Part shown: in pieces, positions 1-64,000 of the stretch
How positions within the stretch are numbered: position 1 is the first letter of the stretch
How the letters are laid out: the number at the start of each line of letters is the position of its first letter
From: Alcaligenaceae bacterium SAGV5
Lineage (GTDB): Bacteria; Pseudomonadota; Gammaproteobacteria; Burkholderiales; Burkholderiaceae_B
Assembly (NCBI GenBank): GCA_009360345.1
Contig: SPDP01000006.1
Location: 248,001-312,000, forward strand
Length of the DNA stretch: 64,000 nucleotides
Direction: 5' to 3'
Position numbers and translations under genes: made by a program
The notes under the pieces: model-generated
The model's input: the letters and a program-made list of their open reading frames with translations, nothing else
What the model was told of the DNA's origin: nothing
Database searches by the model: none

Positions 1-682
1 GGGGCAGCCCGCGCAGGTCCTGGCGCAGGGGAACCGGTCCGGGCACGGCGCCGGGATCCGCGTCGCCGAGATAGCTGCGCCATACCCATTGGGAATACGG
101 CCGCGCGCCGGGCCTGGGGCCGCCGCAATTGGGATAGAACAGGACGAGGCCGGCGGGCAGGTCATCCCGCCGGTCGCGCAGCGCGAGCGTGGCGGACAGC
201 GCCAGCGTCGCGCCCGCGGATTCGCCGAAGAGCGCCCATGCGCCCTCCCGCAGGCCCAGTTCCGCGCCATGGCGCCGGAGCCATGCCAGCACGCACAGGA
301 CTTCGTCCTGCTGGACGGGATAGCGGTGCTCGGGGGTCTTGCGGTAGTCGATGGCGGCGATCACGCAGCCGGTCAGCACGGCCAGGCGATGCAGGGTGCC
401 CAGGTGCGAATCGATGCCGCCGGCCCAGAATCCCGCGCCGCGCAGGAATACCAGGCAAGGTGCGTGCGGCCGCCGGTGGGCGCAGACCAGCCGCACCGGG
501 ATGTTTCCATGCGGCCCGCCGACGGCGTGGTCGTCCGACCGGGCCACGTCCGGGACACCGGTGTTCAAGGCCTGGAAGTAGCGCGACTGCCGCAGGCGGG
601 CTTCCTCGATGGGCAGGGCAAGCGGATCGCCGGGCGCTTGTCCGGCCAGCGCCTGCTGCGCTTGCTGAAAGGTCGAGTACAT
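1..682 (-). CDS. alpha/beta hydrolase (hormone-sensitive lipase-like), 3' end cut by window edge
   Basis: Probable serine esterase or lipase of the alpha/beta hydrolase fold. The leftward frame stays open to base 1, so the C-terminus with the catalytic Asp and His is outside the window. The nucleophile elbow GESAG is at about residues 153-157 counted from the ATG at 682. A DYRKTPEHRYP stretch at about 112-122 is typical of the hormone-sensitive lipase group. The oxyanion loop reads FLRGAGFWAGG rather than the classic HGGG. An in-frame GTG at 706 could extend the protein by eight residues; neither start has a strong ribosome binding site. It is divergent from the LysR gene at 774, which may control it. 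The substrate is unknown. Confidence 0.8.
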   Translation of the reverse strand, partial: MYSTFQQAQQALAGQAPGDPLALPIEEARLRQSRYFQALNTGVPDVARSDDHAVGGPHGNIPVRLVCAHRRPHAPCLVFLRGAGFWAGGIDSHLGTLHRLAVLTGCVIAAIDYRKTPEHRYPVQQDEVLCVLAWLRRHGAELGLREGAWALFGESAGATLALSATLALRDRRDDLPAGLVLFYPNCGGPRPGARPYSQWVWRSYLGDADPGAVPGPVPLRQDLRGLP

Positions 683-746
683 GGTGGCGGGCGGGTCATT
701 GGTCACGACCGGATTAGACTCCAGCCCCCCGCCCGTTGCCATGGGC

Positions 747-772
747 ATTGGCTAATCTCTAAAATCACCAAT
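747..772. promoter_or_regulatory. inverted repeat in the hydrolase/LysR divergent region
   Basis: ATTGG (747-751) and CCAAT (768-772) form a 5-bp inverted repeat with a 16-base AT-rich spacer, ending one base before the LysR ATG at 774. Position between divergent genes suits a LysR autoregulatory site. The arms are short, so this is only a candidate. Confidence 0.25.
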
Positions 773-773
773 T

Positions 774-1688
774 ATGGATAATATGGATTTTCGCCTGCTG
801 CGCGCCCTGCTCGTCCTGGTCACGGAAAGGAACGTCACCCGCGCCGCGAACCTCCTGGGCGTCGGCCAGCCTGCCCTGAGCCAGACGCTGGGCAAGCTGC
901 GGGAACACTTCAACGATCCGCTGCTCGTCCGCACGCGCGGCGGCATGGTGCCCACCGAGCGGGCGCGCGAGCTGGAACAGTCGGCGCGACAGATCCTGGC
1001 GGAGTACGACCGCATGGTGTCGCCCGCCGACCGCTTCGATCCCGCGACCTCGCGCCGGCGCTTCGTGGTGACCATTCCCGAATATGCCGAGCACATGCTG
1101 ATGCCGCTCCTGCTGGAGCGCCTGCGGCGGGAATCGCCCGACATCCGCATCGAAGTGCGCCCACCGCAGCCGGCCCGGGCCATCGAGCAACTGGAGGCGG
1201 GCGACCTGGATCTGCGCATTGCCTGGCTGCTGGCCCCCACGCCCACGCTGCGTTCCATGCCCTTGTTCCAGGATCAGGTCGTATGCCTGGCCAGCCGCTC
1301 GCACCCCACGATCCGGGACCGGCTGACGGTGGAGGATTTCCTGGGGTGTCCGCACGTGCGCCCGCTGGGAACGGGGCGGCCGACCACGGCGGTCGTGCTG
1401 GACGAGGCCGTGGCCAGAGAGGGACGGAAGATCGAACGGCCATTCCTGGTCCAGAACTTCCTGACCATCCCGGCCATCGTCTCGCGCACCGACATGCTGG
1501 CGACCCTGCCGCGCATGCTGGCCCGGCCATTCGCCGACCAGTACGCGCTGCGGCTGCTGGAGGTCCCGCTGCGCCTGCCCCGCATCCGCTACGCGGCGTA
1601 CTGGCACGAACGCAGCCACAAGGATCCCGGGCACCGCTGGCTGCGCGGCATGTTCCAGCACGCCGGGCGCGAGCTGGCCGGAAAATGA
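774..1688 (+). CDS. LysR-family transcriptional regulator
   Basis: A 304-residue LysR regulator, the usual length. The N-terminal winged helix-turn-helix spans about residues 5-65, with the recognition region RAANLLGVGQPALSQTLGKLRE. The rest is the periplasmic-binding-protein-like effector domain (about 90-295). Its texture (MDFRLLRALLVLVTERNVTRAA) resembles the NodD/PcpR/LinR branch. A second ATG at 783 is also possible. It is divergent from the alpha/beta hydrolase, the likeliest target, and convergent with the Bug gene at 1755. The effector is unknown. Confidence 0.9.
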   Translation: MDNMDFRLLRALLVLVTERNVTRAANLLGVGQPALSQTLGKLREHFNDPLLVRTRGGMVPTERARELEQSARQILAEYDRMVSPADRFDPATSRRRFVVTIPEYAEHMLMPLLLERLRRESPDIRIEVRPPQPARAIEQLEAGDLDLRIAWLLAPTPTLRSMPLFQDQVVCLASRSHPTIRDRLTVEDFLGCPHVRPLGTGRPTTAVVLDEAVAREGRKIERPFLVQNFLTIPAIVSRTDMLATLPRMLARPFADQYALRLLEVPLRLPRIRYAAYWHERSHKDPGHRWLRGMFQHAGRELAGK

Positions 1689-1717
1689 GGCCTGGCCCGC
1701 CCCGGGCAGCCGGGACG

Positions 1718-1752
1718 GGCACGCCCGCGTCGACAGGCGAAGCGGGCGTGCC
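1718..1752. terminator. stem-loop between convergent genes
   Basis: GGCACGCCCGC (1718-1728) pairs perfectly with GCGGGCGTGCC (1742-1752) around a 13-base loop. It lies between the convergent stops of the LysR gene (1688) and the Bug gene (1755). There is no U-run on either side, so a bidirectional terminator is inferred from position and stem strength only. Confidence 0.45.
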
Positions 1753-1754
1753 GG

Positions 1755-2726
1755 TCAGTTCTCCGGCGCGATGTGCTCGTCCCGCGCCATCCTGGTCCAC
1801 CGGGTCACCTCGGCGGCAAGAATCTTGCGGCCTTCCTCCGGGCTGGTGATCCAGGGGCCGGTGCCGTTGGACGCCAGGTTCTTGACCACCTGCGGATTCG
1901 TCATGGTTTCCCGCACCAGCTCGTTGAGCTTGGCCACGATGGAAGCCGGCAGCCCCTTGGGGCCGGCCAGCGCGGTCCAGCCGACGACGTCGAAGCCCGG
2001 CAGCACGGTCTCGTCCAGGGTGGGCACGCCGGGATAGCGGGTCGCGCGCTCCTTGGACGTGACCGCCAGCAGCTTGACCTGCCCGCCGTTGACCAGTTCG
2101 TTCATGCCGAACAGGCTGGTCATGATCACCGGCACCTGGCCCGCCATGGCCGCGGTGTTCAGGTCGCCCTGCGTCTTGTAGGGAATGTGGTTCAGCCGGA
2201 TCCCGGCGCCGGCCTGCATGAAGGCGGCGGCAAGATGGGGGCCGGTGCCGATGCCGGGCGTGCCGTAGTCGATCCCGCCGGGGCGCTTGCGGGCCTGTTC
2301 CACCATTTCCTGGATGGTATGGAACGGCGCGTTGGCGTTGGCGACGATGCCCAGTCCGCTGCGCGTCAGCATCGAGACCACGGTGAAATCGTTGACCGGA
2401 TCGTAGGGCAGGGAGCTGTACAGCCCGGGCGCCGCGGCGTGGCCCGATGCCATCAGGAACAGCGTGTAGCCATCCGGCGCGCTGCGGGCGACCGACGCGG
2501 CGGCGATCGTTCCTCCCGCGCCGGGTTTCATGTCGACGATGGCGGTCTGGCCAAACTTGGCCTTGAACTGGGCCGCCAGCAGGCGGGCATAGAAATCGAT
2601 GGACCCGGACGCGCCGAAGCCATGGACGATGCGGACCATCCGGCCCGGCCAGGCGTCGGCCTGCTGGGCCAGGGCCGCCACCGGCATCGCGGCGGCGGTG
2701 ATCAAACAGCACACGGCGGACTTCAT
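1755..2726 (-). CDS. Bug/TctC-family periplasmic solute-binding protein
   Basis: A 323-residue tripartite tricarboxylate-type receptor. The N-terminus is a Sec signal peptide (about residues 1-22, ALAQQADA). The Bug signatures follow: WPGRMVRIVHGFGASGSID in place of the usual PFxxGG loop, then KPGAGGTIAA and ARSAPDGYTLF. The open frame extends upstream, but the ATG at 2726 follows GAGGAGGAA at good distance and gives the right signal peptide. It is 41 bases downstream of the amidohydrolase and probably co-transcribed, so it likely captures that enzyme's substrate. No TctA/TctB membrane genes are nearby, as is usual for orphan Bug genes in Bordetella. Confidence 0.92.
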   Translation of the reverse strand: MKSAVCCLITAAAMPVAALAQQADAWPGRMVRIVHGFGASGSIDFYARLLAAQFKAKFGQTAIVDMKPGAGGTIAAASVARSAPDGYTLFLMASGHAAAPGLYSSLPYDPVNDFTVVSMLTRSGLGIVANANAPFHTIQEMVEQARKRPGGIDYGTPGIGTGPHLAAAFMQAGAGIRLNHIPYKTQGDLNTAAMAGQVPVIMTSLFGMNELVNGGQVKLLAVTSKERATRYPGVPTLDETVLPGFDVVGWTALAGPKGLPASIVAKLNELVRETMTNPQVVKNLASNGTGPWITSPEEGRKILAAEVTRWTRMARDEHIAPEN

Positions 2727-2767
2727 GGTGTACTTCCTCCTCGGTAAGGGAACGGCCATGCCGCCGG

Positions 2768-4213
2768 TCAGGTGAACTGGATGGTCGCGGCCAGGCGCGC
2801 GATGCGCCGCTGCGCCTCGGTCAATGCGTTCTTGAGGTCGTCCCAATCGACCCCGATCATCCGGCCATGGCGTTTGCGGGCGGTCCCGGCCACCCACACG
2901 CTGTCGACATCGGCGGTGCCGGCGAAGGTGAGCACGCGTTCGGCCAGGCTGCCCGCCATGCCGAATCCGATGCGCCGGGTGCTCAGGAGCACCAGGTCGG
3001 CGCGCTTGCCCGCCGCCAGCACGCCGGTCCGATGGCCCAGGCGCACCGACTGCGCCCCCAGGCGCGTGGCGAAGTCGAGCACGTAGGAAGACGTGCAGTC
3101 CGCCACGATGCCGGGGTGCCCGGCGTCGAGATAGAGCGTCCAATAGGCCGACCGCACGTGTTCGAAATACTCGCTCGTCAGCGATACCGGAACGTCGACG
3201 CCAATTCCCGCCGGCACGCCCGCGTTGCGCGCATGCGCGTGGATGGGCGCCCCCTTTTGCGCGTAGAGCACATAGGGGAATTCGGCCATGGTGGTGGCGC
3301 TCAGCATGGATCCTGCCTCCCGCATCAGGGCCAGCTCGGCGGCGGTCAGCGCATTGGCATGGACCGCCTGGAAGTCCGGCCCCAGGAGTCCGGCGTCGGC
3401 GAGATCCTCGATCCCCGATCCGCGATGTCCCATCACGCCCGGAGGATGCGGCTTCTCGGGCTTGTGGATGTGCTGGGGCATGAATTGGATGCCCATGCCG
3501 CGTATCCTCGACCATTCGTCGCGGATTTCATCCAGGGGGGTGCCGTTGTTGCCACAGGGAGCCACGGCCAGTTGCAGCGGCGCGGACGGATCGTGAAAAA
3601 GCTCGGACCGCAGCCGTTCCGCGGTGGCCCAGTGGGATGCCGTGGGCCGCGCGATCCGCTGGCGGTTGGCGGCCGCCAGCGAGATCGTGTCTCCCGGCTT
3701 GTACGACGGCGCCACGCCCAGCTGGAACGCGAACCACCCGCCTATGCCGGCGTCCCGCAGGCCACGGGCCGCGGCCATGGTGTGCGCCTCGGATATCTGC
3801 CCATGCGCATAGTCGACCACCGTCGTCACGCCGGAGTCGATGGCCTGCAACCCGCCGACCAGTTCCGCCAGGTAATGGTCTTCGGGCGTCATCGACACGA
3901 TGGTCCGCATTTTCCATTGCTGGTACGCGGGCAGGTAGGGCGCCGGCCGCACCTTGACCAGCCCGCCCATGTCGATGGCCTCCCACACATGGCGGTGGCT
4001 GTCGATCATTCCCGGCATGAGGATCATGCCCGCCGCGTCCACGATTTCGTCGGCGGGTTCGTCCAGCCTGCGGCCGATCGCGGCAATGGTGTCGCCTTCG
4101 ATCAGCAGATCGCCCCGGTCGAGATCACCCTGCTCCGCGTCCATCGTCAGGATGGACGCGTTCCGGATCAGGGTTCTCCTGGACGGGTTCGATGCTCGTC
4201 GTTCGTCGCTCAT
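2768..4213 (-). CDS. amidohydrolase, cytosine deaminase/chlorohydrolase-like
   Basis: A 481-residue metal-dependent hydrolase of the amidohydrolase superfamily. The strand-1 metal motif DSHRHVW is at about residues 71-77. Later candidate ligands are the His in QHIHK, the His in VHANAL and the Asp in GIGVDVPVS. The C-terminal composite beta domain has the usual GKRADLVLL stretch. This arrangement is typical of enzymes that deaminate or dechlorinate heterocycles, such as cytosine deaminase and the AtzA/TrzN relatives. It precedes a Bug gene in the same direction, suggesting import plus hydrolysis of one organic nitrogen compound. The substrate cannot be read from the sequence. Confidence 0.88.
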   Translation of the reverse strand: MSDERRASNPSRRTLIRNASILTMDAEQGDLDRGDLLIEGDTIAAIGRRLDEPADEIVDAAGMILMPGMIDSHRHVWEAIDMGGLVKVRPAPYLPAYQQWKMRTIVSMTPEDHYLAELVGGLQAIDSGVTTVVDYAHGQISEAHTMAAARGLRDAGIGGWFAFQLGVAPSYKPGDTISLAAANRQRIARPTASHWATAERLRSELFHDPSAPLQLAVAPCGNNGTPLDEIRDEWSRIRGMGIQFMPQHIHKPEKPHPPGVMGHRGSGIEDLADAGLLGPDFQAVHANALTAAELALMREAGSMLSATTMAEFPYVLYAQKGAPIHAHARNAGVPAGIGVDVPVSLTSEYFEHVRSAYWTLYLDAGHPGIVADCTSSYVLDFATRLGAQSVRLGHRTGVLAAGKRADLVLLSTRRIGFGMAGSLAERVLTFAGTADVDSVWVAGTARKRHGRMIGVDWDDLKNALTEAQRRIARLAATIQFT

Positions 4214-4308
4214 GGGTCGATCAGCAGAAATTGATGAAGTGCTGATCGTAGGGAAAGCGCCGGGTTTGCAGAAGATATCAGTTTTGCCCGGTTGATCGAC
4301 GAACGGAA

Positions 4309-4331
4309 ACCTTCGGCCTGCGGCCGAAGGT
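4309..4331 (-). terminator. stem-loop downstream of the DUF883 gene
   Basis: ACCTTCGGCC (4309-4318) and GGCCGAAGGT (4322-4331) form a perfect 10-bp stem with a three-base loop, 11 bases past the stop at 4343. The following bases on the minus strand are only weakly T-rich, so it may be an imperfect intrinsic terminator. Confidence 0.5.
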
Positions 4332-4342
4332 CATTTGCCGGT

Positions 4343-4609
4343 TCAGCCCCGCATACGTCCCAGCAGATACGCCACCGCCGCCACCAACGCCACCGCCGTG
4401 ACGGGATGCTGGCGGATGGCATCCTGGGTGCACCGCAACGCGCTTTCCAGCGCGTCGCTGCCGTCGTCCAGGGCATCCGAGGCGGCGTCCTTGGCGCGCC
4501 GGGTGGCGCGGGTCACCTTGTCGGCGGTGGCGTGGGCGGCCTTGTCGACGGCTTCCAGGCCGTCTTCCAGGGCGTCCTTGGCTTTTTCCAGGCTGCGATC
4601 CGAGGCCAT
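4343..4609 (-). CDS. DUF883/ElaB-YqjD-like membrane-anchored protein
   Basis: An 88-residue protein with a long charged, Ala-rich amphipathic helix (about residues 1-65, repeated KAxDxxx and DALDDG patterns) and one C-terminal membrane segment (about 67-83, TAVALVAAVAYLLG) ending in RMRG. This is the layout of the DUF883 family, whose E. coli members ElaB and YqjD are C-tail-anchored inner-membrane proteins reported to associate with ribosomes in stationary phase. AGGAGC lies just upstream of the ATG at 4609. It stands alone, with its own downstream stem-loop. Confidence 0.85.
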   Translation of the reverse strand: MASDRSLEKAKDALEDGLEAVDKAAHATADKVTRATRRAKDAASDALDDGSDALESALRCTQDAIRQHPVTAVALVAAVAYLLGRMRG

Positions 4610-4808
4610 GCTGTGCTCCTGTCGTTGGTAAAGAGGTTTCCCCAGTATTCCCCACTATCCTGGAACAAGCCGCAACGGGGTGCAACAGGTGGCGTGCCCC
4701 CCCTACCGATACCTCGCGGGTATCGTCGCGGCAAAGCCGCCATCTCCTCGGCCGCGCCTGGGCCTCCTAAGATCCGACCCGGATAACGACACCAAAAGGA
4801 GACAGGCC

Positions 4809-6137
4809 ATGACACGACGCAAGCACGCCATTCTTGGCGCCCTCTCGGCACTGCTGCCCATTCTTGCCGCCTGTGGCGGCGGGGGCGACGGCGGCATCGA
4901 CGTCGCCGGCGGGACGGTCCTGCGGAACGCGACCGTGGTGAATACGCGCGACGGCTCGCTCGCGGCCGGCATGAATGTCCACGTCGAGGGCGGGAAGATC
5001 CGGCGCGTCACCACGCAGCCTTTGCACGCCACCGGCGGGGCCCAGGCCATCGACGCCTCGGGCAAGTACATCGTGCCCGGCTATCTGGACATGCACGCCC
5101 ATGCCGTGGACAGCGCCGACCGCGATCCGCCCTACTGGCCGCTGATGATCGCCAGCGGCATCACGGGATTCCGCGAGGAGTCCGATTCCCCGGCCAACGT
5201 GGAACGCGGCAAGGTCCTGAACCAGGACAGCGCCGCGGGGCGGGTGCTGGCCCCGGAGGCCATTTTCCATGGCGGCGAGGCGCACCTGAACCCGGCCATC
5301 AGCGCGCGCGACGCAAGCAACGCGGGAGCGCCGTCCTTCGATCACCTGGGCGCCGGCTGGGGACTGCTGATGGACTGCTCCAGCGAGGAGCAGACGTTGC
5401 GCGCGGCGGCGCTGGCGGGGTCGCTGAAACCGCCCTTCCCGCCGACCTTCGTCACCAATCCCCGTGCCTATGATGGCGCCCAGAACGCGCCGTACTACCA
5501 GCGCATCCTGGACACCTACGATGAAGCCAAGTGCATCGAGCTGAGCAAGGTGTTCGCGAAGAACGGCACCTGGCAGACGCTGACGCTGATCCGGCTGCGC
5601 ACGCAGGTCTACGGCAACGATCCCCAATACCGCGACGACCCCGACCTGGCCTATATCGACAAGTCCACGCGCGCGATCTGGCAACAGGTGGGCGATCAGT
5701 TCGACAAGCTGCCCGCGAGCGCGGTCACCACGCTGCGGCAGTTCTACGAGTTGCAGAAGCGGGTTTCCAGACTCATGAAGCAGAACGGCGTCAAGATGAT
5801 GACGGGTTCGGACTTCAGCGGCGACATGAGTATCTGGCTGGTGCCGGGCATCAGCCTGCACCAGGAGTTCCGCGAGCTGGCGTCGGCGGGTTTTTCGCCG
5901 CTGGAAGTCCTGCAGATGGCGACCCGGGATCCGGCGGAGTTCCTGGGGCGCCAGTCCAGCCTGGGCTCGGTGGAGGAAGGCAAGGACGCCGACCTGGTGG
6001 TGCTGGACGCCAACCCGGTGGCCGACGTGGCGAACCTGGACAGGATCCGGGCCGTCGTCCTGAAGGGCCGGTATCTCTCCAGCGCGGCGCTGGACAAGAT
6101 GAAGGCCGATGCCGCCGCGGCGATCGCCAGGCAATAG
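4809..6137 (+). CDS. amidohydrolase-family lipoprotein
   Basis: A 442-residue exported amidohydrolase. The ATG at 4809 follows AAAGGAGACA and opens a lipoprotein signal peptide with a LAAC lipobox (Cys about residue 22) and a Gly-rich tether. The metal motif DMHAHAV is at about 94-100 and a GSDFSG Asp motif lies near 338. A GKDADLVVLDANPVADV stretch near the C-terminus is typical of imidazolonepropionase-like amidohydrolases. Between these, the usual HSxxG/EH segment is replaced by CIELSKVFAKNGTWQTLTL, so one canonical metal His is missing. It is convergent with the arylsulfatase. The substrate is unknown; a periplasm-facing peptidase or amidase role is only a guess. Confidence 0.85.
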   Translation: MTRRKHAILGALSALLPILAACGGGGDGGIDVAGGTVLRNATVVNTRDGSLAAGMNVHVEGGKIRRVTTQPLHATGGAQAIDASGKYIVPGYLDMHAHAVDSADRDPPYWPLMIASGITGFREESDSPANVERGKVLNQDSAAGRVLAPEAIFHGGEAHLNPAISARDASNAGAPSFDHLGAGWGLLMDCSSEEQTLRAAALAGSLKPPFPPTFVTNPRAYDGAQNAPYYQRILDTYDEAKCIELSKVFAKNGTWQTLTLIRLRTQVYGNDPQYRDDPDLAYIDKSTRAIWQQVGDQFDKLPASAVTTLRQFYELQKRVSRLMKQNGVKMMTGSDFSGDMSIWLVPGISLHQEFRELASAGFSPLEVLQMATRDPAEFLGRQSSLGSVEEGKDADLVVLDANPVADVANLDRIRAVVLKGRYLSSAALDKMKADAAAAIARQ

Positions 6138-6201
6138 GGGTCTTGCAAGCATGCGCGGCCGCCAATGCGGCGATATTGGATTGCCTGGCCCGGTTCGCGG
6201 G

Positions 6202-7557
6202 CTACCCCGGCCGATAATCGTCCGGCGCCCCCGGCGGCACGGGCGGATGCTCCTTCAAGCTGTCCTGAAAAGCCTGGATCATCTTGCGGATGGGGCCGCG
6301 CACCCATCCCTGCGCCGCGTTCACGTCCGTCTCTTCCTTCGGATCCTGCACGATGTTGAAGACATAGGGTGTTTCCAGATGAATGGGGCCGGCGTTGGGC
6401 TCGACCTCCCAGACGAAATGCATTTTCCAGTCGCGCCACTTTGCCGCGCGCAATTCAGATTTGATGTAATACAGGAAGCCTTCGCGGCTCGAGGCTTCCT
6501 GCTCGCCGCACAGAAAGCGGGTCTGATCGATGCCGTCCATGGGCCGGTCGGCGGGTATCTCGGCGCCAGCCATGGAGGCAAGCGTCGGGAACAGGTCCAC
6601 CACATGCACGATTTCGTTGGTCACGCGGGTGGCAGGTACCCGGCCTGGCCATCGCACGATCAGAGGCACCCGGAGCGCGCCTTCCATTGCGGTGTGGTAA
6701 GTGCCGGTCCACATGCCGGCGGTGCCGCGCCAAGGCCTGCGGAATTCTGGTCCGTTGTCGCTGGCAAAGATGAACACCGTGTCTTCGCGCACGCCGAGCT
6801 CATCCACGGTGTCGAGAATCTGCCCCACGCGGTGATCCATTTCCGCCAGTGAATCGGCAAAATCGCCCTTTCTGGTCATGCCGATGAATTCACGATGAGG
6901 GATCGTGGGATAGTGCAGTTGCGTCAACGGCACGTACAGGAAGAACGGTTGATCAGTTGGCGCCTTGCGGCGAATGAAGTCGCAGCTCCGACGAGTGAGT
7001 TCTTCGTCGATACGGCGACGCATCTCCAGATCGTACGGTTCGCGTTTCTCGGCCGGCTGGCCGCGCAGGCCTTCCATCACATGCGGAATGTCGACCACGG
7101 TCTCGTCGAATCCCACCTGCTCGGTGAACATGCTCTCATTGGTGGTGCGCGGAATGCCATACCACTCATCGAAGCCGCGGTCCTTGGGATAGCGGCCTTC
7201 GATATCGCCCAGGTGCCACTTGCCATACATGGCGGTCGCATAGCCGGCCCTGGACAGCACTTCGGCCAGGGTGACTTCCCAGGGAACAATGCCTTGCGGC
7301 AGCCCCGCCGGCACCGATTGCAGCGCGCCGGTACGGATCGGATGGCGGCCGGTCATCAATGCCGAACGGGTCGGCACACAGTCGCTTTCCACATTGAAAT
7401 TCAGGAACTGCGTTCCCTCCCTGGCTAGCGCGTCGATGCGCGGCGTCGGCGCGCCGCGCAATGCGCCGCCGCCATAGCAGCCGAGCTCGCCCCAGCCGAG
7501 ATTGTCGGCCAGCACCAGCACGATGTTGGGCTGGCGTTTGTCAGAACGTCTATCCAT
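6202..7557 (-). CDS. sulfatase family (arylsulfatase-like), formylglycine type
   Basis: A 451-residue type I sulfatase hydrolysing organic sulfate esters. The N-terminal metal loop is VLADNLGWGE (D18, N19). The formylglycine motif CVPTR begins at Cys60, followed by SALMTGR, and fits the C-x-P-x-R rule for oxidation of Cys to formylglycine. GKWHLG (about 117-122) and ASDNGPEF (about 264-271) supply the remaining metal and sulfate ligands. No signal peptide is visible, so a cytoplasmic enzyme is likely. GGAAGAA precedes the ATG. It lies 57 bases downstream of a Bug gene in the same direction. No formylglycine-generating enzyme gene is in the window. Confidence 0.9.
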   Translation of the reverse strand: MDRRSDKRQPNIVLVLADNLGWGELGCYGGGALRGAPTPRIDALAREGTQFLNFNVESDCVPTRSALMTGRHPIRTGALQSVPAGLPQGIVPWEVTLAEVLSRAGYATAMYGKWHLGDIEGRYPKDRGFDEWYGIPRTTNESMFTEQVGFDETVVDIPHVMEGLRGQPAEKREPYDLEMRRRIDEELTRRSCDFIRRKAPTDQPFFLYVPLTQLHYPTIPHREFIGMTRKGDFADSLAEMDHRVGQILDTVDELGVREDTVFIFASDNGPEFRRPWRGTAGMWTGTYHTAMEGALRVPLIVRWPGRVPATRVTNEIVHVVDLFPTLASMAGAEIPADRPMDGIDQTRFLCGEQEASSREGFLYYIKSELRAAKWRDWKMHFVWEVEPNAGPIHLETPYVFNIVQDPKEETDVNAAQGWVRGPIRKMIQAFQDSLKEHPPVPPGAPDDYRPG

Positions 7558-7614
7558 CTATTTCTTCCATTCTGTTGTGGACGCCGGCGCAAGACGCGCG
7601 GCCGGCGGTACCGC

Positions 7615-8601
7615 TCAATTCAATTGCAGCGACAGCGAAGGAACCAGCTTGCGCCAGGTCGCCACCGCGTGCAGCAGGAACGGCTCGAACTGATCGCTGC
7701 CCATGAAGCGCGCATCAAAGCCGATCTCCAGCAGCTTGGCCTGAAAATCGCGCTGCGCCACGATCTTGCGGATCTCGCTGGACAAGCGTTCGATCACCGG
7801 TGCCGGCGTGCCTCTGGGAGCAACCACCCCGACCCACTGGTTCTGCGCAATGTCCGGATATCCCAGTTCAGCCAGGGTCGGCACGCCAGGCAAGGCCGGG
7901 TTGCGTGTGGGCGAGGTGATCGCCACGATGCGAATGGCGCCCGCCCTGGCTTGAGGCGCCAGCGGGGCGTAGCCCAGTACCGCCATGGGCACCTGGCCGC
8001 CGACCAGGTCAGTCACGGCCTGGCCGCCGCCTTTGTAGGGAACGTGGATCAGGCTGACACCCGCCAGCTTGCTGAGCCACTCACCGATGATGTGTTGCGA
8101 CGACCCCGTACCGGAGGTGCCGTAGGCGATGGCCCCGGGTTTCGAGCGGGCCGCGTCGATCAGTTCCTTGAAGCCCTTGTACGGGGCGCGGCCGGAGACC
8201 GCCACGCCCACGGGTTGGTCGCCGATCATCGCCACGCCGACCAGGTCACGGCTGAAATCCCAGGGCACATTCTTGTTCACGACGCCAAGCAGCGTGGCGG
8301 AATCGGAGGCAATCGCAAGCGTGTAGCCATCGGCCCTGGATTGGACGACGGCTTGCATGCCGATGGATCCGGCCGCGCCGGGCCGGTTTTCCACCACCAC
8401 CGTCTGGCCCAGGGCCTTGCCCAGCGCCACGCCCAGCATGCGGGCAACGGTGTCGTTGCTGCCGCCGGCAGCCTGCGGCACCACGATACGGATGGGCTGA
8501 TCCATGGGCCAATCGGCGCGGGCGGCGCCCGCACCCACTACCACGGCGCCGGCCATGGCGAACCGCATCAGGCGGCACAAAATGAGCTTCTTCACGAGCA
8601 T
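7615..8601 (-). CDS. Bug/TctC-family periplasmic solute-binding protein
   Basis: A solute receptor of about 328 residues. From the ATG at 8601 the signal peptide is MLVKKLILCRLMRFAMAG with an AARA cleavage site; in-frame ATGs at 8613 and 8646 would add 4 or 15 residues and none has a clear ribosome binding site. Family marks are PIRIVVPQAAGGSND, ENRPGAAGSIGM and SRADGYTL. It is the first gene of a Bug-arylsulfatase pair and is divergent from a LysR gene, with paired palindromes between them. Co-transcription suggests it binds a sulfated organic compound or its product; this is inference. Confidence 0.9.
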   Translation of the reverse strand: MLVKKLILCRLMRFAMAGAVVVGAGAARADWPMDQPIRIVVPQAAGGSNDTVARMLGVALGKALGQTVVVENRPGAAGSIGMQAVVQSRADGYTLAIASDSATLLGVVNKNVPWDFSRDLVGVAMIGDQPVGVAVSGRAPYKGFKELIDAARSKPGAIAYGTSGTGSSQHIIGEWLSKLAGVSLIHVPYKGGGQAVTDLVGGQVPMAVLGYAPLAPQARAGAIRIVAITSPTRNPALPGVPTLAELGYPDIAQNQWVGVVAPRGTPAPVIERLSSEIRKIVAQRDFQAKLLEIGFDARFMGSDQFEPFLLHAVATWRKLVPSLSLQLN

Positions 8602-8664
8602 TCCTTCGAGCATCGGGGGTGACGGATGCAGTTTAGGTAGCTTCATGAAAAGGGAATACTCGGT

Positions 8665-8695
8665 TTATCTGAGCTTTAGATAAGATTCGCTTATC
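8665..8695. promoter_or_regulatory. overlapping palindromes between Bug-sulfatase and LysR genes
   Basis: TTATCT (8665-8670) and AGATAA (8678-8683) form an inverted repeat with a 7-base spacer. GATAAG (8679-8684) and CTTATC (8690-8695) form a second with a 5-base spacer, so one half-site is shared. LysR-type regulators bind such dyads between divergent genes, and this lies in the 114-base gap between the 8601 and 8716 starts. It is the likely binding site of the adjacent LysR protein. Confidence 0.55.
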
Positions 8696-8715
8696 ACCCC
8701 CCCGCCCAACTTGCC

Positions 8716-9675
8716 ATGATTGCTCGTTCTCCCCTCAGCCTTTCGCACTTGAAGTTTCGCCAGCTCATGCTGATCGACCTGCTGGTCCGGCACGGCACCT
8801 TGCACAAGGCCGCTCGCCATCTCGCCATCAGCCAGCCGGCGGCAACCGCCATGCTCAACGATCTGGAAGCGCTGCTGGGCGTCTCGTTGTTTCTGCGCGG
8901 CAGACAGGGCGTCGTGCCGACGCCCGCGACCCATGCCCTGCTGGGGCGCTGCCGCACCATCCTCAATGAATTCGACGAGTGGGTCTCGAACGTGGCGGAC
9001 GTCGCGCAGGGCCAGTTGCCCGTGCTGCGCGTCGGCGTGGTCGCCCAGGCCTATCTGGCCTACCTGCCGCACGCCATCGAGTTTTTCCTGGAAGCCGGCG
9101 GCACGCCCATCCAGACGCGGGAAGGAACTGGCCGGGCGCTCATCGACGCCTTGCTCAACGGCGAATTGGAGTGTGTCATCGGTCGATTGCCCAACGACGG
9201 CCTGGCCAGTTCACCCGAGTTTTCACAACTGGACTTCGTTCCGCTTTATACCGACCAGATAAGTGTCGTGGCCCATCCCGCGCATCCGCTGGTGGATCGC
9301 GCACAGGTTTCGTACCAGGACCTGGTCGATCACAAGTGGGTACTGCAGCGCCGCGACTCCAGCGTCCGGCGCGCCTTTGCGGAAGGCTTCACCCAGCGTG
9401 GCCTGCGGCCCCCGGAACCGCTGGTGGAAACCTCGTCGTTCATCCAGAACCTGACCGTGGTCGCCCATTCGAGCCTGCTGACCGTGGCGCCGCAGCGTGC
9501 GGCTCGCTTCCAGGAGAACCTCGGCATCGTTCGCCTGATCGATGCCGATCTGGACTTGGCGCCCATGCATGTGTCATTCATTTCGCGCAAGACGGCTGCA
9601 CGCAACCCCATGCTGACGCGGTTTCGTGAGTCGTTCGTGCGCAGCCTGGAACAAGGCATGGGTGAAGAGCAATGA
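8716..9675 (+). CDS. LysR-family transcriptional regulator
   Basis: A 319-residue LysR protein. The DNA-binding domain is at about residues 10-70 (LSHLKFRQLMLIDLLVRHGTLHKAA, then the recognition helix SQPAATAMLNDLEALLG). The effector domain follows and resembles the GbpR/CbbR-like branch (LRVGVVAQAYLAYLPHAIEFF). It is divergent from the Bug-arylsulfatase operon, its most probable target, across a 114-base region with two overlapping palindromes. Downstream lies the unrelated hipBA locus. Confidence 0.92.
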   Translation: MIARSPLSLSHLKFRQLMLIDLLVRHGTLHKAARHLAISQPAATAMLNDLEALLGVSLFLRGRQGVVPTPATHALLGRCRTILNEFDEWVSNVADVAQGQLPVLRVGVVAQAYLAYLPHAIEFFLEAGGTPIQTREGTGRALIDALLNGELECVIGRLPNDGLASSPEFSQLDFVPLYTDQISVVAHPAHPLVDRAQVSYQDLVDHKWVLQRRDSSVRRAFAEGFTQRGLRPPEPLVETSSFIQNLTVVAHSSLLTVAPQRAARFQENLGIVRLIDADLDLAPMHVSFISRKTAARNPMLTRFRESFVRSLEQGMGEEQ

Positions 9676-9713
9676 AAGCTCCAGCGCTCCCAATGTCTCG
9701 TGCGCCGGGTCAA

Positions 9714-9811
9714 TCAAAAACAACATCTGATTTGTTTTTGACAATTACAAAGTAAATTGTGTATTTGTAAAAAACAAAATATATTTTGTGATCGTGCATC
9801 GTATCCGGATA
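9714..9811 (+). promoter_or_regulatory. hipBA control region: AT-rich, four palindromes
   Basis: Four inverted repeats precede hipB. TCAAAAACAA (9714-9723)/TTGTTTTTGA (9732-9741) has an 8-base spacer. ACAATT (9741-9746)/AATTGT (9755-9760) also has an 8-base spacer. ACAAAATATATTTTGT (9774-9789) is a perfect 16-bp palindrome, and TATCCGGATA (9802-9811) a perfect 10-bp one, 8 bases before the ATG. E. coli HipB binds TATCC-N8-GGATA; here the half-sites match but abut, while two other dyads keep the 8-base spacing. The stretch is strikingly AT-rich against its surroundings. These are probably HipB operators and the promoter. Confidence 0.6.
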
Positions 9812-9819
9812 GGCGTTAT

Positions 9820-10101
9820 ATGAACGACTTCATAGTACGAAGCCCCGACCAACTGCCGCAGTTGCTGCGGGCCTTCCGCAAGCAAGCCGGCTTGACGCAA
9901 GCCGATGCCGCTCTGCGCCTCGGCGTCACTCAGCAAGCGCTTTCCGCGCTCGAACGCAATGCGGAAACCATTACCATGGATCGCCTCATGCGCCTGCTGA
10001 GCACCCTGGGCGTCGAGCTTGTCCTGCGTCGGCAGCAGCCCTACGCCGCCGCCCAGACAAGCCCGGCTTCCGGCCTCCACATCTCCGAACCCGATTGGTG
10101 A
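9820..10101 (+). CDS. hipB: HipB-like antitoxin, Xre-family regulator
   Basis: A 93-residue antitoxin. The HTH-XRE domain spans about residues 12-68, with LLRAFRKQAGLTQADAALRLGVTQQALSALE and a following VELVLRR strand that in HipB builds the dimer beta-lid. The ATG at 9820 is preferred over an in-frame ATG at 9757 because the latter lies inside the operator palindromes. It should neutralise HipA and repress the operon through the upstream palindromes. Four bases separate it from hipA, so the two are translationally linked. The C-terminal tail (about 74-93) is probably disordered. Confidence 0.88.
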   Translation: MNDFIVRSPDQLPQLLRAFRKQAGLTQADAALRLGVTQQALSALERNAETITMDRLMRLLSTLGVELVLRRQQPYAAAQTSPASGLHISEPDW

Positions 10102-10105
10102 CGAC

Positions 10106-11452
10106 ATGGCACGACGTCGACACACGCTGGGCCTGTGGATGAATGGCTCTTTCGTAGGTACCTGGAGCAACGAACCCCGCGTCGGGGAGTCGCTACAGTA
10201 CGACCTCGATTGGGTAGAAGCGCGCCAGGGGCGGCCGCTTTCGCGCTCATTGTCCTTCACGCCCGGCAACGTCCCATTACGTGGCGGAGCGGTCAGGGCC
10301 TACTTCGAAAACCTGCTGCCTGACAACGACATCATTCGCGAACGCGTCGCTCGCCGCTACCGGCTCGCCACCATCGACGCCTTTGATCTGCTCGGAGAAA
10401 TCGGCCGCGATTGTGTGGGCGCGCTTCAAATCCTGCCCGAAGGGATGAGCCCAGGCGACATCCGACGCGTCGATGCAACGCCCTTGGCCGAAGCGGAAGT
10501 CGCCCACTTGCTGCGCCATACGATACAACCGTCGCCGCTGGCGGACGCGTCGCTCGACCAAGATGACTTTCGCATTTCCATTGCCGGTGCCCAGGAAAAG
10601 ACCGCGCTACTGTATGACGGCGGTCGGTGGTGCAAACCGCATGGAAGTACGCCAACCACCCACATTTTCAAGTTTCCGCTGGGCGCGGTCGGCCCGCTGA
10701 AAATGGACCTGAGCGCATCCGTCGAAAACGAGTGGCTGTGCGCGGAAATTTTGCGGGCGTACGGCCTTCCCGTCGCGCGGTGCGAACCTCTGCGCTTTGA
10801 AGATATGCGCGTTCTTTGCGTGGAGCGCTTCGACCGCGTCTGGGCTCAATCCGACGATGGCGTACCTTGGCTGATCCGGCGTCCCCAAGAAGACATGTGC
10901 CAAGCCACCGGGACACCGCCCCACCTGAAGTACGAGTCTGAAGGCGGTCCCGGCATGGCCCGCATCATGGAGATATTGAGAGGCTCGCTCCACCCCGACC
11001 GTGACCGGCGCCAGTTCTTTCAAGCCCAGGTTCTGTTCTGGATGCTGTGCGCCATAGACGGGCACGCCAAGAACTTCAGCCTGTTCATACGTTCTCGCGG
11101 CGCCTATGAGATGACGCCGCTCTATGACGTGCTTTCAGCCCATCCGGTCCTGGGGGAAGGTCCGCACAAACTTTCACCGTTCCGCGCCAGGATGGCCATG
11201 GCGGTCCGCGGAAAGAACCCGCACAAGCTCATCAAGGATATCCGGCGTCGTCACTGGCTGACAGTGGGGGAGCGCCATGGCATCGTCAGCGCCGAGGGTC
11301 AAGGCGCACAGTCCGTCATTGACGATCTGGTGGCTCGCACCCCTGGCGTAGTGCAAACAGTTCGAGCCCGACTGCCGAAAGATTTTCCCGAGGAACTCGC
11401 GGACAGCATTTTGAACGGCCTGCAGGCAAGCGCCGGCCGCCTGGCTGCATAG
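10106..11452 (+). CDS. hipA: HipA-like serine/threonine kinase toxin
   Basis: A 448-residue toxin kinase, close to E. coli HipA (440). The N-terminal subdomain-1 region is at about residues 5-110, with FENLLPDNDIIRERVA matching the couple-HipA signature. The Gly-rich ATP loop is SIAGAQEKTALL (about 158-169). The catalytic loop IDGHAKNFS places the base Asp at 318, and the metal Asp lies in LYDVLS (Asp341). All kinase residues are present, so it should be active. HipA proteins phosphorylate glutamyl-tRNA synthetase or other targets and cause growth arrest. The start follows the hipB stop by four bases. Confidence 0.92.
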   Translation: MARRRHTLGLWMNGSFVGTWSNEPRVGESLQYDLDWVEARQGRPLSRSLSFTPGNVPLRGGAVRAYFENLLPDNDIIRERVARRYRLATIDAFDLLGEIGRDCVGALQILPEGMSPGDIRRVDATPLAEAEVAHLLRHTIQPSPLADASLDQDDFRISIAGAQEKTALLYDGGRWCKPHGSTPTTHIFKFPLGAVGPLKMDLSASVENEWLCAEILRAYGLPVARCEPLRFEDMRVLCVERFDRVWAQSDDGVPWLIRRPQEDMCQATGTPPHLKYESEGGPGMARIMEILRGSLHPDRDRRQFFQAQVLFWMLCAIDGHAKNFSLFIRSRGAYEMTPLYDVLSAHPVLGEGPHKLSPFRARMAMAVRGKNPHKLIKDIRRRHWLTVGERHGIVSAEGQGAQSVIDDLVARTPGVVQTVRARLPKDFPEELADSILNGLQASAGRLAA

Positions 11453-11460
11453 GAAAACGT

Positions 11461-11493
11461 AAAAAAGCCCGGAATGGAAAACCATCCCGGGCT
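11461..11493 (-). terminator. intrinsic terminator of the mhpFE operon
   Basis: On the minus strand a 12-bp stem with one mismatch (arms 11466-11477 and 11482-11493, AGCCCGG..ATGG type) with a four-base loop is followed by a run of six T (11461-11466 as A on the plus strand). This is a classic Rho-independent terminator about 70 bases past the mhpE stop. It also sits directly after hipA and may serve both directions poorly on that side. Confidence 0.8.
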
Positions 11494-11565
11494 ACCAAAG
11501 CGCCCTTCGGCGCCACGTGCTAACTACTCTAAAACACCGCGGCGGCCGTCGCAACGGCCTGCCGA

Positions 11566-12573
11566 TTACTTCTTCAGGTCCAGCGCCACGTCGACGATCA
11601 TGTCTTCCTGGCCGCCCACCATCTTCCGGCGGCCCAGCTCGACCAGGATGTCCACGGTCTTCAGGTCGTACTTGGCGGCGGCGGTTTCCGCGTGGCGCAG
11701 GAAGCTCGAATACACGCCGGCGTAGCCCAGCGCCAGGGTTTCGCGGTCGACGCGCACCGGGCGGTCTTGCAGCGGACGGACGATGTCGTCGGCGGCGTCC
11801 ATCAGGGTGTACAGGTTGCAGCCGTGGTTCCAGCCCATGCGCTCGGCGGCGGCGATGAACACTTCCAGCGGCGCGTTGCCCGCGCCCGCGCCCATGCCGG
11901 CCAGGCTGGCGTCGATACGGTCGCAGCCTTCTTCCACCGCGACGATGGAGTTGGCCACGCCCAGGCTCAGGTTATGGTGGGCGTGCATGCCGGTCTGGGT
12001 TTCAGGCTTGAGCACGTCCTTGAAGGCGCGGAAGCGGTCGCGCACGTCGTTCATGTTCAGGGCGCCGCCCGAATCGACGACGTACACGCACGAGGCGCCG
12101 TAGCTTTCCATCAGCTTGGCCTGCTGCGCCAGCGCCTGGGGCGTGGTCATGTGGCTCATCATCAGGAAGCCCACCGAATCCATGCCCAGGTTGCGGGCGT
12201 ATTCGATGTGCTGCTTGGAGACGTCGGCCTCGGTGCAGTGGGTGGCCACGCGCACCACGCGCGCGCCGGCGTCATAGGCGTTGCGCAGGTCATGCACGGT
12301 GCCCACGCCCGGGATCAGCAGCGTGGCGACCTTGGCGTGCTTGACCGTATCGGCCACGGCCTCGATCCATTCCAGGTCGGTGTGCGCGCCGAAGCCGTAG
12401 TTGAAGCTGGAGCCCGACAGGCCGTCGCCGTGGGCCACTTCCAGGCTGTCGACCTTGGCTTCGTCCAGCGCCTTGGCGATGTCACGGACGTTCTTGATGC
12501 TGTACTGGTGGCGGATGGCATGGCTGCCGTCGCGCAGCGTGACGTCGGAAATGTAGAGTTTCTTGTTGCTCAT
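11566..12573 (-). CDS. mhpE: 4-hydroxy-2-oxovalerate aldolase
   Basis: A 335-residue class II pyruvate aldolase (BphI/DmpG/MhpE) that cleaves 4-hydroxy-2-oxovalerate to pyruvate and acetaldehyde at the end of meta-cleavage pathways. The catalytic and metal motif TLRDGSHA is at about residues 12-19. The metal HxH lies in GMHAHHNL (about 198-205). The C-terminal helical domain carries the communication region that binds the partner dehydrogenase. It follows mhpF by 10 bases in the same direction, so the toxic aldehyde can be channelled between the two. No upper-pathway hydratase or dioxygenase gene is adjacent. Confidence 0.95.
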
Positions 12574-12583
12574 AGTTCGATCC

Positions 12584-13534
12584 TCAGGCGGCTTCGACCA
12601 GGTGGGTCTGCGCGAAGCGCTCGGCGCACGCCAGGGCGGCCGAGGTCATGATGTCCAGGTTGCCGGCGTAGGCGGGCAGGTAGTGCGCGGCGCCTTCCAC
12701 TTCCAGGAACACCGAGGTCTTCAGGCCGGACAGCTTGCCCAGGCCGGGGACGTTCAGCGGCGCGCTGGCGGGGATTTCGTCGAACTGCACGTGCTGCTTC
12801 AGGCGGTAGCCCGGCACGTAGCCCTGCACCTTGGCGACCATCTCGGCGATGCTTTGCTCGATGGCCTTGGTGTCGGCCATTTCCGACAGCGTGAACACGG
12901 TGTCGCGCATGATGAGCGGGGGCTCGGCCGGGTTCAGGATGATGATGGCCTTGCCGCGGGCGGCGCCGCCGATCACTTCGATGGCCTTGGAGGTGGTCTC
13001 GGTGAACTCGTCGATGTTGGCGCGCGTGCCGGGGCCGGCCGACTTGCTGGAGATCGAGGCGATGATTTCGCCGTAGTGCACCTTGGCCACGCGCGACACG
13101 GCGTTGACCATCGGGATCGTGGCCTGGCCGCCGCAGGTGACCATGTTGATGTTGGGCGAGTCGAGATGCTCGTCGATGTTGATCGCGGGGATCACATAAG
13201 GGCCGATGGCGGCGGGGGTCAGGTCGATGACCTGCACGCCCTTGGCCTGCAGCAGTTCATTGTGGCGCTTGTGGGCGCCGGCCGAGGTCGCGTCGAAGGC
13301 GATGCGGATCTCGTTGAAATTGGGCATGGCCAGGAGGCCGTCGATGCCGCCCGCCGTGGTGGGCACGCCCAGGCGCTCGGCACGCGCCAGGCCGTCGGAT
13401 TTGGGATCGATGCCAACCATGGCGCCCATTTGCAGGTGCTTGCCATAGCGCATGATCTTGATCATCAGGTCGGTGCCGATATTGCCCGAGCCGATGATCG
13501 CCACTTTGGATTTGTTGTCGTCTTGCCGCCCCAT
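12584..13534 (-). CDS. mhpF: acetaldehyde dehydrogenase (acylating)
   Basis: A 316-residue enzyme (BphJ/DmpF/MhpF) converting acetaldehyde, NAD and CoA to acetyl-CoA. The Rossmann motif GSGNIGTDL is at about residues 16-24. The catalytic Cys is in [12 protein letters not shown] (about 131-142). An early N-terminal [10 protein letters not shown] tail precedes the fold. It is the promoter-proximal gene of the mhpF-mhpE pair; its upstream 219-base region holds a 12-bp palindrome. It forms a channelling complex with the aldolase in characterised relatives. Confidence 0.95.
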
Positions 13535-13637
13535 GAGCCGCTCCTGAGTGTGGTGATGCTGATACGGATACGACCGATAGTATCTTCCAGGCGGACGGAA
13601 ATAACCTTGCTTTTTTTGGGCATTCCGCCCAGTTTTA

Positions 13638-13676
13638 AAGAATATTCTTCCTTTTCAGTGAGTTTTTCAGGAAGAA
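13638..13676. promoter_or_regulatory. palindromes upstream of mhpFE
   Basis: AAGAATATTCTT (13638-13649) is a perfect 12-bp palindrome. TTCTTCCT (13645-13652) and AGGAAGAA (13669-13676) form an overlapping 8-bp inverted repeat with a 16-base spacer. They sit in the AT-rich part of the gap between mhpF and the diguanylate cyclase gene, and are candidates for an operator of either. Confidence 0.4.
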
Positions 13677-13739
13677 AGCCCTAAAAAGCCTGCCGAGCGC
13701 CCGAAAAGACCCCGGACACCCCATCGCGGCTACACTCAC

Positions 13740-13753
13740 GGGAACAAATTCCC
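13740..13753 (+). promoter_or_regulatory. hairpin covering the ribosome binding site of the diguanylate cyclase gene
   Basis: GGGAA (13740-13744) and TTCCC (13749-13753) pair around CAAA and end at the base before the ATG at 13754. The only Shine-Dalgarno-like bases are in the left arm, so folding would hide the start site. The stem is short; the effect is inferred. Confidence 0.35.
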
Positions 13754-14974
13754 ATGTCCCATACCGACACGCTACTCGCACTTTCCCACCCCTTCGTGGC
13801 GCTGCTGATCGCCGCGCTGCTGGGCGGCGCGTGGCGATTCATGGGGCGGCCCGCGCACCTGCTGTATTTCATCGGCGCCTTCGCCGGCTACGCCACCGGG
13901 CTGATCCTGCAGATCACGCTCTGGCCCGCCGACCTGACGGTCAACATCGCCGTGACGGGCGTGCTGTACGGCGCCGCGGCCTTCCTGTTCGCCAGCGGCA
14001 TTGCGCAGTTGGAACACAGGCACTTGCCGCCCTGGCCGTCGGCGTTGATCCTGGCGGCCATGCTGGCCGTGCGCCTGTGGAGCACCCACGATCCGGCCTG
14101 GTCCGGCCTGCGGATAGGCGCGCTGTACACGGCGGTGACCCTGCTGTTCCTGCTGGCTTTGTGGCGGATCCGGCACCTCGCGCGGGGGAAGACGCTGGAG
14201 CGGCTGCTGTTCGGGTTCCTGCTGCTGGGCACCGTGAGCCTGCTGCCCCGCGTCCTGCTGACCCTGCACGCCAAGAGCCTGCACTATGGCTACGACGGCG
14301 ACATGTACTGGGTGCTGACCCAGCTCAGTTTCTATCTTTTCAGCGTGGGCGCGGCCGTGCTGCTGGTGCTGCTGACGGCGTTCCGCACCATCGCCCATTT
14401 CAGCCTGGTGTCCGAACGCGATCCGCTGACCGGGCTGCGCAACCGCAACAGCCTGCTCGGCTTCCTGGAAAAGAGCCAGGCGAAAACCGAGCGCTACGGC
14501 CTCATCATCCTGGACGCGGACCATTTCAAGCAGATCAACGACCGCTATGGCCACCCCGTGGGCGACGCGGTGCTGCGGGCCATGGCGGACATCCTGGCGC
14601 GGCACGTCCGGAAAATGGACGCCGTCGGCCGGATCGGCGGGGAAGAGTTCATGCTGGTCCTGCCCGGGGCGACGCGGGAGGAAGCCGAACAGGCGGCCGC
14701 GCGGCTGCAGGCAGCCGTGGCGGAACAGGATTTCTCTTCCATCGCGCCGGGATTGCGCTGCACGGCCAGCTTCGGCGTCGGCAGTTTCGGCCGCGACGTC
14801 CCCTTCGAAGCGGCCTATGCCCACGTCGACCGGCTCCTGGCCCTGGCCAAGCGCCAGGGGCGCAACCGCATCGGCATAGACGCCCCCGCGCCGGTCGACG
14901 CGGAAGATTCCGGGGAATTACCCCCTTTGACCGCCTTTACAGGAAAAGATTCTTTTTCTACGATGAATCGATGA
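13754..14974 (+). CDS. membrane diguanylate cyclase (GGDEF)
   Basis: A 406-residue enzyme making cyclic di-GMP. Residues 1-220 hold about seven hydrophobic segments, consistent with an integral-membrane sensor. The GGDEF domain spans about 225-385: LVSERDPLTGLRNR opens it, DADHFKQINDRYGHPVGD supplies the metal Asp, and the active-site loop is GGEEF near 295-299. The product-inhibition site RxxD is present as RKMD five residues before GGEEF, so both catalysis and feedback control look intact. Its stop overlaps the ATG of the Lrp/AsnC gene (ATGA), indicating translational coupling. No EAL domain is present. Confidence 0.92.
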   Translation: MSHTDTLLALSHPFVALLIAALLGGAWRFMGRPAHLLYFIGAFAGYATGLILQITLWPADLTVNIAVTGVLYGAAAFLFASGIAQLEHRHLPPWPSALILAAMLAVRLWSTHDPAWSGLRIGALYTAVTLLFLLALWRIRHLARGKTLERLLFGFLLLGTVSLLPRVLLTLHAKSLHYGYDGDMYWVLTQLSFYLFSVGAAVLLVLLTAFRTIAHFSLVSERDPLTGLRNRNSLLGFLEKSQAKTERYGLIILDADHFKQINDRYGHPVGDAVLRAMADILARHVRKMDAVGRIGGEEFMLVLPGATREEAEQAAARLQAAVAEQDFSSIAPGLRCTASFGVGSFGRDVPFEAAYAHVDRLLALAKRQGRNRIGIDAPAPVDAEDSGELPPLTAFTGKDSFSTMNR

Positions 14975-15456
14975 GAAAGAATGCCCCAACCGAGTCCCTC
15001 GACCAGACCGACCTGCAACTGATGCGCCACTTGCAGGAAGACGGCCGCCTGTCCAACGCCAAGCTGGCCCAGCGCGTGGCGCTGAGCGAAACCCCCTGCT
15101 GGCACCGGCTGCGCAAGCTGGAATCCGAAGGCTATATCCAGGGCTACCAGGCCATGCTGGACCGCCGCAAGCTCGGGCTGGGCGAACTGGCCTTCATCAG
15201 CCTGAACTTCTCGCCGCACACGGCCGAGGCGTTCGAAGCGCTGGAGAAACTGGTGGAGGCGAACGACCAGGTGCTGACCTGCCACCGCGTCACGGGCGAA
15301 GCCGACTTCGTGATGATGGTGGTGGCCGAAGACCTGGACTCGGTGCGGGACTTCATCGACAAGGTGCTGCGCACGCTGCCGAACGTGGCCACGGTGCGGA
15401 CCAGCCTGTCGCTCAGGGAAGTAAAGTTCTCGAGCAAGCTGCCGCTGCCGGAGTGA
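14971..15456 (+). CDS. Lrp/AsnC-family transcriptional regulator
   Basis: A 161-residue regulator. The AsnC-type HTH is at about residues 9-60 (LDQTDLQLMRHLQEDGRLSNAKLAQRVALSETPCWHRLRKLE). The RAM ligand-binding domain spans about 68-150, with TGEADFVMMVVAEDLDS typical of the family. Start and stop codons overlap the upstream diguanylate cyclase gene by four bases. Lrp/AsnC proteins sense amino acids and often control nearby metabolic or transport genes; which gene this one controls is not evident. The pairing with a GGDEF gene is unusual. Confidence 0.93.
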   Translation: MRKNAPTESLDQTDLQLMRHLQEDGRLSNAKLAQRVALSETPCWHRLRKLESEGYIQGYQAMLDRRKLGLGELAFISLNFSPHTAEAFEALEKLVEANDQVLTCHRVTGEADFVMMVVAEDLDSVRDFIDKVLRTLPNVATVRTSLSLREVKFSSKLPLPE

Positions 15457-15470
15457 AACGGTATCATTCG

Positions 15471-15482
15471 ACAACCGGTTGT
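15471..15482. promoter_or_regulatory. 12-bp palindrome before the MarR gene
   Basis: ACAACCGGTTGT is a perfect palindrome ending 13 bases before the MarR ATG at 15496 and 14 bases past the Lrp stop. A T6 run follows, so it could be a weak terminator for the Lrp gene, but length and position also suit a MarR autoregulatory operator. Confidence 0.5.
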
Positions 15483-15495
15483 TTTTTCACATCGA

Positions 15496-16005
15496 ATGGC
15501 ACATTCCAAGTCCAAGGCGGCCCCGGCGAAGCCGACATCCCCGCAGCCCCAGGCCGAACCGGCCTCCGCCTTCGAGGGCAATCTGTCGTACCACCTGTCC
15601 ATCCTGAGCTTCCTGCTCGGCAAGGCCACGGCCGAGGTCTATGGCGCCGAGGACCTGACAACGCACCAGTGGAAGGTGCTGAGCGTGATCTGCAGCTACG
15701 CGCCCATGCCCGCCTCGGGCATCATGCAGTGGGTGACCCTGGACAAATCGGCCATTTCGCGCGCGGTGCGCAAGCTGCATACGGCGGGGCTGATCGAGCG
15801 GCGGCTGAGCGACAGCGACGCGCGCTTCTCCGAGATCCTGCCCACGCCCAAGGGGCGCGACAGCTACCGGCGCATGGCGGAAAGCATCCAGCGGCTTCAG
15901 GCTTCGGTGCTCGATGGCCTGCCGGAGCAGAAGGTGCGCGACATGTTCGATACCTTCTCGCACATGGAAACCCAGTTGCGCCGGCGCTTCGACGCGGCCG
16001 GCTGA
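15496..16005 (+). CDS. MarR-family transcriptional regulator
   Basis: A 169-residue winged-helix regulator. An unstructured Lys/Ala/Pro-rich N-terminal tail (about 1-28) precedes the fold. The wHTH region is at about 50-120, including LTTHQWKVLSVICSYAPMPASGIMQWVTLDKSAISRAVRKL and the wing RRLSDSDARFSEILPTPKG. MarR proteins usually repress degradation or efflux genes and are released by aromatic ligands. It is convergent with the Bug-Rieske-M24 operon, the natural target, whose promoter carries an operator-like dyad. Confidence 0.92.
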   Translation: MAHSKSKAAPAKPTSPQPQAEPASAFEGNLSYHLSILSFLLGKATAEVYGAEDLTTHQWKVLSVICSYAPMPASGIMQWVTLDKSAISRAVRKLHTAGLIERRLSDSDARFSEILPTPKGRDSYRRMAESIQRLQASVLDGLPEQKVRDMFDTFSHMETQLRRRFDAAG

Positions 16006-16009
16006 AACG

Positions 16010-16029
16010 GCGCGGCCGGCTGGCCGCGC
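16010..16029. terminator. stem-loop between convergent MarR and M24 genes
   Basis: GCGCGGCC (16010-16017) and GGCCGCGC (16022-16029) form a perfect 8-bp stem with loop GGCT, filling most of the 29-base gap between the two stops. There is no U-run, so termination is inferred from position. Confidence 0.4.
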
Positions 16030-16034
16030 GCGCC

Positions 16035-17288
16035 TCAGGCGGCGACGTGCCAGACGCGGGTCGGCACGTCGTTGAGTTCCTCCGGACCGGAGCGGCCCAC
16101 CACGACACCGGCGCCGATGTTGACGCGGCGCAGGCCGATGCAGGCGTTGGGCTCCAGCTCCAGGCTCATGCCTTCTTCCATCACCAGGTCCGCCCGGCGC
16201 ACGCCCGGGGTCATCCACCCTTCTATCCGTTCCTCGAAGGTGCCAGCCAGTTGGGCGCGGTTGACGGGCGTGAAGCCGGTCGAGCCGAAGGTCAGCGTGT
16301 GCAGCAGCGGCGTCTTGCTCCAGCAGCCGCTGGCGGCGATCGGCTTTTCCATCGCGGCGACGACTTCGCCGAAGGTGACGCCGGGCCGGACCGCGCGCAG
16401 GCCGGCCTCGTAGGCCCGCCGCGCCACCGATTCGCAGCGTTGCAGTTCGGCGTCGATGGGATCGAGCGCGACGCACATCTGGACCTGGGCCTCCTGGCCG
16501 CCGTAGGTCGTATGGATCTCGGCCTGCACGACGTCGCCCGTGCGCAGCACGCGGGGCGGCTCGGCCCGCAACGTCCAGCGCGGCGCGCCCCAGCCTATGT
16601 TGTCGACGCCCGATTGCAGGCTCAGGAAGGGGTAGCGCACGTCGCAGCCATTGCGGTGGATCTCGCGCAGGACCTCGGCATAGACCTCGGCCTCGCTGAC
16701 GCCAGGCCGGCAGGCCTGGGCCATCGCGATGCAAGCCTTTTCGCTGACCTGGGCGGCGTACCGCAACAGCCGCAGTTCCTCGTCGCTCTTGACCAGCATG
16801 AAGTCGGTGAAGTCGCGCGTGAAGTCGCAAAACTCCGCCCCGGGCAGCGCGCGCAGCAGGTTGGTGTGAAAGCCCAGCGGCATCAGGCCCTCGGCTTCGC
16901 CGGGCGCGGTGGGCCCAAGGCCCACCAGGCCTATCCGGCCCTTGCCCAGCCCCTTGTCGAGCAGGGCCTCGGCCGTCCTGGCGCCGCCCATGCCGATGCG
17001 GAAGTCGGTGGTCCACAAGGCGATGCCGCGCCGCTGGCTTTCGAAGGCGCGCGACACCCGGCCCGGGCCGAAGGTCATCACGATGGCATCGTCGTCATGG
17101 GTCAGCACGACGACCGAGTCGAGAAAATCGTCGATCAGGTAGCTTTCCAGGCGCTCGCGCCCCTGGAAGCTTCCCACCACGATGGCGTCGATGCCGCGCT
17201 CCCGCATCCGCGCACGCAGACCGTTCCAGCGGCGGTCGCGTTCGTCCAGCGTCAGGGTCGGCGGCGTGGCCGCGTCCGGTTGCGTCAT
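16035..17288 (-). CDS. M24-family (creatinase/Xaa-Pro peptidase fold) hydrolase with altered metal site
   Basis: A 417-residue pita-bread-fold protein. The N-terminal creatinase-like domain is at about residues 20-165 and the M24 domain at about 175-410. In metallopeptidases the strand after GDxV carries two Asp ligands; here it reads GDVVQAEIHTTYGGQEAQVQM, with Glu and Gln in those places. HTLTFGSTGF and EEGMSLELEPN keep the His and Glu regions. It may therefore be a creatinase-like, metal-free amidinohydrolase or other C-N hydrolase rather than a peptidase. It is the last gene of a Bug-Rieske-M24 operon, 18 bases after the oxygenase gene. Confidence 0.85.
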   Translation of the reverse strand: MTQPDAATPPTLTLDERDRRWNGLRARMRERGIDAIVVGSFQGRERLESYLIDDFLDSVVVLTHDDDAIVMTFGPGRVSRAFESQRRGIALWTTDFRIGMGGARTAEALLDKGLGKGRIGLVGLGPTAPGEAEGLMPLGFHTNLLRALPGAEFCDFTRDFTDFMLVKSDEELRLLRYAAQVSEKACIAMAQACRPGVSEAEVYAEVLREIHRNGCDVRYPFLSLQSGVDNIGWGAPRWTLRAEPPRVLRTGDVVQAEIHTTYGGQEAQVQMCVALDPIDAELQRCESVARRAYEAGLRAVRPGVTFGEVVAAMEKPIAASGCWSKTPLLHTLTFGSTGFTPVNRAQLAGTFEERIEGWMTPGVRRADLVMEEGMSLELEPNACIGLRRVNIGAGVVVGRSGPEELNDVPTRVWHVAA

Positions 17289-17306
17289 GGCGTGCTCCAG
17301 GCCGCG

Positions 17307-18605
17307 TCAGCGGCGGGTGGCGGCGCCGTGCAGCGCCTTCAGTTGAACCTGGATTTCGACGAAGGGCCGGATGTCGATGATCTCGGCTTCATGGCCCGGC
17401 TCGGCGCGACCCATGGCCTTTTCTCCGGCATCCCCGGACAGGCCCCACACCCGCGGCACGATGTCGGCGGTCTGCGTCCAGGCCTTGAGCGGCTGTCCTT
17501 CCAGGAAGGCCGTCATCTCGCGCGTCCAGATCCGCCGCGTCACCGCCACGCCGATGTCGGAGCGGCCCAGCCGTTCATCGTCGCGGTCGGCCAGCCGCCC
17601 CTGGCCGATCTGGGCGATGTCGTCCTGCAGACGGACCAGGTCCACGCGCCGGGGATCGGCGTCCTGCAGGCGGGCGACCCCGTCCAGGATGTCTTCGCAC
17701 AAATCCTGGTGCGCGATATCGATCTCGGACCGGCGCTGTTCGCGCCGCTGCTTGAAACGGAGCATGGCCTCGTCGCGGATGGGCACGCGGTGCAGGCTGA
17801 ACTGCATGTGGCGCGCATCGTCGATGGGCACCCACCAGAACAGCGATTCCTGCCAGTCCACGTCGGGTTCGTTGGGCAGCGCGGTCATGTAGAAGATGTT
17901 GGGCATGCCGAACTGCTGCACGCGCCGCGCGCCGTCGCCGCGCTGGAAGGTATAGGTGATGCCCCAGTCGGATTCCACCGCCTGGAGCTGTTTGCCCAGT
18001 CCGATGCCTTCGAACGATGCCCGGTTGTCGCCATGCACGAAGCCCACGTGGGCCATGTCCAGCGCGTTCTCCAGGTTCTGGAAATAATTGCAGTCGCGCG
18101 AGTACGAGTCGATTTCCAACAGGCCGCGGAATTGCTCGAACTGCGGATAGCGGGGGAAATCGGGCGCCTCGCCCGTGCCCAGGTAGGCGAAGACCAGTCC
18201 CAGGTATTCGCGCGTGGGCCAGGTCTGGAGCGAGATGCGGTCGATGAACGCGGATTGCTCGGCCGGCTGCTCGACGCATTTTCCGGCGGCATCGAATTTC
18301 CAGCCGTGGTAGAAACAGCGCAGCTCGTCGCCCTCCACCCAGCCGGTGGACAACTGCGTGCCCCGGTGCGGGCAGCGGCCCTGGGTCAGGTGGACCTGTC
18401 CGCCGGCCGAGCGGTAGAGCGTGTAATCCACGCTCATGATGCGCAACGGCACGGCCTGGCCCGGCGCGAGATCGGCGCCGTGATAGACCGGCTGCCAGAA
18501 GCTGCGCAGGTAGTTGCCGGCCGGCGTGCCCGGTCCGGTGGGCGCGCAGTCGATACGATTCGCCTTCCTGGCGCGCAAAGGTTCCACATTGTTGGCGGTA
18601 GCCAT
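17307..18605 (-). CDS. Rieske non-heme iron oxygenase, large (alpha) subunit
   Basis: A 432-residue aromatic-ring-hydroxylating or demethylating oxygenase. The Rieske [2Fe-2S] motif CPHRG...CFYHGW is at about residues 77-97. The mononuclear iron site lies in ENALDMAHVGFVHGD (about 180-194), with the bridging Asp and both His. The ATG at 18605 follows GAGGAG; an upstream ATG at 18656 overlaps the Bug stop and lacks such a site. The length and single-component look resemble phthalate- or vanillate-type oxygenases. No reductase or ferredoxin gene is nearby, so electrons must come from a partner elsewhere. It is the middle gene of the operon. Confidence 0.93.
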   Translation of the reverse strand: MATANNVEPLRARKANRIDCAPTGPGTPAGNYLRSFWQPVYHGADLAPGQAVPLRIMSVDYTLYRSAGGQVHLTQGRCPHRGTQLSTGWVEGDELRCFYHGWKFDAAGKCVEQPAEQSAFIDRISLQTWPTREYLGLVFAYLGTGEAPDFPRYPQFEQFRGLLEIDSYSRDCNYFQNLENALDMAHVGFVHGDNRASFEGIGLGKQLQAVESDWGITYTFQRGDGARRVQQFGMPNIFYMTALPNEPDVDWQESLFWWVPIDDARHMQFSLHRVPIRDEAMLRFKQRREQRRSEIDIAHQDLCEDILDGVARLQDADPRRVDLVRLQDDIAQIGQGRLADRDDERLGRSDIGVAVTRRIWTREMTAFLEGQPLKAWTQTADIVPRVWGLSGDAGEKAMGRAEPGHEAEIIDIRPFVEIQVQLKALHGAATRR

Positions 18606-18652
18606 GTTCTCCTCGCTTTCTCTGTTCGGGGCGGCGCCGCGGCCGCCCGCTG

Positions 18653-19681
18653 TCATTGCTGTTGCTTGAGCCCGGCCTGTTCGACGAACGCCGAGAAACG
18701 CGACACGTCGGCGGCGATGCTGGCCGCGAACGCTTCCGGCGTGGTGGAAGCGGGCTCGAATCCCAACGCCTCCAGCTTCTTGCGCGCCTCGTCCTTGCGC
18801 AGCACACGGTCGACCGTGGCGTTGATCTTGCGGATGACGCCGGCGGGCGTGCCGACCGGCGCGACCAGGCCCACCGACAACGTGTAGCTGACGCCCTGCA
18901 CGCCGGCTTCGGCCAGCGTGGGAATGTCGCGGAACAGCGCCAGCCGTTCGGGCGTCGTGACGGCAAGCGCGCGCAGCTTGCCGCTCTGCATATGGGTCAT
19001 GGCCGACATGTCGCTGATCGCGAAATCCACCTGCCCCGCCAGCAAGGCCAGCGTGGCGGGCGCGGCGCCGGCGTAGGGCACGTGCAGCAGGCGCGCGCCG
19101 ATGGCCTTGGAGAGCGACTCGGCCACGAAATGCGACCCCGAGCCCTTGCCGGTGGAGGCGTAGCTGATGGGCTGCGCCGAGGCGCGCGCGCGCCGGACCA
19201 GCTCGTCCATCGTCTTGATGCCGGATGCGGCGTTGACCAGCACGAAGTACGGTCCCTTCGCGATCTGGATGACGCTGGCGAAGCTCTTGATGGGGTCGTA
19301 GGACAGGTTGGGATACATGGCCGCGGTCACCGCGTGCGTGCCGGGGCCGATCAGCAGAAGCGTGTAGCCATCAGGCTGCGCCGCCGCGACATAGGCCGCC
19401 CCGATGGTGCTGCCGGCGCCCGGGCGGTTGTCGACGAAGACCGGCGTGTTCCATTCGGCGTTCATGCCCTCGGCCACGATGCGGGCCGCCATGTCGGACG
19501 AGCCGCCCGCGGGAAAACCGACGACGATGCGGACCGGATGGGACGGATAGCGATCGGCGCCCTGGGCCCGGGCGACGGACGCGGGCAGCAGCAGACAGGT
19601 CGGCAAGAGCGCCGCCATTCCCAGGCGGAGCATGCGGCGACAGCCGCGGGAAAAAAGCCTGGACCGGTAAAGGGAGAACAT
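18653..19681 (-). CDS. Bug/TctC-family periplasmic solute-binding protein
   Basis: A 342-residue solute receptor with a long Arg-rich signal peptide (about residues 1-39, ending SVARAQG). Family marks are HPVRIVVGFPAGGSSD, DNRPGAGSTIGAA and AAQPDGYTLLL. AGGAG precedes the ATG at 19681. It is the first gene of the Bug-Rieske-M24 operon, with a promoter about 60 bases upstream, and probably binds the compound that the oxygenase attacks. Confidence 0.92.
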   Translation of the reverse strand: MFSLYRSRLFSRGCRRMLRLGMAALLPTCLLLPASVARAQGADRYPSHPVRIVVGFPAGGSSDMAARIVAEGMNAEWNTPVFVDNRPGAGSTIGAAYVAAAQPDGYTLLLIGPGTHAVTAAMYPNLSYDPIKSFASVIQIAKGPYFVLVNAASGIKTMDELVRRARASAQPISYASTGKGSGSHFVAESLSKAIGARLLHVPYAGAAPATLALLAGQVDFAISDMSAMTHMQSGKLRALAVTTPERLALFRDIPTLAEAGVQGVSYTLSVGLVAPVGTPAGVIRKINATVDRVLRKDEARKKLEALGFEPASTTPEAFAASIAADVSRFSAFVEQAGLKQQQ

Positions 19682-19739
19682 GGTGGCTCCTGCGTGGGCG
19701 ATAGGCGACGACTCGTCCCGGCATCCCGGGCTTGATAGT

Positions 19740-19768
19740 AGTTTATTAATACGAGTTGTATGAGTCAA
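19740..19768 (-). promoter_or_regulatory. sigma-70-type promoter with internal operator, Bug-Rieske-M24 operon
   Basis: On the minus strand TTGACT (19768-19763) is followed after 17 bases by TAAACT (19745-19740), about 59 bases before the ATG at 19681. Inside the spacer ATAC (19749-19752) and GTAT (19758-19761) form a dyad with a 5-base gap. A repressor bound there would block RNA polymerase; the convergent MarR protein is the obvious candidate. Confidence 0.6.
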
Positions 19769-19819
19769 CCATTTGGCGAAAACATCCAATCACTCGGATG
19801 TTCTCCCCTCTCCGGGTAT

Positions 19820-20488
19820 TCAGCCCCGCCGCAGCCGCGCCGCCGTAGCCTCGTCCGCCGGCTTGGCCAGCAGGCCGCCGCGGTCGTTGAACAGCACCAG
19901 GTAGCGCGCGCCGTCGAACATGGGCATGAAGGTGGCGCTGCCGTACTCGGCATCGACGTAGGGCAGCCAGCGCGAGAACTGGCGTTTCAGCGTCCACAGG
20001 TCGGGCAGGTTGCCGCCGTCGTCCAGCGAATACACGGTACGCAAGACGCCGCGTTCGCGCTCGATGTCGTCATAGCGCCCGCCGATCCGGTCCAGCCTGT
20101 ACAGCGAAGGCACCCCGGCCAGCGCCGCCGGCAGCCGCCAGCGCAACACGCGCGCGTCGATCTGCCACGCATCGCCCGACAACACGAACTGGCGCGCGCC
20201 TTGGGGCGCGCCCGCCGGCCCGGGCGGCAGCACGACCGTGGCGCGGAAACGCTGCTGCCCGTCCTGCGCAAGCTCGATCATGGCGACTTGCCGATCCTCG
20301 AACAATTGCAGATAGCGGTACACGGTGAAGGCCAGCAGCGAGGAAACCAGGCTCAGGGCCACCAGCGCCAGTCCCAGCAGGCGCCGCAACGGCCGCAGCC
20401 CTCGGGACCCGAAGGCCATGCCGAGTCCGGGAACGGCAAGAACGATCGCCACCACGGCGATCCAGAGAGAAGGGCTCAACGCATCCAC
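19820..20488 (-). CDS. small membrane protein of unknown function
   Basis: A 222-residue protein I cannot assign. It has two N-terminal membrane segments (about residues 7-27 and 37-58) and then a soluble region of about 160 residues, probably periplasmic, rich in beta-type patterns (RFRATVVLPPG, QFVLSGDAWQIDARVLRW). Gly/Arg patches (RIGGRYDD) and a final AARLRRG tail are seen; no catalytic motif stands out. It lies 60 bases after the histidine kinase gene in the same direction, so the two may be co-transcribed and this could be an accessory sensor or target. Confidence 0.75.
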   Translation of the reverse strand: MDALSPSLWIAVVAIVLAVPGLGMAFGSRGLRPLRRLLGLALVALSLVSSLLAFTVYRYLQLFEDRQVAMIELAQDGQQRFRATVVLPPGPAGAPQGARQFVLSGDAWQIDARVLRWRLPAALAGVPSLYRLDRIGGRYDDIERERGVLRTVYSLDDGGNLPDLWTLKRQFSRWLPYVDAEYGSATFMPMFDGARYLVLFNDRGGLLAKPADEATAARLRRG

Positions 20489-20548
20489 CCGCGGTACCTC
20501 CTTGACATGTTTCTTCCAGGCGCCATGCTCGCACAGATCGCCGATGGA

Positions 20549-22291
20549 TCAGGGATCCAGTTCGAGCAGGATGCGCGTGCCCTGTCCGGGGCTGCTGCGG
20601 ATCTCCAGCCTCGCCTGCATCAGCGCCGCCTGTTCGGCGATGCCGCGCAACCCGTAGTGGCCGGGCACCGGGGCCGCGGGATCGAAGCCGACGCCGTCGT
20701 CCATCACTTCGAGATGGACGGCCGATAGCGCGGGCGAAGCCGGATCGGCCGCCGCCGTCATCGACAGGCCGATGGAGACGCGGCCGGCACGCGCATGGCG
20801 TTCGATGTTGCGCAGGGCCTCCTCGGCGATGCGGAACGCGACCTCGGCGCGTTCGCCGGCCAGCGCGGCGGCCTGCTCATCCCTGGCCAGGACGGTGGGT
20901 ATGCCGGTCCGGCGCTCGAAGCGGTCCGCCAGTTCGGCCAACGCCGCGCCCAGCCCCAGCTCGCGCACGCCGTTGTGGCGCATCTGCTTGATGGCGGCCC
21001 GGGCCTCGACCAGGCCGCTGCCGGCCACGTTCTCGGCGCTGAGCAGTTCCGTATCCAGTTCGCCGGGCGACATCCGCGCGCCCAGCTTGCGGATCATCCT
21101 CAACTGCGTCAGCACCGCCATCAGCGACTGCGCCAGCGTGTCATGCAGGTCGCGGGCCATGCGCAGGCGCTCCCGGCCTATGGCCGCCTGCCGGGCTTCC
21201 TCGGCCATCCGTTCGATCCGCGCGGTGCGATCGGCCACGCGGCGGTCCAGTTCGGTGTTCAATTGCAGCAGCGCCTGCTTTTCCGCGCTCAGGCTTTGCA
21301 GCGTCGCCGCCAGGGTGTTGCCGATGTGCGCGACCTCGTCGACCCCGTGCACCGCGTCCAGCTCGCCCCGCCTGCCCTGCTGTACCGCCTGCGCCTGTCC
21401 GGCCAGGCGCCGCAGCGGCCGCAACAGCACGTGCGTGGCATAGGCCGCCAGCAGCGCGGCCAGGAGGCCCGACAGGAAGGTCGCCACGAATACGATGTCG
21501 CGCGTGCGCCGCGCCGCGGCCAAGGCGATCCGGGCGTCCTGCCGGACCGTGATGGTCCAGTCGAAGGCCTCGCCCGCAAGCACGTTGGCGGAATAGGCCC
21601 CCGCCAGCATGCGTTCGGCTTCCGCGGATGAAGGACGCGGCCCGGCCCCCGGCTGGCCGGGACCGATCAGCACATGGCCGCTCTTGTCGCTGAGCGAGAC
21701 CTGGACGTGCCGTTCGGTGTTCAGCCCTTGTTCCAGTTCGTGCAGGACCGTGCCCAGCCACGACCATGACAGGGCGCCGACGATCGCGTCCGGCGCGTGG
21801 CCGCCATCGCGGTGCAGCGGCACGGCGATCTCGATGGTGTCCGGCCGCAGGTCGGCCGCCGGGGCCGATACGTCCGGCTCGAAGGAAAAAGCGGTTCCGG
21901 AACGGCTGCTGGACGATCCGCCCGTGGCGAACCGGCCCCGCCCGTCCACCACCGACAGCGACGAAAACTCCGGGAACTCCCGGTAGATGGCGGCAAGATG
22001 CCTGCCGAGCGAACCGGCGCCGGTGTCCGACGACGCGGCGATCTGCGCCGCCGCGGCCTTGATGACGGACACCCGCGTGGCCAGTGCCGATTGCAGGTTG
22101 GCCATGATCTGCATCGCGAACTGCCGCAGCAGCCGCTCGTGGTCGTCCTGCGCCTGCTGCTCGGCCCGGGACGCCGAAAAGACCGCGCCCAGCACGGCGG
22201 CGATCACGACGACGACGAACACGACCGACCCGATGGCGGCCGACAGGCTGTGCCTGGGATTCAGGCGCTGCCACAGCGAATCCTCTTTCAT
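20549..22291 (-). CDS. NarX/DesK-type sensor histidine kinase with cache sensor
   Basis: A 580-residue membrane kinase. TM1 is at about residues 18-38, a periplasmic dCache-like sensor at 40-265, TM2 at 266-288, HAMP at 287-340 with a coiled coil to 375. The HisKA_3 dimerisation box is RMARDLHDTLAQS with His383. The ATPase domain follows, with the N box (EEALRNIERHA) and MDDGVGFDP. The ATG at 22291 gives a normal short cytoplasmic N-terminus; upstream in-frame ATGs are unlikely. Such kinases normally pair with a LuxR-type response regulator, but none lies in the window. Confidence 0.9.
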   Translation of the reverse strand: MKEDSLWQRLNPRHSLSAAIGSVVFVVVVIAAVLGAVFSASRAEQQAQDDHERLLRQFAMQIMANLQSALATRVSVIKAAAAQIAASSDTGAGSLGRHLAAIYREFPEFSSLSVVDGRGRFATGGSSSSRSGTAFSFEPDVSAPAADLRPDTIEIAVPLHRDGGHAPDAIVGALSWSWLGTVLHELEQGLNTERHVQVSLSDKSGHVLIGPGQPGAGPRPSSAEAERMLAGAYSANVLAGEAFDWTITVRQDARIALAAARRTRDIVFVATFLSGLLAALLAAYATHVLLRPLRRLAGQAQAVQQGRRGELDAVHGVDEVAHIGNTLAATLQSLSAEKQALLQLNTELDRRVADRTARIERMAEEARQAAIGRERLRMARDLHDTLAQSLMAVLTQLRMIRKLGARMSPGELDTELLSAENVAGSGLVEARAAIKQMRHNGVRELGLGAALAELADRFERRTGIPTVLARDEQAAALAGERAEVAFRIAEEALRNIERHARAGRVSIGLSMTAAADPASPALSAVHLEVMDDGVGFDPAAPVPGHYGLRGIAEQAALMQARLEIRSSPGQGTRILLELDP

Positions 22292-22449
22292 GGATGAGTG
22301 TCCATGCCCGCATGCCCAGGAGTATCGCAGAGCCCCCTGCCGGGCGAAAGTGACTTTCGGCACTGTGAGGGCGGCCCGGACGGACGCTAAGCTGTGCTCT
22401 CGACCCCAACCCACCGGTCTCGGGACCGCGGCGCATGATGTGGCATTCC

Positions 22450-22679
22450 ATGCTGGATGAACTCGTGGAGGCGGTATCCCGGAGTGCTAAATTGCCTCCG
22501 GAGCAGGCGTCGCTGGCCGTCACCGCGACATTGAGATACCTGACGGCCCACATGCCATCCCCGGTAGTCGGCGCCCTGCATGCCGTGCTGGGGTTGGCCG
22601 CCCCGCCCGGCGCCCCCGGCCCCTGCTCAAGCTGGGCGGGGCGGGCATGCCGGGCGAGACGGTCAGGGTCTCGTAGCCC
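22450..22679 (+). pseudogene. small helical protein gene, apparently frameshifted near its 3' end
   Basis: From the ATG at 22450 the frame encodes MLDELVEAVSRSAKLPPEQA, then AVTATLRYLTAHMPSP and GALHAVLG, a pattern I recognise from small bacterial proteins of the type LxELV...GLxxEQAxxAVxxVLxFLxxRLPxPIxxxLDxxLG. After about residue 60 this frame becomes Arg/Ser-rich and improbable. A one-base shift in the C-rich run at about 22610-22622 restores LLKLGGAGMPGE and a stop near 22678, which suits the family. So it is either a frameshifted gene or a sequencing error. It overlaps the 3' end of map in antisense. Confidence 0.5.
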
Positions 22680-23419
22680 GTGTCCGTTACCACCACCGTG
22701 TGCTCCCACTGGGCGGACAGGCTGTGGTCCCGCGTCACGATGGTCCAGCCGTCGGCCAGCTCGCGGATTTCCCGGCGCCCGGCGTTGATCATGGGTTCCA
22801 CCGTGAAGATCATGCCCGTCAGCAGCTCGATGCCGGTGCCGGGTTTGCCGTAGTGCAGCACCTGCGGGTCTTCGTGGAACACCTGGCCGATGCCGTGGCC
22901 GCAGAACTCCCGGACCACGCTGTAGCCGTGCGCCTCGGCATGCTTCTGGATGGCATGGCCGATGTCGCCCAGATGGGCGCCGGGCCGGACCTGTTCGATG
23001 CCCAGCCACATGCATTCGTAGGTGACCTGCGCGAGGCGGCGCGCCAGGATGGACGGTTCGCCGGCGAAGAACATGCGGCTCGTGTCGCCGTGCCAGCCGT
23101 CCTTGATGATGGTGACGTCGATGTTGAGCGAGTCGCCGTTCTTCAGGACCTTGTCGCCGGGGATGCCATGGCAGACCTGGTGGTTGACCGACGTGCAGAT
23201 CGCCCCGGTAAAGGGCGGGTAGCCCGGCGGCGCATAGCCGATGGTGGCCGACTTCACCTTCAGTTCGTCGGTCATGTATTCCAGGCAGAGCCGGTCCAGT
23301 TCGCCGGTGGTCACGCCGGGCTTGACGTGGGGCGCGATGAAGTCCAGCACGCTGGCCGCCGCCTGGCAGGCCTCGCGCATCTTGCCGACGTCCTCGGCCG
23401 ATTTGATGGTGATGCTCAT
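22520..23419 (-). CDS. map: methionine aminopeptidase, type I
   Basis: Removes the initiator Met from nascent proteins. The 299-residue frame holds all five metal ligands: two Asp in IDVTIIKDGWHGDTS, His in CGHGIG, Glu in FTVEPM and Glu in WEHTVVV. The fold ends at about residue 268 (ETLTVSPGMPAPP); about 30 further residues, rich in Arg and Gly, are beyond E. coli length (264) and lie antisense to the small gene at 22450, so the true stop may have been lost by frameshift. An in-frame ATG at 23428 is also possible. It is divergent from rpsB, its normal neighbour. Confidence 0.93.
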   Translation of the reverse strand: MSITIKSAEDVGKMREACQAAASVLDFIAPHVKPGVTTGELDRLCLEYMTDELKVKSATIGYAPPGYPPFTGAICTSVNHQVCHGIPGDKVLKNGDSLNIDVTIIKDGWHGDTSRMFFAGEPSILARRLAQVTYECMWLGIEQVRPGAHLGDIGHAIQKHAEAHGYSVVREFCGHGIGQVFHEDPQVLHYGKPGTGIELLTGMIFTVEPMINAGRREIRELADGWTIVTRDHSLSAQWEHTVVVTDTGYETLTVSPGMPAPPSLSRGRGRRAGRPTPARHAGRRLPGMACGPSGISMSR

Positions 23420-23545
23420 GATCTGCATTCCCGCGCTATCCGCGCTCCATGATGGCTCCGGGTCGCCAGCGCCGCTCGAAGCGGCCTGCGAGGGCTTTCT
23501 TGTAACAAGACGCGACGAAGGCCAGGGCGTGGCCGGGCGGGTCGC

Positions 23546-23575
23546 TTGAGCAGGTGGCCCGGAAAATAGTAGAAT
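23546..23575 (+). promoter_or_regulatory. candidate rpsB promoter
   Basis: TTGAGC (23546-23551) and TAGAAT (23570-23575) are separated by 18 bases, close to the sigma-70 pattern. Transcription would begin near 23582, right at the leader hairpin. Confidence 0.45.
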
Positions 23576-23580
23576 TATAG

Positions 23581-23614
23581 GCTTCCTGTGATTTCAGGAA
23601 GCAAAACAGGAAGC
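23581..23614 (+). promoter_or_regulatory. rpsB leader hairpin with duplicated arm
   Basis: GCTTCCTG (23581-23588) pairs perfectly with CAGGAAGC at 23595-23602 and equally with a second CAGGAAGC at 23607-23614. The two pairings are mutually exclusive, so the leader can fold in two ways at the very start of the transcript. Confidence 0.55.
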
Positions 23615-23837
23615 AAGAGGCCCGAACGGGTCGGGGGGCCAGGAGTGATTCCTGGGTGGCGGGGCGCCGTGTGGTGTACCCATCATGCCAGAAAGCCTGG
23701 AGTTTCTCCAGGGATGCCTTCTCCCGAACGTTCAGGCCGGATCGTCAACCGCGCGCCGTGTCATCCAGGGTGCCGGCCGGGCCAAGCAAGGCCTGGCGGG
23801 TGCTGATGCGGTGCAAGACCCAACCCTCGGAGTCAAT

Positions 23838-24587
23838 ATGTCCGTTAGCATGCGCGAAATGCTGGAAGCCGGTGTCCACTTCGGTCACCAAACCCGCTTC
23901 TGGAACCCCAAGATGGCCCCCTATATCTTCGGCCATCGCAACAAAATCCACATCATCAACCTCGAGAAGACCCTGGCCCTGTACCAGGACGCTCTGAAGT
24001 TCGTGCGTCAACTGTCGGCCCGTGGCGGCACGATCCTGTTCGTCAGCACCAAGCGCGCCGCTCGCGAGATCATCGCCGAGGAAGCGCAGCGCTGCGGCAT
24101 GCCCTACGTCGACAGCCGCTGGCTGGGTGGCATGCTGACCAACTTCAAGACGGTCAAGACCTCCATCAAGCGCCTGAAGGACATGGAAGCCATGCAGGCC
24201 GAGGGCGCGACCGAGCGCATGAGCAAGAAAGAAGCGCTGATGTTCCAGCGCGAGCTCGAGAAGCTGAACAAGTCCATCGGCGGCATCAAGGACATGAACG
24301 GCCTGCCGGACGCGATCTTCATCATCGACGTCGGGTATCACAAAATTACCGTCACCGAAGCCAAGGCGCTTAACATTCCGGTCGTCGCCGTGGTGGATAC
24401 TAACCACTCGCCGGACGGTGTGGCCCATGTCATTCCGGGCAACGACGACTCGTCCAAGGCGATCGCCCTGTACGCCCGTGGCGTGGCCGATGCCGTGGCC
24501 GAAGGCCGCGAGCAGGCCCTGCAAGGCGTGGTGGATGCCGTGGCCGAAGGCGGCGACGAGTTCGTGGAAGTCGAAGGCGAGGAATAA
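23838..24587 (+). CDS. rpsB: 30S ribosomal protein S2
   Basis: A 249-residue S2 protein of the small ribosomal subunit. It starts [25 protein letters not shown] and keeps the family signature [27 protein letters not shown]-like C-terminal block (about residues 160-200) and coiled-coil region (about 100-150). The ATG at 23838 follows GGAG at good distance; an upstream open frame is leader sequence. It heads the order rpsB-tsf-pyrH-frr. A perfect intrinsic terminator separates it from tsf. Confidence 0.98.
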
Positions 24588-24592
24588 GCTCC

Positions 24593-24704
24593 CCCCTACG
24601 CGCTTGCGCGCGCCCCCCAGGGGGCGATGCGGGTGGACCGGAAGGGAAACCCACCCCCTACGCCCTTCGGGCGCCCCCTCAAGGGGGCGATGCGGGTGGA
24701 CCGG
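24593..24704. repeat. two near-identical 49-50-base hairpin repeats after rpsB
   Basis: Copies at 24593-24641 and 24655-24704 share CCCCTACG at the left and a GGGGGCGATGCGGGTGGACC block at the right. Each contains two small stems; in copy two these are CGCCC-TTC-GGGCG and GCCCCC-TCAA-GGGGGC. Similar GC-rich elements follow tsf (25732-25860), so this is a dispersed intergenic repeat family. Confidence 0.7.
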
Positions 24705-24766
24705 CGGAGCCGGATCCACCGCATCCTGGGTCTGGGCCGGGGCTGGGCTTTCGCAGGTGAATGTCT

Positions 24767-24792
24767 GAAGGGGCCTTGTGCCCCTTCTTTTT
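24767..24792 (+). terminator. intrinsic terminator between rpsB and tsf
   Basis: GAAGGGGC (24767-24774), loop CTTGT, GCCCCTTC (24780-24787), then TTTTT (24788-24792). The stem is perfect, so most rpsB transcripts should stop here and tsf must be read by leak-through or from its own promoter. Confidence 0.85.
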
Positions 24793-24805
24793 AGTCAAAC
24801 TATAT

Positions 24806-24828
24806 TTCCGCCCTTGTGGAGGGCGGAA
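24806..24828 (+). promoter_or_regulatory. hairpin in the tsf leader
   Basis: TTCCGCCC (24806-24813) and GGGCGGAA (24821-24828) form a perfect 8-bp stem with a 7-base loop, ending 16 bases before the tsf ATG and just before its GGAG. It could modulate tsf translation or processing. Confidence 0.5.
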
Positions 24829-24844
24829 GATGTCAGGAGTAATC

Positions 24845-25726
24845 ATGGCCGAAATTACCGCAGCAATGGTCAAGGAACTGCGCGAGAAGACCGACGCGCC
24901 CATGATGGAGTGCAAGAAGGCGTTGACCGAGGCCGATGGCGATCTGGCCAAGGCCGAGGAAATCCTGCGCGTCAAGCTGGGCAGCAAGGCCAGCAAGGCC
25001 GCCGCCCGCGTCACCGCCGAAGGCTTGGTGGCCCTGTATGTCTCGGCCGACGCCAAGACCGGCGTTGCCGTCGAAGTCAACAGCGAAACCGATTTCGTGG
25101 CCAAGAACGATGATTTCGTCCAGTTCGCCAACGATATCGCCGAGTTGATCGCCAAGGCCAACCCGGCCGACGTCGCCGCCCTGTCCGAACTGGCGTTCCG
25201 TGACGGTACCGTGGAAAGCGTGCGTACCGCCCTGGTCGGCAAGATCGGCGAGAACATCTCCATCCGCCGCTTCACCCGCATCGCGACCGAGAACAAGCTG
25301 GCCCAATACGTCCACGGCGGCCGCATCGGCGTGCTGGTCGAATACTCCGGCGACGAAGCGCTGGGCAAGGACCTCGCCATGCACGTCGCGGCCACCAAGC
25401 CGAAGGCGCTGGACGCCTCGGGCGTGCCGCAGGACGACATCCAGCGGGAGCGTTCGGTTGCCGAGCAGAAGGCCGCCGAATCGGGCAAGCCCGCCGATAT
25501 CGTGGCCAAGATGGTCGAAGGTTCGGTCCAGAAGTTCCTGAAAGAGGTTACGCTGTTGTCGCAACCGTTCGTCAAGGACGACAAGCAGACCGTCCAGCAG
25601 GTGCTGAAGGCCAAGAACTCCGCCGTCCAGCAGTTCGTGCTGTACGTCGTGGGCGAAGGCATCGAGAAGAAGGTCAACGACTTCGCCGCAGAAGTCGCTG
25701 CCCAGGCGGCTGCGGCAAAGGGCTGA
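24845..25726 (+). CDS. tsf: elongation factor Ts
   Basis: A 293-residue nucleotide-exchange factor for EF-Tu. The N-terminal UBA-like domain is at about residues 1-55 ([20 protein letters not shown]). The EF-Ts core holds the TDFVAKND signature (about 80-87), which contacts EF-Tu. The C-terminal module ends [23 protein letters not shown] precedes the ATG at 24845. Unlike E. coli it lies beyond a strong terminator from rpsB, with a hairpin in its own leader. Confidence 0.98.
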
Positions 25727-25731
25727 CCCCC

Positions 25732-25860
25732 TGTGGCTTTGCCCCCCGCGCGCTGATGCGCGTCCGGAATGGCGGGGCCCGGAGCCGCTGCGCGGCAGCC
25801 CCCCAGGGGGCTCGGGCCCGCCTTGGAGAGGCCTCGGGGGATCGGCGGAGCCGGATCCCC
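25732..25860. repeat. GC-rich intergenic hairpin repeats after tsf
   Basis: The gap between tsf and pyrH carries several small dyads, including GCGCGC...GCGCG at about 25748-25766, GGCCCGGAGCC and CCCCCCAGGGGGC, plus a GGCGGAGCCGGATCC block that also occurs after rpsB (24703-24717). It looks like the same dispersed intergenic repeat family. Confidence 0.5.
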
Positions 25861-25967
25861 CGTGCCTCGTCTGGGGGGATGTTGTAAGGATGTAGCGTCG
25901 CGCGGTGGGGTGGGCCTCCTGCGGGCGTGGAGATGGGCCGGATGTCGGCGATTGCGCGGGAGCATGT

Positions 25968-26711
25968 ATGACGGTGGAAATGAACGCATCTGGAACGAAA
26001 ACGGGGGCGTACAAGCGCGTCCTGCTCAAGCTGTCGGGCGAAGCCCTGATGGGTGACGATGCGTTCGGTATCAACCGGGCGACCATCGGCCGCATGGTCG
26101 AGGAAATCGCCGAAGTGGCGGAGTCGGGCGTCGAGCTGGCGCTGGTGATCGGCGGCGGCAACATCTTCCGCGGCGTGGCGCCCGGTGCCCAGGGCATGGA
26201 CCGCGCCACCGCCGACTACATGGGCATGATGGCCACCATCATGAACTCGCTGGCGCTGCAGGATGCGCTCAAGCGCCGCGGCATCGATGCCCGCGTGCAG
26301 TCCGCGCTGACCATCGAACAGGTGGTCGAGCCCTACATCCGTCCCAAGGCCCTGCGCTATCTGGAAGAAGGCAAGGTCGTGATCTTCGCGGCCGGCACGG
26401 GCAACCCGTTCTTCACCACCGATACGGCCGCCGCCTTGCGCGGCGCCGAGATCGGTGCCGAAATCGTATTGAAGGCAACCAAGGTCGACGGCATCTACTC
26501 GGCCGATCCCAAGAAGGATCCCACGGCCACGCGCTACAGCCGCATCAGCTTCGACGAGGCCATCGTGCGCCGCCTGGAAGTGATGGATGCGACGGCGTTC
26601 GCGCTGTGCCGCGACCAGAAGCTGCCTATCAAGGTTTTTTCGATCAACAAGCCTGGCGCCCTGAAGCGCGTCGTCTCGGGCGACGACGAAGGCACGCTGG
26701 TGCACGTTTGA
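25968..26711 (+). CDS. pyrH: uridylate kinase (UMP kinase)
   Basis: A 247-residue hexameric UMP kinase of the amino-acid-kinase fold that makes UDP for pyrimidine nucleotide synthesis. KLSGEAL near residue 24 binds ATP phosphates, [10 protein letters not shown] binds UMP, and [14 protein letters not shown] is a family signature. The ATG at 25968 follows GGGAG; the in-frame ATG at 25980 is also possible and better matches family length. It is followed by frr after 28 bases. Confidence 0.97.
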
Positions 26712-26739
26712 TCGATTGTTCTGTATTTAGGAGACCGCA

Positions 26740-27300
26740 ATGAGCGCTTCCGACGTCAAGAAAAACGCCGAGACCAAAATGGGCAAGTCCATCGAGACGC
26801 TCAAGGGCAGTCTCGCGAAGATCCGTACGGGTCGTGCCCATGCCGGCATACTGGACCATGTCCAGATCGAGTACTACGGCTCCATGGTTCCGCTGAGCCA
26901 GGTGGCCAACGTGAGCGTGCTCGATGCGCGCACCCTGAGCGTCCAGGCGTGGGAAAAGAAGATGGCCCAGGTGGTCGAGAAAGCCATCCGCGAATCCGAT
27001 CTGGGGCTCAACCCCCAATCCATGGGTGAATTGATCCGCGTGCCGATGCCCGCGCTGACCGAAGAGCGCCGCCGCGAGCTGACCAAGGTGGTCAAGGGCG
27101 AAGGCGAGGATGCCAAGGTCGCCGTGCGCAACCTGCGCCGCGATGCCAACGAGCAGCTCAAGCGCCTGGTCAAGGACAAGGAAATTTCCGAGGACGAAGA
27201 GCGCCGCGCGCAGGACGACGTCCAGAAGCTGACCGACCGTTTCGTCGCCGAAATCGACAAGGTCGTCACGCAGAAAGAAGCGGAGATCATGACGGTTTGA
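26740..27300 (+). CDS. frr: ribosome recycling factor
   Basis: A 186-residue protein that, with EF-G, splits post-termination ribosomes. Its length is typical (185). The three-helix bundle carries [13 protein letters not shown] (about 27-39) and the C-terminal [26 protein letters not shown] block. AGGAGA precedes the ATG. It sits between pyrH and uppS. Confidence 0.98.
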
Positions 27301-27336
27301 GTTCCGCCATGTACATTTGGTCCCAGCGGAGCTGAC

Positions 27337-28116
27337 ATGGTCTTGAGTTCAACCCTCGGTGTTCCCCGCACCGACGCCGTGCCCAGGCACGTGGCGATCA
27401 TCATGGACGGTAACGGCCGTTGGGCCACGCAGCGCTTCCTGCCCCGCGTGGCGGGCCACAAGAAGGGCGTGGATGCCGTCCGGGCGGTGGTCGAGGCCTG
27501 CGCCGTCCGCGGCATCGAGTACCTGACCCTGTTCGCTTTTAGTTCCGAGAATTGGCGCCGGCCGGCGGACGAGGTGTCGCTGCTGATGCGGCTGTTCGTC
27601 CATGCGCTGGAGCGCGAGGTCGCCCGGTTGGCGCGCAACGGCATCAAGCTCAAGGTCGTGGGCGACATCGGCGCGTTCGAGCCCCGGCTGCGGGAGCTGA
27701 TCGCCGACGTGGAAGCCCGCACCAGCGGCAACGACCGCCTGACGCTGACCATAGCGGCCAACTACGGCGGGCGCTGGGATATCCTGGAGGCGACCCGCCG
27801 CCTGCTGGTGGCGCGTCCGGACCTGGCCGCCCATCCCGAGCAACTGGACGAGGCCATGCTGTCGCCATATCTGTCGATGGCCTACGCGCCCGAGCCGGAC
27901 CTGTTCATCCGCACGGGTGGCGAACAGCGCATCTCCAATTTCCTGGTCTGGCAACTGGCCTATACCGAGCTTTATTTCACCGACTGCTTCTGGCCCGATT
28001 TCGATGCCGGACAACTGGATCTGGCTTGCCAGTCCTATCGCAACCGCGAGCGGCGCTTCGGCCGCACCAGCGCCCAGCTGCGGGCGCCGGCGGCGGTTTC
28101 TTCCAACGGCGGCTAG
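27337..28116 (+). CDS. uppS: undecaprenyl diphosphate synthase (cis-prenyltransferase)
   Basis: A 259-residue enzyme making undecaprenyl diphosphate, the lipid carrier for peptidoglycan and O-antigen. [13 protein letters not shown] (about residues 18-30) contains the catalytic Asp. [11 protein letters not shown] and the [22 protein letters not shown] region are the other conserved motifs. It is 36 bases after frr and 4 bases before cdsA. Confidence 0.97.
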
Positions 28117-28120
28117 ATCC

Positions 28121-28972
28121 ATGCTCGGGCAACGCATCGCCACCGCCATCGTCCTGCTGATCGTTCTGGCCGGTGTGCTGGCGGTTGCCGATCCTCGCCC
28201 CTTCGAGATACTGATGGCGGTGTTCGTGGGCTGCGCGCTATGGGAGTGGTGGCGACTGACGCTGTCGCCCCGTGGCGGCACCGGCCGTGCCCATCTGCCC
28301 GCCATCGCGGCGGGGGCGGCGCTGGGCCTGGTCCTGATCGCGTGGCGCTGGAACAGCGGTGGCGCCGACCTGTCGGCCGGGCCCGCCGGGGGGGTGTGGC
28401 GCGGCCTCTGGGTCGCCGTTTCCGCGGTCTGGCTGGGGCTGCTGGTGCCCATGCTGTTCCGCGCCAGCCCCGAGGCCGAGCCCCGTAATCCATGGTTGAC
28501 CGCGCTGGCACCGTTTGCGCTGCTGGCCGCCTGGTCGGCCTTGACCGCGGCCTTCGGGCGCGGCGTGCTTTTCCTGCTTACCCTGATGGCGGTGGTCTGG
28601 ATCGCCGACATCTCCGCCTATTTCGTCGGCCGTGCGCTGGGACGGAACAAGCTGGCGCCGCACATCAGCCCGGGCAAGACCCGGGAGGGCGCGCTGGGGG
28701 GCATCGCCTGCGTGGTGGTCTTCGTGCTGGCCTGCGGCGCCTTTCCGGGCACCTTCGGCGCCGCCCTGGTCGAGCGCTGGGGATGGGGCGGGGCGCTGGC
28801 CCTGGCGGTGGTGCTGGCGGCCCTGTCCATCGCGGGAGACCTGTTCGAGTCGCTGATCAAGCGGCGGGCCGGCATCAAGGACTCCAGCAGCCTGTTGCCG
28901 GGCCACGGCGGCGTGCTGGACCGCATCGATGCCCTGATCCCCGTGCTGCCGTTGGCCGTGTTGCTGTCATGA
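28121..28972 (+). CDS. cdsA: phosphatidate cytidylyltransferase (CDP-diglyceride synthase)
   Basis: A 283-residue inner-membrane enzyme turning phosphatidate and CTP into CDP-diacylglycerol, the precursor of all major phospholipids. About eight hydrophobic segments are seen. The CdsA signature is near the C-terminus, [21 protein letters not shown] (about 247-267), with the metal Asp residues. It starts 4 bases after uppS and overlaps dxr by four (ATGA). Confidence 0.97.
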
Positions 28973-30186
28973 CCTTTCGTACCGTCACCATACTGGGCGC
29001 CACTGGCTCCATCGGCGCCAGCACGCTGGATGTGATCGCGCGCCATCCACAGCGCTACCGCGTGCATGCCCTGAGCGCCCACAGCCGCATGGAGCAGCTT
29101 GCCGCCCAGGCGGAGGCCAGCCAGGCCGCCGTCGTGGTGGTGCCCGACGAGGCGGCGCGCCAGCGGTTCGTCGACGCCTGGCGGGGCAGGGCGAGGCTGC
29201 CCGAGATCCGGGTTGGTGCCCAGGCGCTGGCCGGCACGGCGGCCGACGAGGCCTGCGATACGGTCATGGCCGCCATCGTGGGCGCGGCGGGCCTGCCGTC
29301 GGCCCTGGCCGCGGCCAAGGCCGGCAAGCGTGTGCTGCTGGCCAACAAGGAAGCCCTGGTGGTGGCGGGACGCCTGTTCATGGATGCGGTGCGCGACAAC
29401 GGCGCCGAACTCCTGCCTATCGACAGCGAACACAATGCCATCTTCCAGTGCCTGCCCCATGGCGCCCATGCCTCGGGGGTGCAGGCGCCGGCACCGGGCG
29501 TGCGTCGGCTGCTGCTGACCGCGTCGGGCGGGCCATTCCGTACCCGGCCGCTGGACAGCCTGGCGGACGTGACGCCGGATCAGGCCTGCGCCCATCCCAA
29601 TTGGTCCATGGGGCGCAAGATCTCCGTCGATTCGGCCACCATGCTGAACAAGGGGCTGGAGGTCATCGAGGCGCACTGGCTGTTCGCGATGCCGCCGGAG
29701 CGCATCGACGTCGTGGTCCATCCGCAAAGCGTCATCCATTCCATGGTCGAGTACGACGACGGCTCGGTGCTGGCGCAACTGGGCCACCCCGACATGCGCA
29801 CGCCCATCGCCTATGGCCTGGCGTTCCCCGAGCGGATCGCGACGGGCGTGGGGCCGCTGGACCTGGCCCGGTTGGGCCGCCTGGACTTCGAGGCCCCCGA
29901 CCTGGCCCGTTTCCCGTGTCTGCGCCTGGCTTTCGAGGCGCTGCGCGGCGGGCAGGGCGCCTGCGTGGCCCTGAATGCGGCCAACGAAGTGGCGGTGGAC
30001 GCTTTCCTGCAGGGCGCCGCCCCCTATCCGGCGATCGCGGCTATCATCGAGACCGTGCTGGATGGCGCGTGGACACGCGTGGCGGATCGGCTGGGCAGCC
30101 TGGACGGCCTGCTCGACCTGGACCGAGAGGCGCGCGCGCGGGCCCGCGAGGCCCTGGCCGCCCGAGGCGCCGGGGCCGTGCGCTAG
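28969..30186 (+). CDS. dxr: 1-deoxy-D-xylulose 5-phosphate reductoisomerase
   Basis: A 405-residue NADPH enzyme making 2-C-methyl-D-erythritol 4-phosphate, the second step of non-mevalonate isoprenoid synthesis. NADPH loop GATGSIG is at residues 10-16. [14 protein letters not shown] carries the metal Asp and Glu, and the flexible active-site loop [26 protein letters not shown] the substrate contacts. It overlaps the cdsA stop by four bases, consistent with the isoprenoid/lipid gene order. Confidence 0.97.
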
Positions 30187-30353
30187 GAGCCGCCCTTGCC
30201 GCGCCGCCAACCGCCCGGCCGCAGGCCTTTGGCCGATAATCCTGTCATGTTCGCTTACCGAGATTCCCCGTGTGTTTCCGGAGCCGGCGTGCATTTCCGT
30301 GTTAAATCGTCGGTTCGGCGGCCCGGGCCGGGCGCCGGAGCAAGGAGATTTCC

Positions 30354-31688
30354 ATGTTGTTGACGTTGGCGGCTTTCGCCGTCGCGCTGGGCGTGCTGGT
30401 GGTGATCCATGAACTGGGCCACTACCTCGTGGCCCGCGCATGCGGGGTACGCATACTGAGGTTCTCGGTGGGCTTCGGCAAGGTGCTGTGCAAGCGGACC
30501 GACCGCCACGGCACGGAATGGGCCCTGTCGGCGATTCCGCTGGGCGGCTACGTGAAGATGCTGGACGAGCGCGAGGGCGAGGTGCCCGCCGCCGAGCGGG
30601 GGCGGGCGTTCAACGCCCAGCCGGTGGGCAAGCGCATCGCCATCGTCGCGGCCGGACCGGTATTCAACCTGGTGCTGGCGGCGCTGCTGTACGCGGTGCT
30701 GAACATGGCCGGCGTCAAGGAGCCGGCGGCCGTGCTGGGCGATCCGGCGGCCGGGACGCCGGCCTTCGCGGCGGGGGTCCAGGCCGGCGACCGCGTCCTG
30801 GCCATCGACGGCGCCCAGGTGGGCACCTGGGGCGACGCGCGGTGGATGTTGCTCAAGAGCCTGACCGACAAGGGGCGTCCCGCCATCGAGGTGCAGACCG
30901 CGGCGGGTGACCGCCGGGTGCGCACGGCCGATTTCTCCGGGGCGCAACTGGGCCAGATGGAAGGCGACGTGCTGGGCCGCGAGGGGTTCGGGCTCGCCAG
31001 CCCCCGCCCGGTGATCCGCGGCGTCGTGCCCGAGAGTGCCGCGGCCCAGGCGGGCCTCCTGGCCGGCGACCGGGTCGTGGCGGCGGGCGACAAGAAGGAT
31101 CCTTCGGCCACCGAGCTGATCACGCTGATCCAGGGCCATGCCGGCCAGCCGCTGCGCCTGTCCGTGGTGCGCGACGGCGCGGCGCTGGCGATCGACGTCC
31201 TGCCGCGGGAGGAACGCCTGGCGGACGGCACGCTGGTGGGCCGCATCGGCGCCCAGATCGGCGGCGACATCCAGCTCATCACGGTCCGCCATGGCCCGCT
31301 CGAGAGCCTGGCGATGGGCGCCCAGCGCACCGCCGAGGTGTCCTGGTTCTCGCTGCGGATGCTGGGCAAGATGCTGGTGGGGGACGTGGCCCTGAGCAAC
31401 CTGAGCGGGCCGGTCACCATCGCCGACTACGCCGGCCAGACCGCCAGGATGGGGCTGGAAGCCTATATCGCGTTCCTGGCGCTGGTCAGCGTCAGCCTGG
31501 GCGTGCTGAATCTCCTGCCCATCCCCATGCTCGACGGCGGGCACCTGCTGTATTATCTCGTCGAGATCATCCGGGGCAGTCCGCCGCCGGAACGCTGGAT
31601 GGAAGTGGGGCAGCGCGCCGGGTTCGGCATCCTGATGGTGCTGATGGCCGTTGCCTTGTTCAACGACTTTACGCGACTGCTGACCTAG
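30354..31688 (+). CDS. rseP: RseP site-2 protease
   Basis: A 444-residue intramembrane zinc metalloprotease that cleaves RseA-like anti-sigma factors in the sigma-E envelope stress response. The zinc motif HELGH is at residues 19-23 in the first membrane segment. Two PDZ domains lie at about 115-200 and 210-290 in the periplasm. NLLPIPMLDGGH (near 385) supplies the third zinc ligand. AAGGAG precedes the ATG. It lies between dxr and bamA, its usual position. Confidence 0.97.
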   Translation: MLLTLAAFAVALGVLVVIHELGHYLVARACGVRILRFSVGFGKVLCKRTDRHGTEWALSAIPLGGYVKMLDEREGEVPAAERGRAFNAQPVGKRIAIVAAGPVFNLVLAALLYAVLNMAGVKEPAAVLGDPAAGTPAFAAGVQAGDRVLAIDGAQVGTWGDARWMLLKSLTDKGRPAIEVQTAAGDRRVRTADFSGAQLGQMEGDVLGREGFGLASPRPVIRGVVPESAAAQAGLLAGDRVVAAGDKKDPSATELITLIQGHAGQPLRLSVVRDGAALAIDVLPREERLADGTLVGRIGAQIGGDIQLITVRHGPLESLAMGAQRTAEVSWFSLRMLGKMLVGDVALSNLSGPVTIADYAGQTARMGLEAYIAFLALVSVSLGVLNLLPIPMLDGGHLLYYLVEIIRGSPPPERWMEVGQRAGFGILMVLMAVALFNDFTRLLT

Positions 31689-31808
31689 AATCCATGTGCG
31701 CCGCCTTGCCCGCCGCCGCCGCGGACCGTGCCTCGACCGCCCGGGCCGAGCCGGGCCTCACGCCGCGCTTTCGCATATCACTCAATTAAGAAAACTCCGG
31801 GATTACGC

Positions 31809-34103
31809 ATGACCAATCGCACCCGGCGCATGCCGCGTCTGCTGTCCATTTTGCTGGCCATGGCGGTCACCCCCCTGGCCTACGCCTTCGATCCCTTCGT
31901 TGTCCGTGACATCCGGGTGGAAGGTATCCAGCGCACCGAAGCCGGCACGGTGTTCGGATACCTGCCGGTCAAGGTGGGCGAGCGCTTCACCGAAGAGCAG
32001 GCCACGCAGGCGGTGCGGGCGCTGTACGGCACGGGCTTCTTCCGCGACGTGCGCCTCGAGGTCGAGAACGACGTGGTGGTGGTCATCGTCGACGAGCGTC
32101 CCGCGATTGCGTCGATTTCCTTCAACGGCATGCGCGAATTCGAGTCCGCCAACGTACTCAAGTCGCTGGCCGAAGTGGGCTTCGCCGAGGCCCGCATCTT
32201 CGACCGCGCCTTGCTCGACCGCGCCGTGCAGGAACTCAAGCGCCAATACCTGGCGCGCGGCAAATACTCGGTCGAGATCGTGCCGACGATCACGCCGCTC
32301 GAACGCAACCGCGTCGGCATCACCTTCGACATCTTCGAAGGCGACGTGGCGCGTATCGCCGGCATCAAGATCATCGGCGCCAAGGCCATCCGCGAAAGCG
32401 AACTGCTGGACCTGCTGCAGCTCACCACCCCGGGCTGGCTGACCTGGTACACCAAGGCCGACCAGTATTCCCGCCAGAAGCTGCAAGGCGACATCGAGAC
32501 CCTGCGTTCCTACTACATGAACCGCGGTTACCTCGAATTCAACGTCGATTCGCCGCAGGTCACGATCTCGCCCGACCGCAAGGACATCTTCATCACGCTG
32601 TCCATCACGGAAGGCGACAAGTACGCCGTCAGCGACGTCAGGCTGGCCGGCGACCTGCTGGGCCTGGACGAAGACCTCAACAAGCTGATCACGGTCAAGC
32701 CGGGCGAGACCTTCTCGGCCGAGAAGGTCAACGCCTCCAGCAAGGCCATCACCGACTACCTGGGCAAGCTGGGCTACGCCTTCAGCAACGTCAACGCCAC
32801 GCCCCAGGTCGACCGCGAGAAGAAGACCGCGGCCATCACCTTCTTCGTCGATCCCAACCGCCGCGTGTACGTGCGCCGCGTGAACATCGGCGGCAACACC
32901 CGCACCCGCGACGTCGTGGTCCGCCGCGAGATGCGCCAGCTCGAGAGCGCCTGGTACGACGCCGGCAAGATCCAGCTGTCGCGCGACCGGATCGACCGCC
33001 TGGGCTATTTCCAGAACATCAACATCGAGACGCCGCCGGTGCCGGGCACGCCCGACCAGATCGACGTGAACGTGACCGTCCAGGAAAAGCCCACCGGCAT
33101 GATCAACCTGGGCGCCGGTTTCAGCAGTACCGACAAGGTGGTGCTGTCGGCGGGCATCAGCCAGGACAACATCTTCGGCAGCGGCACGACCGCCGGCCTG
33201 GAGCTGAACACCGGCAAGACCTACCGCACGATCGCCATCAGCCAGACCAACCCGTACTTCACGCAGGACGGCATCAGCCGGTCGACCAGCCTCTACTACC
33301 GTACGCTGCGTCCGCTGTCGATCAACACCGGCGACTACCGTATCAAGACCATGGGGGCGAGCCTGACGTTCGGCGTGCCCTTCACGGAAACCCAGCGCGT
33401 GTTCTTCGGTACCGCGCTGGAAGCCAACGACATCGATATCTACGATAGCAGCCCCCAGCGCTTTATCGACTACGTCAACTCGTTCGGTGCGCGCAGCAAC
33501 GCGGTCATTTTCTCGGTGGGCTGGAGCAACGACCGGCGCGACAGCGCGCTGGCGCCCACGCGCGGGACCTATCAGCGGGCGGCCGGCGAAAGCTCGCTGT
33601 TCGGCGACCTGCGCTACTACAAGGCCAGCTACCAGCACCAGTACTACTGGCCCATCACGCGCAGCATGACGCTGGCGCTGAACGGCCAGGTGGACTACGG
33701 CAAGGGCTTCGGCGGCCGGCCGTATCCGCTGCTCAAGAACGTGTACGCCGGCGGTATCGGGTCGGTGCGCGGCTACGACGGCGGTTCGCTGGGCCCGCGC
33801 GACAGCAAGAACGGCGACAGCCTGGGCGGCGCCAAGCGTGTCATCGCCAATGCCGAACTGCTGCTGCCGTTCCCCGGCACCCAGCAGGACCGGACGCTGC
33901 GCTGGTTCCTGTTCGCCGATGCGGGTAACGTCTACGCCGACGAGGAGAACATCAACCTGGGGCAACTGCGCTATTCGGCCGGTATCGGCCTGAGTTGGCA
34001 GTCACCCATCGGTCCGCTGAAGATCTCTTTCGGCAAGGCGCTCAATGCCAAGCCGCAGGACCGGACCCAGAGCTTCCAGTTCCAGATCGGCACGGGGTTC
34101 TGA
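31809..34103 (+). CDS. bamA: outer membrane protein assembly factor BamA
   Basis: A 764-residue Omp85 protein, the core of the machine that inserts beta-barrels into the outer membrane. A Sec signal peptide spans about 1-26 (PLAYA). Five POTRA domains follow (about 27-425), then the 16-strand barrel. SVRGYDGGSLGPRD carries the conserved VRGY/F motif of the L6 loop, and the last strand ends in Phe (FQIGTGF), the outer-membrane signal. The ATG at 31809 is chosen because it opens the signal peptide. Confidence 0.98.
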   Translation: MTNRTRRMPRLLSILLAMAVTPLAYAFDPFVVRDIRVEGIQRTEAGTVFGYLPVKVGERFTEEQATQAVRALYGTGFFRDVRLEVENDVVVVIVDERPAIASISFNGMREFESANVLKSLAEVGFAEARIFDRALLDRAVQELKRQYLARGKYSVEIVPTITPLERNRVGITFDIFEGDVARIAGIKIIGAKAIRESELLDLLQLTTPGWLTWYTKADQYSRQKLQGDIETLRSYYMNRGYLEFNVDSPQVTISPDRKDIFITLSITEGDKYAVSDVRLAGDLLGLDEDLNKLITVKPGETFSAEKVNASSKAITDYLGKLGYAFSNVNATPQVDREKKTAAITFFVDPNRRVYVRRVNIGGNTRTRDVVVRREMRQLESAWYDAGKIQLSRDRIDRLGYFQNINIETPPVPGTPDQIDVNVTVQEKPTGMINLGAGFSSTDKVVLSAGISQDNIFGSGTTAGLELNTGKTYRTIAISQTNPYFTQDGISRSTSLYYRTLRPLSINTGDYRIKTMGASLTFGVPFTETQRVFFGTALEANDIDIYDSSPQRFIDYVNSFGARSNAVIFSVGWSNDRRDSALAPTRGTYQRAAGESSLFGDLRYYKASYQHQYYWPITRSMTLALNGQVDYGKGFGGRPYPLLKNVYAGGIGSVRGYDGGSLGPRDSKNGDSLGGAKRVIANAELLLPFPGTQQDRTLRWFLFADAGNVYADEENINLGQLRYSAGIGLSWQSPIGPLKISFGKALNAKPQDRTQSFQFQIGTGF

Positions 34104-34211
34104 TAACGCGATTTTCTGCTACAACCAATTACCAGGGTCCGGTCCGGGGCGCTTGCCCGGCCCGGCGCCATTAGTGGCAAAATATACGACTACCTTCCTA
34201 GCGAGAAATAA

Positions 34212-34784
34212 ATGATCCGCATGTTTTCGACATCTGCTACCAGTCTGACCGCGTCCTCTGCAGTCAAGGGTGCCGGCCGGGTGCTGGCGGCTGTGGTGCT
34301 TTCAAGTGCCGCTGTCGGCGCGGCTCATGCCCAGGCATCCCAGGCCCCGGTCAAGATCGGTTTCGTCAATACCGAACGTATCTTCCGCGACGCCGCGCCG
34401 GCCAAGGCCGCCCAGGCCAAGATCGAAGCCGACTTCAAGAAACGCGATGCCGAGCTGCAAGACATGGCCAATCGCCTGCGCACCCAGTCCGAGCAGTTGG
34501 ACAAGGACAGCGCCGTGCTGTCCGAGTCCGACCGCACCCGCCGCCAGCGCGACCTGAGCGACCTCGACAAGGACTTCCAGCGCAAGCGCCGCGAATTCCA
34601 GGAGGACCTGAACCAGCGCCGCAACGAGGAGCTCTCGCAGATCCTCGAGCGTGCCAATCGCGTGATCAAGCAGATCGCCGAGCAGGAAAACTACGACCTG
34701 ATCTTCCAGGAAGCCGTCGTGGTCAGCCCGCGCGTCGATATCACCGAAAAGGTCCTGAAGGCCCTGAACAGCGGCGCCAAGTAA
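34212..34784 (+). CDS. skp: periplasmic chaperone Skp/OmpH
   Basis: A 190-residue chaperone that shields unfolded outer-membrane proteins in the periplasm. A long signal peptide ends about residue 40 (GAAHA). KIGFVNTERIF begins the body domain, and a long charged coiled coil (about 65-155, with RRQRDLSDLDKDFQRKRRE-type repeats) forms the tentacles. It follows bamA by 108 bases and precedes lpxD, the conserved order. Confidence 0.96.
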   Translation: MIRMFSTSATSLTASSAVKGAGRVLAAVVLSSAAVGAAHAQASQAPVKIGFVNTERIFRDAAPAKAAQAKIEADFKKRDAELQDMANRLRTQSEQLDKDSAVLSESDRTRRQRDLSDLDKDFQRKRREFQEDLNQRRNEELSQILERANRVIKQIAEQENYDLIFQEAVVVSPRVDITEKVLKALNSGAK

Positions 34785-34827
34785 TTGCCCTGTTCTCGCA
34801 TGTCCCTGTCGTTCGCGCGAGTTTCGC

Positions 34828-35949
34828 ATGCCTATCCTGCTTGACAAGACCAAGGCGCCGGCACTGCAAAGGCTGCTCGACGAAACCGATACCACCGGGT
34901 TGACGTGGGCGATCGAGCCGGGGGGCGCGCAAGCGATCCCCGGCGCCGGGATCGTGGTCGGGGGTATCTCGAATCTCGAGCACGCGGGGCCCCAGGAACT
35001 GAGCTTCGTCGCCAATCCCCGCTACCAATCCCAACTGGCCGACGCCCGCGCGGCGGTCGTTCTGGTCACGGCCGAGGTGGCGCAAGCCTACCGCGAGAGC
35101 CTGGCGCAGGCCGGCCGCGCCCACGAGGCCTTGCCGCTCGTGGTCTGCAATTCGCCCTATCTGCTGTTCGCGCGAATCGGGCAGTGGTTCGACCGGCAGT
35201 TGCATCCCCAGCCCGCCGGCGCGATCCATCCCTCGGCCGTGGTCGCGCCCTGCGCCACCGTCGATCCCAGCGCCCATGTCGGGCCGCTCGCGGTCATCGA
35301 GGCCGGCGTGCAGATCGGGCCGCGCGCCCGTATCGGCGCGGGCTGTGTCGTGGGCGAGAACTGCCGCATCGGCGCCGATACGGTGCTGCACCCGCGCGTC
35401 ACGCTGTACCGGGGGGTCAGCATGGGGGCGCGTTGCGTCATCCTGTCCGGCGCCGTCATCGGCGACGACGGTTTCGGCTTCGCCCCCGATCCGTCCCGGG
35501 CCAAGGGGGCCTGGACCAAGATCCCGCAGTTCGGCGGTGTGCGCATCGGCGACGATGTCGAGGTCGGCGCCAATACCACCATCGATCGCGGCGCGCTGGA
35601 TGACACGGTCATCGGCAACGGGGTCAAGATCGACAACCAGATCATGATCGGCCACAACTGCCGCATCGGCGACCATACCGCGATGGCTGCCTGCGTGGGT
35701 ATCGCCGGATCGACCACCGTCGGCCAGCGCTGCTCCATCGGCGGGGCCGCGATGATAGGGGGCCACCTGAAGATCGGCGACGACGTCTTCATTTCGGCGG
35801 CGACTCCGGTGCACAGCAATATCGACAAGCCCGGGCAGTACACGGGTTTTTTCCCGATGACCGAGCACGCCCAGTGGGAGCGCAATGCCGTCGCTGTCAG
35901 GCATCTCGCCACGATGGTCAAGCGGATCAAGGCGCTGGAAAAGAAGTAA
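34828..35949 (+). CDS. lpxD: UDP-3-O-(3-hydroxyacyl)glucosamine N-acyltransferase
   Basis: A 373-residue enzyme of lipid A synthesis adding the N-linked hydroxyacyl chain. An N-terminal uridine-binding domain (about 1-115) is followed by a left-handed beta-helix of hexapeptide repeats (about 120-320) and a short C-terminal helix. The catalytic His lies in the [17 protein letters not shown] stretch. It is somewhat longer than E. coli LpxD (341), the extra residues being N-terminal. Confidence 0.96.
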
Positions 35950-36001
35950 AAGGCGGGCGGGCGCCGCAACGGCCCGCCACGCATCAAATACTGGAATCTG
36001 T

Positions 36002-36448
36002 ATGGAAATGGACATCAAGGGGATACTCGACCATCTGCCGCATCGCTATCCGATGCTGCTCATCGATCGGGTCATCGACGTCAAGCCGGGAGAATCGATC
36101 CTCGCGATCAAGAACGTGTCGATCAACGAGCCGTTCTTCACCGGCCATTTCCCGCATCACCCCGTCATGCCGGGCGTGCTGATCCTGGAGGCCATGGCCC
36201 AGGCGGCCGCCATCACGTCGTTCACCGCGGCCGGCAAGAAGCCCGACGACAACACGGTGTACTACTTCGTCGGCATCGACGGCGCCCGCTTCAAGCGGCC
36301 CGTGGTTCCGGGCGACCAGCTGCGCCTGGAAGTCAACGTCGAACGTACGTCGCGCGGCATCTGGAAGTACAACGGCAAGGCGCTGGTGGACGGGCAGATC
36401 GCGGCCGAGGCCGACCTGATGTGCACCATGCGCATCCTTGAACCCTGA
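36002..36448 (+). CDS. fabZ: 3-hydroxyacyl-ACP dehydratase FabZ
   Basis: A 148-residue hotdog-fold dehydratase of fatty acid elongation. [23 protein letters not shown] (about 50-72) contains the catalytic His and Glu. [20 protein letters not shown] is the other conserved block. A second ATG two codons later is equally possible. It sits between lpxD and lpxA as in most proteobacteria, balancing membrane phospholipid and lipid A synthesis. Confidence 0.97.
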
Positions 36449-36460
36449 CGGAAGGTTTTC

Positions 36461-37249
36461 GTGGCGAGGATACATCCCACCGCACTCGTCGATCCGGCCG
36501 CGCAGCTGGACGACAGCGTGACGATCGGCCCGTTCAGCATGGTCGGGCCGAACGTGCGCATAGGCGCCGATACCGAGGTCGGGCCGCATTGTGTCATCGA
36601 CGGCCATACGACGATAGGGCGGGGCAACCGCTTTTTCCCGTCGTGCTCGGTCGGCGCCGAGCCGCAGGACAAGAAGTACGCCGGCGAGCCCACCCGCCTC
36701 GAGATCGGCGACGGCAACACGATACGCGAATGCTGCACCCTCAATACCGGCACCGCGCAGGATGCGGGCGTGACGCGCCTGGGCAATGACAACTGGATCA
36801 TGGCCTACGTGCACGTGGCGCACGACTGCCAACTGGGCAGCCACATCATCCTGGCCAACGGCACGCAACTGGCCGGCCACGTGCACATCGGCGACCACGT
36901 ATTCCTGGGCGGCATGACCGGCGTGCACCAGTTCGTCAAGATCGGCGCGCATGCCATGACCAGCGTCCATTCGACGCTGCTGCAGGACCTGCCGCCTTTC
37001 GTCACGTCCTCGGGCAGCCCGGCCCGCGCCGTCGGCATCAACGTCGAGGGCCTGAAGCGGCGCGGGTTCACGCCCGCGCAGATCGCCGGCCTGCGGGCGG
37101 CCTACAAGACACTGTACCGCCAGAGCCTGACGCTGGACGAAGCCCGCGCGGCGCTCCAGGCGAAACGGGCCGAGGACTCCGAGCTCGACGCTCCGCTGTC
37201 CACGCTGCTGAATTTCCTCGATACCGCCACCCGCGGTATCGTGCGCTGA
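36461..37249 (+). CDS. lpxA: UDP-N-acetylglucosamine acyltransferase
   Basis: A 262-residue enzyme for the first step of lipid A synthesis, O-acylation of UDP-GlcNAc. The left-handed beta-helix has many hexapeptide repeats (about 5-185), then an alpha-helical C-terminus. The catalytic His is in VHVAHDCQLGSH (about 119-130). The start is GTG at 36461, 12 bases after fabZ, with GGAAGG upstream. Confidence 0.97.
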   Translation: MARIHPTALVDPAAQLDDSVTIGPFSMVGPNVRIGADTEVGPHCVIDGHTTIGRGNRFFPSCSVGAEPQDKKYAGEPTRLEIGDGNTIRECCTLNTGTAQDAGVTRLGNDNWIMAYVHVAHDCQLGSHIILANGTQLAGHVHIGDHVFLGGMTGVHQFVKIGAHAMTSVHSTLLQDLPPFVTSSGSPARAVGINVEGLKRRGFTPAQIAGLRAAYKTLYRQSLTLDEARAALQAKRAEDSELDAPLSTLLNFLDTATRGIVR

Positions 37250-37260
37250 CGGCGGCCGGC

Positions 37261-38415
37261 GTGCGGGGGGCGGGCGGAGCGTCCATCGGCATGGTGGCGG
37301 GAGAGCCCTCGGGCGACCTGCTGGCGGCCACAGTGGTCGAGGCCCTGCACGAACGGGCGCCGGGGGTGGCGCTGGCAGGCATAGGCGGCCCCAGGATGCG
37401 GGCCCAGGGCTTCGATGCCTGGTATCCCATGCAGAAACTGGCCGTGAATGGCTATGCCGACGTCCTGATGCATCTGCCTGAGTTGCTCAGCATCCGCCGC
37501 ACCCTGAGGGAGCGATGGCTGGCCGAGCGGCCGGCGGCTTTCGTCGGCGTGGATGCGCCCGATTTCAATTTCGGCCTCGAACATGCCCTGCGCGAGGGGG
37601 GCATCCCCACCGTGCACTTCATCGGTCCCTCGCTATGGGCCTGGCGCGGTGAGCGCATCAACAAGATCCGCGAGGCCGTTTCCCACATGTTGGTCGTGTT
37701 CCCGTTCGAGGAGCAGATCTACCGCGACGCCGGCGTTCCCGTGACTTACGTGGGCCATCCGCTGGCGCGCCTGATCGACCGCGTGCCCGATCGCGCCGCC
37801 GCGCGGGCCCGGCACGGCATCGGCGCCGATGCGCGGGTGCTGGCGCTGATGCCCGGCAGCCGGGCCGGCGAGGTGCGGCACCTGGCGCCGCGCTTCCTGG
37901 CCGCCGCCAAGCTGTTGCAGGCGCGCGATCCGGGCCTGCAACTCTGGGCGCCCATGGCCAATGCCGAGCGCGAGCGCGAGTTCCTGGCGCATGCCGCGGC
38001 CGTGGGGGGGCTGGCCAACCTGCACACGGCCATCGGCGGCACGCACGACATCCTGGCCGCCTGCAACGCGGTCCTGGTCGCCAGCGGCACGGCCACCCTG
38101 GAGGCGGCCCTGTTCAAGCGCCCGATGGTCATTTCCTACGTGCTGCCCAGGCTGTCCTGGTGGATCATGCGGCGCCAGGCCTACCTGCCCTGGGTGGGCC
38201 TGCCCAACGTGCTGTGCCGCGATACGGTCGTGCCCGAACTGCTGCAGGACGAGGCCACGCCGCGCGCGCTGGCCGACGCGGCCTGGACGGCGCTGACCGA
38301 CGAGGCGGCTATCCGCCGGCTGGAAGAGCGCTTTACCGCCTTGCACGACGACCTGGTGCGCGACACGCCCGCCCTGGCCAGCCAGGCGATCCTGGAGGTG
38401 GCTGGCCATGGCTGA
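37261..38415 (+). CDS. lpxB: lipid-A-disaccharide synthase
   Basis: A 384-residue GT19 glycosyltransferase joining the two acylated glucosamines of lipid [10 protein letters not shown] (about 14-22) and GIGGPRM bind the donor, and [21 protein letters not shown] and GHPLA are family motifs. The start is GTG at 37261, 11 bases after lpxA. The 3' end overlaps rnhB by eight bases. Confidence 0.96.
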
Positions 38416-39184
38416 GAAAGGCTGGGTGCAGACCGAGCTGGGCTGGGCCGCGGTGGAATCGCCGGGGGCGGACCTGCTGTCGGCCTTCGACGCCGAGACA
38501 TTGCTCACCCTGCGCGTGGCGGGTGTGGACGAAGCCGGGCGGGGGCCGCTGGCCGGGCCGGTCTACGCGGCGGCGGTCATCCTCGATCCGGCCCGTCCGG
38601 TCGATGGCCTGAACGATTCCAAGATCCTGAGCGAGCGTGCGCGCGACGAGCTGGCACCTTTGATCCAGGAGCGCGCGCTGGCCTGGTGCGTGGCCAGCGT
38701 CAGCGTGACCGAGATCGATACGCTGAACATCCTGAATGCCACCATGCTGGCCATGCGGCGGGCCGTCGAGGGGCTGGGCTGCGTGCCCGACCTGGTGCAG
38801 GTGGACGGCAACCGCGCCCCGGCGTTGTCCTGCCGGGTGCAGACCGTGATCGGTGGCGATGCGCAGGTACAGGCGATCTCGGCGGCATCCATCCTGGCCA
38901 AGACCGCGCGCGATGCCGAACTGGTCCGGCTGCACGCCAGCTATCCCATGTACGGCTTCGACCGGCACAAGGGCTACGGGACGCCCGACCACCTGCGTTG
39001 CCTGCTCGAACACGGCCCGTGTCCCGAACACCGCCGCAGCTTCGAGCCCGTGCGAAGGGCCATGGGCATCCCCGAGCCGCAGGCGCCGGCTCCGCAGGTG
39101 ATGGACAGCCTGCTGCCGTGGGACGACCTGCCTGAACCCGAGGCGCCGGCGCCGCGCCGCCGCCGTGCCAAACCGCGCGCCTAG
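38408..39184 (+). CDS. rnhB: ribonuclease HII
   Basis: A 258-residue enzyme removing RNA from RNA-DNA hybrids. [23 protein letters not shown] (about 37-59) holds the first catalytic Asp-Glu; [10 protein letters not shown] and [15 protein letters not shown]-like [15 protein letters not shown] the others. The catalytic core is normal, but about 35 extra residues precede it and a Pro/Arg-rich tail (about 215-258) follows, compared with E. coli (198). It overlaps lpxB by eight bases. Confidence 0.96.
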
Positions 39185-39214
39185 CCGCGCGGACCGTTGC
39201 ATGGAAAACCCATC

Positions 39215-40009
39215 ATGAAACGCATCGCTTCGCGCGACAACCCGCTGTTCAAGTCGCTGCGCAAGCTGACGCAGGCTTCGCAGGCGCGGCGCGAGGCGGG
39301 CCTGTCCGTGCTGGAAGGCGTGCATCTGTGCCAGGCCTACCTGCAATGGCGGGGCCTGCCCCGGCATGCCGTCTTCGATGCCCGGCGGCTGGAGGGCGAG
39401 CGGGCCAGCGCCGAGCTCGCGGCCTTGCGCGACGAGATACCGGCCGACCGCCAGGTCTGGCTGGACGGCAACCTGATCGACGATCTGGAGCACGTCCAGG
39501 CGGGCCAGGGCGTGGTATTCGTGGTCGAGACGCCGGCGCCGCCGCTGCCCGCGCGCGTGGCGGAAAGCTGCGTGTTGCTCGACCGGGTCCAGGATCCCGG
39601 CAACGTCGGCTCCATCCTGCGCACTTGCGCGGCGGCCGGCGTGCGCCACGTATTCCTGTCGGACGAGACCGCCTTCGCCTGGTCGCCCAAGGTGCTGCGC
39701 TCGGGGCAGGGGGCGCATTTCTCGCTCACCATCCATGAACGGGTCGATTTGCAGGCCCTGCTGCCGCGCCTGGACCTGCCGCTGGTGGCGACCACGCTGG
39801 ACGATGCCGTCGGCCTCTACAAGGCCGCGCTGCCACGGCACTGCGCCTGGGTCTTCGGCAACGAAGGGCAGGGCGTGCGCGCCGACCTGCAGGCCGCCGC
39901 GGCGCTGCGCGTACACATCCCGCAGGAGCCCGTGGCGGAGTCGCTGAACGTGGGCGCGGCGGTGGCGGTGTGCCTGTTCGAGCACCGGCGCCGTTTCGCG
40001 CCGGAGTAG
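39215..40009 (+). CDS. SpoU-family (TrmH-like) RNA 2'-O-methyltransferase
   Basis: A 264-residue SPOUT methyltransferase modifying rRNA or tRNA ribose. The N-terminal RNA-binding substrate domain spans about 1-95. SPOUT motifs follow: LLDRVQDPGNVGSILRTCAAAG (about 122-143), FGNEGQGVR and IPQEPVAESLNVGAAVAV with the trefoil-knot SAM site. The ATG at 39215 is preferred to an upstream TTG. It is 30 bases after rnhB and marks the right edge of the housekeeping block. Confidence 0.93.
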   Translation: MKRIASRDNPLFKSLRKLTQASQARREAGLSVLEGVHLCQAYLQWRGLPRHAVFDARRLEGERASAELAALRDEIPADRQVWLDGNLIDDLEHVQAGQGVVFVVETPAPPLPARVAESCVLLDRVQDPGNVGSILRTCAAAGVRHVFLSDETAFAWSPKVLRSGQGAHFSLTIHERVDLQALLPRLDLPLVATTLDDAVGLYKAALPRHCAWVFGNEGQGVRADLQAAAALRVHIPQEPVAESLNVGAAVAVCLFEHRRRFAPE

Positions 40010-40027
40010 GGGAACAGGCCCCGGAGC

Positions 40028-40441
40028 CTAGGCGGCGTACACCGATTCGAAGGACTTGAACCCCTTCACCTCGATGGGGTTGCCGAACGGGTCGGTGAAG
40101 AACATGGTCCATTGTTCGCCGGGCTGGCCCTCGAAGCGGACCTGCGGTTCCAGCACGAATTCCGTGCCGGCTTCCCGCAGGCGCCGCGCCAACGCCTGCC
40201 AGTCGTCCAGCAGCAGGATCACGCCCAGGTGCGGCATGGGCACGAGCTTGTCGCCCACGTGGCCCGTGCGTTCGGTCTTGAAGGGCGTGCCCAGGTGTAG
40301 CGAGATCTGGTGGCCGAAGAAGTCGAAGTCGACCCAGGTGTCGGTGCTGCGCCCCTCGGCGCAGCCCAGGACGTCGCCGTAGAAACGGCGTGCCTGATCG
40401 AGATCGGTGACGTTGTAGGCCAGGTGGAAAATCGATTGCAT
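40028..40441 (-). CDS. VOC-superfamily protein (glyoxalase/bleomycin resistance/dioxygenase type)
   Basis: A 137-residue two-repeat vicinal-oxygen-chelate protein. FHLAYNVTDLDQARRFYGDVLG opens the first beta-alpha-beta module, DFDFFGHQISLHLG and FFTDPFGNPIEVKGF close the modules, giving His, His and Glu as likely metal ligands. It is the last gene of the eight-gene leftward operon, 31 bases after the dehydrogenase gene. It could be an isomerase, lyase or dioxygenase in that pathway. Confidence 0.9.
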   Translation of the reverse strand: MQSIFHLAYNVTDLDQARRFYGDVLGCAEGRSTDTWVDFDFFGHQISLHLGTPFKTERTGHVGDKLVPMPHLGVILLLDDWQALARRLREAGTEFVLEPQVRFEGQPGEQWTMFFTDPFGNPIEVKGFKSFESVYAA

Positions 40442-40472
40442 GATGGCGGTCGGTGGATGAAGGATGACGGGG

Positions 40473-41465
40473 TCAGGCCGGAACGGGCAGGCGCCGGGCT
40501 TCCCAGACCTGCGGGTTGACGAGATGGGCGGGCCGGCGTGCCGCCAGGACCTCGATGATCTGGTCGGCGCACTGCTCGGCGGCGGCGCGCAGGGCCTCGT
40601 CCGTGCTGCCGGCAGTGTGGGGCGTCAGCAGCGCGTTGTCCAGTCGGCATAGCGGATGCGCGGCGGGCAGAGGTTCCTGCTCGAAGACGTCCAGCGCGGC
40701 GCCGGCGATGCGCCGGTCGCGCAGCGCCACGGCCAGCGCGTCGGTGTCGATCAGGTCGGCGCGCGCGGTGTTGACCAGGATGGCCGTCGGCTTCATGCGT
40801 GCCAGCGCGGGCGCGTCGATCATGTGCCGGGTGTCGGCCCGGGAAGGCCGGTGCAGCGATATGACGTCGGCCTGCGTCAGCAAGTCGTCCAGGGCCAGGC
40901 AGGCCTGCGCTCCCTGGGCGGCGATCTCATTGGCGGGCACGGCCGGCGAGTACACGATGACGCGCATGCCCAAGCCATGCAAGGCGATCGCGGCGGTCAG
41001 CCGGCCGATGGTGCCGAAACCGACGATGCCCAGGGTCTTGCCATGCAATTCCTGCAACCCGGGCTGGTAGCGGTAGTCCCAGTCGCCGGCGCGCACCGCA
41101 TGGTCGCAGGCGGCCAGCCGCTTGCCCACCGCCAGCATCTGCATGATGGCGTGCTCGGCCACCGAACGGGCATTCGCGGTGGGGGTGTAGACGATGGGGA
41201 TGGACAGCGCGGTAGCGCGCGCCACGTCGATCTTGTTGGTGCCGATGCCGTGGTTGGCGATCACGGCCAGTTGCGTGCCGGCCTCCACGGCGGCGGTATC
41301 CAGCCCGGCGTTGCGCGTGATCACGGCCTGGCACGGGGCGATCTCGCGGGCCACGATGGCCATGTCGGCCGAACTGGCCATGCGGGCCTCGATACCGGCG
41401 GCCTGAAGGCGGGCGATGCCGGCGGGGTGGATGGGCTGGACGACCAGGCAGACGGGTGGGTTCAT
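40473..41465 (-). CDS. D-2-hydroxyacid dehydrogenase (NAD-dependent)
   Basis: A 330-residue oxidoreductase of the D-isomer-specific 2-hydroxyacid dehydrogenase family. The Rossmann motif GIVGFGTIGRLTA is at about 145-157. The catalytic Arg is in NTARADLID, Glu in DVFEQEPLP and His in LLTPHTAGST. The ATG at 41465 follows TAGGAA. It probably interconverts a 2-oxo and a 2-hydroxy acid, for example reducing glyoxylate or hydroxypyruvate released upstream in the route. It is seventh of the eight operon genes. Confidence 0.92.
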   Translation of the reverse strand: MNPPVCLVVQPIHPAGIARLQAAGIEARMASSADMAIVAREIAPCQAVITRNAGLDTAAVEAGTQLAVIANHGIGTNKIDVARATALSIPIVYTPTANARSVAEHAIMQMLAVGKRLAACDHAVRAGDWDYRYQPGLQELHGKTLGIVGFGTIGRLTAAIALHGLGMRVIVYSPAVPANEIAAQGAQACLALDDLLTQADVISLHRPSRADTRHMIDAPALARMKPTAILVNTARADLIDTDALAVALRDRRIAGAALDVFEQEPLPAAHPLCRLDNALLTPHTAGSTDEALRAAAEQCADQIIEVLAARRPAHLVNPQVWEARRLPVPA

Positions 41466-41485
41466 CGTGTTCCTAGGAAAGAAAG

Positions 41486-42736
41486 TCAGGGAGCGGCCAG
41501 GACGTCGGCCAGCAGGCGCGTGCCCAGCGCGAAGTCGTCCATGTCCATGTGTTCGTCGGGGTTGTGCGAGCCGTGGTCGTTGCGCACGAACACCATGCCC
41601 GTGGGCACGCCGCGCTGGGCGAACACCGCCGCGTCGTGTCCCGCGCCGCTGGCCATGCGGCGCGCGGCGATGCGGTGGCGGGCCGCGGCGGCATCCAGCG
41701 CCTGCTGGATGCCCGCGTCCATCAGCGCGGGCTCCGAGCCGGTCCGGGGGCCCAGCTCGATGCGCGTGCCGGTCGCTTGCGCCAGCCTGCGCGCATGAGC
41801 TTCCAGCAGGGCATCGACCTCGTCCAGCACGGCGTGGTCCTGGCTGCGCACGTCCACGCAAAGGTCCACTTCCCCGGCCACTTTGCTGAACGCGTGCCGG
41901 GCGGGGTTGGTGGAGAACTTGCCGAAGGTCACAACGAGGTCGCGGCCCTGCGCCTCCAGTTGTTCCCAGTCGTCGTCGATGGCCGCCACCAACAGGGCGG
42001 CGGCGCGCACGGCGTCGCGCCGGCCGGTACGCGGCACGGCGCCCGAATGGGCGTAGCTGCCCAGGATGCGGGCATCGCGATAGCGCAGGCTGCCGCGTAT
42101 GCCGGTGACGATGCCCACCGGCAGCGCCTCGTCCACCAGCACGGGGCCTTGCTCGATGTGCAGTTCGACGAAGCGGGCGATGCGCGCGGGGTCCAGCCAG
42201 GCGCCGCCGAACGCGGCGGGGTCGCCGCCGCATTCGGCCAGGTGCTCGGCCAGCGTGCGGCCGGTGTCGGCGCGCCGCAGTTGCAGCGCGTCGCGGTCGA
42301 CCAGCCCGAATGCAGCCTTGCTGCCCAGGTAGGAGTAGGGAAACCAGGTGCTTTCCTCGGCGCGCACGGCCATCACCGTCACGTCCGCCGGCGGCACGAA
42401 TCCGGCCGCCCGCCAGCCCGCCAGCACCGCCAGTCCGGCCACCACGCCGGCGGCGCCGTCGTAGTTGCCGCCGGCCGGCACCGAGTCCAGGTGCGAACCC
42501 GTCATGACGCGGGGTGCCAGCCGGTCCCGGCCGGGCAACGTCAGGTACAGGTTCAGCGCGGCGTCGCGCGCGATCTCCAGGTCCAGCGTGCGCGCGATGC
42601 GCACGGCCTCGTCATGCGCGCGCTGCTCGCCCGGGCCGTAGGCATCGCGGGTAATGCCGGCCCCGTCGTGGCTGTCGCGGCGCAATTGCGCGAACAGCGC
42701 CGTGGCCAGCGCGAGGTCGGGCGCCGGGATGCTCAT
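41486..42736 (-). CDS. M20-family amidohydrolase (allantoate/N-carbamoyl amino acid hydrolase type)
   Basis: A 416-residue dimetal hydrolase. TGSHLDSVPAGGNYDGAAGV (about 79-98) carries the His and bridging Asp; RAEESTWFPYSYLGS the Glu pair; ELHIEQGPVL another His; and the C-terminal GAGHDAAVF and NDHGSHNPDEHM the last ligands. These are marks of the allantoate amidohydrolase, ureidoglycolate and L-N-carbamoylase branch, which hydrolyses ureido or carbamoyl groups. Its start overlaps the stop of the racemase-superfamily gene by four bases. Confidence 0.93.
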   Translation of the reverse strand: MSIPAPDLALATALFAQLRRDSHDGAGITRDAYGPGEQRAHDEAVRIARTLDLEIARDAALNLYLTLPGRDRLAPRVMTGSHLDSVPAGGNYDGAAGVVAGLAVLAGWRAAGFVPPADVTVMAVRAEESTWFPYSYLGSKAAFGLVDRDALQLRRADTGRTLAEHLAECGGDPAAFGGAWLDPARIARFVELHIEQGPVLVDEALPVGIVTGIRGSLRYRDARILGSYAHSGAVPRTGRRDAVRAAALLVAAIDDDWEQLEAQGRDLVVTFGKFSTNPARHAFSKVAGEVDLCVDVRSQDHAVLDEVDALLEAHARRLAQATGTRIELGPRTGSEPALMDAGIQQALDAAAARHRIAARRMASGAGHDAAVFAQRGVPTGMVFVRNDHGSHNPDEHMDMDDFALGTRLLADVLAAP

Positions 42737-43521
42737 CGGGCGGACGGCAGCGCGTAGCTGGATTCGTCGATCGGATCCAGCCGGGTTTCCAGCAGCGTGC
42801 CGTAGTCGCTGATGGCGGTGCGCAGGCCCAGGAGGCGCAGGCAGGCCCAGAAGCAGGCCTGGTTGCTGGTCACGACCGGCTTGCCCAGTTCGCGCTCGAT
42901 CTCGGCGATGACGTCGAAAGTGGCGAGGTTGGTGCAGGAGATGAAGATGGCGTCGGCGTCGGGACGGTCGATCGCGCGGGCCAGCCGGAAGACCATCTCG
43001 GGCGGCACGCGGCCGATGCCGCGGCGCTCTTCCTGGGTCTCGCCCAGGCGCAGGCCTTGCAGCGTCAGCACGTCGAAGCCGTAGTCGCGCAGGAATTTGT
43101 CCTCGCTCTCGTTGACGAAATCGACGTAGGGCGTGCCCACCGCGATCTTGCGGGCGCCCAGCGCGCGCAGCGCCGCCACGACGGCGCCGGCGGTGGCGAT
43201 GGCGGGCGTGCCGGTACGCTGGCTCATGTTGCGGATCAGTTCCGGCAGCGGGCAGATGATCGAGCCCGAGGTGCAGCCGTACGCCACCACGTCGACCTCG
43301 GCCGTGGCCAGTTCGTCGGCGGCGCCGTTCACCGCCTCGGCCATCTTGTAGTAGGACTCTTCGGTGGCGGGGCCCAGCAGCATGGCGCGGGCGGTGTGGA
43401 TGGTCACGCCCTCGGGCGCGAGGCGCCAGAACTCGGGTTCGTTGACGGTGTTGGTGGACGGCACGATCAGGCCGATCTTGGCCTTCCAGCCGTAGGGGCT
43501 ATACATGGCGACTGCTTTCAT
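42733..43521 (-). CDS. Asp/Glu racemase superfamily, arylmalonate decarboxylase/maleate isomerase-like
   Basis: A 262-residue two-lobed enzyme. IGLIVPSTNTVNEPEFWRL (about 17-35) is the family N-terminus. Two catalytic-type Cys are in YGCTSGS and SCTNLATF, matching the two-Cys arrangement of maleate isomerase rather than the one-Cys arylmalonate decarboxylase. CCAGGAG precedes the ATG at 43521. It lies in the operon between the aldolase and the M20 gene; cis-trans isomerisation of a C4 acid or racemisation of a hydantoin-like compound are both possible. Confidence 0.88.
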   Translation of the reverse strand: MKAVAMYSPYGWKAKIGLIVPSTNTVNEPEFWRLAPEGVTIHTARAMLLGPATEESYYKMAEAVNGAADELATAEVDVVAYGCTSGSIICPLPELIRNMSQRTGTPAIATAGAVVAALRALGARKIAVGTPYVDFVNESEDKFLRDYGFDVLTLQGLRLGETQEERRGIGRVPPEMVFRLARAIDRPDADAIFISCTNLATFDVIAEIERELGKPVVTSNQACFWACLRLLGLRTAISDYGTLLETRLDPIDESSYALPSAR

Positions 43522-43553
43522 CGAAGACTCCTGGTGTATGAAGGGACGGGGGA

Positions 43554-44336
43554 TCAGCGGCCCGCCGCGCGCTTGAGTTCCTGCGCGGCCGAGCTGAAGG
43601 TGTTGAACAGCGCCGCGGCGTCGTTGGCATAGGGCATCCACCGGATGCCGCGGCCTATCCATTCGGCGGCGCTGGCGGGGTCCTGGCAACTGAAGCCCCA
43701 GGGCACGTCGTGGCGCTGGCAGGTGGCGATGACGTGCTCGGTGGCCTCGACCATGCGCGCGTGCTTCATGTCGCCGGGCACGCCCAGCGCCTGCGACAGG
43801 TCGTCGGGGCCGATCATCACGGCGTCCAGCCCAGGCACGCGGCAGATGGCGTCCAGGTTGTCCAGGCCGCGCTGCGACTCCATCATGGCCACCGTCAGGG
43901 TGTGCTCGTTCATGGCCTGGATCTGCTCCAGCGGCCGGGTCAGCCGGACGTAGTCGGTGTGCGGGCCGCGCATGTTCAGGATGCGTTCGCCGCGCGGGTG
44001 GTACTTGGTGGCGCGCAGGATGGATTCGAGCTGTTCAGCCGTCTCCACGTTGGGCAGCAAGAGGCCCATGGCGCCGGCGTCCAGCGGCCGCGTGTAGTCG
44101 TGCGGCTGCATGCCGGCCGGCCGCACGATGGGCACGATGCCGGCTTCGCGAGCCACCAGGCACAGCGTGCCGACCTCGGCGATGGTGAAGTCGCTGTGCT
44201 CCATCTCGATCAGCACGAAGTCCAGGCCCGTCACGGCCAGCAGCTTCATGAAGCGCGGATGGTGGACCAGCGTGGCCCAGGTGCCGAAGGCCGGTTTGCC
44301 GGCCTGCCAGAGCGCTTTCAGCGGATTGGTGCGCAT
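43554..44336 (-). CDS. HpcH/HpaI-family aldolase
   Basis: A 260-residue class II, metal-dependent aldolase. The catalytic His is in FGTWATLVHHP (about 17-27), the metal Glu/His region is DFVLIEMEHSDF (about 39-50), and MIGPDDLSQALGVPGD is the family signature. Such enzymes cleave 2-oxo-3-deoxy acids to pyruvate and an aldehyde, or make glyoxylate-type products. It starts 8 bases after the creatininase gene in the operon. Confidence 0.92.
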   Translation of the reverse strand: MRTNPLKALWQAGKPAFGTWATLVHHPRFMKLLAVTGLDFVLIEMEHSDFTIAEVGTLCLVAREAGIVPIVRPAGMQPHDYTRPLDAGAMGLLLPNVETAEQLESILRATKYHPRGERILNMRGPHTDYVRLTRPLEQIQAMNEHTLTVAMMESQRGLDNLDAICRVPGLDAVMIGPDDLSQALGVPGDMKHARMVEATEHVIATCQRHDVPWGFSCQDPASAAEWIGRGIRWMPYANDAAALFNTFSSAAQELKRAAGR

Positions 44337-44344
44337 GGCCGCTC

Positions 44345-45124
44345 CTAGGCCTGGAACGACATCTGGCTGAACTTCCTGGCTGCCTCGGCCAGGTAGTCCA
44401 CCGCGGCGTTCCAGACCTGGTGCCCCTGCTCGGCGGTGGCGCCGGTCGGGTCGCCCTGGGTGCCGATGGGGGCGTAGTCGCTGATGTCGCTGAAGACCGA
44501 GAAACTGGACTTGCCCAGGCTGACCTTGCCGCTGGACACCGTCTTGACGCCGTCCACGAAGGGGCGCAGCGATTCGGTGGCCTGGGCGCGGTCCATGAAG
44601 ACCAGCTCGGGGCACTTGGCCAGCGCCACGGAGGTCACCATTTCCGAGGCGTGGCCCGAGGGCGATTTCCTGGTCTTGAACTCCACGCCGCCCACGTCGC
44701 GCATCACCGAGAAGACGTCGATGGTGCCGCCCACCGCGCCATGGCGCCGGCGGAGGTTGCGGCACACGCTTTCGATGGGCCCGAGCGAGCCGGCGTGGAT
44801 GTTGACGAACATGAAGTGGCGGAAACCCTGGCCGGCCAGCCCGTCGCACATCTCATCCAGGTAGCGCTCGAGAGTGGCCATCGATACCGACAGCGTGCCG
44901 GGATAGTCCAGGAACATGGCGGAGTAGTTGACCGGGATGATGGGGGTCACGGCAAAGCCCGTCAGCGCGCCGACCTCGGTGGCGATCATCTCGCACAGCC
45001 GCAGCTCCGCGCCCGTGGCCAGGTGCGAGCCGTACTGCTCGGTGGCGCCCACCGGGACCAGCAGGGTGTCGTGATTCTTCAGGTAGGCGCGGATGTCCGC
45101 GTAGGTGCTGTGGTCGGTTCTCAT
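44345..45124 (-). CDS. creatininase-family amidohydrolase
   Basis: A 259-residue metal-dependent amidase. VPVGATEQYGSHLATGAE (about 23-40) holds the Glu and His ligands, FVNIHAGSLGP replaces the usual VNGHGGN, and GHASEMVTS the HxxE motif. In the family, creatininase opens a cyclic lactam, and other members act on riboflavin and molybdopterin-like intermediates. Its place third in the operon, after two Bug genes, suggests it may act first on the imported compound, possibly opening a ring. Confidence 0.88.
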   Translation of the reverse strand: MRTDHSTYADIRAYLKNHDTLLVPVGATEQYGSHLATGAELRLCEMIATEVGALTGFAVTPIIPVNYSAMFLDYPGTLSVSMATLERYLDEMCDGLAGQGFRHFMFVNIHAGSLGPIESVCRNLRRRHGAVGGTIDVFSVMRDVGGVEFKTRKSPSGHASEMVTSVALAKCPELVFMDRAQATESLRPFVDGVKTVSSGKVSLGKSSFSVFSDISDYAPIGTQGDPTGATAEQGHQVWNAAVDYLAEAARKFSQMSFQA

Positions 45125-45272
45125 GAAGCGTTCGTCTCGTTCAGGATGGCGGAAGGTCCGCCGTTGGGATGGCTTGCCCGGGGCCGGATGGCAAGGCGGA
45201 CGCGCGGCCGCGCCGGTCCCGGAAATCGCGGCCGGGGGAAATGTCGCCCGGCCATCGCGCGTGGTGGATGCA

Positions 45273-46229
45273 TCATTGGTTCCAGGGCTTGGCCTTCCAC
45301 AGCTCGCGCAGCGAGACGTCCAGCCGCCGCAGGCTGTCCAGGTACTCTTGCGGAGGCAGGTAGCGCACCGGCAGGAAGGATTTCTGCGCGCGATCCAGGA
45401 ATACCGGGTCGGCGGCGCAGGTCCGGATGGCGTCGGACAGTGTCTTGACCACCTCGCGGGGCATGCCCTTGGGGCCGGCGAAGCCGCGCATGGAGCCCGC
45501 GACGATGTCGTAGCCGGCTTCCTTGAAGGTGGGCAGCTCGGCGGCCACGGACGAGCGGGAGTCGCTCATCACGCCCAGGATGCGCCAGGGCGAGCCGTTG
45601 CGGAAACTCACGGCTTCGTCCACGTTGGCCATGGTGGTGTCGATCACCTTGCCCAGCAGCGCGGTGCGGGCGGGCGCCGCGCCCTGGAAGGGTACCGGGG
45701 TCAGCTCGATGCCGGCCGACTGCTCCAGCAGCAGCAGCGCGATGTGGCCGGCCGAACCCACGCCCTGCGTGCCCACGGTGAGGCTGCCCGGCTTGGCCTT
45801 GGCCGCGCGCACCAGGTCCTGGATGGTGTGGATGCCGCTGTCGGCGTGCACGCTGATCGTGCCCGGGGCGTCGGCCACCGCGCCCAGGAAGTCGAAGCTC
45901 GCGACGGTGTAGCGGGTCTGGCGCTCGATGGGGATGCTGACCACGCCGGGCGTATTGACGATGCCCAGGGTGTAGCCGTCGGGGGCCGCCGTGGCCAGCG
46001 CGGCCAGGCCGATGTCGCCGCTCGCGCCGGGGCGGTTGGTGACGACGATGGTGGCGCCCTTGATCTGGCCTTCCATGCACTGGGCGACGGTGCGCGCGGT
46101 CAGGTCGGTGCCGGCGCCGGCGCTGAACGGCACGATCATGGTGATGGGGCGGTCGGGGTAGCCGGCGTGCGCGGCGCAGGCGCCGGCCAGCGCGAAGGCG
46201 GAGGCGAGGAAGCGGATGGCGGTTTTCAT
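45273..46229 (-). CDS. Bug/TctC-family periplasmic solute-binding protein
   Basis: A 318-residue receptor with a Sec signal peptide (about 1-22, ACAAHAG). Marks are YPDRPITMIVPFSAGAGTDL, NRPGASGDIGL and AAPDGYTLGI. It is closely similar in texture to its upstream neighbour; both share PDRPITxxVPFSAGAGTDLTAR, NTPxVxxIPIERxxx, and end PWNQ, so they arose by tandem duplication. It is second in the operon. Confidence 0.92.
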   Translation of the reverse strand: MKTAIRFLASAFALAGACAAHAGYPDRPITMIVPFSAGAGTDLTARTVAQCMEGQIKGATIVVTNRPGASGDIGLAALATAAPDGYTLGIVNTPGVVSIPIERQTRYTVASFDFLGAVADAPGTISVHADSGIHTIQDLVRAAKAKPGSLTVGTQGVGSAGHIALLLLEQSAGIELTPVPFQGAAPARTALLGKVIDTTMANVDEAVSFRNGSPWRILGVMSDSRSSVAAELPTFKEAGYDIVAGSMRGFAGPKGMPREVVKTLSDAIRTCAADPVFLDRAQKSFLPVRYLPPQEYLDSLRRLDVSLRELWKAKPWNQ

Positions 46230-46267
46230 GGAGGCAGTCCGGTGCGGAGGGAGTGAAGGGGTCGGCA

Positions 46268-47251
46268 TCATTGATTCCAGGGCGAGGCCGCCCACAGTTT
46301 CTCGAACCGGCCCTGCATGCCCGTCAGCAGGGACGAATAGTCGTCACGGGGCAGGTAGCGGACGTTCTGCTCGGCTCCCTTGGCCGCCTGGCGGAATTCA
46401 GGATCGTTGATGGCCTTGTCCACCAGATCGGACAGCGCCTTGAGCGTTTCGGGCGGCGTGCCGCGCGGCGCGCCCAGTCCGCGCAGCGAACCGCTTTCGA
46501 TGGGATAGCCGGCTTCGGCGAAGGTGGGCAGGTCCGCCGCCATGGGGGAGCGGCTGGGGGCCATCTGGCCCAGGATGCGCCACTGCTTGCCCTTGGAGAA
46601 ACCGAGGGCCTCGCCCAGGTTGGCGGTGGCGATGTCGATGTGGCCGCCCAGCAGCGCCGTGGCCACGTCCGCCGTGCCCTTGAAGGGGACGTGCCGCAGC
46701 TGTATGCCGGCGGCCTGTTCCAGCAGCAGCATGGAAATATGGCCGGCCGAGCCCACGCCGGCGGTGCCGTAGGTCAGTGTCCCCGGTGCCTTGCGGGCCG
46801 CTTCCACCAGGTCCTGGACGCCGCGCAGGGGGCTGTTTCCGCGCACGCTCAGGGTGCCGGGATCGTCGACGATGTTGGCGACCACGTCGAAGCTGGACAG
46901 GCTGAATTGCGCCCGGCGTTCGATGGGGATGGTCAATACATTGGGTGTATTCAGGATGGACAGCGTGTAGCCATCGGGCGCGGCATTGGCCACCGAGGCC
47001 ATGCCGATCTCGCCACCGGCGCCGGCGCGGTTCACCACCACGACGCTGCGGCCCGCATGCTTCTCCATGGTGCGTGCCAGGAGGCGGGCGGTCAGATCGG
47101 TGCCGGCGCCGGCCGAAAACGGCACCACGATGGTGATAGGCCGGTCCGGATAGGCATGGGCCGGGAGCGCAACTGCCAGGGCCAGCGTGGCCAAGGCGCG
47201 GCCCATGCCGCGCCGGGCGGCCGCCGCTAGGAGGGAGGAGGGGGTCTTCAT
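46268..47251 (-). CDS. Bug/TctC-family periplasmic solute-binding protein (tandem paralogue)
   Basis: A 327-residue receptor with a signal peptide (about 1-33, ending LPAHA). Marks are PITIVVPFSAGAGTDL, NRAGAGGEIGMA and AAPDGYTLSIL. It is the first gene of the eight-gene operon and a tandem paralogue of the next gene (38 bases on). The two may bind related ligands or the two enantiomers of one. The start at 47251 gives a proper signal peptide; longer in-frame starts are unlikely. Confidence 0.92.
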   Translation of the reverse strand: MKTPSSLLAAAARRGMGRALATLALAVALPAHAYPDRPITIVVPFSAGAGTDLTARLLARTMEKHAGRSVVVVNRAGAGGEIGMASVANAAPDGYTLSILNTPNVLTIPIERRAQFSLSSFDVVANIVDDPGTLSVRGNSPLRGVQDLVEAARKAPGTLTYGTAGVGSAGHISMLLLEQAAGIQLRHVPFKGTADVATALLGGHIDIATANLGEALGFSKGKQWRILGQMAPSRSPMAADLPTFAEAGYPIESGSLRGLGAPRGTPPETLKALSDLVDKAINDPEFRQAAKGAEQNVRYLPRDDYSSLLTGMQGRFEKLWAASPWNQ

Positions 47252-47559
47252 ACCTGCTTTTCCATTCAAGAGAGAAGGGTGGCGAACGCGGGATTGCGTG
47301 CCGTCTCCTGTGATACCAAGCAAGTGCTGTGCCATGAAGTTGATTGAAATTAATGTGAGTTATTGATTTTTGATTTGTTTTGCTTGTTTTTAGGTGAAGT
47401 TAATCCCACTGCAGGGCATCAGTGTCTGGCACATCGGTCGGTGGGCAAGAGATGCCCGGACAGGCATCCATGGCGTTCATGGTATAAACAAAAATCCTTA
47501 GAGGAAAACGCTTTATTTTTATTCTGAGGTCAAATTTTTTCTATTAATGGGGCGTAAGA
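47252..47559. promoter_or_regulatory. divergent control region of the eight-gene operon and its LysR gene
   Basis: 308 bases without a gene. Two AT-rich stretches (about 47335-47400 and 47480-47548) probably hold the promoters of the leftward operon and the LysR gene. A short dyad TCCT-TAG-AGGA lies at 47495-47505, flanked by ATAAA (47484-47488) and TTTAT (47512-47516). No consensus promoter can be named with confidence. Confidence 0.5.
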
Positions 47560-48489
47560 GTGCTGCGCGAACTGAAGACGTTTCTCGCGGTCGTGCGCTG
47601 GGGCACGTTCGCCGCCGCAGGGGCCCGCATCGGCCTGACGCAGTCCGCGGTCAGTGCCCAGATGCAGCGGCTGGAGGAGGCGCTGGGCGCGCCGCTGTTC
47701 ACCCGGACCGGGCGTTCGGCAACCTTGAACGAGGCGGGCGAAGAGGCCGTGGAGATGGCCCGCCAGATCGTCGGCCTGTTCGATGAACTGGCGGTCAGGG
47801 TGACGAGCCGGGAGTTGCGTGGCACGGTCAGGATGGGGGCGATCCAGACCGCCCAGGTGGGTATGCTGCCGGCGGCGCTCGGCATCCTGCGGGACCGGCA
47901 TCCCCTGGTGTCGGTGCGGCTGGTGCATGGTTCGTCGCTGTTCCTGATCGGCCAGGTCGACAGCGGGGAGCTGGACGCCGCGCTGATGATCGCGCCGCCC
48001 TTCATGCTGCCCCGGGAACTGCTATGGCAGCCCCTGGTGCGCGAGCCATTCGTGCTGGCGGTGCCGCAGCACATCCCGGGCGACGATTGGCGCCAACTGC
48101 TGGCCACCCATCCCTTTATCCGCTACGACCGTGCCTCGTTCGGCGGCCGGGGGGTGGAGCACTTCCTGCGCCGGCACGAGCTGCATGCCGAGGCGATGCT
48201 GGATATCGAGGACGTGGATGCCATGGTGGCGATGGTGGCGGCCGGGCTGGGCGTCTCGCTGGTGCCGATCACGCGCAGGAACTGCCTGCCGCCCGGTGTG
48301 CGGGCGGTTTCGCTGGGCGAGGATATTTTCTACCGCGAACTGGGCATGGTCATGCCCCGGGAGCCCAGGCGGCGTGAATTGTTGAACGTGCTGCGGGAAT
48401 GCCTGGAGGTCGCGGCCCAGCCCCATGCGGCCGAGAGCGAGGCGCTGGCGCGCCCGCCGTCCGGCCCCGCCGCGCGGTCCTCGTCTTAA
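47560..48489 (+). CDS. LysR-family transcriptional regulator
   Basis: A 309-residue LysR protein with GTG start. The HTH is at about residues 1-60 ([36 protein letters not shown]). The effector domain follows, with a Pro/Ala/Ser-rich tail of about 15 residues. It is divergent from the eight-gene catabolic operon and probably activates it when the substrate is present. Its stop overlaps the ppsR stop from the other strand by a few bases. Confidence 0.92.
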
Positions 48490-49334
48490 TAGAACCGGCC
48501 TTCCAGCCCGATTTTCTGCAGCACCGTGGTCGAGATCTCTTCTATCGATTTGGTCGTGGTCGACAGCCAGCGGATGCTTTCGCGGCGCATCAGCTTCTCG
48601 GCCTGGGCCACTTCGTAGCGGCACTGTTCCAGCGATGCGTAGCGGCTGTCGGGGCGGCGCTCGTGGCGCACCTCGGCCAGGCGGTCGGGCTGGATGGTCA
48701 GTCCGAACAGCTTGTTGCGGTGGGGCAGGATGGCCGAGGGCAGGGCGTCGCGCTCGAAGTCGTCCGGAATCAGCGGCACATTGGCGGCCTTGATCCCGTA
48801 TTGCATCGCCAGATACAGGCTGGTGGGCGTCTTGCCGCAGCGCGACACCCCTACCAGGATCACGTCGGCCTGTTCCAGTCCCTTGATGAACTGCCCGTCG
48901 TCGTGCGCCAGGCTGAAGTTGATGGCCTCGATCCGGCTCTGGTATTGCTTGGTGTTGGCCATGTTGTGCGAGCGGCCGATCGAATGGCTGGACTTGATGT
49001 TCAGCTCCTGTTCGATGGGCTCTACGAACGTCGAGAACAGGTCCAGGAAGAGGCCGTTGGCCTGGCGGACCCGGGTGTTGATTTCGGAATTGACCAGGGT
49101 GCTGAAGACGATGGGGCGCTGTCCGTCCGTCGTGAAGGCGGTGTCGATCCGGGCCGCCACGTCGGCGGCCTTGTCCACCGAATCAATGAAAGGAAGCCTG
49201 ATATGGCGGAAGCGGGCGTTCTCGAACTGGGCCAGGACCGAGTGGGCGAAGGTCTCGGCGGTGATGCCGGTGCCGTCGGAGACCACGAATACGGTGCGCA
49301 GGTACGAATTCGCGGCGGGGGCGGGTTGGGGCAT
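48486..49334 (-). CDS. ppsR: phosphoenolpyruvate synthase regulatory protein (bifunctional kinase/phosphorylase)
   Basis: A 282-residue DUF299-family enzyme that inactivates PEP synthase by ADP-dependent phosphorylation and reactivates it with phosphate. [24 protein letters not shown] (about 13-36) is the family N-terminus and [15 protein letters not shown] (about 163-177) the nucleotide loop. The ATG at 49334 lies inside the out-of-frame 3' end of the MFS gene. In related genomes ppsR is usually next to ppsA; no ppsA is in this window. Confidence 0.95.
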
Positions 49335-50514
49335 GGATCCCCAGCGCCGTTGCCGTGGCCAGCCCCACCACGCCCAGCCACCCCGCATGCGCCCACACCA
49401 GGCTGCCCAGCCCCGCGCCAGCGGCCATGCCAATGAACATCCCGGCCACCAGCAAAGCGTTCAGCCGGCTGCGCGCCGCGGGCTCCAGTCCGTAGACCTG
49501 GGTCTGGCTGGCCACCAGCGAGGCCTGCACGCCGAAGTCGAAACCGATGGCGCTGGCCACCAGCAGGGCGAGCTGCAACTGCGCCGGCAGCACTTCGGTC
49601 AGCGCCAGGCCGGCGAACGAGACCGCCGCGACGATCGTGGCGATGCGGGCCACGCCGTCGGAGCCGCGGCGGTCGGCCAGCCGGCCCGCGAAGGGCGCGG
49701 CCAGGGCCCCCGCCGCGCCGGCCAGGCCGAAGGCGCCGGCCGCCGTGCTGCCCAGGTGGAAGCGGTCATGCAGCATCACGGCCAGCGTGCACCAGAAGGC
49801 GCTGAACCCCACCGCCAGCAGCCCCTGCGCGTAGACCGCCCGGCGCAACGCCCCATGGCGGCGCCACAACTGCGCCATGGAAACCAGCAGCGCGCCGTAT
49901 CCCAGCCGCGCGGTGGGCGCGAAGCGCGGCAGGCTGCGCGCCGCCACCACGCCCACGCCGGCGATGGATACCGCGGCCACCAGGAACATGGCGCGCCAGT
50001 TCCAGTATTCCGCCACGAAGCCGCTGACCACGCGCGACAGCAGGATGCCCAGCAGCAGGCCGGTCATGACGGTGCCCACGGCCTTGCCGCGCTGCGCGTC
50101 GGGCGCCAGCGTCGCGGCCGCCGGCACGATGTCCTGGGCCAGCGTGGCGGCCAGCCCCACCGCCAGGCTGGCGGCCAGCAGCCAGCCCACGCCCGGCGCC
50201 AGGCCGCTCAGCAACAGGGCCAGCGCCAGCACCGCCGACTTGCCGACGATGATGCGGCGCCGGTCGTAGCGGTCGCCCAGCGGCGCCAGCAGCAGGATGC
50301 CGGCCGCATAGCCCAGCTGGGTCAGGGTGGGCACCAGGCCCACGGTGCCTTCGCCCGCCCCCAGGTCCTGGCCCAGCAACCCCAGCATGGGCTGGCTGTA
50401 ATAGATGGAAGCGACGCTCAGCCCCGCCCCGGCGGCCAGCAGGCCGACCAGGGAAGGGGTCAGCCTGGAGGCGGGAGACAGACCGGTTCCATGCGCGATT
50501 TGTATGGATGACAT
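49183..50514 (-). CDS. MFS transporter
   Basis: A 443-residue major facilitator with about 12 membrane segments. [13 protein letters not shown] (about 83-95) is the loop-2/3 A-motif. The transporter-like part ends near residue 391 ([11 protein letters not shown]); about 52 further residues, rich in Arg and His, are read out of frame through the first 152 bases of ppsR, so the natural stop seems lost. The ATG at 50514 gives the usual short N-terminus; one at 50556 is possible. It is divergent from the LysR gene at 50613. The cargo is unknown; efflux is likely. Confidence 0.88.
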
Positions 50515-50612
50515 GCTCGTAAACCCGTAATCGTTCAACAGGACGGGATTCTGCATGGCGGCGGTTACGACGTGTAGCCCCTTTGGACGCAGATTCGTCA
50601 TACGCTTGACGC

Positions 50613-51557
50613 ATGAAAACCGGCGCCTCCCCCTCCATCGACCGCATCGAACTCATGCAGACCTTCGTCCGGATCGTCGAAGCCGGGAGCCTGTCCGCCG
50701 CCGCCGTACAACTGGGCACCACGCAGCCCACGGTCAGCCGCAGGCTGCAAACCTTGGAACGCCTCCTGGGGCTGCGCCTGTTGCAGCGCTCCACGCATGG
50801 CATGGCGCTGACCAGCGACGGTGAACGCTGCTATGCCCACGCGAAGGAGCTGGGCGCGACCTGGGACGCCATGGAGGCGGACCTGCGCGGCGCCCACGAC
50901 GAGCCGCGCGGCACGCTGCGCGTGCTGGTACCGCATGCCTTCGGCCAGGACCAGATGGTGGCGCCGCTGGCCGACTACCTGCGGCGCTATCCCGAGGCCT
51001 CGGTCGAATGGCTGCTGCAGGACCGCCACGCCGACTTCATCGCCGAAGGACTGGACTGCGCGATCCAGGTCGGCGCGGTGAACGACCCGGACGTGGTCGC
51101 CATCCTGCTGGCCGAAGTGCCCCGCATCGTCGTGGCCGCGCCCTCCCTGCTGCCGGACGGCGCGCCGGCGGACGAGATCGCGGTGCTGGAAACACTGCCC
51201 TGGGTGGCGCTGAACATGTACTACCGCGACGAGGTGGTCCTGACGCGCGGCGCCGACGGCCTCGGCCACCGCTTCCCCATTCGCCCGCGCATGAGCACCG
51301 ACAGCCTGTACGCGCTGCGCACCGCCATGCTGGACGGCGTGGGCGCCGGCATCGCGTCGGCCTGGGTGGTCGCCGACGACCTGCGCCAGGGCCGGCTGCG
51401 CCATGTCGCCCCCCTGTGGCGCGCCGCCTCGTTGCCGGTGTACCTGATCTATCCATACGCCCGCTACTACCCGGCCAAGCTGCGCGCCTTCATCGACATG
51501 ATGCGCGCTTCGATGCCGACCATGGCGGGCGTGGCGCCCGCACTCACTCGATACTGA
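50613..51557 (+). CDS. LysR-family transcriptional regulator
   Basis: A 314-residue regulator. The HTH is at about 10-68 (MQTFVRIVEAGSLSAAAVQLGTTQPTVSRRLQTLERLLG), followed by an effector domain of the CrgA/PecT-like branch (DCAIQVGAVNDPDVVA). It is divergent from the MFS gene, which it probably controls. Its 3' end overlaps the convergent Bug gene by 14 bases. Confidence 0.92.
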   Translation: MKTGASPSIDRIELMQTFVRIVEAGSLSAAAVQLGTTQPTVSRRLQTLERLLGLRLLQRSTHGMALTSDGERCYAHAKELGATWDAMEADLRGAHDEPRGTLRVLVPHAFGQDQMVAPLADYLRRYPEASVEWLLQDRHADFIAEGLDCAIQVGAVNDPDVVAILLAEVPRIVVAAPSLLPDGAPADEIAVLETLPWVALNMYYRDEVVLTRGADGLGHRFPIRPRMSTDSLYALRTAMLDGVGAGIASAWVVADDLRQGRLRHVAPLWRAASLPVYLIYPYARYYPAKLRAFIDMMRASMPTMAGVAPALTRY

Positions 51558-52509
51558 TGCTGGCCGCCTTGATCAGCTTGGCATACTTGGCGCTTTCGGC
51601 ACGGACATAGTCCGCGAACGCCTGGGGCGACGATCCCTTGCCGACGAACGCCTGTTCGCTCAGCGTCTGCCTGACCCGCGGCGAATCGATGGCCTGGCGC
51701 ACGGCATCGTGGAGCCTCGCCACCACGTCGGCGGGCAGCCCCGCCGGCCCCCACAGGCCATACCAGGACACCATCTCGAATCCTCGCAGGCCCGACTCGG
51801 CCACCGTGGGCACATCGGGCAGCGACGGCAGGCGCTGGGCGCTGGTGACCGCCAGCGCCTTGGTGCGGCCGGCCTTGACCGGCGGCAGCGATGACGGCAC
51901 GGCGTCGATGACGGCGCTGATGTGGCCGCCCATGAGGTCGGTCAGCGCCGGGCCGGTGCCCTTGTACAGCACCACGGGGATGTCGGCCTTGGCCTCGTAG
52001 CTGATGGCCGCTTCGGCCAGGTGGCTGGCCGAGCCGGCGGCGGAGGCGCCGAAGAAATACTTGCCGGGCGCCTGGTGCGCCAGCGCGATGAATGCCTTGA
52101 GGTCTTTCGCCGGCACGCCGGGGTTGGCGGTGACCAGCAGCGGCACTTCGCCCAGGTTGGTGATGGGGGTGAAGTCCTTGTGGATATCGTAGGGCAGGGC
52201 CTTGAGCAGCCACGGCCCGGCCGCGAAGGTCGAGGCATTGACCAGCAGGGTGTAGCCATCGGCCGGCGCGCGCGCCACGGCCTCGCTGCCGATCGACCCG
52301 CTGGCGCCGGCGCGGTTCTCGACCACGAAGGTCTGGCCCAGCTGGTGGCCCAGGCTGTCGGCGAACACGCGCGCCACCGCGTCCACCGTGCCGCCCGGCG
52401 GATAGGGCACGATGACGCGGACGGGCCGCTGGGGATAGGCCTGCGCGCTGGCGGCCGCGGTGGCGGCGCAGGCCAGCAGGCCGGCGAGATATCGGATGAA
52501 AGGCTTCAT
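51544..52509 (-). CDS. Bug/TctC-family periplasmic solute-binding protein
   Basis: A 321-residue receptor with a signal peptide (about 1-24, AAASAQA). Marks are RPVRVIVPYPPGGTVD, ENRAGASGSIGSE and RAPADGYTLLV. GGAG precedes the ATG. It follows the CobW gene by 32 bases in the same direction, so it is probably the last gene of the HyuAB-CobW operon and its binding protein for the substrate. Confidence 0.92.
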   Translation of the reverse strand: MKPFIRYLAGLLACAATAAASAQAYPQRPVRVIVPYPPGGTVDAVARVFADSLGHQLGQTFVVENRAGASGSIGSEAVARAPADGYTLLVNASTFAAGPWLLKALPYDIHKDFTPITNLGEVPLLVTANPGVPAKDLKAFIALAHQAPGKYFFGASAAGSASHLAEAAISYEAKADIPVVLYKGTGPALTDLMGGHISAVIDAVPSSLPPVKAGRTKALAVTSAQRLPSLPDVPTVAESGLRGFEMVSWYGLWGPAGLPADVVARLHDAVRQAIDSPRVRQTLSEQAFVGKGSSPQAFADYVRAESAKYAKLIKAASISIE

Positions 52510-52541
52510 GTCGGTCTCCTTGTCGTTGTGATGAGGCGGGG

Positions 52542-53579
52542 CTAGGCTTGTCGGTGCTCGAAGATCCTCAGGGTGTCGTCGACCAGATCGCGCTCGACGT
52601 CCCGGGTGATGAAGACGATGCGGGTGCGGCGGTCATCGTCGGGCCAGGCAGGCAGGAAGGAATGGGGATGGAACACGTGCTGCACCCCGTGGATGACCAC
52701 TGGCCTGCCAGGGTGCTCGATCACGTTGACGATGCCCTTCACGCGCAGCAGGTCGGGGCCGCGCAGCGTGGACAGCATGGCCAGCCAGCGCTGCACGCCG
52801 GCCCATGACACGGGTTCGTCGCGGGTCACCACGTACGACCGAATCCGGTCGCCGTGGCGGGTGCGGTCGTGGTCGTGGGTATGGCCGTGATCGTGATCAT
52901 GGGCAGGATGCCCGCGCGCGTCGTCATGCGCCTCGGCGCGCAGCCAGCGGCGCACGTCCGGCGGCCGTCCGCCGGGTGCCGCCAGCCAATCGCCATCGTC
53001 CTTGCCGGCGCGGACCGCGTCGGCGCCGGGATTGATCTCCCGCAGCCGGCGCAGCAGGGCCTCGGCCTGGCCGGCGGACACGAGATCGGTCTTGGTCAGC
53101 ACCAGCAGATCCGCCACCGCCACCTGCTTGACCGCCTCCTCCTGCCGGTCCAGCGTATCGGCGCCGTTGCAGGCATCGACGGTGGTGGCCACGTGGTCCA
53201 GCCGATAACGGCGGGCAACCGCCGGCTCGCTCATCAGCGTATGCAGGATGGGGGCCGGATCGGCCAGGCCGGTGGTCTCGATCACCACGCGCCGCAGCGG
53301 CGCGGCCTGGCCCGCCAGCCGCCGGTCCAGCCGGTCGAAGGCCTCGACCAGGTCGCCGCGGATGGTGCAGCAGATGCAGCCGTTGGACAGCAGCACCATG
53401 TCCTCGGCGCTTTGTTCGAGCAGGTGGTGGTCCAGCCCGACCTCGCCGAACTCGTTGATGATGACCGCCGTGTCGCGCAGGGCCGGCCGCGCCAGCAGGC
53501 GGTTCAGCAGCGTGGTCTTCCCGCTTCCCAGGAAGCCGGTCAATACCGTGACCGGTATGCGGTCGTCCGTCTCTATCAT
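52542..53579 (-). CDS. CobW/G3E-family P-loop GTPase, putative metallochaperone
   Basis: A 345-residue G3E GTPase. The Walker A loop GFLGSGKTT is at 15-23, the metal-binding CICC motif at 68-71, ETTGLADP is switch-II-like, and TKTDLV is the base-specificity motif. A His/Asp-rich metal loop ([12 protein letters not shown]) lies near residues 231-242, and a CobW C-terminal domain follows. Such proteins deliver Zn, Co or Fe to client enzymes using GTP. It overlaps the small Cys protein gene by four bases (ATGA), so its client is probably the adjacent hydantoinase. Confidence 0.92.
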
Positions 53580-53953
53580 GGCAAGGCTCCGGAACGCGCG
53601 CCGCCGTGCAGGCGGGCGAAGGAACTCAGGGTGCGGTCCAGCCGGCCCAGCAGCCACGCCGCACCGGCGGCGGGGGCACCGCCCGCGGGATCGGCCAACG
53701 CCGCCAGCACGGCCACCATGCCCCCCTCGTGTCCGGCGGGGGCATGGCATGCCAGCAGGGCGTGGGCCTCGGCCTCGCCCAGGCGGCCGGCATCGTCGCG
53801 CAGGTAGTCCAGGATGTCGCGCTCGAAATCCTGCAGCCGCAGTGTCACGCCGCCCATGCCGCACGCGCAGGCACCGCCCATGGAGACGTGCTGCAGCGCC
53901 ACGTCATTCCACAGGCGCAGCAACGCGGCGGCGCGGGCGGCATCAGGCCGCAC
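53576..53953 (-). CDS. small Cys/His-rich protein of unknown family
   Basis: A 125-residue protein I do not recognise. An N-terminal helix (about 5-22) leads to a conserved-looking [10 protein letters not shown] turn with Cys29 and Cys31. Further possible ligands are His22, His64, Cys69, His70 and His75. A helical, Ala-rich C-terminal half follows with no signal peptide. It overlaps hyuB by 11 bases and CobW by four, so production is coupled to both. The cluster of possible metal ligands between a metalloenzyme and a CobW chaperone suggests a metal-transfer adaptor; this is inference. Confidence 0.8.
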
Positions 53954-55694
53954 GGCGGCTCCGCAGCGCCTCGGTGGCGGCGCGGTCCACCGCGCCGTCG
54001 GCGGTCATCGCCACGCCATAGACCTCGCGTGCCGCCCCCGCGCTGACATAGCCCTCGCGCACATCCTCGGCCACCGTCTCGGGGTCGCGCCCGCGCGGAT
54101 CGCCGAAGCCGCCGCCGCCGCCCGACAACATCTTGTAGGCATCGCCGCGCTCCAGCCGCACGTTGAAGATCTTGGCATTGGGCATGCCGTCGTCCCATTC
54201 GCCCTTGCGGCGGATGGCGATGCCGTTGCCCGCGGCCTCGTGCCCGCCCTCCAGTCCCCAGGGCTTGCAGTGCATGCGGTCGATGCGCGTGGTCACGGCG
54301 AAGGGGGACAGGGCCTGCACCACCATCTCCGCGCCCAACCCGCCGCGATACGTGCCGGCGCCGCCGCTGTCGGCGCGGATGGCATAGCGCTCGACCAGCA
54401 CCGGATACTTGGCTTCGAGCTGCTCGGTAGGACTGTTGTGGGTATCGCCATCGTTGATGCACACCGTGACCGACACCCCGTCCTCGCGCGACTTCGCGCC
54501 CCAGCCTCCGCCCAGCGGGCCGATGCCCACGATGAACAGGCGCCCGTCCTCGGGCGAGATGCCGTGGATGTTGGGAAACACCAGGTCGGCATGGTGGCCG
54601 GCGATGGCGCGGTCGGGTATGGCCGGCGCCAGCGCCTTGAAGATGGTGTCGATGACGGTCATGGGGAAGGTCATCCAGACCCGCATCGGGAACGGGCGCT
54701 CGGCGCTGATGACGGTGCCCATGGGCATGACGACCTTCAGCGGCCGGAAGCTGCCGTCGTTGACCGGATAGTCGGTGGGCGTGGTCAGGCACTTGAAGGC
54801 CACCTGCGCGCAGGCGATGCCGGTGGTGAAGCCGGAGTTGTAGAAGCCGCGCACCTGCCGGCTCACGTCCGACAGGTCGATGGTCATCTCGTCGCCCTGC
54901 TTGATCACCTTGACCCGGATGGGAATGCGCCGCCCCACGTCCACGCCATCGTCGTCCATGTAGGACTCGGCCTCGTAGGTGCCGTCGGGAATGCTGAGCG
55001 TATTCTGCCGCGCGACCGCTTCCGACTGGTCCATGATCTGCGCGATCGAGGCATGCACGGCATCGGCGCCGTAGCGCTGGACCAGTTCCAGGAAGCGCCG
55101 CTCGCCGGTGGTGATGGCGGTGATCTGCGCGCGCAGGTCTCCCAGCGCCCGCTCGGGCAGGCGCACGTTCATCGCGACGATGTCGACCAGGTCCTGGTTG
55201 ACCACGCCCGCGCGGCGGTATTTGACGATGGGGATCTGTATCCCTTCGGAGAAGATGTCGGTCGTGACCTGCCCCAGCGTGCCGCCGACGTCCAGCCAAT
55301 GCGCCATGCAGCAGGTGAAGGCGACGATGCGGCCCTCGTGGAACACCGGCATGGCGAAGGTGAAATGGTTCAGGTGGCTGCCGGTGACGTAGGCATCATT
55401 GGTGACCAGAATGTCGCCGGGATGGATGTTCTCCAATCCGAAGTGGCGGATCTTGGCCTTGACGGTCTCGGACATCCCGCGGATGAACATGGGCAGGCCC
55501 AGGCCGATCGACACCGTGTCGCCTTCCGGCGTGAACAGGCCCACCGTGAAATCCAGCGCCTCATAGATGATGAGGTTGTAGGCGGTCCTCATCAGGTTGG
55601 TCTTCATTTCCTCCGTCACGGCCAGGAGGCCGTTGCGGATGATCTCCACCGTCACGGGATCGACGGCGTGCTGTTTCGTTTCTCGCGCGTTCAT
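53943..55694 (-). CDS. hydantoinase B/oxoprolinase family, B subunit
   Basis: A 583-residue HyuB-type subunit. MNARETKQHAVDPVTVEIIRNGL and FTVGLFTPEGDTVSIGLG are characteristic of the N-terminus; GGGWGAKSREDG and SGGGGGFGDPRGRDP (near 505-519) are conserved Gly-rich blocks. With the A subunit it forms an ATP-dependent amidohydrolase or carboxylase, as in N-methylhydantoinase, 5-oxoprolinase and acetophenone carboxylase. It overlaps hyuA by one base and the small Cys gene by 11. Confidence 0.94.
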   Translation of the reverse strand: MNARETKQHAVDPVTVEIIRNGLLAVTEEMKTNLMRTAYNLIIYEALDFTVGLFTPEGDTVSIGLGLPMFIRGMSETVKAKIRHFGLENIHPGDILVTNDAYVTGSHLNHFTFAMPVFHEGRIVAFTCCMAHWLDVGGTLGQVTTDIFSEGIQIPIVKYRRAGVVNQDLVDIVAMNVRLPERALGDLRAQITAITTGERRFLELVQRYGADAVHASIAQIMDQSEAVARQNTLSIPDGTYEAESYMDDDGVDVGRRIPIRVKVIKQGDEMTIDLSDVSRQVRGFYNSGFTTGIACAQVAFKCLTTPTDYPVNDGSFRPLKVVMPMGTVISAERPFPMRVWMTFPMTVIDTIFKALAPAIPDRAIAGHHADLVFPNIHGISPEDGRLFIVGIGPLGGGWGAKSREDGVSVTVCINDGDTHNSPTEQLEAKYPVLVERYAIRADSGGAGTYRGGLGAEMVVQALSPFAVTTRIDRMHCKPWGLEGGHEAAGNGIAIRRKGEWDDGMPNAKIFNVRLERGDAYKMLSGGGGGFGDPRGRDPETVAEDVREGYVSAGAAREVYGVAMTADGAVDRAATEALRSRRAA

Positions 55695-57787
55695 CAGCGT
55701 TCGCTCCCGATGGCCACATGCAGGTTGCCGCAGTCGTCCACGGTCAATTCGTCGCCCGGCTGGACGACGGTCGTGGAGGCGTGTTCTTCGATCAGGGCCG
55801 GGCCCGGGACGCGGTTGCCGGCCAGCAGGGCATCGCGGCGGTACACCGGCGTCGGCACCTGGCCGTGCGAACGGAAGTACACCGGCTTGGTCGCGCGCAG
55901 CGCGCCCTCGGGCGGCGTCTGCCCGCCGGCCTGCACGACATGCCGGGGCGGCTTGCGCATCGCGCCCAGCACGGTCACGCGCAAGCTGACGATGTCGGCC
56001 GGCTCGGCCGGTGCGCTGGTGCCGTAGCGGATGGCGTGGACGTCGTCGAAATGGCGCTTGATCGCGTCGCGGTCCTGGCGCTCGAAGTACACGCGGGGCA
56101 GCTCCACCGTGACCGCGTGTTCCTGGCCGACGTAGCGCATGTCGGCCGAGCGCTCGATGACGATCTCGTCCGGCCGCACCGCCGAGGCCGCGACCGCCGC
56201 CCGCCCCTCCTCTTCCATCGACGCGTACAACGACTCGATCTCGTCGAACGACAGATCGTCCAGGTGGCGGAACACCGATCGCACGTAGTCATAGCGCAGG
56301 TCGCTGAACAACATGCCGTAGGCCGAGAAATAGCCCGGCGCGTAGGGAATCAGCACGCGGCGGATGCCGAGCTCGCGCGCGATGGCCGAGGCATGCAGCG
56401 GTCCCGCGCCGCCGTAGACCACCATGGTGAAGCTGCCGGCGTCCAGGCCGCGCTCGGTGGTGACGGCCTTGACCGCGTGCGACATCGCGGTCACCGCGAT
56501 GCGCAGGATGCCGTCCGCGGCCTCGACCGTTTCCAGCCCCAGTGGCGCGGCGATGCGCGCAAGCATCGCCGCGCGCGCGCCCTCCAGGTCCAGCGACATC
56601 TCGCCGCCCAGGAAATGCCCGGCATCCAGGCGGCCCAGGACCAGGTTGGCATCGGTCACGGTGGGCTCGGTACCGCCCCGTGCATAGCAGACCGGACCGG
56701 GCATCGACCCGGCGCTGCGCGGCCCCACGCGCAGCGCATTGCCCAACTCGACGCGCGCGATGCTGCCGCCGCCGGTGCCGACCTCGAAGATGTCCATCAT
56801 GGGAATCTGGATGGGCAGCGCCTGCTCGTAGCCTCCGACCAGCGCACTGCCGGTGGTAAGCGGCCGGCCCTCGCTGATCACCCCCGCCTTGGCCGTCGTG
56901 CCGCCCATGTCGAAAGCGATGGCATCGGGCAATCCCAGTTGCGCGCAGATCGCCTGGGCGCCGATGACCCCGGCGGCGGGACCCGACTCCAGCATGCGCA
57001 CACATTCGCGGCGCGCATGCTCCAGCGGGAACAACCCGCCGGTGGACTGCACCGCATAGAAATCGCCGCCGAAGCCGCGCTCGCCCAGGTGCGCCTCCAG
57101 TTGGCCCAGATAAGCCGACACGCGCGGTCCCACGTAGGCATTGGCGACGGCGGTCGACACGCGTTCGAACTCGCGGTATTCCTGCGACAGCTCATGCGAG
57201 GCGGTGACAAAGGCGTGCGGCAGTTCCTCGAGCAGGATTTCCTTCACGCGCTTCTCGTGGTCGGGCTTGCGATAGGAATGCAGCAGCAGCACCGCGGCGG
57301 CCTCCACGCCCTGCGCCTTCAGTTCCCGCGCGACCTCGCGCACCCGCGTCTCGTCCAGGGGCTTGTGGACGCTGCCGTCCGCGCGCAGCCGCTCCTCGAC
57401 TTCGTAGCGCAGCGAGCGCTTGACCAGCGGCGTGTGCTTGGTGAAAAAAAGGTTGTAGGCATCGGGGCGGTTGACGCGGCCGATCTCGTAGATGTCGCGG
57501 AATCCCTCGGTGATCAGCAGCGCCGTCTTCGCGCCATTGCGTTCGAGCAGCGTGTTGATCGCGATGGTCGAGCCATGCAGGAAAAGATAGCCGTTGCGCA
57601 GGTCGATGCCCGCGCCGTCCAGCGTGTGCTGGATGCCTTCGACCAGGCGTCCGTGCGTGGACAGGGCCTTGCCGAAAAGCAGGGTACCGGCGCTTTCGTC
57701 GAACGCGGCCATGTCGGTGAACGTGCCGCCGATGTCCACGGCGATGCGCAGGGGCGCCGATGCGGGCGCCAGGTTGGATGCGGTCAT
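55694..57787 (-). CDS. hydantoinase A/oxoprolinase family, A subunit (ATPase)
   Basis: A 697-residue HyuA-type subunit of the ASKHA ATPase fold. IAVDIGGTFTDMAAFD (about 15-30) is the phosphate-1 loop, HGSTIAINTLLERNGAK follows, and DMGGTTAKAGVI and VYGGAGPLHA are the other nucleotide motifs. The start at 57787 is chosen because the family begins close to VDIGGTFTD; an in-frame ATG at 57880 would add 31 residues. It is the first gene of the operon and divergent from the LysR gene at 57893. Confidence 0.94.
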   Translation of the reverse strand: MTASNLAPASAPLRIAVDIGGTFTDMAAFDESAGTLLFGKALSTHGRLVEGIQHTLDGAGIDLRNGYLFLHGSTIAINTLLERNGAKTALLITEGFRDIYEIGRVNRPDAYNLFFTKHTPLVKRSLRYEVEERLRADGSVHKPLDETRVREVARELKAQGVEAAAVLLLHSYRKPDHEKRVKEILLEELPHAFVTASHELSQEYREFERVSTAVANAYVGPRVSAYLGQLEAHLGERGFGGDFYAVQSTGGLFPLEHARRECVRMLESGPAAGVIGAQAICAQLGLPDAIAFDMGGTTAKAGVISEGRPLTTGSALVGGYEQALPIQIPMMDIFEVGTGGGSIARVELGNALRVGPRSAGSMPGPVCYARGGTEPTVTDANLVLGRLDAGHFLGGEMSLDLEGARAAMLARIAAPLGLETVEAADGILRIAVTAMSHAVKAVTTERGLDAGSFTMVVYGGAGPLHASAIARELGIRRVLIPYAPGYFSAYGMLFSDLRYDYVRSVFRHLDDLSFDEIESLYASMEEEGRAAVAASAVRPDEIVIERSADMRYVGQEHAVTVELPRVYFERQDRDAIKRHFDDVHAIRYGTSAPAEPADIVSLRVTVLGAMRKPPRHVVQAGGQTPPEGALRATKPVYFRSHGQVPTPVYRRDALLAGNRVPGPALIEEHASTTVVQPGDELTVDDCGNLHVAIGSER

Positions 57788-57892
57788 GGTGATGGGCGCG
57801 ATGCGCGCGATGTCGTGACGGCTCGCAGTGTAGGAATCCCTCGGATATCTTCCTAGACTTGGATCAGAGATTTCAGACATGCCAAAATAGAG

Positions 57893-58909
57893 ATGTCTTC
57901 ACCCACGGGCCATCCCATGAACCAGGCCGATCTGAAGCTGTTCGTCGAAGTGGCCGAAAGCGGCAGCTTCACCAAGGTCGCGGCCGCGCGCATGACCGTG
58001 CAATCACACATCAGCCGCCAGATCGGCAACCTGGAGCGCGAGTGCGGCGGCAGGCTGTTCCGCCGCACCGGCCGGGGCGTGGTCCTGACCGAACTGGGCG
58101 AGCACATCATCGCCCGCGTGCGGACCTGGCTGGCCGACACCGACCAGTTGTTCCGCGAGATCCGCTCCACATCCCCGGTACCCATGGGCGAGGTCCGCCT
58201 GGGCATCCTGCCTTCGGCCGCCCATCCGCTCCTGACCACGCTGTTCGGCCGCGTGCGCGAACAGTACCCGCTGATCCGCCTGAACGTGCGCGAGGGGCAG
58301 GGCGGAGAACTCGACGCGCTGCTGGACGCGGGCCTGGTCGACATGGCCATCCTGTTCCGCTTCCACAAGCCGGCCAGCGCGGAGGAACGGCTGCTCGCCA
58401 CCGGCCACACCTATCTCGTGGCGCGTCCGGGCGACGCGCTCACCCAGGCGCCTTCCGTCGACTTCGCCAGATTGCAGGACCTGCCCCTGGTGCTGCCCCG
58501 GCGGCCCGCCCATTGGCGCGCGATCCTGGACGAAACCGCGCGCAGCAAAGGCTTCGCGCTCCAGGCGGTGATCGAGGCCGACTCGCTGACCGCGCAAAAA
58601 GAACTGGCCGCCACCCAGTCGGTGTATGCCGTCCTCGGCCCTTATTCGATCATGCACGAACTGCGCCAGGGATCGCTGCAGGCCACCCGCCTCGTCAATC
58701 CCGACCTGCGCCGCTACGTCACCCTGGCCCTGCCGAAATCGGGCGTGATGACGCCGGCCTGCCGGGCCGTCTCGACCATGCTGCAGGACATCGTCGAACA
58801 ATGGGGCGGCGACCTCAGTCCGCCCGGGACGCCAGCAGCCGCCAGCCCACCCACAGCCCGCCGCCGCAGGCCAGCGCGAACACCCAGCCGGACCCGGCCG
58901 CGGCCATGA
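57893..58909 (+). CDS. LysR-family transcriptional regulator
   Basis: A LysR protein of 338 residues from the ATG at 57893, or 330 from 57917. The HTH is at about 9-68 (MNQADLKLFVEVAESGSFTKVAAARMTVQSHISRQIGNLERECGG). The effector domain ends near 305; the last 30 or so Pro/Arg-rich residues are antisense to the YeeE gene and exceed family length. It is divergent from hyuA with about 105 bases between, and probably regulates the hydantoinase operon. Confidence 0.9.
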   Translation: MSSPTGHPMNQADLKLFVEVAESGSFTKVAAARMTVQSHISRQIGNLERECGGRLFRRTGRGVVLTELGEHIIARVRTWLADTDQLFREIRSTSPVPMGEVRLGILPSAAHPLLTTLFGRVREQYPLIRLNVREGQGGELDALLDAGLVDMAILFRFHKPASAEERLLATGHTYLVARPGDALTQAPSVDFARLQDLPLVLPRRPAHWRAILDETARSKGFALQAVIEADSLTAQKELAATQSVYAVLGPYSIMHELRQGSLQATRLVNPDLRRYVTLALPKSGVMTPACRAVSTMLQDIVEQWGGDLSPPGTPAAASPPTARRRRPARTPSRTRPRP

Positions 58910-60002
58910 TGCCGGACAACAGCGTGCCCACCGTGCAGCCCAGGGCGACCAGGGCGCCCCAGCCCATCAGGACGCCGCCCAGCACGGCGCGGACGGCCTG
59001 GCCCGCGGACGGCAGCCGGGGGCGGAATTCGCCGGCCGCCAGCGCCGACGCCAGCGATGCCAGCACCAGCCCGCCCACGAATACGCCGTTGCGGGACAAA
59101 AGCGTTTCCTTGACCGCGGTGGCGCAGCCCGCGAAGGTATCCAGGCCCTCCAGCCGGGCCGGGAGCCACCCCTGCGCGGCACCCAGTGTGCGCGCCAGGC
59201 TGCCCAGCTCGGCGGTCACGCCCAGGGGCGCCACCCTCAGATAGGCCAGGACGCCGATCCCCGCCACCAGCGCTCCGCCGGCAAACCCCGGCCACCGCGC
59301 ATCGAAGAACATCTCGGACAGGCGCCGCGATCGCATCGATCCGGCCGCCGCGGTCCCGGGCTGCCGGTGGCGGCGCAGCAACCACGCCGCCACGGCGGCC
59401 AGCACCGCCACTTGCAGCAGCAGCGATCCGCCATAGCCCAGGTAGTGGGGCAGCCACCATACCGGTGCCGCCTGGATGGCTTGCAGATAAAGGAAGTTCC
59501 ATGAAGCGAAACCCAGGCCGAATCCCGCGACGGCGCCGAGCAAGGCCAGCACCGACGCCAACGAGCCCTCGCCCAGCCGGTACAGATGCGCGCTGATGCA
59601 GGAGCCGCTGACCGCCATGCCCAGGCCGAACACCGCGGCGCCGAGTACCAGCACCCAGCTGACGGGCCCGATATGCGCTCCCGCCGGCAATTGCCCGCCT
59701 TGCGGAACGGGCAGGAAGGCGCCGAACACGGCGTGGTAGCCGATCGTCCCCAGCGCCAGCGCCGTCACGATCCCCAGCAATCCCCGCGCATCGCGAACCT
59801 GCAGATAGTCCCGCGTGACGCAGTAGAAGCAGAACCGGGACCGCTGCAGGACCAGTCCGAAAAGCGCGCCGCTGGCCAGCGAAAAAGCCAGGATGCGGCC
59901 GTCGCCGGGCACCTCGGACAGGCTGAAGCCCGCCAATGCCAGCGCCGCGCCGATCAGGACGGCGGCCGCGCCCGGCAGGCGCGCGCGCAAGGCAACGGTC
60001 AA
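58815..60002 (-). CDS. YeeE/YedE-family sulfur (thiosulfate) transporter
   Basis: A 395-residue integral membrane protein with about ten segments. Conserved Cys lie in RFCFYC, GSCISAH, AGCATAV and LGCTVG, the pattern of YeeE, which carries thiosulfate through three Cys in its core. No ATG opens the family-like N-terminus; TTG at 60002 gives LTVALRARLPG and overlaps the rhodanese stop (TTGA), so translation is probably coupled. Its partner here is an exported rhodanese rather than the usual TusA-like YeeD. Confidence 0.88.
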   Translation of the reverse strand: MTVALRARLPGAAAVLIGAALALAGFSLSEVPGDGRILAFSLASGALFGLVLQRSRFCFYCVTRDYLQVRDARGLLGIVTALALGTIGYHAVFGAFLPVPQGGQLPAGAHIGPVSWVLVLGAAVFGLGMAVSGSCISAHLYRLGEGSLASVLALLGAVAGFGLGFASWNFLYLQAIQAAPVWWLPHYLGYGGSLLLQVAVLAAVAAWLLRRHRQPGTAAAGSMRSRRLSEMFFDARWPGFAGGALVAGIGVLAYLRVAPLGVTAELGSLARTLGAAQGWLPARLEGLDTFAGCATAVKETLLSRNGVFVGGLVLASLASALAAGEFRPRLPSAGQAVRAVLGGVLMGWGALVALGCTVGTLLSGIMAAAGSGWVFALACGGGLWVGWRLLASRAD

Positions 60003-60919
60003 GTGCTGCCCCAGACCGTGCCGGCAGGATTGCTGATGGGCACGCCCACCGTATTGCCGTACTCGGTCCACGAGCCGTCATAGTTGCGGACGTCGTAGCC
60101 CAGCAGCTTGCGCAGGGCGAACCACGAATGGCTGGAACGTTCGCCGATGCGGCAATAGGTAATGATGGGCTTGCGGCCGTCGATGCCCGCATCCGCGTAC
60201 AGCTTGCGGATCTCGGCAACGGGCTTGAAAGTGCCATCCTCGGCCACCAGCCGGCTCCACGTCACGTTGACCGCCCCTGGCACGTGGCCGGCGCGCACCG
60301 CCAGTTCAGGCACGCCCGGAGGCGCGAACACCTTGCCGTTGAACTCATCGGCGGAACGGATATCCACCAGCGCCACGTTGGCCTCCTTGCGCGCAGCCGC
60401 CACGACGTCGGCCAGGCGCGCCCGCAGCGCGGTATTGGCTGGCCGGATGGACACGTTGCCGGGGGCGGGCACGGTCGCGGCGGCCGCGAGCCGGCGCCCT
60501 TCGGCTTCCCACTTCTTGCGGCCGCCGTCCAGCAGCTTCACGTTGTCGATGCCATAGATATCGAATACCCAGGCCCCCCAGGCGGCGAACCAGTTGTTGT
60601 TGTCGCCGTAGAGCACGGTGATGCTGTCCTGGCTGACGCCGGACTGGCGCAGCAGCGCCTGGAAATGCTCCGGCTTGGCGATGTCCCGCTCGACCCGGTC
60701 GACCAGGTCGCTATGCCAACGGACATTCACCGCGCCCGGGATGTGGCCGCGCTCGTAGACCCCGGGGTTGACGCTGACCTCGATGACCCGCACCTTGGGA
60801 TTGGACAGGTTCTTCTCCAGCCACTCGGTCGAAACCAGATGCGGACTGTCGGCATGAGCCGGCGCGACGGCGGCGGCAAGAGCGGCTAGGGCAGCCGCGA
60901 ATAGCGTGCGTAGCGACAT
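59999..60919 (-). CDS. exported rhodanese (thiosulfate/3-mercaptopyruvate sulfurtransferase)
   Basis: A 306-residue tandem rhodanese. A Sec signal peptide spans about 1-23 (PAHA). The first rhodanese domain lacks the catalytic Cys (LYGDNNNW in that position); the second has the active loop TYCRIGERSSH with Cys256. GGAGA precedes the ATG at 60919. It is upstream of and overlaps the YeeE gene, so it probably handles thiosulfate or sulfane sulfur in the periplasm before uptake. Confidence 0.93.
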   Translation of the reverse strand: MSLRTLFAAALAALAAAVAPAHADSPHLVSTEWLEKNLSNPKVRVIEVSVNPGVYERGHIPGAVNVRWHSDLVDRVERDIAKPEHFQALLRQSGVSQDSITVLYGDNNNWFAAWGAWVFDIYGIDNVKLLDGGRKKWEAEGRRLAAAATVPAPGNVSIRPANTALRARLADVVAAARKEANVALVDIRSADEFNGKVFAPPGVPELAVRAGHVPGAVNVTWSRLVAEDGTFKPVAEIRKLYADAGIDGRKPIITYCRIGERSSHSWFALRKLLGYDVRNYDGSWTEYGNTVGVPISNPAGTVWGST

Positions 60920-61036
60920 GGTGGCGATCTCCGTTGCGCCGTGGATGAGCACGAACCTTAGCGAGAGCCGCCAGCCGGACGAACGATTCCTTTTCTATAT
61001 GTACATTTCCCGTTCAGTTTGCTGTCAGAAATGGCG

Positions 61037-61948
61037 TCACCCGCCAGAGGCGGCGTCCGGTCCCGGCAACAGGCAGGCCAGGATCCGGCCCAGCAACGGC
61101 GACACGCGATCGGGCAGCCAGGCCAGGCCCAGCACCAACTGGCCCTGGCTGCGCGGCAGCACCCGGCAGCGGGTGCCCGGCGCGAGATAGGACCGGTAGG
61201 TGCTGGGCATCAACGACACCCCCAAACCCGCTTCGACGTACCGGATCAGGCCATAGGCGTTGCGGACGCTGTGCCGGGCCAGCGGGATGAAGCCCGCGGC
61301 GCGGCAGCACGCCAGTTGCGCCGCGTGCAGCTGGCTGGCATGGACGGGCGAGAAACCGACAAAGGGCAGTGGACCCATGGCCTCGAGCAGGTTGTCGTCG
61401 GCAACGCCGTCGAGCGCCGCGAAATGGTCGGCGTAGATCAGCGCCAGCGGATCGGCCAACAGCGGGGCCACGGCGATGCCGCTGCCCTCGGCCGGCAACT
61501 GGATGATGCCGGCGTCGAGCGTGCCGTCCGCCAGGGCAAGCAGTTGCTCGCGCGTGGGCAGGTCCTGCACTTCCACATCGAGGCCGGGAATGGCGCCGCG
61601 CACGCGTGCCAGCACGGACGGCAACAGGCTTGCCTGCCCGCTGCTGACGCACCCGAGCCGCAACACGGAAGAACCCGCCGCCGCCGCGCGCTGGGTCTCG
61701 GCCACCGCGCGCGACAACCGGTGGAGGATCTCGGTGGCATGGGCAAGGAACACTTTGCCGGATTCGGTCACGCGCACGCCGGCCGCATCCCGGTCGAGCA
61801 GGCGCATGCCGAGCGTCTCTTCCAGTTGGCGCACCTGCACCGACAACGGCGGCTGCGAGATGTTCAGCGCTTCGGCCGCCTTGCGGAAACTGCCCGCTTG
61901 CGCGACGGCGACGTAGTACCTCAATTGGCGCAACTCGATCGCTCGCAT
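61037..61948 (-). CDS. LysR-family transcriptional regulator
   Basis: A 303-residue regulator of the CatM/BenM-like branch. The HTH is at about 5-65 (IELRQLRYYVAVAQAGSFRKAAEALNISQPPLSVQVRQLEETLG). The effector domain follows (LRLGCVSSGQASLLPSVL). The ATG at 61948 is chosen over longer in-frame starts because the family begins a few residues before the HTH. It is divergent from the Bug-MmgE/PrpD operon, its probable target. Confidence 0.92.
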   Translation of the reverse strand: MRAIELRQLRYYVAVAQAGSFRKAAEALNISQPPLSVQVRQLEETLGMRLLDRDAAGVRVTESGKVFLAHATEILHRLSRAVAETQRAAAAGSSVLRLGCVSSGQASLLPSVLARVRGAIPGLDVEVQDLPTREQLLALADGTLDAGIIQLPAEGSGIAVAPLLADPLALIYADHFAALDGVADDNLLEAMGPLPFVGFSPVHASQLHAAQLACCRAAGFIPLARHSVRNAYGLIRYVEAGLGVSLMPSTYRSYLAPGTRCRVLPRSQGQLVLGLAWLPDRVSPLLGRILACLLPGPDAASGG

Positions 61949-62054
61949 ATCCACCGTCCTTGATAGCGTTCCGCTAATGCCCGCTGACGACAAAGATATT
62001 GGACGCCCCGGCGGAGCCCGGCGGATCATGCCCCCACTTGAGGAGGAGGCATTC

Positions 62055-63011
62055 ATGAAAATCACGACATTGGCCCTGTGCATCGCATGGGCAAGCCTTT
62101 CCGCGGCCGCTCAGGCCGCGTGGCCCGAACGGCCCGTCCGGCTGGTGGTTCCCTACACGCCGGGCGGATCGGTCGATACGCTGGCCCGCCTGGTGGCCGA
62201 TGAAATGGGTCGCAATCTATCACACCCCATCATCGTCGAGAACAAACCCGGCGCCTCGGGCATCGTCGCCTCGCAGCACGTGGCGCGCGCCACGCCCGAT
62301 GGCCACACCCTGCTTTTCCACGCGTCGAGCCAGGTATCGCTGCCGCAGGTCGACGCGAACGCGAAGTACGACGCACTCAAGGATTTCTCCCACATCGCCT
62401 TCATCGGCGAAGTCCCGCTGGTCGTGGCCGTGCCGGCCAATTCGCCCTACAAGACCCTGCGCGACCTGCAGCAGGGGGCGCGCGCCGATTCGCGCCTGTC
62501 CTGGGGCACCTCGGGCATCGCCACGGCCAGCCACCTGGCCGAGGAACTGCTCAACCGCGACCTGGACATCAAGATGGAGGTCGTGGCCTATCGCGGCGCG
62601 GCGCAGCAGTTGACCGACATCATCGGCGGCCACGTCGCCGCCGGCGTCTCGCCGGTACCCGGCGCCTTCCCCTATCTCAAGGCCGAACGCCTGCGCGCGC
62701 TGGCCGTCACCAGTCCGCAACGGCTGAAGACGCTGCCTTCGGTGCCGACCGCGGCCGAAAGCGGCCTGCCCGGCTTCGAATTTTCGTCGTGGTACGGGTT
62801 ATGGGGGCCGGCCGGCCTTCAGGATGCGCTCGTCCGCGACATCCACGCCGCCGTTCACAAGGCGCTTTCCAGCGACGCGATCCGGAAGAAATTCGACGAA
62901 CTGATGGTCGAGCGCGGCGACGACTCGCCCGCCGCCCTGCGCGCCAAGGTACAGACGGAATCCCGCCTGGTCGAGCAACTGGTCAAAGACAACAGGATCG
63001 TCATCCAATGA
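62055..63011 (+). CDS. Bug/TctC-family periplasmic solute-binding protein
   Basis: A 318-residue receptor with a signal peptide (about 1-21, AAAQAA). Marks are PVRLVVPYTPGGSVD, ENKPGASGIVAS and ATPDGHTLLF. GAGGAGGAGG precedes the ATG at 62055. Its stop overlaps the next ATG (ATGA), so it and the MmgE/PrpD gene are translated together, and it probably binds a substrate of that enzyme. It is divergent from the LysR gene at 61948. Confidence 0.93.
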   Translation: MKITTLALCIAWASLSAAAQAAWPERPVRLVVPYTPGGSVDTLARLVADEMGRNLSHPIIVENKPGASGIVASQHVARATPDGHTLLFHASSQVSLPQVDANAKYDALKDFSHIAFIGEVPLVVAVPANSPYKTLRDLQQGARADSRLSWGTSGIATASHLAEELLNRDLDIKMEVVAYRGAAQQLTDIIGGHVAAGVSPVPGAFPYLKAERLRALAVTSPQRLKTLPSVPTAAESGLPGFEFSSWYGLWGPAGLQDALVRDIHAAVHKALSSDAIRKKFDELMVERGDDSPAALRAKVQTESRLVEQLVKDNRIVIQ

Positions 63012-64000
63012 GCGCTTCGCCTTCCGACGCGGCCGACATCACCGGCGCGCTGGGCGCCTTCTCGGCGGAGCTGGACATCGCCCGGGCGCCCGCCGCCTGC
63101 CTGGACAAACTCAAGCTGTGCGTGCTGGACGCGGTCGCCTGCGTGGTACAGGGCAGCACCCTGCCCTGGTCGCGGACGGCGGCGGCCGTCATGACCGCGC
63201 AATCGGCCGCGGGTACCGCCCGCGTGTTCGCCTCGAACCGGACGGCCGACACGGCGGCGGCGGCTTTCGCCAACGCCACCGCGGGCCACGGATTCGAGCT
63301 CGACGACATCCACAAGGAATCCATCCTGCACCCGGGATCGCTGGCGGTGCCGGTCGCGCTGGCCTGCGCGCAATCGGAGCCGGCCTGCGGTCCCGACCGC
63401 TTCTATTCCGCGCTGCTCGCGGGCTACGAGACCGGCTGCCGCGTGGGCAGCGCGAGCGCCATGCCGCTGTTCTTCCGCGGCTTCCATCCGCAGGGCACCG
63501 CCGGCGCCTTCGTGACCGGCGCCACCGCGGCACGCTTCCTGGGACTCTCCGCCGAACAGACGCGCCACACGTTCGGCATCGCCGGTTCGCTTGGCGCCGG
63601 GTTGATGGCCTCGCAGGAAGGCGCCATGGTCAAGCGCGCGCACGCGGGCTGGGCCGCCTATGCGGGCGTGCTGGGCGCGCGCCTGGCGGGCAGCGGATTC
63701 ACCGGCATACGCAACGTGGTCGAAGCGGAATACGGCGGCTTCCTGTCGGCGCACGGGGGAGTCGACGCCGACCGGTCGGTGCGCGACCTCGGACAGACCT
63801 GGGAAACCCTGGCGGTGGGCCACAAGCCCTATGCCTCGGTCACCAGCATCCACGCGGCGCTCGATGGCGTGCGCCGGACGCTGGCCGCCAGCGGCGCCGC
63901 GCCCGGGGACATCGAGCGCCTGCGCATAGGCGTCAGCGCGATGACGCTGGCCCATTGCGCATGGCCGTACCAATCACAAAGCGCGACGGCCGCGCAGATG
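63008..64000 (+). CDS. MmgE/PrpD-family protein, 3' end cut by window edge
   Basis: 331 residues are visible of a family that includes 2-methylcitrate dehydratase and cis-aconitate decarboxylase. The all-helical N-terminal domain shows CVLDAVACVVQGS, the active-site region GHGFELDDIHKESILHPGS (about 97-115) and HPQGTAGAFVTGATAARFLGLS. The C-terminal lid domain begins after 275 (AVGHKPYASVTSIHAALDGV). It is coupled to the Bug gene by ATGA, suggesting breakdown of an imported hydroxy- or tricarboxylic acid. The frame is open to the last base. Confidence 0.9.
   Translation, partial: MSASPSDAADITGALGAFSAELDIARAPAACLDKLKLCVLDAVACVVQGSTLPWSRTAAAVMTAQSAAGTARVFASNRTADTAAAAFANATAGHGFELDDIHKESILHPGSLAVPVALACAQSEPACGPDRFYSALLAGYETGCRVGSASAMPLFFRGFHPQGTAGAFVTGATAARFLGLSAEQTRHTFGIAGSLGAGLMASQEGAMVKRAHAGWAAYAGVLGARLAGSGFTGIRNVVEAEYGGFLSAHGGVDADRSVRDLGQTWETLAVGHKPYASVTSIHAALDGVRRTLAASGAAPGDIERLRIGVSAMTLAHCAWPYQSQSATAAQM

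Follow-up and report, generated by a model that had tools for sequence, protein, structure and literature searches.

Hydantoinase-type enzymes have been described as two-subunit enzymes, and their gene clusters are stated to contain alpha and beta genes only (PMC5214803). Acetone and acetophenone carboxylases, which have HyuA/HyuB-type subunits, are encoded together with a small Cys-bearing gamma subunit, the product of acxC, directly after acxB, or of apcB, second in apcABCDE; gamma has a zinc site made of four Cys and is wrapped around the beta subunit (PMC5214803, PMC5543143). In caprolactamase CapA/CapB (6YRA), the metal ligands are CapB D41, H99, D102, and H124, and no third subunit is described in the available text of the source (PMC8453981). 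G3E GTPases are found beside other metalloenzymes, as with the Nha3-type COG0523/CobW activators of Fe-type nitrile hydratase (PMC2770081, PMC9164220), and UreG acts with the non-GTPase helpers UreF and UreD/H to load urease (PMC9164220). Hydantoin is nowhere mentioned in the main text of PMC2770081.

We analyzed a 64,000-nucleotide stretch of contig SPDP01000006.1 from the soil organism Alcaligenaceae bacterium SAGV5, referred to here as the window, which carries a hydantoinase-type operon that also encodes a G3E GTPase and a small protein. We know of no account of how hydantoinase-type enzymes acquire their metal.

Organization of the operon

The initial annotation described five leftward genes, hyuA-hyuB-small-cobW-bug, at 51544..57787, and both the gene coordinates and Pfam bear this out. 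The features are as follows.

55694..57787, minus strand: hyuA, 697 aa, hydantoinase/oxoprolinase/ketone-carboxylase family, ATP-binding subunit (Pfam Hydant_A_N, Hydantoinase_A, Hydant_A_C)
53943..55694, minus strand: hyuB, 583 aa, metal-site subunit with tetrad D48-H107-H110-H132 (Hydantoinase_B, E 1e-156; alignment to CapB 6yra_B)
55365..55367, minus strand: HyuB His110 codon; the family otherwise has an Asp metal ligand here (CapB Asp102)
53576..53953, minus strand: small protein, 125 aa, GTG start, undescribed family, predicted all-helical, with homologues in 80 further loci
53861..53890, minus strand: small-protein His22, Cys29, and Cys31 codons (H-x6-C-x-C), 81/81 in the alignment
53606..53608, minus strand: small-protein His116 codon, closing the last of the predicted long helices, 81/81
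52542..53579, minus strand: CobW/COG0523-type G3E GTPase, 345 aa (cobW, E 5e-51; CobW_C, E 6e-22), with a GCICC motif and a His-rich loop
51544..52509, minus strand: Bug/TctC periplasmic binding protein (TctC, E 1e-64)
57893..58909, plus strand: LysR regulator, divergent from the operon (Pfam HTH_1 and LysR_substrate)

Successive junctions are overlaps of 1, 11, and 4 bases and then a gap of 32 bases, as first reported. The Pfam matches of HyuA, HyuB, both CobW domains, and TctC/Bug all have E values of 3e-19 or better; HyuB scores 522.9 bits against a Hydantoinase_B cutoff of 26.8, and the GTPase is assigned to COG0523/CobW by its G3E domain (Pfam cobW), CobW_C, and the CxCC motif, present as GCICC in the translation. 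The two enzyme subunits share the two-subunit ATP-dependent architecture and the metal site position of CapA/CapB but are not members of the NCBIfam CapA and CapB families, scoring 513.7 and 286.6 bits against a curated cutoff of 1000. The LysR gene is a likely regulator of the hyuA-bug operon, judging from relatives (58 to 66% identity) that lie divergently upstream of hyuA in three other loci (L035, L038, and L039). It is plausible that the Bug protein supplies the substrate.

A HyuB subfamily with an altered metal site

The metal dependence of HyuA/HyuB relatives, noted in the initial annotation, agrees with the metal site mapped in CapB (PMC8453981). In the alignment to 6yra_B, the CapB ligands D41/H99/D102/H124 correspond to D48/H107/H110/H132 of the window HyuB, so that the Asp-His-Asp-His tetrad of CapB has His in place of Asp102. 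A set of 134 HyuB sequences was first picked by this tetrad and then recounted by identity: 136 distinct HyuB were at least 54% identical to the window protein, and Asp-His-His-His occurred in 134/134 of those covering all four positions, the other two being partial. His110 was present in all 135 sequences at this identity that cover the position and in 0/30 background HyuB, whereas the published Asp-His-Asp-His tetrad was found in 27/32 background sequences, with three others varying as well. These counts indicate that the window tetrad is a variant within the Hydantoinase B/oxoprolinase family. The subfamily is also marked by Cys129, three residues before ligand H132 (131/134 versus 3/30 in the background), Cys295 (133/134 versus 1/30), and Cys302 (134/134 versus 4/30).

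The small protein and its conserved residues

No Pfam or NCBIfam family was assigned to the small protein or to 42 relatives, in keeping with its first description as a 125-residue protein of no known family, and comparison with solved structures gave no convincing fold match. Loci encoding homologues were fetched with the pattern [VL][RST]L[QED]DFE[RLH]D, derived from hyuB-linked members. Of 82 matches, the best 80 (34 to 93% identity) were kept; the set therefore favors close relatives, and conservation of the pattern stretch is partly built in, but the Cys and His columns played no part in the fetching. One of the 80 loci (L091) comes from a record titled Singulisphaera and is possibly a mis-binned contig. 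Relative to two near relatives of the gene, differences at codon positions 1/2/3 numbered 6/6/20 and 7/6/26, and five more distant relatives showed a less marked bias (21-40/26-40/49-67). Since 80 further loci encode homologues and the differences fall mainly in third codon positions, the small open reading frame is a real gene.

Six residues, W15, H22, C29, C31, S111, and H116, are invariant in the window protein and the best 80 of 82 loci (each 81/81), and His116 was retained in 89/90 sequences after nine distant members were added, the remaining one having a gap. The initial annotation had correctly located Cys29, Cys31, and Cys69, but the conservation it anticipated for the Cys and His residues holds for Cys29, Cys31, His22, and His116 and not for Cys69, which is Ala in 38 and Gln in 13 of the 81. 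The AlphaFold2 model (pLDDT 87) has five helices; helix 1 (3-25) carries H22 at its end, the CxC lies in the following loop, and H116 ends helix 5 (95-117). A second model, of a relative, has the same five helices. His22, Cys29, Cys31, and His116 may form one Cys2His2-type metal site. The CxC pair may alternatively be redox-active.

Gene neighborhood of the small protein

The initial annotation asked whether the small gene always lies between hyuB and cobW. As regards hyuB it did: hyuB was directly upstream in 80/80 of the best 80 of 82 loci, and the gap was -11 to +22 in 78/80 when the start codon closest to the end of hyuB was taken (gene maps beyond the window were made with a crude GC-based gene caller and identify part of the neighbors). 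CobW was downstream in only 45/80 of these loci; none was seen downstream in the other 35, although 6 of these 35 contigs end within 1.5 kb. A Bug match lay within 3 kb downstream in 71/80, and an MFS transporter gene accompanies or replaces Bug in some. These counts indicate that the constant partner in the retrieved loci is HyuB rather than CobW, and the proposal that the small protein and CobW make up one metallation module is not sustained. A paralogous operon in the same genome also argues against it: its order is hyuA-hyuB-bug-small, and no CobW gene was found on its contig. Among the seven HyuB proteins of this genome, only the two with Asp-His-His-His have a small gene in their 1.5-kb flanks. 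Unlike in Nha3-type systems, the constant element here is a second, non-GTPase protein.

The position directly downstream of hyuB is that of acxC, except in the paralogous operon, where Bug intervenes. The small protein could accordingly be a fixed third subunit, equivalent to the carboxylase gamma but unrelated to it, since it is near Apc gamma in size (15 kDa), has a Cys-based site (PMC5214803, PMC5543143), and adjoins hyuB regardless of CobW; its strongly conserved LxDFExDI stretch, most of which is the search pattern, could be an interface. We consider this possible but rather unlikely. No gamma-subunit family appeared among the Pfam/NCBIfam matches up to an E value of 1 for the window protein and 42 relatives, and the small protein has two conserved Cys plus His22 and His116 where gamma has a four-Cys zinc site. 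Small proteins of the hyuB-linked set are 33 to 62% identical to the window copy, which would be odd for a buried subunit, as most of these operons (best 80 of 82 loci, 79 of them showing hyuA) have a HyuA about 80% and a HyuB 86% identical to those of the window. Moreover, copies occur beside unrelated enzymes, and a HyuB tail, described below, apparently can replace the protein.

Divergent copies adjoin Rieske oxygenase, Amidohydro_2, or FAD_binding_2 genes, and these count against exclusivity for hyuB. The FAD_binding_2 neighbor is no obvious metal client. All 26 further small-gene loci retain the CxC, and 12 of them lack H22 and/or H116; these 12 lie mostly away from hyuAB, with one (L233, read by eye) facing hyuA. 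A Microvirga copy beside an 80%-identical HyuB lacks both His at their places.

Because copies stand beside several different catabolic genes, the small protein might also be a regulatory or metal-sensing protein merely traveling in catabolic operons. Helices 2 to 4 weakly match PDB 2g9w (E 0.011), which we take to be a BlaI-type repressor, and Penicillinase_R was matched by 2/43 members (best E 0.017). However, both models are all-helical and without winged-helix strands, LysR genes already flank several operons (the window, L035, L038, L039, and two plasmid records), and hyuB is directly upstream in 80/80 of the best 80 of 82 loci. We regard a regulatory role as very improbable.

A Cys-Cys tail in a sister clade

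In a sister clade of the subfamily, HyuB carries a tail of 39 to 57 residues ending in Arg-Cys-Cys(-Ser). The tailed class was defined by script as having at least two Cys in the last six residues, and RCC or RCCS endings, counted afterwards, were found in 20/20; none of the 114 other subfamily HyuB, 112 with complete ends, has a Cys in its last six residues. No small gene was seen in 13/13 genomes of one family (f46) with tailed HyuB, 6 of them failing the quality threshold (90% completeness, 5% contamination). The small gene was present in 18/21 f10 genomes, with neither hyuA nor hyuB in its 1.5-kb flanks in 8 of these 18. Several tail-less HyuB had no small gene within the stretch fetched. 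As the tailed HyuB all belong to one clade, the exchange of tail and small gene counts as a single event. In mercuric reductase, a flexible C-terminal Cys-Cys pair hands metal to the active site, and the RCC(S) tail resembles it by analogy.

The CxC or the Cys-Cys tail might instead act as a thiol-redox partner that keeps HyuB Cys129, Cys295, and Cys302 reduced. The conservation of these three cysteines in the subfamily and their rarity elsewhere are consistent with this idea, as is the trxB-trxA pair that follows the Streptomyces HyuB gene; the CapB pocket also holds a vicinal disulfide (PMC8453981). Nevertheless, the invariant H22 and H116 of the hyuB-linked set and the CobW neighbor in 45/80 loci point to metal, and we consider a redox role unlikely.

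Proposed role in HyuB metallation

Our preferred reading, to which we give a probability of roughly 0.5, is that the small protein serves a distinct HyuB subfamily as a thiol/imidazole metal-handling partner, with the neighboring CobW and the sister-clade tail belonging to the same scheme. It is more likely a carrier or maturation factor than a fixed subunit. The small protein would dock on HyuB during HyuB synthesis and pass metal to, or guard the loading of, the Asp-His-His-His site; where present, the CobW GTPase would charge or gate the metal step, and in the sister clade the HyuB tail would do the small protein's job in cis. Weighing against this reading are the 35 of 80 loci in which no CobW was found, the copies that lack H22 and/or H116, the FAD_binding_2 neighbor, the single origin of the tail, the f10 small genes and tail-less HyuB that were not seen together, and the Streptomyces Asp-His-His-His HyuB, which has no Cys-Cys tail and for which no small gene was detected. 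Urease maturation by UreG-UreF-UreD/H would be a parallel in how a G3E GTPase and non-GTPase helpers work, rather than one of shown homology, with CobW being optional here.

More tentatively, this HyuB branch may have rebuilt its active site, with a third His and a nearby Cys, for a different metal or thiolate cofactor, whose loading would depend on an undescribed CxC/His carrier family supplied in trans by a gene or in cis by the Cys-Cys tail; Rieske and amidohydrolase enzymes may have come to use carriers of this family as well. The subfamily offers a changed metal ligand, an undescribed helper family, and a natural experiment in which a helper gene is set against a HyuB tail. The identity of the HyuB metal, its insertion, and the choice of client by CobW become directly testable, and genes for "hypothetical proteins" in soil and freshwater Burkholderiales gain a hypothesis for their function.

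The operon and its HyuB subfamily

The window carries five minus-strand genes in the order proposed by the initial annotation, and their coordinates bear out the junctions given there: overlaps of 1, 11 and 4 bases, then a 32-base gap. Two LysR genes flank the operon, and the genome is 6.0 Mb in size.

50613-51557, plus strand, LysR gene flanking the operon
51544-52509, minus strand, Bug/TctC binding protein gene (Pfam)
52542-53579, minus strand, CobW/COG0523 GTPase gene (Pfam)
53576-53953, minus strand, small gene (125 aa, GTG start), without Pfam assignment
53943-55694, minus strand, hyuB (Pfam)
55694-57787, minus strand, hyuA (Pfam)
57893-58909, plus strand, LysR gene flanking the operon

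A Sulf_transp membrane protein gene (Pfam) lies on the minus strand within 58815-60952, and an adjoining minus-strand ORF (59999-60952) looks rhodanese-like by eye; the two are a possible sulfur-import pair.

The passages on caprolactamase CapB in PMC8453981 give its metal ligands as Asp41, His99, Asp102, and His124, a tetrad described there as conserved in related enzymes, with metal-site mutants inactive. An alignment with 6yra_B maps these ligands to D48, H107, H110, and H132 of the window HyuB. Asp-His-His-His was present in all 134 HyuB covering the four positions, among 136 distinct sequences of at least 54% identity (L091 and L171 are partial). The background set comprised 36 Hydantoinase_B matches in 31 genomes, with tetrads read in 32; the four left out are all from one genome (G026), and two of them are halves of a further subfamily gene (L135). 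The 32 comprised 27 Asp-His-Asp-His, 2 Asp-His-Asn-His, 1 Asp-Gln-Asp-His, and 2 Asp-His-His-His proteins, the last being the window HyuB and its own-genome paralogue, and His110 was found in none of the 30 sampled HyuB outside the subfamily. The subfamily also differs from these 30 in Cys129, three residues before ligand H132 (131/134 versus 3/30), Cys295 (133/134 versus 1/30), and Cys302 (134/134 versus 4/30). The small gene lies within the 1.5-kb flanks of only the two Asp-His-His-His members among the seven HyuB of this genome and was not found in those of the 30 others. The subfamily is rare beyond Burkholderiales: in a phylum-wide sample of 398 genomes, 3 match at E 1e-140, all of them Burkholderiales and one the window's own. 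Scores for both NCBIfam caprolactamase models fall far short of the cut-offs, so "hydantoinase" serves here purely as a family label. A Streptomyces plasmid encodes an Asp-His-His-His HyuAB followed by trxB-trxA (L202, 4944-8234), with neither HyuB tail nor small gene detected.

The small-protein family

The small protein is a member of a real, undescribed family. Pfam and NCBIfam gave no assignment for it or 42 relatives, no prior description was found in open PMC text, and both proteobacterial plasmids carrying the gene (Comamonadaceae strain, Microvirga ossetica) annotate it as "hypothetical protein." Scanning 84,980 species genomes, a retrieval biased to near relatives, yielded 82 relatives, of which the best 80 were kept as loci (L043-L122). 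Record titles name Burkholderiales taxa except for a Betaproteobacteria MAG (L048) and a Singulisphaera MAG (L091). A same-strand hyuB lies directly upstream in 80/80 loci and hyuA is present in 79, the exception being at a contig end. The hyuB-to-small gap is -11, -8, or -4 in 52 loci and between +1 and +22 in 26; the last two loci have gaps of 96 and 245.

AlphaFold2 predicts five helices for the window protein (3-25, 40-57, 61-70, 78-87, and 95-117; mean pLDDT 87, near 66 for residues 21-40), and the model of a 137-aa relative, at pLDDT 84, has the same five plus a weak sixth. Comparison with solved structures revealed no convincing resemblance. W15, H22, C29, C31, S111, and H116 are invariant in the window protein and its 80 relatives (81/81); with nine distant members added, H22, C29, and C31 remain so (90/90) and H116 occurs in 89/90, with one gap. 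Of the cysteines initially singled out, Cys29 and Cys31 thus hold, but Cys69 is not conserved (Ala in 38/81, Gln in 13/81). In the model, helix 1 ends close to H22, the CxC occupies the loop that comes next, and helix 5 ends close to H116. An up-down bundle should place helices 1 and 5 parallel to each other, which could bring H22, C29, C31, and H116 together in space.

The CxC is kept in 26/26 further loci, whereas H22 and/or H116 is missing by eye in 12 of them, mostly away from hyuAB; one such gene (L233) nevertheless faces hyuA. The Microvirga copy has neither histidine at the expected place. A divergent branch (L238, L240, L246, L247, L248) has a CSCCPG motif and lacks His116 in the four members whose C-terminal end is covered (all but L246). 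A DndB-like gene (Pfam) is the neighbour in L247, and by eye L240 and L248 have a pgk-like one.

Neighbouring genes

In 43/80 loci the start of CobW is no more than 300 bases from the small gene, and in 2 it follows an MFS gene. No downstream CobW was found in the other 35, although in six of these the contig ends in under 1.5 kb. The own-genome paralogue operon reads hyuA-hyuB-bug-small, and none of the genome's seven cobW matches is on that contig. The proposed built-in metallation module therefore fits about half of the loci; CobW is optional and cannot be its core. By eye, 30 of the 35 small proteins from loci lacking CobW share a conserved extension past His116 (e.g., L049-L051, L054-L056, L059), which is absent from all 45 that have a CobW neighbour. 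Bug lies within 3 kb downstream in 71/80 loci. In L058, L100, L101, L110, L112, L120, and L122 an MFS gene (assigned by Pfam for L100 only) comes after the small gene or after CobW, either alongside Bug or in its stead, which hints at a substrate uptake route.

Distant copies adjoin genes for Amidohydro_2 (L041; L230 by eye), FAD_binding_2 with Bug next in line (L223; by eye, L231 is similar), and the alpha subunit of a Rieske-type ring-hydroxylating enzyme (L226; by eye also L227, L237, and L243). Three Rieske cases (genomes G751, G752, G753) have a hyuA some 2 kb away and so are not free of hyuAB. An FAA-hydrolase gene lies near hyuAB in L035 and on the Comamonadaceae and M. ossetica plasmids and farther from it on a Streptomyces plasmid.

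HyuB proteins with a C-terminal tail

Twenty complete subfamily HyuB (57-63% identity to the window protein) are extended at the C-terminus by 39-57 residues; the last residues are RCC or RCCS in 20/20, and some of the extensions have His-rich stretches. Tailed HyuB come from L130, L131, L137-L139, L161-L172, L190, L191, L197, and L198. None of the 114 other subfamily HyuB (112 with complete ends) has Cys within the last six residues. In genome-level searches, the small gene was found in none of the 13 genomes of family f46 whose subfamily HyuB are all tailed (7 of them with completeness of 90% or more and contamination of 5% or less) but was found in 18/21 of family f10. The f10 misses are G699, with only tailed HyuB found, and G164 and G750, with hyuA running to the contig end. 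Ten of the 18 have the gene linked to hyuA or hyuB, sometimes upstream and divergent; in the other 8, neither was found in its 1.5-kb flanks. The tail may thus take the small protein's place, but all tailed forms group in a single clade (SH-aLRT 97) and hence reflect one event, making the swap suggestive rather than statistical. The RCC/RCCS tail is a candidate relay for metal or thiol, built into HyuB itself.

Role of the small protein

Structural studies (PMC5214803 and PMC5543143) describe hydantoinases as alpha-beta enzymes and confine a small Cys4-zinc gamma subunit to ketone carboxylases; its gene is acxC, directly downstream of acxB, or the second gene in apcABCDE. The small gene occupies acxC's position behind a HyuB-type gene, as would suit a permanent subunit of a HyuAB-type enzyme. 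However, its product shows no sequence relation to gamma and differs from the Cys4 ligand pattern. We prefer a carrier or maturation factor to a permanent subunit, given that small proteins are only 33-62% identical to the window's where HyuB are mostly 83-98%, that CobW accompanies them in about half of the loci, that copies adjoin other metalloenzyme genes, and that a Cys-Cys tail seems to substitute in one clade. Common to both roles is the core claim of a putative thiol/imidazole site that would act on HyuB.
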